DNA of 35,147 bases from an uncultured Gammaproteobacteria bacterium (lineage in GTDB: Bacteria > Pseudomonadota > Gammaproteobacteria > Arenicellales > CALHMG01). This document shows, one piece after another, positions 1 to 35,147 of the stretch. The translations under genes were made by a program, and so were the position numbers. The stretch lies in the NCBI GenBank assembly GCA_938034705.1, contig CALHMG010000121.1, positions 1 through 35,147 of the forward strand. Reading direction: 5' to 3'. Numbering within the stretch: the first letter of the stretch is position 1; the number at the start of each line of letters is the position of its first letter. The notes beneath the pieces are model-generated. The model did not search any database, was not told the DNA's origin, and was given only the letters and a program-made list of their open reading frames with translations.

Positions 1-656
1 CGGCAGGTGCAGAGGGTCTGACGTTAGTTGACAAACAGGGCCTCGGATTTCGGATGGTGCATCACCGGTTAACAACTGATTCGAACCCGGCGCCTTGGGT
101 CAGGAATGTTACAGATGGCGTCGTTCTAATTGGGCATTTCCGGCGCCTGCGGGCGTATACTTAACCTTTCTGGCACATTCGCTGCGTCATCAGGGCTCGG
201 CTCAGTGAAGTGAACCACCATCTGTATCTGTCGATCGCCCGAAGCCGGTCGGTGTTTTAACGACACGAGGCGCAAGGCAGGTTTGAAACAACTCGGGATG
301 GGGTTGTGAGCGGTGGTCCATGAGGTGTCAGCGGGAGTCTCGATCCGGGTGATCCGGGAGTGCCTTGTTCAGCGGTCTTGACGCAATGCCGCGACTTGCA
401 CGGAACAGGGCGGCTCGATCCCGCAGGGCTGCATAAGCCCGGGCGTCAGAAGAGTATAGGAAGACAACAGAGGACAATGGAACTTGGGTAACGGCACGGT
501 GCCAGAACCAGGGCCGGTCCGTCAGGGACAGCGTTTGCCTGTGTGCAACGTTGTCACACGAAACAAAGGTACATAATCCAGACACAGACTTGCGGTCTTA
601 ACGCCTGCTCGAGGATTGTCTGGGAAGTTTTTCGGAAGGGTAATGGAGTTAGATCT
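1..656. other. Leader region with no recognised gene
   Basis: I see no convincing coding sequence, tRNA or repeat in this stretch before the response regulator. A minus-strand open frame of 85 codons (328-585) has Arg/Ala/Ser-rich composition typical of an antisense shadow and no recognisable motif. The stretch probably contains the promoter of the response regulator gene, but I could not pick a convincing -35/-10 pair. A GGAG ribosome site near 644-647 belongs to the downstream gene. The first bases may hold the end of an upstream gene, but too little is present to tell. Confidence 0.5.
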
Positions 657-1397
657 ATGAGAATCGCACTACTTGAAGACGACCAGGATCAGGCTCAGCT
701 GATCTCCGCCTGGCTTGAGTCCGCTGGACACGGCTGCTCGGTGTTCAACGACGGTCAGGACTTTATCAAGGGCCTCGGGCGCGACAGCTTTGACTGCGTC
801 GTGCTCGACTGGATGCTGCCAGGCATGAGCGGCATCGACGTTCTGAAATGGCTTCGCACCCAATATGAATGGCCGATACCGGTTCTCTTTGTGACACAGC
901 GCGAAGAAGAGTCAGACATCGTGGCCGCTCTGGAAGCTGGCGCTGATGACTACATGGCCAAGCCTGTGCGAGAGATGGAGCTTGTAGCTCGCCTTGGCGC
1001 TCTGCGTCGCAGGTCCATGGCGCTTGAGGAAGCGGATGAGCCTGTCATCGAAGTCGAGCCTTATCGCATCGATCGCACGAATCGCCAGGTGTACCTCGGT
1101 ACCGAAGAGGTGAAACTGACGCGCAAGGAGTATGAGCTTGTCGTGTTCTTCTTTCGCAACATGGGTCGCATCCTTTCGAGGAGCCACATCCTTGAGAGCG
1201 TCTGGGGTACCAGCCCGGATCTGAATACGCGTACCGTTGACACTCACGTCAGTCGAATTCGAAGCAAGCTGTCGATGTCGCCCGAAGCCGGATGGCGACT
1301 GTCTTCGATCTATCAGCACGGGTATCGACTGGAACGCCTTCAGCTCGACAAAGATGCGGGTGACGAGCCGGCGCCTGCTCCTGCAGGGCCTGCCTGA
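657..1397 (+). CDS. OmpR/PhoB-family response regulator
   Basis: A two-domain DNA-binding response regulator of 246 aa, usual length for the family. The N-terminal receiver domain (about residues 1-118) has the acidic pair D8/D9, the phosphoacceptor D51 (VLDWMLPG), T80 (FVTQ) and K102 (YMAKP). The C-terminal winged helix (about 130-230) shows the OmpR-type RTVDTHVSRIRSKL recognition helix followed by a GYRLE wing. A Pro/Ala-rich tail ends the protein. An open frame extends upstream to 543, but ATG 657 is preferred because GGAG lies about 10 nt upstream and the receiver domain starts at once (MRIALLEDD). It heads a same-strand cluster with a hybrid kinase and an HPt protein and is the natural output of that phosphorelay. 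Its target genes are unknown. Confidence 0.93.
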   Translation: MRIALLEDDQDQAQLISAWLESAGHGCSVFNDGQDFIKGLGRDSFDCVVLDWMLPGMSGIDVLKWLRTQYEWPIPVLFVTQREEESDIVAALEAGADDYMAKPVREMELVARLGALRRRSMALEEADEPVIEVEPYRIDRTNRQVYLGTEEVKLTRKEYELVVFFFRNMGRILSRSHILESVWGTSPDLNTRTVDTHVSRIRSKLSMSPEAGWRLSSIYQHGYRLERLQLDKDAGDEPAPAPAGPA

Positions 1398-1619
1398 AGG
1401 CCCTATGGACTGAGATGCCAGGATCGGGGTGTCAGCAGAAACGCGTAGTTTGCGCCGCCCCGATCGGCTCCGGTTGTCAGATATCCGGGGGATTTCACTG
1501 TCGAGACCGACGGACGGCCCTGATTCAGGTGCGCTGATGAACATTCGACGCCGCGCAGTACACTACAATTCGAGTCTCCAAGATGTCTTGAACACCGTTA
1601 CCGCGCAGGCACTTCACGA

Positions 1620-2333
1620 ATGTCCGAAAATCGCACGCCTCCAACTCGAACCGGATTTGTTAACCCGCCCCCGTCAAACGAAACCGGTGGCGAGGATCGA
1701 CCGGGTTCCGTGACACCACTGTCAGCGCGAACCGCACCAGAGACAACGCGAACTACTGCCGCGCCGGCTCAGGATTCAGGGCCGCGAACGATGGCGCCCC
1801 AAGCCGTGACTGCTGAAAGCGGTGAAACCGAAGAAAGTGTTGGCAAGATCCGCGATATCCTGTTCGGCGGACAGATGCGCGAGTATGAAGTTCGGTTCCA
1901 GAATCTCGAGGTTCATCTTCAGGCGGAAAGCCGCCGCGCTCAAGATGAGATGGAACGCCGTTTCGGCCGACTCGAAAGCTATATCCGCGAGGAGTTCGCA
2001 AAACTGTCGTCACGCTTGCAGCATGAAACGTCAGAACGCACCGAGGCAACCAAGTCGCTGGAGGCCACTATCGGGAGTGCCGAAAGCCGTATGGCAACGG
2101 TGATGCAGACTCTCGACAACGGTCTGAAGAAAGATTATCAGGATCTTCGTCACAGTCTGTATGAGCTCGGCCTCGAGCAGGAACAGAAATTGCGTGACTC
2201 GCGGGCAGAGCTGATAACGTCCATGCAGACCCACAGTCGCCAGCTTCAGAACGACAAGCTTGGGCGCGATACTCTGGCGAGTTTGCTTGATGATCTTGCG
2301 GCCAGGGTTCGTACAGACAATAAAACAGACTGA
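1620..2333 (+). CDS. Coiled-coil protein of GTPase/OmpA-like cluster (unknown function)
   Basis: A soluble protein of 237 aa with no signal peptide or TM segment. Residues 1-70 are disordered and rich in Pro, Thr, Ser and Ala. From about residue 74 a conserved-looking block (VGKIRDILFGGQMREYE) leads into a long, highly charged alpha-helical region with heptad-like spacing to about residue 225, so it is very likely a coiled coil. I do not recognise an enzymatic domain. Its place before an OmpA-like membrane protein and a small GTPase suggests a scaffold or GTPase effector, which is inference. The start at ATG 1620 lacks a strong ribosome site. ATG 1791 is an alternative that would remove most of the disordered tail. 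Confidence 0.75.
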   Translation: MSENRTPPTRTGFVNPPPSNETGGEDRPGSVTPLSARTAPETTRTTAAPAQDSGPRTMAPQAVTAESGETEESVGKIRDILFGGQMREYEVRFQNLEVHLQAESRRAQDEMERRFGRLESYIREEFAKLSSRLQHETSERTEATKSLEATIGSAESRMATVMQTLDNGLKKDYQDLRHSLYELGLEQEQKLRDSRAELITSMQTHSRQLQNDKLGRDTLASLLDDLAARVRTDNKTD

Positions 2334-2464
2334 TCCCGGCCATAACCCCGGATCTTCGTAAGGTTCGACTCCAGGTTTGAGTGGTACGATCTAAGCCTGA
2401 AATCAAGCGGGCTTTATTGCTTTCGTGAATCCAATCTCAAACACCCGAATCAGGATTTCCTGCA

Positions 2465-4333
2465 ATGAGTGAACTGCAGGAACTCAAGCGACTTCTCGTC
2501 GGTGAAGAAACCGACGGACTCAGGCGTCTGCGCAGCCGGGTTGAGGATCGCGAGCGCAGGATCCAGGATATTTCTGAAGCCCTTCCTGATGTTATCGGGT
2601 CTGGCGACGAGCGACTGGTTGCCGCGCTCCAGCGGCCGGTAAATGACTGTATTCGTCAGTCGATCGAGCAGGATCCGCAGCATTTCGCCGATATCCTGTT
2701 CCCGGTGATGGGGCCAGCAATTCGCGCGGCGATCTCCGACGCAATGCGATCGCTTGTTCGCTCCATTAACCAGACGGTTGAATCCACGATGTCCGTCCAG
2801 GGACTGAAGTGGCGATGGGAGTCGATGCGAACCGGCGTCCCTTACGGTGAGATCATTCTCCGTGAGTCGTTCGTCTATCGCGTTGAACAGGTTTTTCTGG
2901 TGCATCGCGAGAGCGGACTCTTGATCGATCACGCCATTGCGCCGGAAGTTGCGGCCCGAGACAGCGACGCGGTGTCGGGAATGCTCAACGCTATTCAGGA
3001 CTTCATGCGCGACTCCTTTGCGCAAGGCGAGGGCGGAAACCTGCGCGAGATCGAGGTCGGGGCACACACCCTGTGGATCGTCCACGGACCCCACGCGATG
3101 CTGGCAGCCGTGATTCGAGGAGTTGCGCCGGTGCCTCTGCGGGATCACATGGTGTCGGTTCTTGAAAAGATTCACGGTGACTACGCATCAAAACTCAGCA
3201 AATTTCAGGGCGACGCCAGTGAATTATTCGGCGTCAACTCTCAACTCGAAAGCTGTCTTGAACTTGAGCTCAAGCAAACACCGCTGCAGACAGAAAATCG
3301 CAGACCCTCGTTTATCTCGATGCTGGTCAAGGTGTTGCTGGCCGTCATTATTGTCAGTTTGCTGGTGTACTTCGTCTGGACAAAAGTCGATTCAGAAAAC
3401 AAACGCCAGGCCGCTCGACGAATTATCGACGACACACCGGGCCGGGTAGTTACCGATGTGTTCTGGGATGACAATGAACTGCACGTTGTGGCGTTGTCCG
3501 ATCCGCTTTCCACTGTCGACAACAACAAGCTCAAACAGGCGGGAATTGATGCAGATAACATTATCTACCACCTTGAGCCGTACCAGTCCCTTGAAGCGCC
3601 GATCGTCAGCGAACGATCCAAGCTGCAGCTTGCGGTCTCTGCGACAGCGGACACGCAGCTGAAGGACGGCATTCTCAGCGTTACCGGCGTAGTCCCCTAC
3701 GAGTGGTACAGGCGAACGTCAACAACGCCAAGCAATATCGTCGGTGTCCGTGAGATTAATCTCGACGCCGTGGCTATCGATCCGAGTTCGGTCAAATCGT
3801 TTGTGCGCGAAACGCTTAACGCACCGGAGTCGATCGCGATTGACTATGACAGTGGCGTTGTCAGTCTGGCCGGACAGGCGCCACAGCGTTGGATTGACAC
3901 CGCCTTCACCAACCTGAAGACGGACAAATGGATAAAGACGCTGGACGCGAAAGCCGTCAGGCCTATTGAACTGGTGAGTCTTCGCACGGGTACTCATCGA
4001 CTGGAGTCAACGCGTCTGGTGGTTGCGCAAGGCGATGAAGACTTTGCGGCACTGCATGCAGAGATTGCCGAGGTCGCTGGATTGATGAAGTCAGTACTCA
4101 ACGACTGCCGTCTTCTTCGTCGGTCGTGTTCAATCATCGTGTTCGGCAACGTTACCGGTCAGGACTCAACGGTTGAAGAGTCTCGCTATCTTGCATCCAA
4201 AATGGTTGTCGCGTTGCGTTCTGAGGGAGTCCCGTTTGGTGCTCTTCGCGCTGAGATCGGCGACGACACCTACAATGCCGAGTCGACAGCTCGCCAGTTT
4301 GTAAATTTCCAGGTCGCGGACGCAGAACTTTGA
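2465..4333 (+). CDS. One-TM envelope protein with degenerate OmpA-like C-terminus
   Basis: A 622-aa protein resembling OmpA/MotB-type proteins encoded beside bacterial small GTPases. Residues 1-270 look cytoplasmic: an N-terminal helix (ELQELKRLLVGEE), then a domain with FPVMGPAIRAAISDAM and GLKWRWESMRTG. A single TM helix lies at about 283-305. The C-terminal half (306-622) would be periplasmic. It has alpha/beta segments that may be BON-like (V-S-L-A-G near 465) and ends in an OmpA-like fold around 557-605. The usual GHTD...N..LS..RA consensus is here GNVTGQDS...SRYLASKM, lacking the Asp and Arg that bind diaminopimelate in OmpA domains. Its stop codon overlaps the GTPase start, implying translational coupling. 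It may link a cytoplasmic GTPase to the envelope, but function is inferred. Confidence 0.8.
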   Translation: MSELQELKRLLVGEETDGLRRLRSRVEDRERRIQDISEALPDVIGSGDERLVAALQRPVNDCIRQSIEQDPQHFADILFPVMGPAIRAAISDAMRSLVRSINQTVESTMSVQGLKWRWESMRTGVPYGEIILRESFVYRVEQVFLVHRESGLLIDHAIAPEVAARDSDAVSGMLNAIQDFMRDSFAQGEGGNLREIEVGAHTLWIVHGPHAMLAAVIRGVAPVPLRDHMVSVLEKIHGDYASKLSKFQGDASELFGVNSQLESCLELELKQTPLQTENRRPSFISMLVKVLLAVIIVSLLVYFVWTKVDSENKRQAARRIIDDTPGRVVTDVFWDDNELHVVALSDPLSTVDNNKLKQAGIDADNIIYHLEPYQSLEAPIVSERSKLQLAVSATADTQLKDGILSVTGVVPYEWYRRTSTTPSNIVGVREINLDAVAIDPSSVKSFVRETLNAPESIAIDYDSGVVSLAGQAPQRWIDTAFTNLKTDKWIKTLDAKAVRPIELVSLRTGTHRLESTRLVVAQGDEDFAALHAEIAEVAGLMKSVLNDCRLLRRSCSIIVFGNVTGQDSTVEESRYLASKMVVALRSEGVPFGALRAEIGDDTYNAESTARQFVNFQVADAEL

Positions 4334-4842
4334 GTAACCCCACAACTGAACAGAAGCGAAAGGTTTGCCTGGTTGGTGATTTCGCTGTCGGCAAGACGAG
4401 TCTGACGCGGCGTTTTGTGAACAATGTTTTCTCTGACAAATACCTCACCACAGTGGGCGTAAAGATTGACACGAAGGTCGTCGAAGTTAACGAGTCACAA
4501 ACCGCGAAGCTGGTAGTCTGGGATATCGCTGGTGAAAGTACGGTGACGTCCATCAACGAAAATTATATGAAAGGACTCGCCGGTTACCTCCTGGTTGCCG
4601 ATGGAACCCGCCCGGCGACAATCGAGACCGCATTGCACCTGCAGCAGCGTACTGAGGAAATATTTGGTTCGCTCCCGTTTGTGTTCTTGCTCAATAAAAA
4701 CGACCTTGAGACGCAGTGGGCAGTAACCGATGCGCAGGAACAGTTGTTGCGTGACAAAGGGTGGAAAATTTTTCTTACAAGCGCCAAGTCTGGTGCTCAC
4801 GTCGAAACAGCCTTTTCCTGGCTTGCCCGTGAGGTTTATTAG
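4330..4842 (+). CDS. Ras/Rab-like small GTPase
   Basis: A 170-aa single-domain GTPase with all five G motifs: G1 Walker A GDFAVGKTS (16-24), a switch I Thr (T40/T41 in YLTTVGVKID), G3 WDIAGE (64-69), G4 NKND (122-125) and G5 TSAK (150-153). The layout follows Rab/Ras proteins closely. The residue after the G3 glycine, Gln61 in Ras, is Glu69 here. There is no C-terminal Cys for lipidation, so any membrane link must come through a partner. TTG 4330 is the only possible start in frame before Walker A, and it overlaps the upstream TGA as TTGA. That coupling argues for joint action with the OmpA-like protein. It is probably a polarity or signalling switch, but which process is unknown. Confidence 0.92.
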   Translation: MSNPTTEQKRKVCLVGDFAVGKTSLTRRFVNNVFSDKYLTTVGVKIDTKVVEVNESQTAKLVVWDIAGESTVTSINENYMKGLAGYLLVADGTRPATIETALHLQQRTEEIFGSLPFVFLLNKNDLETQWAVTDAQEQLLRDKGWKIFLTSAKSGAHVETAFSWLAREVY

Positions 4843-4907
4843 TGACGATCTGGAATTCTGCGTCGGGGCTCAGGCCTCCCGGAATACTTCGCTAGTTTTG
4901 CAAGAAG

Positions 4908-6479
4908 ATGAGTGACGCATCCACCAGGCAGCGAATCCCTGACGAAGCTTTTCGTCACATGCAGCGTTTGTTTATCGAACGCACGCATCCGCTGTATCTG
5001 CGATTTGATCGCGACATGAAGCTGGAAGACTGGTGGGGTGATTCCGACTACTACGGGTTTGAACCGCTGCACGTCGGTGATGACGCTGACAGTAAAGTAG
5101 ATTTTCTTGTCGGTGTAACCGCTCAGGATGAGCTTGAGTTACCGATCGTGCAGACACCCAACGGGCAGCCTGTCTCGATCCATGTGAGACCGGAAGACAC
5201 CGGGCTTTGTGTTCTTATTCTTGACGCGGCATCCGAGCACGAGCGTCAGACGGAGATTCAGCAGAAATCCAACGAAGTGCAGCTGCTCAGCAAAAAGCAG
5301 CAGATGCTGATGGAGGAGCTGAAAGCGACTCAGATCGAGGTTGATCGAAAACGTCGGGAGGCCGAAGCGGCCAACCGGCTCAAGAGTGAATTTATATCCA
5401 GCATGTCCCATGAGTTCCGAACGCCATTGACGTCGGTGCTCGGATACACGGAGATCCTCGAGAACACACTTCAGAACGAGCGATCGCAGCTTGAGAAGCT
5501 CGGTGCAATTTCTCGCGGAGCCAAACACCTGCTGTCGTTGATCGAAAACCTTCTCGATCATGGTCGCCTCGAAGATGGCGCGATAGTCATGCAGGTACGC
5601 CCGACTGATCTGAACGCTTTGCTAGCTGATCTGCGCGCGATTTTTACACCACTCGCGGAGAAAAAGGGCCTGGAGTTCAGTATTCAAACTTCCGGGCTTC
5701 CAGCTGACCGTGTGTTACTCGACGACATGCGCTATCGACAGGTGTTGATCAATCTTGTCGGCAACGCCGTCAAATTTACCGAAACCGGGTCAGTTGTTGC
5801 CCGGGTTCACTGGGATAACGGTCAGCTTCGTAACGAGGTCGCTGACACAGGCCCGGGCATTCCGGAAGCGGCGAGAGAACGTGTGTTTCTCGCGTTCCAG
5901 CGTGTTAACGAAGATCAGGAATCCGGTGCGGGGCTTGGTCTGGCCATCAGTCAGCGTATTGTTCGCATTATGGGCGGTCAGCTGGTGCTGGAAAGTTCCG
6001 GCGACGAAGGCAGCGAATTTGGTTTTACCATTGACGCACCGATTGCGCCGGACGATGGAGATCATGATCCTGCATCGAATCGTGAGGGAACTGTGGTTAC
6101 GGCATCAGCGCTCGGGCATACCGTACTGCTGGCCGAAGATGATGACGACATCGCACAGCTTGTTGAGCTTGTACTTGAAGACGCGGGCTATCGTCTGGTG
6201 CGCGCGCGCAACGGGCGTGAAGCGGTCGACAAGGCGCTACTCGAAAAACCGGATCTGATGCTGATGGATATGAACATGCCGGTGGTCAACGGTATAGAGG
6301 CGGTTCGTGAACTGCGCGCCAGTGGATTTTCGAGTCCCGTCATCGCGCTGACCGCTTCGGCATCAGCTGCCTATCGCGAAAGCGCGATCGCAGCTGGTTG
6401 CAGCGACTACCTCGTAAAACCCGTTGATCTCGCCACCTTACTTTCAACGATTGCTGAAGCAATCGCCGATACAGCCTGA
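4908..6479 (+). CDS. Soluble hybrid histidine kinase with C-terminal receiver domain
   Basis: A 523-aa kinase with no TM segments. Residues 1-110 form a small N-terminal sensory region, possibly PAS-like. A coiled coil at about 112-160 leads into a HisKA domain with phosphorylatable H168 (SMSHEFRTPLTS). The HATPase domain has the N box near 282-288 (NLVGNAV), a G1 box at about 313 (DTGPGIP) and a G2 box GLGLAIS. A receiver domain fills about 400-520, with phosphoacceptor D454 (LMDMNMP) and LVKPVD for the conserved Lys. Autophosphorylation at H168, transfer to D454, then to the HPt encoded 4 nt downstream is the expected route. ATG 4908 is preceded only by a weak AAGAAG. Its cytoplasmic nature suits an intracellular cue, perhaps the GTPase state. 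Confidence 0.93.
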   Translation: MSDASTRQRIPDEAFRHMQRLFIERTHPLYLRFDRDMKLEDWWGDSDYYGFEPLHVGDDADSKVDFLVGVTAQDELELPIVQTPNGQPVSIHVRPEDTGLCVLILDAASEHERQTEIQQKSNEVQLLSKKQQMLMEELKATQIEVDRKRREAEAANRLKSEFISSMSHEFRTPLTSVLGYTEILENTLQNERSQLEKLGAISRGAKHLLSLIENLLDHGRLEDGAIVMQVRPTDLNALLADLRAIFTPLAEKKGLEFSIQTSGLPADRVLLDDMRYRQVLINLVGNAVKFTETGSVVARVHWDNGQLRNEVADTGPGIPEAARERVFLAFQRVNEDQESGAGLGLAISQRIVRIMGGQLVLESSGDEGSEFGFTIDAPIAPDDGDHDPASNREGTVVTASALGHTVLLAEDDDDIAQLVELVLEDAGYRLVRARNGREAVDKALLEKPDLMLMDMNMPVVNGIEAVRELRASGFSSPVIALTASASAAYRESAIAAGCSDYLVKPVDLATLLSTIAEAIADTA

Positions 6480-6483
6480 AGCC

Positions 6484-6807
6484 ATGTCCCAGAATAAACT
6501 CGACGAAATCCGAAAGAAGTATCAGTCCTCTCTGCAGTCCAAGGCAGACGAGCTGGAGCAGTGCTGGCGATCAGCCGAATCCAGCTTTTTCTCGGAGAAC
6601 ACCGTCGCTACCCTTCGGGGTCGCGTACACAATCTTGGCGGATCCGCAGGGATGTACGGGTATGACACGGTGGCCGCCAGCGCCAAACGTGTCGAGTCGC
6701 AACTGTCCGGCGGGCCGGAAGACTCCGCATCCTGGCGAAAGCAGGTCAAGGAAGATGTTCAGCAGCTCGTCACTCTGCTGCGTGATGAAGCGACCATAGT
6801 TTCCTGA
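6484..6807 (+). CDS. HPt (histidine phosphotransfer) domain protein
   Basis: A 107-aa all-helical protein carrying the HPt signature around H49 (RVHNLGGSAGMYGYD), which matches the H-x-L-x-G-x-A-x-x-x-G pattern of phosphotransfer domains. It should shuttle phosphate between the receiver domain of the kinase encoded just upstream (gap 4 nt) and a response regulator, most simply the OmpR-type one at the head of the cluster. ATG 6484 is chosen because an upstream extension to 6424 would overlap the kinase gene by 56 nt and adds nothing HPt-like. It is the last gene of the signalling cluster. Confidence 0.9.
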   Translation: MSQNKLDEIRKKYQSSLQSKADELEQCWRSAESSFFSENTVATLRGRVHNLGGSAGMYGYDTVAASAKRVESQLSGGPEDSASWRKQVKEDVQQLVTLLRDEATIVS

Positions 6808-6858
6808 GCCAGGACTTGCGCCTCCCGGCGCGAGGTTTGCAGCACGTCCTCAGGCTCA
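6805..6858 (+). terminator. Branched hairpin at the end of the signalling cluster
   Basis: The stop codon of the HPt gene sits in an inverted repeat. TGAGCC-AGGAC (6805-6815) pairs with GTCCT-CA-GGCTCA (6846-6858) with a 2-nt bulge. The loop contains a second hairpin, CTTGCGC (from 6815) with GCGCGAG (6828-6834). No T-tract follows, so it may be a Rho-assisted end, a 3' stabiliser or just a structured RNA rather than a classical terminator. Confidence 0.4.
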
Positions 6859-7586
6859 CGAACCGGTGACGCCTGATCTGACTTTCGAACCAGTTTCTTT
6901 TACGAAACGTGTCTGACATCGACAACCGATGACCGTTGTGGTGCCGCGCGAACGCGTCGCGTGAGCGCGTATTACTCCGGATCTGCAGTACAACGTCTCT
7001 GAATGTGAACGCGGTTTGCGCGAGGCGGGACTCGCGGGCCGAAAGTCGCGATCAACACGCTCCTTTTTTGAGCGAAAAGCGCGGGTGTCAGCGACTGTAT
7101 CGATCTGCTGTTAAACAAGGTAAAAGCGGCTGCTGGTTTGTAGTTAACGGGCAACAGGGTCCGTACTATTTTCAAAGCCAAGGAAGTCGCAGGTCAGTGA
7201 AAGGCCGCTGACAGACGCGCTTGTGAAATTTTTATGCGCACTGGCGGCGACACGAAAATTGCGTACCGGTCGATCAAACTTTTGCGATTGCAACGGGCTG
7301 ACAAGGTACCGGCAAATATTTTGGGCAGCTGATCAGTCAGTGGCGATTTGGGACGCCAGATTTTGAGACCAGGGACAGCGCCGCAAGAAAAGCGACCAGG
7401 AAGAATGGCGATCAGGGAACGTGTGTTGAGTTCCGGGTGAGTTCTGGAGTAGATGCGGACTGCTTGCTGCTCGAATGTTGTCAGCGAATTTGCAGCGCAC
7501 TCATCAGATGCCTTTATGAGGCCTTTGCGCGAAAAGAACAGTTTTGTTGCCGATTCATCTAATTACACAAACGAAAAATAGAAATC
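6859..7586. other. Gene-poor region with no recognised gene
   Basis: About 730 bp without a convincing gene. The best open frame (6936-7211, +) is Arg/Ser/Cys-rich and lacks a ribosome site or any recognisable motif. The latter part (about 7200-7330) is locally A/T-richer. No T-tract terminator, tRNA or clear repeat was found. The stretch could hold the promoter of the Ser/Gly-rich protein gene at 7587 or an unannotated small RNA, but nothing proves this. Confidence 0.45.
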
Positions 7587-8774
7587 ATGGCTAATTCGAT
7601 CACTACAGTGACAGACAACCGCCTCACCGAAGATACGGTGAGCTATGTCGAGAACCTCGCGTCTGACACGACCGCGGTGATCCCGGACGTTGCGCTGGGG
7701 GTCGGCGGTTTTAGCGCATGGCATATTCTTGCCGGCGCTCTGGCTTTGGTGATTTTCGGTGTTCTCTGGACGCTGATGGAAGAACACGGCGTCGGCGGCG
7801 GCAGCGCCGGAGGCGCGGGTGGTTCATCGACGGGTGCCTCTACCGGATCGGGCGGCGCCTCAAGCGCAGCGCGGTCGTCGACCGGATCGACTTCTACATC
7901 GACTTCTAATGCGGATGCAGCTGCCTCGGGCGCATCCCGGCGTCAGGCCTCTGGACCGCAATCCACGTCTGCAACAGCAGGCGCCGCCTCCGGCCAGGGA
8001 GCCGGGTCATCCGCGGCGGCAGGATCCGGCGCGCGCACAGGTGGTGTGACAGGATCAGGTTCATCTGCGGCTCAGTCTGGAACTGACACGGGCGCTGCTG
8101 GTGCACGCACGGGCACGTTGAGCACGTCCGGCACGTCCGGCACAGCAGGTGGTGCGCGAACAGCGCCAGACTCCGCGAGCGCAGGTCCCGATGGATCGGG
8201 TGCCGCGGCTCAAACCGGCGCAGGCACGGCGACAGCAGGCACAACTTCGTCATCTTCATCGGCATCCGGTACGCAGTCCGGGGTCTCGCATTACACGTCG
8301 GGCACAGCGGCGTCTGGCGCAAGCTCGGTCAGCGGTCAGGCGGCATCACAGACTGGCGCAGAAACCGCAGGCTCGACGACTATCGGAGGAACCTCGGGTT
8401 CAGCCGCTTCATCGGGCACCGGTGCCGGCCAGGTAGGCTCGCGTGTGAGCTCCAGTGCATCGCCGACCGGATCTGATCGCGGTGAGACACGCCGGCTGGT
8501 CAGAGACGATGTTGATCGCGGCAAATCTTCAACCACCGCAGCACGAACCGGCGGCGGTAGCACGGCAGGCGGCGGCGATGACCTCACCAAGGTCAAGGGA
8601 ATCGGCAAAAAGACGCAAAAGCTGCTGCGAACCAAAGGGATCTCTACCTACGCGGATGTGGCAGCGATGAGCGTGGCCGATCTGCAAAAGATTCTCGACG
8701 ATGCGGGCTACAAGTCGGCCATCGTTGATCCGGAAAGCTGGCCCACACAGGCCGCTGAACTGGCGCGCGGCTAA
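7587..8774 (+). CDS. Membrane-anchored low-complexity protein with C-terminal helix-hairpin-helix domain
   Basis: A 395-aa protein in three parts. Residues 1-42 are a short N-terminus, residues 43-64 a single hydrophobic helix (WHILAGALALVIFGVLW), and about 66-325 an extreme low-complexity linker almost wholly of Ser, Gly, Ala and Thr. Residues 331-395 form a folded end with a helix-hairpin-helix core (LTKVKGIGKKTQKLL, then ISTYADVAAM and ADLQKIL). Similar HhH modules occur at the C-termini of some ribosomal-L21- and NuoE-related proteins and usually bind nucleic acid or protein. The linker probably acts as a flexible tether. Which side of the membrane the HhH faces cannot be decided: EEH follows the TM helix and flanking basic residues are few. 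It is not a cleaved secretory protein by eye. Function unknown. Confidence 0.75.
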   Translation: MANSITTVTDNRLTEDTVSYVENLASDTTAVIPDVALGVGGFSAWHILAGALALVIFGVLWTLMEEHGVGGGSAGGAGGSSTGASTGSGGASSAARSSTGSTSTSTSNADAAASGASRRQASGPQSTSATAGAASGQGAGSSAAAGSGARTGGVTGSGSSAAQSGTDTGAAGARTGTLSTSGTSGTAGGARTAPDSASAGPDGSGAAAQTGAGTATAGTTSSSSSASGTQSGVSHYTSGTAASGASSVSGQAASQTGAETAGSTTIGGTSGSAASSGTGAGQVGSRVSSSASPTGSDRGETRRLVRDDVDRGKSSTTAARTGGGSTAGGGDDLTKVKGIGKKTQKLLRTKGISTYADVAAMSVADLQKILDDAGYKSAIVDPESWPTQAAELARG

Positions 8775-8895
8775 CAGGCGCCACCGAAAGCAACCATACA
8801 TAGATTTTTACGAATACGACCTGAATGCGTCTTGGACCTAAAGTCTGACGACTGATTGTCGATAACTTCAGTTTGTAACTGGCAGGAGGAAAGTG

Positions 8896-10335
8896 ATGGA
8901 CGTTGGTAATCTAATTAATACGGTTCAGGGGTCGCTTGGTAACAAGCTGCCCGGAATCGCTGGTGCACTGGTCATTCTAGTAATCGGATGGCTGATCGCT
9001 GTGATCGTTCGAGCGGTTCTCCGCCGCGGTCTCGGTGCCGCCGGGCTCAATCGCCGCACAAACAGTGGCATGGATCTTGAGAGTCTGATCGCAAAGATCG
9101 TCTTCTGGGTCATCATGGCATTCGTACTGCTGGCGTTCTTTAACGCTCTCGATCTGCAGGCCGTTTCAAAGCCTCTGGACGCGCTGCTCAGTTCAATCAT
9201 GGCATTCCTGCCAAAGTTGATCTCGGGTGCGATTCTGGGAATCGTCGCTTTCGTTATTGCGAAAGTCGTCAAGTCGCTGGTCAGCAATGGTCTGGCCAAA
9301 ACGTCGCTGGACGAGAAACTTGCTGGCGAAGCTGGTCTGGACGCCGGTGGTTCTTCCATGTCGTCTAACCTGGCCAACATCGCTTTCTGGCTGATCATCC
9401 TGCTGTTCCTGCCGATGGTTCTCGGCGTACTGGAACTCAAGGGACTGCTCGGTCCGGTTCAGCAGATGTTCGACAAGATGCTGGCCGCGCTGCCAAACAT
9501 CATTGGCGCAGCGATCATCGGATTCGTCGGTTACTTTGTAGCCAAGATTCTGCGTGAGATCGTAACTAACCTGCTGTCAGCCAGTGGTGCTGATCGCATG
9601 GCTCTGAAAGCCGGTATGGGCGACAACATGCGCATCAGCAAGCTGGTTGGCATGGTTGTCTTCATCTTCGTTCTGGTACCTGCAGTCATTGCGGCACTTG
9701 AGAAGCTGAACATCGAGGTTATTTCCGGTCCCGCGACTGAGATGCTGGGTCAGTTCATGGCTGCTATTCCGAACATCATTGCGGCTGCCATCATCCTTGC
9801 GGTGACGTACTTTGTTGCCAAGTTCATCTGCGGTTTCCTCGTCAGCCTGCTTCAGGGCATCGGCTTTGACGACTACCCTGCAAAAATGGGCTTCGCCAAT
9901 CTGGCGAGCGGCACATCGCTGTCCGCTGTTGTGGGCAAGGTCATCATGTTCTTCGCCATGCTGTTTGGTTCAGTTGAAGCGGCTAACCGCCTCGGCTTTA
10001 CCCAGGTGCGCGACGTCGTAACCATGTTCATCGAGTTCGGTGGCCAGATTCTGCTCGGTGCCGTCATCCTCGGCGTTGGCTTCTGGATGGCTAACCTGGT
10101 GCACAAGATGGTCGCTCAGGTCAGCGGCGCTGGTGCTGCCAACATCGCCCGCTTTGCGGTGATGGGCCTGGTTGTTGCCATGGGTCTTCGTGCCATGGGT
10201 CTCGCTGACGACATCGTCAACATGGCTTTCGGCCTGACACTTGGCGCCATCGCGGTTGCGGTTGCTCTGTCTTTCGGTCTTGGTGGCCGCGAGGCGGCAG
10301 GACGCAAGATGGGCGAGTGGCTCAATAAGATGTAA
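8896..10335 (+). CDS. TM-helix-repeat membrane protein, mechanosensitive-channel-like
   Basis: A 479-aa very hydrophobic protein with repeated units, each with amphipathic and TM helices (for example LPGIAGALVILVIGWLIA, LPKLISGAILGIVAFVIAKV, LPNIIGAAIIGFVGYFVAKI, IPNIIAAAIILAVTYFVAKF). These are the conserved TM-helix repeats found in MscS-related proteins. It ends with LTLGAIAVAVALSFGLGG, like the pore-lining end of such proteins, followed by a short basic tail and no large MscS beta/cytoplasmic domain. It may be an osmotic or envelope-tension responsive channel, inferred from family. The start is ATG 8896, 6 nt after a perfect AGGAGG at 8884-8889. A GTG at 8893 lies too close to that site. 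Two hairpin terminators follow. Confidence 0.85.
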   Translation: MDVGNLINTVQGSLGNKLPGIAGALVILVIGWLIAVIVRAVLRRGLGAAGLNRRTNSGMDLESLIAKIVFWVIMAFVLLAFFNALDLQAVSKPLDALLSSIMAFLPKLISGAILGIVAFVIAKVVKSLVSNGLAKTSLDEKLAGEAGLDAGGSSMSSNLANIAFWLIILLFLPMVLGVLELKGLLGPVQQMFDKMLAALPNIIGAAIIGFVGYFVAKILREIVTNLLSASGADRMALKAGMGDNMRISKLVGMVVFIFVLVPAVIAALEKLNIEVISGPATEMLGQFMAAIPNIIAAAIILAVTYFVAKFICGFLVSLLQGIGFDDYPAKMGFANLASGTSLSAVVGKVIMFFAMLFGSVEAANRLGFTQVRDVVTMFIEFGGQILLGAVILGVGFWMANLVHKMVAQVSGAGAANIARFAVMGLVVAMGLRAMGLADDIVNMAFGLTLGAIAVAVALSFGLGGREAAGRKMGEWLNKM

Positions 10336-10342
10336 GTCAGGT

Positions 10343-10380
10343 GACGTGTTCGGTTATCGCCGGACACGTCCTCTTTGTTT
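10343..10380 (+). terminator. Rho-independent terminator 1 after the TM-repeat gene
   Basis: GACGTGT (10343-10349) pairs with ACACGTC (10364-10370), and T-rich sequence CTCTTTGTTTT follows. It lies 8 nt after the stop codon of the TM-helix-repeat gene. Confidence 0.7.
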
Positions 10381-10383
10381 TGA

Positions 10384-10420
10384 AACGCCAGCGTGAGTCA
10401 TCGCGCTGGCGTTTTCTTTT
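10384..10420 (+). terminator. Rho-independent terminator 2 (tandem)
   Basis: A perfect 10-bp stem AACGCCAGCG (10384-10393) / CGCTGGCGTT (10404-10413) is followed by TTTTCTTTT. With the hairpin just upstream it forms a tandem terminator. It also argues against GTG 10421 as the start of the next gene, because that start would abut the T-tract. Confidence 0.85.
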
Positions 10421-10459
10421 GTGGTAAAACCGAAGGCTCAAGCATTCAGGACACAGCCG

Positions 10460-11320
10460 ATGACGCCAGCCGTAACGCCATTTTTCCATGCCGACAGCAA
10501 CACGATCAGCTACGTCGTGTCAGATCCGGCCACGTCGGCTGCGGCCATCATTGATGCGGTGCTCGATTTCAACGTGGCATCAGGGCGAACCCACACGGCA
10601 TCGGCAGACCAGATAGTCGAACATGTCAAAGCACAAGGGCTCGAGGTGCACTGGGTTATCGAAACCCACGCCCACGCGGACCACCTCAGCGCCGCGCCCT
10701 ATGTTCGCGATTGTGTTGGCGGCAAAATAGGTATCGGTGAGGGAATTCGTGACGTTCAGAGTCACTTCCGGGAAGTTTTCAATCTTGAGCCGTCGTTTAC
10801 CGCAAACGGTGAAGCGTTTGACCAGCTTTTCGGTGATGGCGATACCTTTAATATCGGCAACATTCCGGTCAACGTCATGCACACGCCGGGTCATACGCCG
10901 TCGTGCATGACTTATGTTGTGGGCGATTCGGCCTTCGTTGGCGACACTCTGTTCATGCCCGATGGTGGTACCGCGCGTGCCGATTTCCCCGGTGGCGATG
11001 CCGCCACCCTCTATCGTTCGATCCAGCGGATACTCGAACTGGATTCGGATACACGAATCTTTGTCTGTCACGACTATGGTCCAGGTGGACGCGAGATCAG
11101 CTGGCAAACAACGGTAGGTGAACAGCGCGCCAAAAATATTCACGTCGGCACGGGTAAAACCGAGAACGAGTTCGTCGAACTGAGATCGACGCGGGATGCG
11201 CAGCTGTCGTTGCCGTCACTGATCGTGCCGGCAATACAGATCAATATTCGAGCCGGGGAGATGCCGCCACCGGAAGACAATGGTGTGTCCTACATAAAGA
11301 TTCCCATCAATCAGCTCTGA
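10460..11320 (+). CDS. Metallo-beta-lactamase-fold hydrolase, persulfide/sulfur dioxygenase-like
   Basis: A 286-aa protein with the metal motif THAHADH (69-75), H145 (TPGHTP), D162 (VGDTLF) and H204 (CHDY), the ligand set of the glyoxalase II/ETHE1 branch. The stretch MPDGGTARADFPGGDA (about 167-181) is close to the pattern seen in ETHE1/Blh-type persulfide dioxygenases, which oxidise glutathione persulfide to sulfite. That activity is the best guess, with a glyoxalase II-like thioesterase as the alternative. No rhodanese domain is fused and none is adjacent. ATG 10460 is preceded by AGGA about 8 nt upstream. The gene stands alone between tandem terminators and the convergent greB. Confidence 0.85.
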   Translation: MTPAVTPFFHADSNTISYVVSDPATSAAAIIDAVLDFNVASGRTHTASADQIVEHVKAQGLEVHWVIETHAHADHLSAAPYVRDCVGGKIGIGEGIRDVQSHFREVFNLEPSFTANGEAFDQLFGDGDTFNIGNIPVNVMHTPGHTPSCMTYVVGDSAFVGDTLFMPDGGTARADFPGGDAATLYRSIQRILELDSDTRIFVCHDYGPGGREISWQTTVGEQRAKNIHVGTGKTENEFVELRSTRDAQLSLPSLIVPAIQINIRAGEMPPPEDNGVSYIKIPINQL

Positions 11321-11352
11321 TCGACGGTAGTCCACGCGTCCTCGATTTCAGC

Positions 11353-11874
11353 TCAGACCGGACTGCTGCGCCTCGCGCTCGGCATGTCGTAGCTGATCTC
11401 GACGACGCAATATCCCACCTTGTTGTCGCCGAGCTGAATCTGAACCTCGTCCTCGATTTCCTTTTTCAGCAGTGCGCGTGCCAAAGGCGAGTCGATGCTG
11501 ATCCAGCCTTTTTTGGCGTTGGTTTCGTCGGGGCCGACGATGCGGTAGACCACTTCGTCGCCATCGTCTTTCTCCAGTTTGACGCTGGCTCCGAAAAACA
11601 CCTTCGATGTGTCACCGGCCTCACGTACGACCTTCAGTGACGGCATTCGTTTTTGCAGGTAGCGAATTCTGCGGTCAATTTCGGCGAGCTGCTTTTTGCG
11701 ATAAATGTACTCGGCATTTTCAGAGCGATCGCCCTCGGCGGCTGCAGCGCCGAGAGCGAGGGTGACCTCGCTGCGCTTTTCCCAGATTTCTCTGAGCTCT
11801 TTCTCAAGCTGTGCGTAGCCCTCGGCAGAAATTATCGCCGTGGATTTTGGTGGGGGTGGTCGCCAGCGTGACAT
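11353..11874 (-). CDS. greB: Transcription elongation factor GreB
   Basis: A 173-aa Gre factor. The N-terminus [16 protein letters not shown] is diagnostic of GreB rather than GreA. The N-terminal coiled coil (about 17-85) has the acidic tip residues D49 and E52 ([14 protein letters not shown]) that stimulate RNA cleavage by backtracked RNA polymerase. The C-terminal FKBP-like domain contains YRIVGPDET and [12 protein letters not shown]. An open frame extends to 12078, but ATG at 11874 gives the family start exactly. The gene lies 46 nt downstream of the amidase gene on the same strand and may share its transcript. A TATACT near 11887-11892, read on this strand, could serve as its own -10 element. 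Confidence 0.96.
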
Positions 11875-11920
11875 GGCGCGCAGTATACCCGTGGTTGACC
11901 CGAAGTTTAGAGTCCCGGCG

Positions 11921-13264
11921 CTAAAGTGCCGGACGTTTGAGATGAAAGTCGGTAACCGTTTGCAATGCTGCGCCAAGTCGTAGCAGACGAGGTTCCGTGA
12001 ACCTGGGGCCGGCAAGCTGCACGGATACCGGCAGACCCTCGTCGGTAAACCCCGCCGGTAGCGCGAGGGAAGGCCCACCGCCCAGCGCCCATGCCATGGT
12101 GAAAGGTGTGATGCGACTGACCACGTTCAGTAGATCATCGCTTTCGGCGATCGTCGGTGCTGGCATGCTCAGCGTCGGAGTCATGATTGCGTCAAGGCCC
12201 CGGCACGCGTTTTCGATTTCGCGCTGCCAGCTGTACATCTTGCGCATGCAGTTGGCGTATTCGATGCCGGTGACGTCGAATCCCAGCTTCATGCGTTTCA
12301 TGACTTCATCGCTGATGCGATCGGGGCGGTGCTGAATATCCTCATGATAGTAGTCGGCCGCGTCGGCAACGATAATTCGTGGACACACTCGCGCCGCCTC
12401 GGATGCACCCGGCAGGTCCAGCGGAACGATTTCGGCTCCAAGCTCACGGAAACGTTCCTGGGCGTCCTGATACGCGCTCTCGACGCCAGAATGCAGGCCA
12501 TCGGTGAACCAGTCTGTCGGGACACCGATCTTCAGGCCACGTGCCCCGTCGTCGAGATCCGAAAGATCAAGAGGCGCGGGGGGGCGGCGCGACGTTTCGT
12601 CTTCGGCGTCGTAGGCCTGCATTACCGACCACGCTTTTGCCACGTCGTGCACGGACCATGCCATCGGGCCGGTGGTATCCAGGTGGGGGCTTATCGGTCG
12701 AGTCGCTGTGTTTGGCACGGCGCCGACGGTTCCGCGAAGTCCGGTCAGTCCGCACATCGCTGACGGAATTCGAACAGACCCGCCCGTGTCGGTGCCAAGC
12801 GCCACGTCACAAAAATCCGCAGCGACCGCCGCGCCGGAACCGCCGCTCGACCCGCCTGGCACGTGCTCGGTGTTCCATGGATTTCGAATCCTGCCGAACC
12901 AGACATTTTGTGATGTCGGACCAAACACACACTCGTGAAGACCGGCTTTGCCAATCAGAATTGCGCCGGCTTCGCGCATGTTGCGCCAGACCGTAGCGTC
13001 TTCGGCTGGCACGTATTCCTCGAACAGTTTGGAGCCGCTCGTTGTGCGTATACCGGCTGTATCAATGTTGTCCTTCAGCGCAACCACAACGCCGTGAAGC
13101 GCACCCATGGAGCGACCCTGCTGTTCGGCGAGATCGGTTGCGTCGGCAGTCGCCCGGGCGATATCGGGGGTCGGCTCCATCATCGCATTCAATTCTTTGT
13201 TATAGGTGTCGATACGCTGGAGAAAGTTTTCGACACGCTGTCGGTGTGGGCCGTGATCGCTCAT
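11921..13264 (-). CDS. Amidase-signature family amidohydrolase
   Basis: A 447-aa amidase-signature enzyme that hydrolyses an unknown amide. The complete Ser-cisSer-Lys triad is visible: K64 (VALKDNID), S139 ([12 protein letters not shown]) and nucleophile S163 ([11 protein letters not shown]), with the 24-residue spacing seen in GatA. The C-terminal part ends in the usual [11 protein letters not shown] and [10 protein letters not shown] segment. The start at 13264 ([12 protein letters not shown]) is preferred over an extension to 13372 whose sequence looks non-coding. GatB/GatC are not adjacent, so this is probably a catabolic amidase rather than the Glu-tRNA amidotransferase subunit. It may be co-transcribed with greB. 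Confidence 0.92.
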
Positions 13265-13445
13265 GTCCGGGCTCGGGAAAGTTGGGGATGGCCCATTGTG
13301 GCCACAAGGCAGGTCGAACGACACCGTGGGATGGGGCTGTGCGCCGCCCGACTCCCGGAACACGGAACGCACTGACTATCGGAACGGGGACAGCAGCCCG
13401 AATCCATATACTGACGGTGCTCAGTAACCCAGATGGAACATAGCG

Positions 13446-14258
13446 ATGAACCGGACTTTGCCCCGCGCGATTACCGATGAAGAACGAAAAACCTTTGCCG
13501 AAGATGGCATCGTTGTCCTGCGTCAGCTATTCGACGGTGACTGGGTCCATCGCATGCGCGAGCTTGCTGAGGAGGACATGGCGAATCCTGGCAAGCTGGT
13601 TCAGGAACTGGTATCTGAAGGCGGTACCGGTCGGTTTTTTTTCGATACGTTCATGTGGACGTATAACGACGGTTTCAAGGATTTCGCTTTCAACTCGCCC
13701 GCCGCCGAAATTGCGGGTCAGGTCATGGGGTCCAGCAAGATCAATCTGTTTTTCGATCAGCTCCTGATCAAGGAGCCGGGAACGAGCGAGAAAACTCCCT
13801 GGCATCACGACATTCCCTACTGGCCCGTTCGCGGGAGCCAGGTCTGCACGGTGTGGCTTGCGCTTGATCCGGTTACCGCCGAATCTGGCGCGGTTGAATA
13901 CATCAAGGGGTCGCACCTGTGGGGGACACAGTATAAGCCGCCGGCGTTCGCGGGCGACGATCGCTACAAGATCGATCTACCCAAGGTGCCTGATATTGAG
14001 TCCGAGCGTGAAAAACACGAAATCGTACAGTTTGAACTCGAGCCCGGCGACTGCACCGTACACCATGGCCTGCTTGTGCATGGAGCGCCCGGAAACAGCA
14101 ATCAGAATCTGCGTCGCCGTGCGGTTGTGACGCGATGGGCCGGGGACGACGCGGTCTATCACCCCGTCGACGACATCATGCCGATCATGTGGGAGCCCGA
14201 GATCGCACCCGGCGCGCCGCTGGACAGCGACCTCTGGCCCGTGGTCTGGGCGCGCTGA
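13446..14258 (+). CDS. Phytanoyl-CoA dioxygenase (PhyH) family oxygenase
   Basis: A 270-aa Fe(II)/2-oxoglutarate oxygenase of the PhyH family. The iron site is H120-x-D122 (PWHHDIPYWP) with the distal His at 212 (LVHGAPGNS). A basic segment follows (NLRRRAVVTR, about 221-230) that should hold the 2OG-binding Arg. Family members hydroxylate lipids, amino acids, ectoine or small secondary metabolites, and the substrate here cannot be told. The gene is a single plus-strand unit, divergent from the amidase and convergent with the HAD gene. ATG 13446 gives the common family N-terminus (LPRAITDEERKTFAEDGIVVL). Confidence 0.9.
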   Translation: MNRTLPRAITDEERKTFAEDGIVVLRQLFDGDWVHRMRELAEEDMANPGKLVQELVSEGGTGRFFFDTFMWTYNDGFKDFAFNSPAAEIAGQVMGSSKINLFFDQLLIKEPGTSEKTPWHHDIPYWPVRGSQVCTVWLALDPVTAESGAVEYIKGSHLWGTQYKPPAFAGDDRYKIDLPKVPDIESEREKHEIVQFELEPGDCTVHHGLLVHGAPGNSNQNLRRRAVVTRWAGDDAVYHPVDDIMPIMWEPEIAPGAPLDSDLWPVVWAR

Positions 14259-14333
14259 CGGCTGTCAGGATCGACGCACGCGGTGAGCCGATCGACCGTT
14301 GTCGTCGGTCATGTTGGCGCCGTGGTGTTCCCG

Positions 14334-15068
14334 TCAGCTGTTCGCGGCAACAGTAGCGGCCGCCATTTCACCCATGGTGAAGAACAGAAAATCAGGGTCT
14401 GGCAGACGGTCGTCAATCTTTGCTGTCGCACCCCAGTCACCGCCTTCGGACAGACGCTGACGATCAATCCAGCAGCGGTTCAGGCCGGCGCGATGGGCCG
14501 GGACGTGATCATGGTGAAGGCTCTGGGCGGTATGCAGGATTTCCGACTTTTCTACGCCGTGATCACGTGCCAGATTGCTCAGAAGAAAATCGAAGTTGCC
14601 GTCGTTGGGTTTATAGGTCCCGACATCCTGCGCGGTGTAGATCGCGTCGAACGTCACACCGATTCTCCGGTTTGACGCAGCGAAGCCATCACGGTTCACG
14701 TTTGAAAGAATGACGAGCTTGTAGTAGCGCTTGAGGATTCGCAGAGCGTCCGCCGTGTCGGGAAACGCCGGCCAGTAGGGCACGGACTCACCGAAGGCCC
14801 GATCCATATCGCCACTGGATTTCAGATCAAACTGGGCCGCAAATTTTTCATGCACCGTTGCCAGCAGATCCGAGTAGATCATCGCTGGCGTTTCTACTTC
14901 CTGGGCCGTTTCAATGGTTGCAAACGCCTTCAGGGCATCGTGGCGCTGGATGTGGTCGACACCGTTACTGTGCAGCAGCGGCTGAAAGGCATCCCAGATG
15001 CCACTTTCCCAATCAATCAGGGTGCCGTAGCAATCGAAGGTCAGGACGGAAAAATCGGTAAGCTTCAT
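14334..15068 (-). CDS. HAD-superfamily hydrolase, haloacid dehalogenase type II-like
   Basis: A 244-aa HAD enzyme. Motif I is FDCYGTL with nucleophile D12, motif II is ILSNVNRD with S122/N123, and motif III is K153 (GTYKPNDGNF). The F-D-x-Y-G-T-L form is typical of L-2-haloacid dehalogenases and their relatives rather than DxD phosphatases, although many such proteins act on unknown substrates. A good AGAAGG ribosome site precedes the ATG. It lies 30 nt downstream of the 2OG-Fe(II) oxygenase gene on the same strand, so the two are probably one transcript. Confidence 0.88.
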   Translation of the reverse strand: MKLTDFSVLTFDCYGTLIDWESGIWDAFQPLLHSNGVDHIQRHDALKAFATIETAQEVETPAMIYSDLLATVHEKFAAQFDLKSSGDMDRAFGESVPYWPAFPDTADALRILKRYYKLVILSNVNRDGFAASNRRIGVTFDAIYTAQDVGTYKPNDGNFDFLLSNLARDHGVEKSEILHTAQSLHHDHVPAHRAGLNRCWIDRQRLSEGGDWGATAKIDDRLPDPDFLFFTMGEMAAATVAANS

Positions 15069-15098
15069 AGTGCCTTCTCAAATAGGTGACGAGGTTAA

Positions 15099-16061
15099 TC
15101 AGGACGCCAGTGGATCGGTCGGCGCCGAATGCTGATCGTAAGCTGCCTCAAGCTCTCCCCGCAAATATTCGTCGAATCGAACGGGCTCGAATCGAGGAGG
15201 CTGGCCTGGTTCAATACAACCTTGCAACGGCGCGATAGTTTTCAACACGTTTGGGTCGAAGAAATAGGCGCATGAATATCGCTCACGCCCGCTCTGGTTG
15301 ACCACTCGGTGAGGCGTGGAGCGGAGCCTGCCGTTACTCCAGCGATGAAGCATGTTGCCGCTGTTCAGAACCAGAGCGCCCACTCGCGGCGGCACATCGA
15401 TCCAGCCTTTGTCCGGATGCTGAACCTGAAGGCCACCCGTTTCGTCCTGTGCCAGCAGCGTGATGAATCCAAAATCTGCATGAGGTGCCGATCCGTAGCT
15501 GTCGTCAGGCGCGTCGGATGGGGCCGGTGGATAGCGAAGCAGGCGCAACCAGGTCGTTGGGCGAACAAAGTAACTTGAAAACGAAGCGACATCCGTATTC
15601 AGACAGGTCGCAAAAACGCTCATGAACTGTCGAGCAACCTGTTCCATGGCCCGATCATATTCAAGCAACGTTTCGCGAAAGCCTGGCAGATCCGGCCACT
15701 GGTTCGGCCCGGCGAGGTAAGCGCCGGCCTGAACATCCGGATCCCCCGGACCCGCTTCTCGCATCATCATGAATGACTCGCTCTGATTTGGCCGGGTCAC
15801 TTGGGCCAGCGTGGAATTACGGTCAACCGACGTGTCTATGGCGATAAAGCCTCGGTGCAGGGCATCCAGGGCAATCTCGTTTTTGACCGCGAGCGGTTCG
15901 GCGTGAAACGCCATGGACATCTTGAAAACGCGTTCGATCAGATCGGGTTTGATGTTGAAATTTTCAACGTAGGCGAAGCCGACGTTCTGATAAGCTGCCA
16001 ATGTCGCTTCGACAAGATCTGGCGATGACGCGTCCAGCACGGGTATTTCGGTGTCAGTCAT
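15099..16061 (-). CDS. 2OG-Fe(II) oxygenase, isopenicillin N synthase-like
   Basis: A 320-aa oxygenase with the iron triad H194-x-D196 (SAPHADFGFIT) and H251 (STPHRVVN), and 2OG-binding R261 in an R-x-S motif (ERYS). The N-terminal segment IPVLDASSP and the motif VGFAYVENF match the DIOX_N domain of this family. It is a paralogue of the oxygenase at 17434-18438, with the same architecture and similar core motifs. Substrates of bacterial members include amino acids, ethylene precursors and plant-derived compounds. None can be assigned here. It is the first gene of a minus-strand pair with the HAD hydrolase and is divergent from yaeQ. Confidence 0.9.
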   Translation of the reverse strand: MTDTEIPVLDASSPDLVEATLAAYQNVGFAYVENFNIKPDLIERVFKMSMAFHAEPLAVKNEIALDALHRGFIAIDTSVDRNSTLAQVTRPNQSESFMMMREAGPGDPDVQAGAYLAGPNQWPDLPGFRETLLEYDRAMEQVARQFMSVFATCLNTDVASFSSYFVRPTTWLRLLRYPPAPSDAPDDSYGSAPHADFGFITLLAQDETGGLQVQHPDKGWIDVPPRVGALVLNSGNMLHRWSNGRLRSTPHRVVNQSGRERYSCAYFFDPNVLKTIAPLQGCIEPGQPPRFEPVRFDEYLRGELEAAYDQHSAPTDPLAS

Positions 16062-16140
16062 GCCTGGCTACCTGCTTTGCCTGATCGATGTCACGGATTA
16101 CGAGGATATGGGCCGGGTCACAGGCCGGCCCGCAATGTTT

Positions 16141-16171
16141 TTCGTCACGCGGTTCGTCACGGGTTCGTCAC
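16141..16171. repeat. Three direct TTCGTCAC repeats in a divergent promoter region
   Basis: TTCGTCAC occurs at 16141-16148, 16153-16160 and 16164-16171, with start-to-start distances of 12 and 11 bp, about one helical turn. The block sits between the divergent oxygenase (-) and yaeQ (+) genes, where a regulator could bind cooperatively. A 7-bp GGGCCGG/CCGGCCC hairpin (16110-16131) lies just before it. Function is inferred from position only. Confidence 0.45.
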
Positions 16172-16248
16172 TACGTCATCCGACACAAGCCGGCGGTTTT
16201 CCTCGCCAATGATCGGCCGTCACCTGAATATTCGTCTGGAATACAACT

Positions 16249-16797
16249 ATGGCGCTCAAGGCCACCGTCTACAAGACCGAGTTAAGCATCGCGGACATGG
16301 ACCGCGACTACTATGGCAGTCACGCGCTGAGCGTCGCCCAGCATCCATCCGAAACGCATCAGCGAATGATGCTGCGTCTCGCGGTATTCGCACTGAACGC
16401 AGCGGAGGATCTTGAATTCGGCCGCGGGATCAGTACCGATGATGAACCCGATATCTGGCAGAAAAACCTTACGGGCGAGATTGAACACTGGATCGAGCTT
16501 GGCCAGCCCGATGAAAAGCGTATTCGCAAAGCGTGTGGACGTGCGAAGAGGGTCTCGATTTATACCTACACGGACAACGCGGCGCGGATCTGGTGGGACA
16601 GCAATCGAGGCAAACTCGAGAGATTCGGCAATCTCACCATTGTGAATGTCCCTGACGCCGGGATCGGCCAGCTTGAGTCGATGGTCGAGCGCACGATGCG
16701 GCTGAGCTGCAATATTCAGGACGAGGAGATCTGGATCTCTGACAAGGATCGTTCTGCCACTTTAAAGCCGGTACAGTGGTATCCGGATACGGATTAA
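16249..16797 (+). CDS. yaeQ: YaeQ family protein
   Basis: A 182-aa protein matching YaeQ, a widespread proteobacterial family with a PD-(D/E)XK nuclease-like fold. Family landmarks include the N-terminus MALKATVYKTELSIAD, H-P-S-E-T motif with the following RMMLRLAVFALNA, the GQPDEKRIRKACGRA segment, and the ending that contains QDEEIWISD. The cellular role of YaeQ is poorly defined. It was once linked to haemolysin transcription as an RfaH suppressor, but that is disputed. It opens a closely spaced plus-strand run, with 28 nt to the AhpD-like gene. Confidence 0.93.
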   Translation: MALKATVYKTELSIADMDRDYYGSHALSVAQHPSETHQRMMLRLAVFALNAAEDLEFGRGISTDDEPDIWQKNLTGEIEHWIELGQPDEKRIRKACGRAKRVSIYTYTDNAARIWWDSNRGKLERFGNLTIVNVPDAGIGQLESMVERTMRLSCNIQDEEIWISDKDRSATLKPVQWYPDTD

Positions 16798-16825
16798 GGC
16801 GTCAGAGAAGAGCAGGGGAGTATCG

Positions 16826-17416
16826 ATGACAGAGCGCAAAGCGTGGATCAAGCTGATCGAGCCCGAGGAGGCGAGCGGGCGACTGGTAGAAATGTACGAC
16901 ATAGTGAAGACACCCCATGGGACTGTCGACAATGTCATGAAGGCGCACAGCCTGCGACCGGAAACAATGAACGGGCATGTGGTGCTGTACCGATCAGTTC
17001 TGCATGACAAAGACATTACGCAGCCGCTGTGGTTTCTCGAATGCGTTGCCTCCTATGTCAGCATGATCAATAAATGTGAGTACAGCCTTACACACCACTT
17101 TATGAACACTCGTCGTCTGCTTAACGACAAGGACAGGTCGACACGCATTTACGCGGCGCTTGATGCAGGAGAACCCGAGCGGGAATTCTCGGGTAAAGAA
17201 CTCGAGCTGCTGCGCTACGCGGGCAAGCTTACGGCGACCCCGGGCAACATGCAGGAGACGGATATTCTCGCTGCTCGAAACGCGGGCGCGACCGACGGTG
17301 AAATTCTGGAAGTCAATCAGGTGTGTGCCTATTTCAACTACTCCAATCGTCTTCTTAATGGTCTGGGCGTCACAACACACGGTGACCAGATTGGCTACTA
17401 TTCTGAAGACGAATAA
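16826..17416 (+). CDS. AhpD-like / carboxymuconolactone decarboxylase-family protein with CxxS site
   Basis: A 196-aa all-helical protein of the AhpD-like, peroxidase-related branch. The helix that normally carries the redox pair CxxC followed by His reads NKCEYSLTHH, so the second Cys is Ser (AGC codon) while the following histidines are kept. Loss of the resolving Cys would rule out the usual AhpD disulfide cycle and suggests another chemistry, such as a decarboxylase-like or monothiol role. It sits between yaeQ (28 nt) and a 2OG-Fe(II) oxygenase (17 nt) in an apparent operon with a creatininase-family enzyme and a GST, so it probably belongs to a small-molecule degradation route. The substrate is unknown. 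Confidence 0.82.
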   Translation: MTERKAWIKLIEPEEASGRLVEMYDIVKTPHGTVDNVMKAHSLRPETMNGHVVLYRSVLHDKDITQPLWFLECVASYVSMINKCEYSLTHHFMNTRRLLNDKDRSTRIYAALDAGEPEREFSGKELELLRYAGKLTATPGNMQETDILAARNAGATDGEILEVNQVCAYFNYSNRLLNGLGVTTHGDQIGYYSEDE

Positions 17417-17433
17417 CTGACGCTGAATCCGAG

Positions 17434-18438
17434 ATGCCCTACGCCACTTCTACCCAAATCGAACTCTCGCAGATTCCTGTTCTCGACATTTCAGCGCTGC
17501 GCCGAAACGATGTCGGCGCCGCTGGCGAAGTTGCGAAACAGATTCTTGAAGCCGCGACCACAATTGGTTTTTTCTATGTACGTGGTCACGGTGTACCGGA
17601 CGAGGTTTTTGAGCGCGCAAATGAGGCCAGTCGCGAATTCTTCAAACAGCCTCGCGAAGTGAAGGACACCGTATCGGTCAACGCAAACCACCGCGGCTTT
17701 CTGAGCGTTGGCGAAGCCCAGATGTACGGCGCCAAGCACGTTGATCTCAAGGAATCGTGGATATGGAGCATTGAGAACGACGATCTGGCAACGACGCCGG
17801 CAGCCGACGACGAGTTTCTTGGCCACAATCAGTGGCCGACCGAGCCGTCGCAATTTCGTCCAGCGATGGTGGAATTTTTCAATGAGGCTTCGGGTGTCGC
17901 CGTTGACCTGATGCGTGCATTCGCCGTGAGTATGGACCTTGAAGAAGACGCCTTTTTGAAAACCGCTACCAATCCTGTGAGTCGCGGTGCAAGCGTTTAC
18001 TATCCACCTCAGTCGGCGGATCTCGGCGAGGAGCAGTTTGGAGTCGCTCCACACACTGACTACGGCTGCCTGACGCTGGTATGGCAGGATCATGTAGGCG
18101 GGCTTGAGGTTCGCAGTGCTGACGGCCAATGGGTGACCGCGCATCCTATCAAGAATACTTTTGTCGTTAACGTCGGTGACCTTCTTGCACGCTGGACGAA
18201 TCAACGGTTCAAGTCCACGCCCCATCGCGTCGTCAATCGATCGGGCCTTGAGCGATGCTCAATGGCGCTGTTCTGGGATCCCGACAGCGATACGATCATC
18301 GATCCTTCGACCGTCATCAAGTCCGGTGAAAAAATCCGATACAGACCAACCACCGTCGCGCAGCACATCCTGAAGCGCTACGGACAGTCGTTTTCCTATC
18401 GCAAAGGTAGTCCTGACGCGCAAGCTGGCGAGAGCTGA
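17434..18438 (+). CDS. 2OG-Fe(II) oxygenase, isopenicillin N synthase-like
   Basis: A 334-aa oxygenase with the iron triad H207-x-D209 (VAPHTDYGCLT) and H264 (STPHRVVN), and 2OG-binding R274 in R-x-S (ERCS). The N-terminal DIOX_N segment has IPVLDISAL and GFFYVRGHGVP. It is a paralogue of the minus-strand oxygenase at 15099-16061. It is the third gene of the yaeQ-to-GST run, 17 nt after the AhpD-like gene and 11 nt before the creatininase-family gene. Hydroxylation or oxidative cleavage of a substrate later handled by the amidohydrolase is a plausible inference. Confidence 0.91.
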   Translation: MPYATSTQIELSQIPVLDISALRRNDVGAAGEVAKQILEAATTIGFFYVRGHGVPDEVFERANEASREFFKQPREVKDTVSVNANHRGFLSVGEAQMYGAKHVDLKESWIWSIENDDLATTPAADDEFLGHNQWPTEPSQFRPAMVEFFNEASGVAVDLMRAFAVSMDLEEDAFLKTATNPVSRGASVYYPPQSADLGEEQFGVAPHTDYGCLTLVWQDHVGGLEVRSADGQWVTAHPIKNTFVVNVGDLLARWTNQRFKSTPHRVVNRSGLERCSMALFWDPDSDTIIDPSTVIKSGEKIRYRPTTVAQHILKRYGQSFSYRKGSPDAQAGES

Positions 18439-18449
18439 GCCGAAACCTG

Positions 18450-19244
18450 ATGCGGCTGCAGCTTGCGACCTGGCCTGAGGTTGAGGCCTACCTTGGGACC
18501 CGCGATGGCATCGCGATACCGCTTGGTTCGACCGAGCAACATGGCCCCAATGGACTGGTCGGTACCGACGCACTGTGCGCCGAGCAGGTTGCCTGGCACG
18601 GTGCACAATCGGTGGTCGCTGCGGGCAGGAAGATTCTGGTCGCCCCTACCCAGGCGCTGACACCGGCTCAGTTCAACCTGGCTTTTCCGGGAACCATTTC
18701 GCTATCGGCGTCGACTTTCGCGCAGGTACTCGAAGACATGGTTCGGTCGCTGGCCCGCAGTGGTTTCAGGCGATTTTATTTTCTTAACGGCCACGGGGCG
18801 AACGTTGCGGTGACGCGTGCTGCGATTCACGACCTGCATCTGCGACGATCAATAAATGCGCAACCGGAATTTGCGAGTCTCCAGTTCAGATTCAGGAGCT
18901 GGTGGGATTATGCGCAAACCAACAGTCTGCGGGCCCAACTCTATGGTGAGGCTGAAGGCATGCACGCGACGCCCAGCGAGGTCGCGATCACTCAGGCCAT
19001 GGTAAACCGATCGGCACCGACGGTCGAAAATATGGCATTTGAGCCGCTGTCGACAGAATTTTTCGTCAGTCACGCTGGCGACAATCATAATGACGCCCAG
19101 ACCCATCGCGAAGTCTTTGCCGATGGTCGCGTCGGATCAGATCCTTCTCTTGCAGACCCGGCGCACGGTCGTCGTTTGCTGGATACTGCGGCAAAGGAAT
19201 TTGCCGACGACTTTTTGGCATTTACATCGGATCAGGAAAATTGA
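18450..19244 (+). CDS. Creatininase-family amidohydrolase
   Basis: A 264-aa metal-dependent amidohydrolase. The creatininase metal site is intact: E29 and H31 (GSTEQHGP), D40 (GTDALCAE), H115 (FLNGHGAN) and E177 (GMHATPSE). Family members open cyclic amides (creatinine) or hydrolyse formamides in riboflavin, F420 and mycofactocin pathways. None of those pathways is visible nearby, so this is best called a catabolic amidohydrolase of unknown substrate. It is 11 nt after the oxygenase, and its stop codon overlaps the GST start as TTGA, so the genes are very likely co-translated. Confidence 0.9.
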   Translation: MRLQLATWPEVEAYLGTRDGIAIPLGSTEQHGPNGLVGTDALCAEQVAWHGAQSVVAAGRKILVAPTQALTPAQFNLAFPGTISLSASTFAQVLEDMVRSLARSGFRRFYFLNGHGANVAVTRAAIHDLHLRRSINAQPEFASLQFRFRSWWDYAQTNSLRAQLYGEAEGMHATPSEVAITQAMVNRSAPTVENMAFEPLSTEFFVSHAGDNHNDAQTHREVFADGRVGSDPSLADPAHGRRLLDTAAKEFADDFLAFTSDQEN

Positions 19245-19891
19245 TAAAGATTTATGGATTGCCGCTCAGTACCTACTGCGCAAAGGTGCAGGTCGTGTTG
19301 CAACACAAGGGGATTGAGTTTGAAATGCTCGCGCCACCGGATGGTTATGCATCGGATAGCTACCGAAAGATCATTGCGATGGGCACGATTCCAGGCATGG
19401 TGCACGACGATGTCGTCCTGAGTGAGTCCGAGGCGATAAACGAGTATCTGGAGGAGTGCTGGCCAACGCCAGCGATGCTGTTTGGCAGCGCGGCAACACG
19501 CGCTCACATTCGAACGCTTTCAAGAATTCACGACACCTGGGTCGAGCCTCATATTCGTGCGCTGTATCCCCAGGTGAAAAAAACCGAGCCCGATATTGAA
19601 TTCTGTCATGGCCACATCGACGAGTTTCATCGGCGACTCGCAGAGTTTGCCGCGGCAGCTCAGCCGGCTCCGTATATCGCCGGAGCTGAACTATCTCTCG
19701 CGGACTGTGCGTGGCCGACGACGTTTGTTCATGCCGAAATGCTGTTTCCCATCGTCGGCCGACGACTGGAATTGCCGCCTGGCCTCGCGCAGTGGCGAGA
19801 TGCTCTCGATGAGCACGATGCAGTGAAGCCGGTAGTGACCAGCTGTCGTACCGCGATGGTCAACTGGATGCAAAACCTTGGCCTGCTCTGA
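19241..19891 (+). CDS. Glutathione S-transferase family protein
   Basis: A 216-aa GST with an N-terminal thioredoxin-like domain (IKIYGLPLSTYCAKVQVVLQ) including the cis-Pro segment GTIPGMV and the glutathione-binding SESEAI. An all-helical C-terminal domain follows, with ELSLADCAW near the usual N-capping position. TTG 19241 is the only start that keeps the full beta1 strand. AGGA lies just before it, and it overlaps the upstream TGA. As the last gene of the run it may conjugate glutathione to, or isomerise, a product of the oxygenase/amidohydrolase steps. This is inferred from context. Confidence 0.9.
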   Translation: MIKIYGLPLSTYCAKVQVVLQHKGIEFEMLAPPDGYASDSYRKIIAMGTIPGMVHDDVVLSESEAINEYLEECWPTPAMLFGSAATRAHIRTLSRIHDTWVEPHIRALYPQVKKTEPDIEFCHGHIDEFHRRLAEFAAAAQPAPYIAGAELSLADCAWPTTFVHAEMLFPIVGRRLELPPGLAQWRDALDEHDAVKPVVTSCRTAMVNWMQNLGLL

Positions 19892-19906
19892 AATCCGGAT
19901 CTGAAC

Positions 19907-20620
19907 CTAAACGGATACCGACAGATCAATCAGCCAGGCGGGTAGTACGTCGAGCAGCCATGCCTCGAGAACGCGGTGCCAGTGCATGTAGAGCACGATA
20001 CCGATGATAATGAGACAGATTCCGAGCACCATTCGGGTCCACGGCATCGCTTTCATCAACCGCCCGCGTCGTTTTGCCAGCACCTCGCGTGAACCGTAGG
20101 CGAGCCCCATAAGCATCACGGCGACACCCAGACCGAAACACAGCATCGTCAGTGCCGCCTGGGTCAAGCCTTCGCCCGCGGCGGCCAGGCTGATCGCGCC
20201 ACCGAGCGTTGGCCCGATACAGGGCGACCAGACCGCACCGAGCAGGGCGCCAACGACAAACTGGCCAAAAAGTCCGTTGCCCTCAACGCTATCCAGTTTT
20301 CGATTAGCGCGATCTGCAAGTGGCGAGGACACTGCCGCGAACAATCGCTGTGATTGAGGTATCAACAACAGGACACCGAATACGATCATCATGACCGCGG
20401 CGATTCGGTTGATCATGTCGGTGTCGATGCCGATGAGATGGCCGAAGGCCGTGACCCCCACGCCGATTACCGTGAATGACACGACCAGACCGGTTGCGAG
20501 TGCAACAGGTCCATACCGGCTGCTCTGGAATGCTGATGCGATTACGATCGGCAGCAGTGGCAGCACACATGGATTTATAAGCGTCAGCAGGCCGGCCACA
20601 AAGGCCCAGAACAGAGTCAT
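19907..20620 (-). CDS. CcdA/DsbD-type membrane thiol-electron carrier
   Basis: A 237-aa polytopic protein with about six TM helices. The two membrane Cys of the CcdA/DsbD-beta family are present at C18 (INPCVLPLLP) and C134 (WSPCIGPTLGG). They relay electrons from cytoplasmic thioredoxin to periplasmic thiol proteins. This is the short CcdA-like form, without the alpha and gamma domains of full DsbD. The gene just upstream on the same strand encodes a Tat-exported thioredoxin-like protein with a U/CxxC site, an obvious candidate partner. A strong terminator at 20663-20698 separates the two, so they are probably transcribed separately or with strongly different output. Confidence 0.92.
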   Translation of the reverse strand: MTLFWAFVAGLLTLINPCVLPLLPIVIASAFQSSRYGPVALATGLVVSFTVIGVGVTAFGHLIGIDTDMINRIAAVMMIVFGVLLLIPQSQRLFAAVSSPLADRANRKLDSVEGNGLFGQFVVGALLGAVWSPCIGPTLGGAISLAAAGEGLTQAALTMLCFGLGVAVMLMGLAYGSREVLAKRRGRLMKAMPWTRMVLGICLIIIGIVLYMHWHRVLEAWLLDVLPAWLIDLSVSV

Positions 20621-20662
20621 TCGGAAATACTCAAGATGCAGCTAGTCAAAGCATTGTTGGAT

Positions 20663-20698
20663 AAAAAAGTGACTCGACCCGGCGGGCCGGGTCGAGTC
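20663..20698 (-). terminator. Strong Rho-independent terminator after the selenoprotein candidate
   Basis: A near-perfect inverted repeat at 20671-20698 (GACTCGACCCGG pairing with CCGGGTCGAGTC, minimal loop) is followed, reading the minus strand, by six T (complement of 20663-20668). It lies 27 nt after the stop codon of the thioredoxin-like gene. A well-formed terminator here suggests that the upstream gene is an expressed unit rather than debris. Confidence 0.85.
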
Positions 20699-20725
20699 AG
20701 GCGCGGTTGAAACTACCGACAATAA

Positions 20726-21163
20726 TCAGCTCGCGGCGGCGAGACAGTTCTTGAACAGCGCTTCAATTTCGCTTTCACCGGTGGTCGCGATGACACGATC
20801 GACCTCATTGCCTTTGGCAAAGGTGATCAGTGTCGAGCGGCGACGCACTTCCAGGTCCGACGCGAGTGGCGTCTTCTTGAACTCATCCCAGTCAGCCTTG
20901 AAAACACGTACGGCCTTATAGGCCGGGTTGTCGAGTAGCGCACTCACGGTGCGTCCTTGTACACGACACGTAGGTCACCAGGATGATAGAACGGCCAGCA
21001 TGAAGGGTTCGCCACTGGCGAGGGCAGCGTTGTAGTCATCGAGGGTAAAAGGTTCGATGTCTGACTCGGCAGCCATGGCTACTTCGGACAACAGCGCTGC
21101 CGGGGCAAGCGTCGCGGCCGAGGAAGCCGCCAGAAACTGGCGTCTTGTGAGGCTCATGGTCAT
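20726..21163 (-). CDS. Probable selenoprotein: Tat-exported thioredoxin-like protein with UxxC active site
   Basis: One 146-codon frame, open throughout except for a TGA at 20975-20977. Residues 1-31 form a Tat-type signal (LTRRQFLAASSAATLAPAALL, cut near AMA/AE). A thioredoxin-like domain follows: PFMLAVLSSW, then TGA, then PTCRVQ. The TGA is codon 63, exactly the first Cys of a W-C-P-T-C site, and the second Cys (C66) is kept. Downstream sequence is intact and thioredoxin-like (VFKADWDEF, RRRSTLITFAKGNEV, with Ser at the usual cis-Pro place). Insertion of selenocysteine would give a 145-aa periplasmic U-P-T-C oxidoreductase. Supporting points are hairpins right after TGA, a clean frame on both sides, a terminator after the true stop, and a CcdA-like gene next door. 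The alternative is a nonsense mutation from TGC or a sequencing error. No selA, selB, selC or selD is in the window. Confidence 0.68.
20939..20971 (-). promoter_or_regulatory. Candidate bacterial SECIS element (selenocysteine insertion hairpin)
   Basis: Reading the minus strand after the TGA, CGCAC (20949-20953) pairs with GTGCG (20939-20943) around the loop CGTGA. Its loop lies 27-31 nt from the TGA, with a G in its second position, which fits the loose consensus for bacterial SECIS elements. An alternative, overlapping fold starts nearer the TGA: ACGTG-T-CGT against ACGCAC-C-GT around the loop GTACAAGG. It has a bulged T reminiscent of E. coli fdhF but is closer to the codon. The folds were found by eye, with no energy calculation. 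Confidence 0.45.
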
Positions 21164-21597
21164 ATAGTGGTTCTCGAATAGTTATAAACTCGGGAGTCGG
21201 ACAGTGCCGCTCCGAAACTCAACGTTCCGGGGCGTTCCATCCGGTACTAAGTGTATAGCACCCCCTGACGGCTACGGATCACGTTTTCGTCACGGAGCTG
21301 CCCCGTAAGACCTCGAATCCGGTTGCGAGTTCAGAAAAACCGGATTGACGGTCGTTCATAAAATGTTACCAATTCCTGAATTTTGCTCCGGGTCGTGTCC
21401 GGCGGCGCAAACGGTGTTCGTCCGATGGCTCATGACTTGTGGCCACAGCAGGTCCGGCTGACACTGCGGCGTCACCCAACGCGGCGTCGGGCACTCCTCT
21501 GACGCCTGGAAACGTCGGGTGATTTGTGCAGATTTTTGATGGGATCGGCCCGTGTTAAATCGGGCTGAACCGGACACGATGACTGAAGGAATAAAGC
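21164..21597. other. Divergent intergenic region, no recognised gene
   Basis: This region of 434 bp lies between the minus-strand thioredoxin-like gene and the plus-strand peroxiredoxin gene, so it should carry both promoters. I found no convincing coding sequence. A minus-strand open frame from 21625 to 21356 is motif-free and overlaps the peroxiredoxin start. An AAGGA ribosome site at 21586-21590 serves the peroxiredoxin. No clear OxyR-like palindrome was recognised. Confidence 0.45.
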
Positions 21598-22257
21598 ATG
21601 ACACTACGAATTGGCGATCCCGCACCCGACTTTATCGCTGACACGACCCTGGGCGAAATCAGCTTCCACGACTGGATTGGAGACAGCTGGGCAATCCTGT
21701 TTTCGCATCCCAAAGACTTCACACCGGTCTGCACCACTGAACTCGGCACGCTCGCAGGTCTGACGGAGCAGTTTGCGCATCGCAACACAAAGATTATCGG
21801 TCTTTCCATCGACTCCGTGGACGACCATTTGCGCTGGGTTGGCGATATCGAAGAAACCCAGGGCAACGCCGTGACCTACCCGTTGATTGGCGATGTCGAT
21901 CTCAAGGTTGCCAAGCTCTACAACATGATTCATCCCAACGCGAACGGCCGCGCCGAGGACCGTACCGCGGTCGACAATGCGACGATTCGCGCAGTGTTTG
22001 TGATTGGTCCTGACAAACTGATCAAGGCCAGCGTGTACTACCCGATGAGTACCGGTCGCGACTTCGACGAAATCCTGCGGATTGTGGATTCCTGTCAGCT
22101 CACTTCAAAACATCAGGTGGCAACACCCGCTAACTGGCGTCGCGGTGACCAGGTGATCATCGTGCCGGCGGTCAGTGATGAGGATGCGCGCAAAAAGTTT
22201 CCTGAAGGCTGGAATGCGCCGAAGCCGTACCTGAGGATTGTTGACGAGCCGCAGTGA
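21598..22257 (+). CDS. 1-Cys peroxiredoxin (Prx6-like)
   Basis: A 219-aa peroxidase that reduces H2O2 and organic peroxides. The peroxidatic Cys is C45 in FTPVCTTELG, with T42 and an Arg in the NATIRAVFVIGP strand completing the usual site. The long C-terminal domain (about 150-219, ending NAPKPYLRIVDEPQ) is the Prx6-type extension. A further Cys at about 167 (VDSCQLT) is not at a standard 2-Cys resolving position. ATG 21598 follows AAGGA by 7 nt. It sits head-to-head with the thioredoxin-like selenoprotein candidate and near CcdA, making a thiol-redox and peroxide-defence island. Confidence 0.94.
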   Translation: MTLRIGDPAPDFIADTTLGEISFHDWIGDSWAILFSHPKDFTPVCTTELGTLAGLTEQFAHRNTKIIGLSIDSVDDHLRWVGDIEETQGNAVTYPLIGDVDLKVAKLYNMIHPNANGRAEDRTAVDNATIRAVFVIGPDKLIKASVYYPMSTGRDFDEILRIVDSCQLTSKHQVATPANWRRGDQVIIVPAVSDEDARKKFPEGWNAPKPYLRIVDEPQ

Positions 22258-22266
22258 CGGTGCGCC

Positions 22267-22309
22267 GTGCCGGTGATGATGTGGTCAGCAACGTTGTCGT
22301 CGCCGGCAC
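22267..22309 (+). terminator. Long hairpin after the peroxiredoxin gene
   Basis: GTGCCGGTGATGA (22267-22279) pairs with TCGTCGCCGGCAC (22297-22309) with two G-T wobbles. It starts 10 nt after the stop codon. The T-tract is poor (GCGTTTCTCC), so this is a possible terminator or RNA 3' end rather than a sure one. Confidence 0.45.
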
Positions 22310-22801
22310 CCGTTGCGCGTTTCTCCAGCGAAAGCGCAAAACTTAAGCAGTTAACCATCCCGAAATCCGGAACAGCAGGCCGTTCTGATCCCTAAGTTGT
22401 TGAAAAACATAAGCTAAAAACCGTGGTGCGGGCAGCGCCCGGAAACACCTGTGGTACTGTGCCTGTCACAGTTCCCCGACGCCGTCAGACACGTGCAGGC
22501 GTGTGCCAGAACAGCAACGTCACGCGCTTTGGGGTGATACTGAACCTGCGCACCACAGAATTCAGGATCAGGTGGCAGACCGAAGCAAGAACGCGCCAAC
22601 GACAGAGAACAACAACAGCGTGAACGGTCAATACAACCGCCTGGCAAGGGTCGATTCCTGTCAATTCAGTTAGTCAGTATGGGTCAGCATATTTGATCTG
22701 GTCTGATTTGAGTAGAGTTGAGAGTTGATATGAACTTAAGGATCGATGACAAGTTTTCGACAGGGCGCTTTCGATTTATTAACTCATCAGAGGAGTAATA
22801 G
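22310..22801. other. Intergenic region before the ABC importer, no recognised gene
   Basis: About 490 bp separate the peroxiredoxin from the binding-protein gene. The open frames inside (22423-22623 + and 22414-22647 -) are rich in Arg, Cys and Thr and carry no family motif. The last 120 bp become A/T-rich, as expected for a promoter and leader, and end in the AGAGGAG ribosome site at about 22790-22796. No riboswitch fold was recognised. Confidence 0.45.
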
Positions 22802-24430
22802 ATGTCTAACTTTAAGCCAAAGCAGGTGTCATTCGACGATCTCAACGCGATCGAGAAAGACAATCTGCTAACCGCCATCCGCCGCGGCGCGAGTCGCCGT
22901 GACGTGCTGAAAATGATGGGAGCGCTTGGCGTCACATCTGCAGCGGCAGCGACAGGTATTTTCGCCGGCGCCAAAGATGCATGGGCCCAGACCCCGAAGC
23001 GCGGTGGACGTCTTGTAATCGCACACGACCAGCACGGTCCGAACGATACGCTTGATCCACAGCTCTACACTTCAACAATCGACTACACCCGTGGACGCAT
23101 GTTCTACGGCTCACTGGTTCGACTCGGCCCGGATCTGGTGCCTCAGCCGGAACTCGCGGAAGCTTTCGAAGTATCAAGCGACGGCAAGGTCTGGACCTTT
23201 GATCTGAAGAAGGGCGTTACGTTCCACGACGGTTCTTCCATGGGACCTGACGACGTTGTCTGGACAATGAGCCGCCACCTCGGCAAGGAATCCAAGTCCA
23301 AGGCCGGATCACTGGTTGACTACGTGACCGAATGGAAGAAGTCGGGTCCGAATCAGGTACAGGCGATTCTTGAATCTCCGAACGTCGACCTGCCGACGAT
23401 TCTTGGCACGTTCCACTTCAAAATTCTGAAAAAGGACACGACCGACTTCTCCAAGACGGTGGGTACCGGTCCTTACAGAATCAAGGAATTCAAACCCGGT
23501 GTTCGCTCAATCGGTACGCCGTTTGAGGACTACTGGGGTGAAGGCGGCTACCTCGACGAAATCGAAATGTTCGGTATCGGTGATCCGGTTGCCCGTCTGA
23601 ACGCTTTTCTGAACGGCGATATCCAGGTCATGGGTAACGTCACCTCAAAGGCGATCCCACAGGTTGAGTCCGCTGATGGTCGCGAGATTTTCTCGGTACC
23701 TTCAGGCGCCTACATCAACATTGCGGCTCGCCGTGACATGGCGCCAGGCAACAACAACGATCTTGTCCTTGCCCTCAAGCATCTGATGGATCGTGAGCGT
23801 GTTGTAAAAGGCGTGCTGAAAGGTCAGGGCGGTCTCGGAAACGACCAGCCGATTGGTCCAGCTTATGCCGATCACTGTTCCGACATTCCCCAGCGCGCGC
23901 TGGATCCCGAGAAGGCGAAGTTCCATCTCAAGAAGTCAGGACATACCGGACCGATCGAGATTGTTGCAGCCGAGGTTGCGCCAGGTTCTGTTGAGCAGGC
24001 TCTGTTTCTGCAGCGCGAGGCGAAGAAGATTGGCCTTGATGTACAGGTCAAGAAAGTCACCAGTGACGGTTACTGGGGCGCTGTCTGGCTCAAGGCGCCG
24101 CTGTGTGTGGTCTCCTGGAACATGCGTCCGACCGCCAACGTGATGATGTCACTTGCGTTCAAAGGTGATGCGAAGTGGAACGAGACGTTCTACAAGAGCG
24201 ACAAGTTCGACGACCTCCTGGTCAAGTCTCGTGCGGTTACGGATCCTGGTCCTCGCAAGCAGATGTACTGCGACATGCAGGAAATCATCCACAACGAGTA
24301 CGGCTGCATCCTGCCGGCGCACCGCAACTACGTTGATGGCATCGCCTCCAACGTTAAGGGAATTCCGAAGGTTCCACTGAATGCCTTCGGTGGTGCCGAG
24401 CTTCCGGTCGGCGTCTGGCTCGACTCATAA
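22802..24430 (+). CDS. ABC importer substrate-binding protein, family 5 (peptide/opine type)
   Basis: A 542-aa family-5 solute-binding protein that captures a peptide-like or amine ligand in the periplasm. An N-terminal leader of about 30 residues comes before a Tat-type signal (SRRDVLKMMGALG, R32 R33, cut near AWA/Q at 62). The mature part has family features: GGRLVIAHDQ, DTLDPQLY, the LAEAFEVSSDGKVWTFDL block, FHDGSSMGPDDVVWTM and GTGPYRIKEF. The ligand cannot be named. The linked FMN/FAD oxidoreductase hints at N-methylated amines or related compounds, which is inference. It is followed by tandem terminator-like hairpins before the permease genes, a common way to express more binding protein than membrane components. 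Confidence 0.93.
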   Translation: MSNFKPKQVSFDDLNAIEKDNLLTAIRRGASRRDVLKMMGALGVTSAAAATGIFAGAKDAWAQTPKRGGRLVIAHDQHGPNDTLDPQLYTSTIDYTRGRMFYGSLVRLGPDLVPQPELAEAFEVSSDGKVWTFDLKKGVTFHDGSSMGPDDVVWTMSRHLGKESKSKAGSLVDYVTEWKKSGPNQVQAILESPNVDLPTILGTFHFKILKKDTTDFSKTVGTGPYRIKEFKPGVRSIGTPFEDYWGEGGYLDEIEMFGIGDPVARLNAFLNGDIQVMGNVTSKAIPQVESADGREIFSVPSGAYINIAARRDMAPGNNNDLVLALKHLMDRERVVKGVLKGQGGLGNDQPIGPAYADHCSDIPQRALDPEKAKFHLKKSGHTGPIEIVAAEVAPGSVEQALFLQREAKKIGLDVQVKKVTSDGYWGAVWLKAPLCVVSWNMRPTANVMMSLAFKGDAKWNETFYKSDKFDDLLVKSRAVTDPGPRKQMYCDMQEIIHNEYGCILPAHRNYVDGIASNVKGIPKVPLNAFGGAELPVGVWLDS

Positions 24431-24480
24431 GCCAGGAAAACCACAGCCGGCCCGGTGTTAGTTTGAACGCCTGGCCGGTT

Positions 24481-24514
24481 GCCTGACCGAGAATTTTCGG
24501 GGTCAGGCATTTTC
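24481..24514 (+). terminator. Hairpin between binding-protein and permease genes (first)
   Basis: GCCTGACC (24481-24488) pairs perfectly with GGTCAGGC (24501-24508), followed by ATTTTC. It lies 50 nt after the binding-protein stop and is probably a partial terminator or 3' stabiliser. Confidence 0.65.
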
Positions 24515-24521
24515 AGAACTG

Positions 24522-24555
24522 GCGCACTCGACTCCACGGTCGGGTGCGCTTTTTT
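24522..24555 (+). terminator. Rho-independent terminator between binding-protein and permease genes (second)
   Basis: An 11-bp stem GCGCACTCGAC (24522-24532) / GTCGGGTGCGC (24539-24549), with one wobble and loop TCCACG, is followed by six T (24550-24555). It should end most binding-protein transcripts and reduce permease/ATPase expression. Confidence 0.85.
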
Positions 24556-24642
24556 GATTCAGTCTGGCGCCGAGCGCCAGCTATCGAACGAAAACGATGA
24601 TGCCGGTCGCACAACGCAAGACCGGTGCAGAGGAGTGTAAAT

Positions 24643-25593
24643 ATGTGGTCGATGATTCTGCGTCGGATCGGAATCGGTATCGTTACCATGTTCGCGGTAT
24701 CAGTCATTATTTTCTGTGGCACCCGGATCCTCCCGGGAGACGCGGCCCAGATTCGTCTCGGGCAGGAAGCCACCGAAACCAACCTCGCGGCTTTCCGCAA
24801 AGAGCTCGGCCTGGACCGGCCTGCTCACGTTCAATATTTTTCCTGGGTTAAAGACACGCTTTCAGGAGACCTTGGTGTGTCGCTGGCGAGTGATGTGCCC
24901 GTTACTGACCTGATTCGAGATCGATACAAGAACACGCTGTATGTCAGCGCCGTGACGGCGGTCATTGGTGTGCCTTTATCGGTGCTGCTCGGGATTCTCG
25001 CGGCAATGTTTCCGGGAGGCATCTACGACAGGGTGGTCACGTTTATTTCCGTAACGCTGGTGTCGGCGCCGGAGTTTTTTCTGGCGACCCTGCTGGTCCT
25101 GATTTTTGCGTTCTACTTCAACTTTACAAGTGCGGTCGTGGTTGGTGGTGTCGAAGGTAAAACCTTCCTCGAAATCCTCAGGCATTTTTTCCTGCCGATC
25201 ATGGCCCTGTGCATGATTATCGCGGCGCAGCTGATCCGAATGACCCGAGCGGCTGTGCTCAACGTCATGAGCTCGCCGTATGTTGAAATGGCCATACTCA
25301 AAGGCGTGCCTCGCAAGCGCATCATCATGCGCCACGCGCTGTTTAACGCAATTGGCCCAATCGTAAACGTCATTGCGCTGAACCTTGCGTATCTCATTTC
25401 AGGTGTGGTGATTATTGAAGTGTTCTTCGCGTACAGCGGCCTTGCCACCTTGATGGTTCAGGGTGTTCAGACCCGTGACTACAACCTGATTCAGGTTCTT
25501 GGAATGCTGTTCTGTTGCGTATACATAATTCTGATGCTGATTGCCGATATCGCATCGATCGTTTCCAATCCGCGTTTGCGGCATCCGAGGTAG
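24643..25593 (+). CDS. ABC importer permease, DppB/OppB-like
   Basis: A 316-aa inner-membrane permease with about six TM helices. The N-terminal helix (ILRRIGIGIVTMFAVSVIIF) and the LPGDAAQIRLGQ and LGLDRPAHVQYFSWV segments are standard for the DppB/OppB type. The cytoplasmic coupling loop reads EMAILKGVPRKRIIMRHALFNA. ATG 24643 is chosen because AGGAG lies 7 nt upstream, whereas an in-frame GTG at 24625 lies upstream of this site. It is the first gene of the permease-permease-ATPase-oxidoreductase run and lies 4 nt before the next permease. Confidence 0.94.
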   Translation: MWSMILRRIGIGIVTMFAVSVIIFCGTRILPGDAAQIRLGQEATETNLAAFRKELGLDRPAHVQYFSWVKDTLSGDLGVSLASDVPVTDLIRDRYKNTLYVSAVTAVIGVPLSVLLGILAAMFPGGIYDRVVTFISVTLVSAPEFFLATLLVLIFAFYFNFTSAVVVGGVEGKTFLEILRHFFLPIMALCMIIAAQLIRMTRAAVLNVMSSPYVEMAILKGVPRKRIIMRHALFNAIGPIVNVIALNLAYLISGVVIIEVFFAYSGLATLMVQGVQTRDYNLIQVLGMLFCCVYIILMLIADIASIVSNPRLRHPR

Positions 25594-25597
25594 AGCA

Positions 25598-26578
25598 ATG
25601 AGTGACAGCACAAAAACAGCTACCGATGTCGCTGACGACGAAATTGATTTTCAGGAACTTTATGACGCGGCGCCGCGTCAGAAATTCAGATTTTCCTGGA
25701 CCGGATGGATTGGCGTTATCGTCGTTACATTCTGGTTCCTGATTGCGATTCTCGGCCCTTTCATAGCGCCCTATGGCGAGAACGACTTGCCGTACCCGGA
25801 TGCGTATTCTGAATTCCAGGTCCCAACCGCCAAGGCGCTGCTTGGAACCGACGTTGATGATCGCGACATCCTGTCCCGAATAATCTATGGCGCCGGTCGC
25901 ACCATCGGCATCTCTCTCGCCGCGACTATTCTTGCGTATCTGGTTGGGGTGAGTCTTGGCGTGACCGCGGCCGTCAGCGGGAGGTGGATCGATATGGGAC
26001 TGAGTCGTGTTAACGACGCCTTTCTGAGTTTGCCGACGATCATGCTCGGTCTCGTTGTCATCGCCGCCGTGGGGTCATCTTTAACCGTCCTGATATTCAC
26101 GGCGGGGTTGATCTACGCGACCATTGTTTTTCGAATATCCAGAGCTCTGGCGATGGATATCATGGTGCAGGATTACGTTGAAGCGGCGCGCGCTCGCGGT
26201 GAAGGTTTGTGGTGGATCATCCGCAAGGAGATCTGGCCGAACGCCGCGATGCCGATGATTTCTGATTTTGGCCTGCGACTCATTTACGTCATTCTGTTCG
26301 TCGCCGGACTTTCTTTTCTCGGGCTTGGCGTTCAACCCCCGGCGGCTGACTGGGGCAATATGGTCCGCGAAAATCTTGGAGCGTTACAGCATGTTCCCTA
26401 CGAGGCCTGTCCCTATCCGAAGAACGCCGCAGGTGAGGACAACTGGCTCTGCGGTATCGGAACCAAGTTCGCGGTACTGGCACCGGCGCTTGCGATTTCC
26501 ACACTGACCGTCTCGATCAATCTGATCGTTGACGATCTGTCGTCCTACGCGGGCGGCAAGCTCACCAAAGGCATGTAA
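25598..26578 (+). CDS. ABC importer permease, DppC/OppC-like
   Basis: A 326-aa permease paired with the DppB-like gene. A cytoplasmic N-terminus of about 35 residues precedes the first TM helix (GWIGVIVVTFWFLIAILGPFIAPYG). The segment LLGTDVDDRDILSRIIYGAGRT is diagnostic of the DppC/OppC type. The EAA coupling loop is VEAARARGEGLWWIIRKEIW. ATG 25598 follows the upstream TAG by 4 nt, with GAGG as ribosome site. A frame that opens at 25541 inside the previous gene is not used. An insert near residues 268-290 (YEACPYPKNAAGEDNWLCG, two Cys) lies in a likely periplasmic loop. Confidence 0.94.
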   Translation: MSDSTKTATDVADDEIDFQELYDAAPRQKFRFSWTGWIGVIVVTFWFLIAILGPFIAPYGENDLPYPDAYSEFQVPTAKALLGTDVDDRDILSRIIYGAGRTIGISLAATILAYLVGVSLGVTAAVSGRWIDMGLSRVNDAFLSLPTIMLGLVVIAAVGSSLTVLIFTAGLIYATIVFRISRALAMDIMVQDYVEAARARGEGLWWIIRKEIWPNAAMPMISDFGLRLIYVILFVAGLSFLGLGVQPPAADWGNMVRENLGALQHVPYEACPYPKNAAGEDNWLCGIGTKFAVLAPALAISTLTVSINLIVDDLSSYAGGKLTKGM

Positions 26579-26592
26579 GGGTCAATACGAAC

Positions 26593-28452
26593 ATGAGTGA
26601 AGCTGCCAAAAACCCCGATACAGACAACGTGATTCTCGATGTCAGAAATCTTCGGATCATTGCTCGCCGCGAGGACGGTTCCACGCTGAATATTGTTGAG
26701 GAAATCGACTTTACGGTTAAGCGCGGCGAAGTCATTGCGCTGATTGGTGAATCGGGTTCGGGAAAGACCACGATTTCGCTCGCGGCCCTGGGCTACGCCA
26801 AACCGGGCCTGGAGTTCGCCGATGGCGAAGTCTTTCTGAACGGTCGCGATGTGCTTGATCTGGACCGGCACGGTTTGCGAAATCTTCGTGGACGCGAGGT
26901 GGCTTACCTCGCCCAGAGTGCTGCGGCGACTTTCAACCCGTCGATTACGATTGGCGAGCAGGTTACCGAATCCGCCGTACTGCACGGAATCAAGACGCAG
27001 GAAGAAGCGACTAAAAAAGCGATTGAGCTCTACCACGCGCTTGAGTTGCCAGACCCCGAGCAGCTGGGCAGCCGTTATCCGCACCAGGTGTCTGGCGGTC
27101 AGCTGCAGCGACTGATGGCGGCGATGGCCCTTTGCGGTGATCCTGATCTGCTGGTTCTCGACGAACCCACGACGGCCCTCGACGTCACAACACAGATTGA
27201 GGTGCTCAAGGCCTTCAAGACCGTGATCCGGGAACAGGGCGCTGCGGCGATCTACGTCACCCACGATCTTGCGGTCGTAGCCCAGGTGGCCGACCACATC
27301 GTCGTTTTGTACGACGGCAAAATCCAGGAAGCCGGTACCACAGATCAGATCGTCAACAGTCCCGGCCACGATTACACCCGTCGGTTGATGTCGGCGGTAA
27401 GGCCAACGCCTTCGTCAGATCTGGCCAGCGCGAAGCAGGAAGAGACAGACGCCGGGCCCGCGATGGAAGTCAAAGATGTCACCGCGGGTTACGGACGCAA
27501 TCTCGATGGTTCACCCAAGGTGACGGTGTTACGGGATATCAACGTCAAGATCGAACGCGGTCATGTTGTTGGCGTTATTGGTGAATCGGGTTGCGGCAAG
27601 TCAACTCTCGCTCGGGTCATGGCCGGACTGCTGCCGGCATCCCAGGGTGATGTGCTGCTGGACGGCGAGAGCCTGCCGAAAACCGTGCGCGAGAGATCGC
27701 GCGATCAGCTAAGACGCGTTCAGTTCATTTTTCAGATGGCGGACACAGCGCTTAATCCAAGACACAACATCCGCGAGATTGTTGGTCGTCCTCTTGAATT
27801 TTATCGCGGTATTCGCGGTCGTGAACGCACGGACAAAGTTGCCGAACTGCTGCAGATGGTAGACCTTGAGCCCGACATGATGAGTCGACTGCCGTCTGAA
27901 CTGTCGGGCGGGCAGAAGCAGCGCGTTGCGCTTGCTCGCGCTCTGGCAGCAGATGCCGAAGTGCTTCTGTGCGACGAGGTCACATCGGCGCTCGATACCA
28001 TCGTTGGCGCAGCGGTGATCAAACTGCTGCGACGCCTTCGTGACAAGCTTGGAGTCTCGTATGTGTTTATCAGTCACGATCTCTCGACCGTGGCGTCATT
28101 TGCGGACGAAGTGGTGGTGCTCTACGCCGGTCGAGTTGTAGAGCAGGGGCCGGTCAAGGAAATCCTGTCACCGCCATACCATCCCTACACACGTCTGCTC
28201 ATCGCATCGGTTCCGGAGCTTCGTATTGGATGGCTCGAGGATACGATGGGCACGCGCGAGGCGATGGCCGGAATCGCGGGCGCGGTTGATCTCAATGCTC
28301 CGGGTTGTCCCTTCAGTGAACGCTGTCCTCTCGCGATCCCGGGAACGTGCGACGTTGAAGTGCCCCCCAACCGTGTTGACGAATCCGGTGAGCACATCAT
28401 TGCCTGTCACATCGAATTTTCCGGGCTTGAGCGCGAGCAGACGGCAGTTTAG
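26593..28452 (+). CDS. Fused double ATP-binding subunit of ABC importer (DppD-DppF type)
   Basis: A 619-aa protein with two complete nucleotide-binding domains in one chain. Domain 1 has Walker A GESGSGKTT (52-60), signature VSGGQLQR and Walker B LVLDEPTTALD. Domain 2 has Walker A GESGCGKST (330-338), signature LSGGQKQR and LLCDEVTSALD. The C-terminal tail carries the Cys-rich motif of the oligopeptide family (GCPFSERCPLAIPGTC). In many systems these are two genes (DppD and DppF), and fused versions are also common. It powers uptake through the two permeases upstream (gap 14 nt), and the oxidoreductase gene starts 14 nt downstream, so uptake and catabolism appear linked. Confidence 0.95.
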   Translation: MSEAAKNPDTDNVILDVRNLRIIARREDGSTLNIVEEIDFTVKRGEVIALIGESGSGKTTISLAALGYAKPGLEFADGEVFLNGRDVLDLDRHGLRNLRGREVAYLAQSAAATFNPSITIGEQVTESAVLHGIKTQEEATKKAIELYHALELPDPEQLGSRYPHQVSGGQLQRLMAAMALCGDPDLLVLDEPTTALDVTTQIEVLKAFKTVIREQGAAAIYVTHDLAVVAQVADHIVVLYDGKIQEAGTTDQIVNSPGHDYTRRLMSAVRPTPSSDLASAKQEETDAGPAMEVKDVTAGYGRNLDGSPKVTVLRDINVKIERGHVVGVIGESGCGKSTLARVMAGLLPASQGDVLLDGESLPKTVRERSRDQLRRVQFIFQMADTALNPRHNIREIVGRPLEFYRGIRGRERTDKVAELLQMVDLEPDMMSRLPSELSGGQKQRVALARALAADAEVLLCDEVTSALDTIVGAAVIKLLRRLRDKLGVSYVFISHDLSTVASFADEVVVLYAGRVVEQGPVKEILSPPYHPYTRLLIASVPELRIGWLEDTMGTREAMAGIAGAVDLNAPGCPFSERCPLAIPGTCDVEVPPNRVDESGEHIIACHIEFSGLEREQTAV

Positions 28453-28466
28453 GCCGTTCGACTGTC

Positions 28467-30419
28467 GTGTCGACTACCGGGTTTGCCCATACGCTGTCAC
28501 CCATAACGCTGGGTGAGGTCGAGCTGCGCAACCGGATTTTTGTTTCGGCCCACGTTCCGGGTTTTGCGGTCGACAACAAGCCTGGCGAAAAATACATCGC
28601 CTACCACCGCGCACGAGCGGCGGGTGGTGCGGCGATTCAGTTTACGGGCTGTACGCCGATTCACCGATCGGGAATGCTCAGCCTGACCAACGATGCGCTG
28701 TGGAATCTTGATGACAGCATTATCCCCGGCTATCGGGCGCTGTCGGAAGCGGTCCATGCCGAAGGCGGGCGCATCATGGCCCAGATCGGCCATAGCGGCG
28801 GCACGGTTCTGATCAATCAACCCGGTTACGAGAGCTGGAGTGCGTCGCCGGTTCGCTCGGAAATTACCGGGGCGGTTTCCCACGAGATGTCGACGCGGGA
28901 AATTGGCGAGGTGATCGACGCGTTTGCCGACGGCGCAGCCCGGGCTGCCAGCGGCGGTATGGACGGCGTCGAGATACTTGCGGCGTTCGGGTATCTGCCA
29001 CAGGCATTTTTCTCGCCGTTGACCAATCACCGCAAAGATCACTATGGCGGCAGTTTTGAAAACCGAATGCGGTTTCTGCTGGAAGTCATCGAGGCGGTTC
29101 GTGAGCGTCTGGGTACATCCAGGATACTCGGCGTACGAATCCCCGGAGACGAAGGGAATCCCGGGGGACTGAACCTTGAGGCGATGACCGAGGTGGCGCG
29201 CTGTATTGCTGATTCGGGTCGTGTCGACTATCTCAACGTCATCGCCTACAACAATATTGATCACACCGGTCGCGCGCTGCACTGGCCTCCAACGCCGTCA
29301 AAGCACGGTCTGTTTGTGCACATGGCTCGCGCTATCAAGGCCGTCGTCGACGTGCCCGTGCTGACGATTGGCAGAATTACAGATCCCGCCCATGCCGAGC
29401 GAATTCTGGCGGCAGGCGACGCCGACATGGTAGGCATGACACGGGCGCACATCACCGATCCCGAAATTATCAACAAGATTGTCGCTGGCGAAACGGATCG
29501 AATTCGACCCTGTGTCGGAGCCAATACCTGCATCGCCAGTCGCTACGCGGGTAAAACCGTCAGGTGTATGCACAATCCCGCGCTGAAGGATCCCGCGTCA
29601 GTCGTGACAACCGCGGACAGGTCTCTGAGTGTTGCCGTGATTGGTGCTGGCCCCGGCGGACTTGAAGCAGCAAGGATCGCCGCGACCCGCGGTCACAGCG
29701 TAAAGGTGTATGAAGCCGGTGATGCCGTAGGTGGCCAGTTAGGCCTGTGGGCCAGCGTGCCGTCGATGCGGGAGTTGCGGGCGATCATCGACTGGAGACA
29801 ACGCGAACTGAAGCGGTTGCAGGTAGAGGTTGAATTGCGACGGCGGATGTCTGTCGACGATGTCCTGAACTGCGAGGCTGATCATGTTGTGGTTGCGACA
29901 GGCGCCCGGCCGCAGCTTGAGCCAATACCCGGCGACAACAGCGTGCGCGTGATCACGGCCTACGAGGCTGTGGCAAATCCCGGGCCCGGGGGTTCGGTGC
30001 TTGTCTGGAGTGACGGACGAGGGCAGGCGGGCCTCGCCGCGGCGGAAGTGCTTGCAGCGGCCGGGCATACGGTAGAGATCGTTACATCGGACATTGCGGT
30101 AGCGGCGGATCTCGATCCGACCCATCGGACGGCGTGGTACCAGAGACTTGGCGCCGCTGGCGTTTCGATGACGAGTCGACTCGTCATCGCTCAGATACGA
30201 AACGGCGTGGTCACGTTGCGCGACGTGTACACCGATCAAACACAGACACGTGTAGATATCGAATTGATCGTGGACTGGCGTGGACTCAAGTCCGACGGCG
30301 GCCTTTACGACAGGCTGGTCGACGCTGGCGTAGCGGTAAGTCGCCTGGGTGACTGTGTTGCGCCCCGAACCGTTGAAATAGCAACCGCCGAGGCTTCCGA
30401 AATTGCTTCCGGCTTGTGA
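28467..30419 (+). CDS. FMN/FAD oxidoreductase of the trimethylamine dehydrogenase / dienoyl-CoA reductase type
   Basis: A 650-aa flavoprotein. An N-terminal Old-Yellow-Enzyme-type TIM barrel (about 1-340) begins with LSPITLGEVELRNRIF and contains the QIGHSGG and HRKDHYGGSFENRMRF motifs. A C-terminal dinucleotide-binding part starts near residue 390 with AVIGAGPGGLEAARIAA. The Fe-S cluster region between them reads C349-x2-A352-x2-C355-x11-C367, so the second Cys ligand of the usual four is Ala. GTG 28467 is the start, 14 nt after the ABC ATPase gene. Relatives demethylate or oxidise N-methylated amines, betaines such as stachydrine, or reduce dienoyl-CoA. Linkage to the importer favours oxidation of the imported compound, but the substrate is not proven. 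Confidence 0.9.
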   Translation: MSTTGFAHTLSPITLGEVELRNRIFVSAHVPGFAVDNKPGEKYIAYHRARAAGGAAIQFTGCTPIHRSGMLSLTNDALWNLDDSIIPGYRALSEAVHAEGGRIMAQIGHSGGTVLINQPGYESWSASPVRSEITGAVSHEMSTREIGEVIDAFADGAARAASGGMDGVEILAAFGYLPQAFFSPLTNHRKDHYGGSFENRMRFLLEVIEAVRERLGTSRILGVRIPGDEGNPGGLNLEAMTEVARCIADSGRVDYLNVIAYNNIDHTGRALHWPPTPSKHGLFVHMARAIKAVVDVPVLTIGRITDPAHAERILAAGDADMVGMTRAHITDPEIINKIVAGETDRIRPCVGANTCIASRYAGKTVRCMHNPALKDPASVVTTADRSLSVAVIGAGPGGLEAARIAATRGHSVKVYEAGDAVGGQLGLWASVPSMRELRAIIDWRQRELKRLQVEVELRRRMSVDDVLNCEADHVVVATGARPQLEPIPGDNSVRVITAYEAVANPGPGGSVLVWSDGRGQAGLAAAEVLAAAGHTVEIVTSDIAVAADLDPTHRTAWYQRLGAAGVSMTSRLVIAQIRNGVVTLRDVYTDQTQTRVDIELIVDWRGLKSDGGLYDRLVDAGVAVSRLGDCVAPRTVEIATAEASEIASGL

Positions 30420-30534
30420 GCGTGTTGGGTACTGGTGTCAGCATCCCGGATCACATCGCGGGCTATTTTGAAGTTGATCGAACGACTATTGCGTCAATCC
30501 ATCCGGGCGCCAAATCGAAATGCAGTATTCCAGC

Positions 30535-30540
30535 TATAAT
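30535..30540 (+). promoter_or_regulatory. Candidate -10 promoter element of gloA
   Basis: A perfect TATAAT lies 49 nt before the gloA start codon, which would give a short leader carrying the GAGGA ribosome site. No good -35 hexamer is visible at 16-18 nt spacing, so this may need an activator or may be chance. Confidence 0.35.
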
Positions 30541-30589
30541 GGGCCACCAGATATTTCATATCTTGATACAACCTGTGAGGAACTGAACG

Positions 30590-30991
30590 ATGCAAATGCT
30601 GCACACCATGCTCCGCGTTGGCGACCTGCAACGCTCAATCGATTTCTACACCAACGCCATGGGCATGGAGCTGCTTCGCCAGACCGATCGCCCGGAGCAA
30701 AAATACACCCTGGCATTTGTTGCTTACAAAGGCGGTAACAAGAACGGTGAAGCCGAGATCGAGTTGACCTACAATTACGGCGAGACATCCTACGATCTCG
30801 GAACCGCGTATGGACACATCGCACTTGGCGTAGACGACGTCGCCGCAACCTGTGAAAAAATTCGTGCGGCTGGCGGCAACGTAACCCGTGAAGCCGGGCC
30901 GGTGAAGGGTGGCAACACCATCATCGCGTTCGTCGAGGATCCGGACAAATACAAGATCGAACTGATTCAGATGGCGGGTCGCGAGATCTAA
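30590..30991 (+). CDS. gloA: Lactoylglutathione lyase (glyoxalase I)
   Basis: A 133-aa enzyme that isomerises the hemithioacetal of methylglyoxal and glutathione to S-lactoylglutathione in the cytosol. The four metal ligands of the Ni/Co-type enzyme are visible: H5 (MLHTMLRV), E58 (EIELTYN), H76 (GHIALGVDD) and E124 (YKIELIQ). The sequence is close to E. coli GloA along its length, including [12 protein letters not shown] and [16 protein letters not shown] 30590 follows a GAGGA ribosome site. A TATAAT upstream suggests its own promoter after the oxidoreductase gene. Confidence 0.96.
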
Positions 30992-31091
30992 AGACCCCTG
31001 TCATCTTCAGTTGGTGTCGCGGTCGAGCTGATGTTCCAGGCTGGCATCGATCGCGATTTGTGAGCGTGAAATCAAAGCGACCCGCAAGTCT

Positions 31092-31211
31092 TGACTCAAC
31101 ATGATCTGCGAGTCATGACTCGACATGATTTGCGAGTGATGACTCGACATGATTTGCGAGTAGTGACTCAACATGATCCGCGAGTAGTGACTCGACGTGA
31201 TCTGCACGCAT
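31092..31211. repeat. 24-bp tandem repeat block (about five units) upstream of the Mo-hydroxylase gene
   Basis: Five consecutive 24-bp units begin at 31092, 31116, 31140, 31164 and 31188, each starting TGACTC and most ending in GCGAGT plus two bases. The consensus is TGACTC(G/A)ACATGAT, then (T/C)(T/C)GCGAGT, then a variable pair. Units 1-4 are nearly identical and the fifth decays. A degenerate copy may precede the block. Where units join, GAGT-nn-GACTC is palindromic, with perfect GAGTCATGACTC at 31110-31121. The block ends just before the next start codon. It could be a multi-site operator or a mini-satellite. There are no spacers, so it is not CRISPR. Confidence 0.85.
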
Positions 31212-31244
31212 TTACTCGACGGTCGACAGCTAAAGGCGTTGAAA

Positions 31245-33584
31245 TTGACTAATTCAGGCAACACCGGTATCGGTGCCTCACGCACTCGGGTTGAAGATGA
31301 TGGGTTGCTGCGTGGCGAATCCAAATTCGTTGACGACCTCAATTTGCCGGATCAGGTCTACGCGACTTTTATCCGATCACCGTATCCCAACGCGACGATC
31401 CCGGCGATTGATGTCAGCGCCGCCATGGAGATCGACGGCGCTGTCGCGGTGTTCACCCAGGCCGATCTGGATACCGATGGTGTCGGTATCATGCATTCGC
31501 CTTCTGGTCTTCAAAGTCACGACGGCGCCGCTTTAAAGAATCCGAAGCAGAAAGTGCTGACCAATCATCCGCGGTTTGTGGGCGATACCGTCGCTATGGT
31601 CATTGCCGAAAGACCGGAGTCTCTGGAAGAGATTGCCGAGGCGGTTGTAATTGATTTTGAACCCCTCGACGCCACTGTCGACGTGTTTCGCGCCGCCGAG
31701 CCGGATTCGCCTGTGGTCTGGCCGGAGTTCGAAACCAACATTGCACTCGACTGGCAGTCGTCAGATTCCTCGGCGGTCGACGCTGCATTTGCATCCGCAG
31801 ACAAAGTCGCTCGTGTGACCGTGACCAACAATCGTGTTGTTGTGGCCGCGCTTGAAACCAGAGGCGCGCTCGCAAGTTTCGATGCCGCCGATGGCAGAGT
31901 CACCGTGCGGACGCCGACCCAGGGCGGTACGCAGGTGCAGCACGGTATTGCAGACCCGGGTCTTGGAATTTCACCGAGCCTGATCCGGGTGATTACACCT
32001 GAGGTTGGCGGTGGATTCGGCATCAAGAACTGCATTCACAGTGAGCAGATCCTGACGGCCTGGGCCGCGCGGCGACTGCGAAAACCGGTCAAATGGTACG
32101 GCTCACGCAGCGATGCATTCATCTCCGACTTCCACGCGCGCGATCACGAGATGACGGCCGAAGTAGCGATGGACTCCGAGGGACAGTTTCTGGCCCTGCG
32201 AGTCGACGTGCTGTCGAACATGGGTGCCTATATGAACGGCGCTGCGCCGATCATCCCAACGGGAGGTGGCACACGGATGCTGGCCAACGTCTATCGTGTG
32301 CCGTTAACTCATGCGCGCACCCGATGCGTCTTCACCAACACCGCGCCGGTTTCGGCCTACCGCGGTGCGGGCAAGCCCGAGTTTGCACACCTGGTTGAGA
32401 CTCTGGTCGACGAGGCGGCTCGGGTGACGGGGCTTTCGCCCGTAGAGATCAGACTGCGTAACATGATCCGTGAATCGGACATGCCCTGGACCACACCAAC
32501 CGGTCTTGTCTATGACAGTGGTGACTTCAGCGGTCAGCTCAACGAGGCGCTTCGCCTGTACGACTTTGATTCTCTGGAAAAGCGTCGAAACGTGGCGCGC
32601 TCCAACGGCAAGCTGCTGGGTTCGGGCGTCATAATGTATACCGAGCCCGATGGTTTTATGGACAACCGCGCGGAACTCACGTTCGACCCCACCGGTCATC
32701 TGACGGTTGTAACCTCGGCGCAAACGAACGGGCAGAACCACTACACCACCTATACCCAGATTGCCGAAACCTTGCTCGGTGTTGCTCCCGAGTCGATCAC
32801 GGTCAATGAGGGTGACACCGATCGCCACGGCTACGGCAGCGGCAGCGGCGGGTCTCGCAGCACCACGGTTACCGGAGCGGCAATGGTTGAGTGTGCGCAA
32901 GAGCTGATACTCAAAGGACGACATCTGGCCGGACATCTGCTTGAGGCAAACATTGATGATGTATCGTTCGAAAGTGGCGATTTCATCATCACGGGTACCG
33001 ATCGACAGGTTGGCTGGCGTGAAGTTGCCGCTTTGGCTCACAACTTTGCTGACCTGCCCGCCGATGTCGATCCGGGTCTCAAGGCGCATCATCATTACAA
33101 GGCCAAGGTTTACTGTTACCCGAGCGGATGTCATATCTGCGAAGTTGAAATCGATTCACAGACGGGGCAGGTCGAAATCACGCGCTATCTCACCGTGAGT
33201 GATTTCGGTACCGTGATCAATCCGATGACGCTCGCCGGCCAGCTGCACGGTGGTGCGGCTCAGGGGATTGGGCAGGCGTTATTCGAACACACGGTCTATG
33301 ACGAGGACTCCGGGCAGCTGGTGACGGGCTCGTACATGGACTACTGCATACCGAAGGCCGATCAGCTCCCCAACTTTGAGCACTCGCTGACCAATACGAC
33401 GTGCACAACCAATCCGCTCGGCGTAAAAGGCGTTGGTGAATCCGGAACGACGGCCGCGCTACCTGCGGTGTCGAGTGCAGTCTTTGATGCGTTGTCCGAT
33501 TTCGACACAACCGACCTGCGGATGCCCTACACGTCGGAGCGGGTGTGGAAGGTACTGAACAGACCGGCTACACAGAGCACCTAG
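31245..33584 (+). CDS. Molybdenum hydroxylase large subunit (xanthine dehydrogenase / CO-dehydrogenase-like, form II)
   Basis: A 779-aa molybdopterin-binding subunit. It opens with GIGASRTRVEDDGLLRG and FVDDLNLP, the usual family start. The Mo-site loop is AYRGAGKPE, not the AYRCSFR of true aerobic CO dehydrogenase, so this is a form II-like hydroxylase with unknown substrate. Further motifs are TQGGTQVQHG, EVGGGFGIKN and, near the end, GVGESG with the catalytic Glu. TTG 31245 is preferred: AAGG lies 8 nt upstream and the family N-terminus follows at once. GTG 31197 inside the tandem repeats is an alternative. The FAD and 2Fe-2S subunits are absent on both sides. The stop TAG shares a CTAG with the convergent chaC stop. 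Confidence 0.88.
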   Translation: MTNSGNTGIGASRTRVEDDGLLRGESKFVDDLNLPDQVYATFIRSPYPNATIPAIDVSAAMEIDGAVAVFTQADLDTDGVGIMHSPSGLQSHDGAALKNPKQKVLTNHPRFVGDTVAMVIAERPESLEEIAEAVVIDFEPLDATVDVFRAAEPDSPVVWPEFETNIALDWQSSDSSAVDAAFASADKVARVTVTNNRVVVAALETRGALASFDAADGRVTVRTPTQGGTQVQHGIADPGLGISPSLIRVITPEVGGGFGIKNCIHSEQILTAWAARRLRKPVKWYGSRSDAFISDFHARDHEMTAEVAMDSEGQFLALRVDVLSNMGAYMNGAAPIIPTGGGTRMLANVYRVPLTHARTRCVFTNTAPVSAYRGAGKPEFAHLVETLVDEAARVTGLSPVEIRLRNMIRESDMPWTTPTGLVYDSGDFSGQLNEALRLYDFDSLEKRRNVARSNGKLLGSGVIMYTEPDGFMDNRAELTFDPTGHLTVVTSAQTNGQNHYTTYTQIAETLLGVAPESITVNEGDTDRHGYGSGSGGSRSTTVTGAAMVECAQELILKGRHLAGHLLEANIDDVSFESGDFIITGTDRQVGWREVAALAHNFADLPADVDPGLKAHHHYKAKVYCYPSGCHICEVEIDSQTGQVEITRYLTVSDFGTVINPMTLAGQLHGGAAQGIGQALFEHTVYDEDSGQLVTGSYMDYCIPKADQLPNFEHSLTNTTCTTNPLGVKGVGESGTTAALPAVSSAVFDALSDFDTTDLRMPYTSERVWKVLNRPATQST

Positions 33585-34123
33585 CCCACGATTTGCCTGA
33601 CTTGTCTGGCAAGCTCGCTGACGTGTGAATCTGCAAACCCCAGTTTTTGCAGGGCCGCTTCCAGCTTGAACAGATATTCGGTGTTTGCGCCGCTTGGGCC
33701 AATGCTCGACGCAATCTGCGCGGCAATGGTCTCGAGTGGCGCTTCGCCAAGCCACGCGAAATTGTTGATCGGGGCGATGTAGACGACGCCTTGCTGCAGG
33801 CGTCCGTCCATCAGGTTCAGCTCAACGTCGTAACGCTGGTATCCGTTTTTCTCGCGATGATCGAGCGTTTCAAACGTCGTACGCACAACATCGGCTTCAA
33901 TCAGGTAAGCCACGCCGCCGCACGTGTCGTCAGCGGATTGAATCATGGTCACTACACGGCCCGGCGCATCCGGGGTGCCACGGTGATCGTGTGAACCTTG
34001 CCAGAATCGCCTTTTCCAGCCGCTCACTGTTGCCGGGGACGACTCAATGAAGTGAAAGTCAGGCCGCCAAATCAACGACCCGTAGCCGAAGACCCAAGTC
34101 GGTAGTGCATTGGAATCGTTCAT
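33581..34123 (-). CDS. chaC: ChaC-like gamma-glutamylcyclotransferase
   Basis: A 180-aa enzyme that cleaves glutathione to 5-oxoproline and Cys-Gly in the cytosol. The substrate loop FGYGSLIWRP (YGSL at 14-17) and the catalytic Glu E91 in LDHREKNGY are both present, and the length suits the bacterial ChaC family. Its start overlaps the stop of the upstream membrane hydrolase gene (34120-34123), so translation is probably coupled. It converges on the Mo-hydroxylase gene, with both stop codons formed by the same palindromic CTAG at 33581-33584. Confidence 0.93.
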   Translation of the reverse strand: MNDSNALPTWVFGYGSLIWRPDFHFIESSPATVSGWKRRFWQGSHDHRGTPDAPGRVVTMIQSADDTCGGVAYLIEADVVRTTFETLDHREKNGYQRYDVELNLMDGRLQQGVVYIAPINNFAWLGEAPLETIAAQIASSIGPSGANTEYLFKLEAALQKLGFADSHVSELARQVRQIVG

Positions 34124-35112
34124 CGCCCGAGCAGCATATCCAGAAATTCAGCTCGGGTCTGTTCTGTCATATCACGTCGGGTTACATACGCAACGCTCTG
34201 CTCGTTGCCTACATTTTCGATGCCCCACAGTGGCGTTAGCGAGTTGGGTAAAAGAGCAAACCGCGCGTCTCCCAGAAATTTCTGGTTGTTCGAGTCGTGA
34301 AGCAGCAGGGATCCGGACAGTTTCGAAAACCTTCTGCCATCGATGACCTTCTTGTACGATCCGTTAGCCCATTTCTGGATATCTTCGTCCGTGACAAGTG
34401 TTGTCGAATCGCCGGGATACGTTTTGGGTTCGCCGAAAAAATTCAGACGCACCGCGTTTGCCGTGATGGCGTTGTCTTTGATGGTTAAAGTTCGCCACAG
34501 CAAAATATTGGCGAACGACGGTTTGACGATAATTTCGTCAACGTTGAGACGGCGAGAATCCACGCTCGACTGGATCACGGCCTCGGCTCGTTGATGCTGC
34601 AGATAGCCGACGCACAGGTAACACGCGCAGGCGTAGATACCCAGCTGTGCGAACCCTCGGGAGCTTCTGAATATTCCAAGCAGCAGGGCGAACAGGAGGA
34701 ACCCCGTAAAAATCGGATCTACGATTGAAATAATGTTCCATGATGTTCTTGCCTGGGTAAACGGCCACAGCAGATGTGTGCCATAGCTCGTGCAGGCGTC
34801 AAGCAGGATTGCACTCATATATCCAATGAACGCGGTGACCCAGACCTGAATGAACCGGAGCTGGCGTCGCATCAATAACCACATGACTACCGCGACGATT
34901 GTTGCACCTGCCGGCGCAAAAAAAAGCGAGTGCGAGAAGTGTCGGTGATACTCGAGCGCCACCAGCGGGTCCTGGTTATTTCGAATCAGGACATCGAGGT
35001 CGGGCGCAAGCGCGGCTACTCCCCCGACAATACAGGCTCGCCTTGCCACGTCAGGTCCCGACAGCGCATACCCGAGCGCGGCACCCAGCAGACCGTGTGT
35101 GACGATATCCAT
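34120..35112 (-). CDS. Inner-membrane metal-dependent hydrolase, YdjM/DUF457-like
   Basis: A 330-aa membrane protein. The N-terminal half matches the YdjM/YbcI family: MDIVTHGLLGAALGYALSG, APDLDVL, and the His motif EYHRHFSHSLFF, which together form a likely metal site. Several TM helices follow to about residue 175. The C-terminal half (about 176-330) is soluble and probably extracytoplasmic, with no motif I recognise. Some relatives are in the SOS regulon of E. coli, but biochemical function is unproven. It overlaps chaC by 4 nt, so the two form a unit. The gene starts 35 nt from the window edge, and its promoter is not fully included. Confidence 0.85.
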   Translation of the reverse strand: MDIVTHGLLGAALGYALSGPDVARRACIVGGVAALAPDLDVLIRNNQDPLVALEYHRHFSHSLFFAPAGATIVAVVMWLLMRRQLRFIQVWVTAFIGYMSAILLDACTSYGTHLLWPFTQARTSWNIISIVDPIFTGFLLFALLLGIFRSSRGFAQLGIYACACYLCVGYLQHQRAEAVIQSSVDSRRLNVDEIIVKPSFANILLWRTLTIKDNAITANAVRLNFFGEPKTYPGDSTTLVTDEDIQKWANGSYKKVIDGRRFSKLSGSLLLHDSNNQKFLGDARFALLPNSLTPLWGIENVGNEQSVAYVTRRDMTEQTRAEFLDMLLGR

Positions 35113-35147
35113 GTCGGTAGTAGTTGTTCTTGTCGAGACTTGGTAGC

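Follow-up and report, generated by a model that had tools for sequence, protein, structure and literature searches.

Selenocysteine (Sec)-containing thioredoxins of the Pfam family PF00085, with a UxxC site, are already known and are listed as experimentally verified (PMC13188914, Table 1). The same table lists other thioredoxin-like selenoproteins, namely a thiol:disulfide interchange protein (PF13098) and DsbG-like, TlpA-type, SaoT and HUIPC proteins, redox proteins whose Sec lies within or close to a site of the UxxC type. Here we describe a gene that adds one member to the Sec thioredoxins, found on the minus strand of a 35,147-nucleotide contig (C121; "the window" means this whole stretch of DNA). 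Compared by its table entry, the listed Sec thioredoxin shares with the protein predicted here the PF00085 domain and a UGA-encoded Sec as the first residue of UxxC. In contrast to that entry, the present protein has a probable twin-arginine (Tat) signal, is encoded beside ccdA, and scores 30.6 bits against the canonical thioredoxin model TIGR01068, an NCBIfam equivalog whose cut-off is 96.8 bits. The protein resembles the listed thioredoxin-like selenoproteins in its redox site but, unlike them, matches no NCBIfam selenoprotein model at an E value of 1e-3. A non-exhaustive literature search, judged by titles and the starts of abstracts, returned no report that connects either CcdA or Tat with a Sec-containing thioredoxin. 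If our reading is correct, an exported, CcdA-partnered thioredoxin joins the bacterial selenoproteome. The preliminary description of this DNA had proposed a probable new selenoprotein; we keep the selenoprotein, for which the Sec machinery, Cys-bearing homologues and a genome-specific hairpin all argue, and tone down "new", because the literature already lists verified Sec thioredoxins of the UxxC type (PMC13188914, Table 1).

Translation of positions 20726 to 21163 on the minus strand, with TGA read as U, yields 145 residues followed by a terminal TGA, and the second ATG, at 21157, offers an alternative start. The only internal stop of this frame is the TGA at 20977-20975, which corresponds to codon 63. 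Its context is LSSW-U-PTCRVQ, which places it at the first Cys position of the thioredoxin W-C-x-x-C site. With C written for the TGA, PF00085 matches residues 39-136 (20756-21049) across that position with 27.4 bits against a cut-off of 23.5. An AlphaFold2 model, computed with C at residue 63 and an alignment of 21 sequences, folds like a thioredoxin, with a mean pLDDT of 88.5 overall and about 98 within the domain, and places residue 63 directly N-terminal to a helix at 64-77. The top PDB match of this model in Foldseek is 5zf2, a thioredoxin-like protein, with a TM score of 0.89 when normalised to the length of the target and 0.65 when normalised to that of the query. Inspection of the translation by eye revealed a probable Tat export signal at 21068-21163 (MTMSLTRRQFLAA...AMAA), which features the twin-arginine motif TRRQFLA at the N-terminus. 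Under translation table 11, ORF calling cuts the frame into a 62-aa ORF (20975-21163) and a 73-aa ORF that starts with GTG (20726-20947). The preliminary description had reported one minus-strand frame interrupted only by a TGA at the first Cys of W-C-x-x-C and had anticipated that a pipeline would yield two short proteins or a pseudogene, and both statements agree with these results. Annotation that takes every TGA as a stop splits genes of this sort.

The source assembly (5.03 Mb in 380 contigs, 85% complete and 2.6% contaminated) contains the complete set of selA, selB, selC and selD. On contig C112, selA (572.8 bits, cut-off 267.9) adjoins selB (440.1 bits, cut-off 242.25), and contig C73 carries selD (271.6 bits, cut-off 125) together with a tRNA-Sec gene (70.5 bits, Rfam gathering score 47), which ARAGORN types as tRNA-Sec with anticodon TCA. 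The search for these genes that the preliminary description had called for thus found all of them. ARAGORN types a second Rfam match above the cut-off, on C291 (48.5 bits), as tRNA-Ser. The sel genes and the thioredoxin gene lie on different contigs of this fragmented assembly. The GC contents of C121 (56.6%), C112 (57.4%) and C73 (56.8%) all lie between the 5% and 95% points of the remaining contigs used (55.5-59.5%), and in tetranucleotide distance C112 and C73 do not stand out among contigs of their length. The SelD at L047:645-2843 occupies the C-terminal portion of a 732-aa protein, in which it is fused to a pyridine nucleotide-disulfide oxidoreductase; the fusion passes the selD and Nterm_to_SelD cut-offs, fails the fusion_not_SelD cut-off, and carries CGAK, which would match, with Cys, the UxxK site given in Table 1 of PMC13188914.

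Two frames similar to GrdB/PrdB, each with an in-frame TGA in a U-P-N-C context, are present in the source genome, one on C73 (L047:3765-4891) and one on C123 (L194/L223), which suggests that UGA very probably encodes Sec outside the thioredoxin gene. Because these frames occur together with selA, selB, selD and tRNA-Sec, the genome very probably decodes UGA as Sec. The C73 copy, which shares its contig with selD and tRNA-Sec and has the TGA context VFLPV-U-PNCTRAV, lies above the Pfam GRDB cut-off and below the NCBIfam PrdB and GrdB cut-offs, and for this reason the gene is perhaps a member of a divergent subgroup. When formate dehydrogenase was considered as a further Sec gene, none of 10 PF00384 matches had a stop within its matched part.

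The GrdB/PrdB-like genes also supply a reference for the element that would recode UGA. Downstream of the Sec-TGA, CCGTGAGC is present in all five such genes (L190-L194; two from the source genome and three from other genomes), which amount to four distinct sequences over 43 nt and include one gene with only 32% protein identity. Because the motif persists down to this level of identity, it may serve to search for selenoproteins in this lineage. In both genes of the source genome, the lowest-energy fold closes it into a hairpin of 6 bp around the loop CGUGA; the three genes of other genomes have the motif, and their lowest-energy folds pair otherwise and leave the CGUGA loop unclosed. The thioredoxin gene has a predicted SECIS element at 20929-20969 on the minus strand, an irregular stem of -13.6 kcal/mol, whose apical hairpin CGCAC-CGUGA-GUGCG (20939-20953, loop at 20944-20948) was recognised by comparison with the GrdB/PrdB-like genes. 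The thioredoxin gene and the two GrdB/PrdB-like genes of its genome, which encode an unrelated, PF07355-like protein, have in common the loop C-CGUGA-G and a U-P-x-C context. They differ in the stem, with one pair being A-U versus G-C by eye, and in spacing, with the loop 26 nt after the TGA in the thioredoxin gene versus 17 nt in the GrdB/PrdB-like genes.

General folding criteria contribute little to the evaluation of this hairpin. The generic bacterial SECIS, as given in the legend to Figure 2 of PMC13188914, has a loop of 3-9 nt with G in the first two positions and a stem of 4-16 bp, lies 16-37 nt after UGA, and has an MFE of at most -7.5. The thioredoxin hairpin conforms (loop CGUGA, 5 bp, 26 nt, -13.6 kcal/mol), which says little because the loop, stem and spacing constraints are also satisfied after 1,770 (4 bp) or 1,046 (5 bp) of 2,718 Cys codons in long ORFs of the same genome; at this GC content, the generic model alone has little power. 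Plain folding energy is uninformative: 43 of 200 shuffles were at least as stable as the 41-nt SECIS stretch, 116 of 200 were as good as a 38-nt stretch in which another structure wins, between 67 and 894 of 1,000 shuffles were as stable as three other stretches, and over 50 nt the folds of several Cys homologues are equally or more stable. At the gathering score, Rfam returned no match within the window. A covariance model derived from four elements of the GrdB/PrdB-like genes was a weak instrument for the loop; it placed the thioredoxin hairpin second of 18 window hits (12.5 bits, E 0.4), and in 100 sources it gave four hits, none of them this hairpin.

Taking the loop sequence from the genome's own GrdB/PrdB-like Sec genes discriminates between sites in this genome much better than applying the generic model does. 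Among 40,196 TGA triplets in 104 sources (about 1.1 Mb, comprising the first 20 kb of 100 contigs together with C73, C112, the window and L194, the last four included on account of their known content), 67 are followed at 12-35 nt by CCGTGAG. A stem of 5 bp or more is present in seven of these pairs, of which the three that are open for 20 codons both ways are the two GrdB/PrdB-like genes and the thioredoxin gene. Across the whole genome, TGACC-N8-30-CCGTGAGY matches 21 sites, compared with eight for a reversed control pattern; at four of the 21 the stem reaches 5 bp or more, and the same three genes are open for at least 60 codons on each side. The CCGTGAG counts are partly post hoc, because the motif was recognised through comparing these same genes. 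In addition, CCGTGAG is absent from all 16 Cys homologues tested, and no hairpin of this type follows any of the 2,718 Cys codons. Two other sites were considered and rejected: a 6-bp hairpin with the same CGUGA loop at L127:14254-14270 is intergenic, has no TGA within 12-35 nt and was treated as a decoy, and inspection by hand placed L213 inside another ORF on that strand, out of its frame. The genome-specific hairpin is the strongest evidence for Sec, since neither an error nor decay would create it.

The alignments with homologues continue through the site, with flanks intact on either side of the TGA, and every inspected homologue has Cys exactly at that position; this check, which the preliminary description had proposed, speaks for its reading. 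A first alignment, from 26 searched loci, contains 21 rows including the window copy (five loci gave no row), and all 20 other rows have Cys; so do 31 of 31 other rows in a second alignment, which has L022 and L023 in common with the first, although some low-ranked rows of these two alignments are ordinary thioredoxins. A phylum search gave Cys in 34 of 34 rows, which represent 32 distinct places out of 35 other places found. Cys was also present in 16 of 16 named loci from a search with six patterns, one of which (WCPTCRVQ) itself contains Cys. The best-scoring homologue, L022, belongs to the same order and is 46% identical. Plasmids contributed 75 records that match the protein (best 39%), and among viral contigs 19 stretches matched a pattern, with no relative among them. 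Candidates for homologues with TGA or TAG were dismissed because the stop precedes the Met (L084) or because no stop falls within the aligned part (L249, L253, L254, L237/L255, L239/L256 and L257).

The search method can detect TGA copies, as all five GrdB/PrdB-like places found with P0002 have TGA. Nevertheless, no second TGA copy of the thioredoxin gene was found in 109 genomes of the order or in 398 genomes of the phylum. Nor did a TGA copy appear among the listed matches from 369 genomes of the class; most of these matches are ordinary thioredoxins, and one is marked with two TAA. In the search of the whole order, the source genome was the only representative of its genus and of its family to appear. 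A study of the Sargasso Sea required at least two distinct TGA sequences for a new selenoprotein family and treated a single sequence as a candidate (PMC1088965). Because the window copy is the only TGA copy seen, we do not claim a new family. By that rule as stated there, the gene would be a bare candidate; we rank it higher because of the hairpin that it has in common with other Sec genes of its genome. Based on these sequence comparisons, we consider it very likely that the gene encodes a selenoprotein with Sec at residue 63.

An ordinary CcdA-linked thioredoxin would result if the TGA were a sequencing or assembly error for a Cys codon. A single TGA sequence has been seen, one base separates TGC or TGT from TGA, and the assembly is fragmented, all of which would fit such an error. 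However, an error would not single out the catalytic Cys, nor would it bring with it the Sec-type hairpin of the same genome, which the Cys homologues and Cys codons examined above lack, and we judge this explanation very unlikely. A true nonsense mutation in a decaying gene would likewise leave a small gene with an internal stop, but such a pseudogene is even harder to reconcile with the data. The frame has no further stop, homologues align through the TGA, and a SECIS-like hairpin follows it. The portion after the TGA is conserved, with identities in nine comparisons that reach 39/74 to L022 and 40/73 to L061 (lowest 24/76, L043), and conservation is lower in the short portion preceding it (5/15 to 9/19 aligned). 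Codon scores on either side of the TGA are positive (0.22 and 0.17) and exceed those of the other five frames, which also argues against decay, although this screen passes many unrelated stops.

Least probable of all is that the gene yields two separate products, an exported peptide cut short at 62 aa and a second protein of 73 aa whose translation restarts at the GTG at 20947. Both ORFs exist mechanically, but each half would lack part of a single thioredoxin fold, the GTG falls within the hairpin loop, and none of the inspected homologues is split at the TGA site. Codon usage did not prove to be a means of finding Sec sites. In a read-through screen of 103 sources (1.1 Mb), interference from antisense and neighbouring genes confounded the result, and the thioredoxin TGA ranked 330th of 4,743. 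A six-frame screen passed 193 stops (104 TGA, 47 TAA and 42 TAG) and does not separate Sec sites from chance; a Cys-type context was present in 23 of them (14 TGA, 7 TAG and 2 TAA), including the thioredoxin site and the C73 GrdB/PrdB-like site.

With the selenoprotein as the preferred reading, the gene neighbourhood points to a possible role. The next gene downstream, on the same strand, encodes a CcdA/DsbD-type membrane electron carrier (19907-20620) with the Cys motifs NPCVLP and SPCIGP. In L022, L023, L061 and L065, ccdA is also nearby on the same strand, and it is nearby in 15 of 36 loci, window included; its absence from a locus says little because most of these loci are short. The gene therefore has the neighbour typical of CcdA-linked exported thioredoxin-like proteins. 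It belongs to the same sequence family as the Cys forms of these proteins (L022, L023, L061, L065 and loci such as L224-L229), with which it shares W-C-x-T-C and an adjacent CcdA with TLxNPCVxP, whereas it has Sec where they have Cys, and CCGTGAG is absent from the four that were tested (L022, L023, L061 and L065). CcdA is the probable source of reductant, and because of this neighbour we lean towards a Tat-exported selenothioredoxin that would be reduced by CcdA.

Under the proposed mechanism, SelB would bind the hairpin just 3' of UGA 63 and bring Sec-tRNA-Sec, and Sec would stand in for the nucleophilic first Cys of W-C-P-T-C, as the sequence indicates. The N-terminal signal suggests that the protein would leave the cytoplasm through Tat and reach the envelope, and gene order suggests that it may act there as a thiol/selenol reductase that the neighbouring CcdA recharges with cytoplasmic electrons. 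The Sec form probably derived from a Cys ancestor in this lineage, along with a new SECIS. Among 13 other homologue-bearing genomes tested, three have selA, as does the source genome (G000); these three include G016 and G079, which belong to the same order and carry the Cys form. A recent gain, in which an exported, CcdA-fed thioredoxin exchanged Cys for Sec in one lineage, two Cys-type relatives of the same order kept selA, and a SECIS with the GrdB/PrdB-like loop arose within the coding sequence, is a scenario to which we give even chances. If this scenario holds, the gene would represent a selenol arm of an envelope CcdA relay and a snapshot of the birth of a SECIS. Sec and Cys forms could be compared inside one order, where selA accompanies the Cys form in both relatives found.

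Upstream and divergent of the thioredoxin gene, an AhpC-type peroxiredoxin is encoded at 21598-22257, which is perhaps unrelated to it. Elsewhere in the window, within 15099-19244, two 2OG-Fe(II) oxygenases (15099-16061 and 17434-18438) are encoded near a creatininase-family gene (18450-19244), and these possibly comprise one catabolic cluster.
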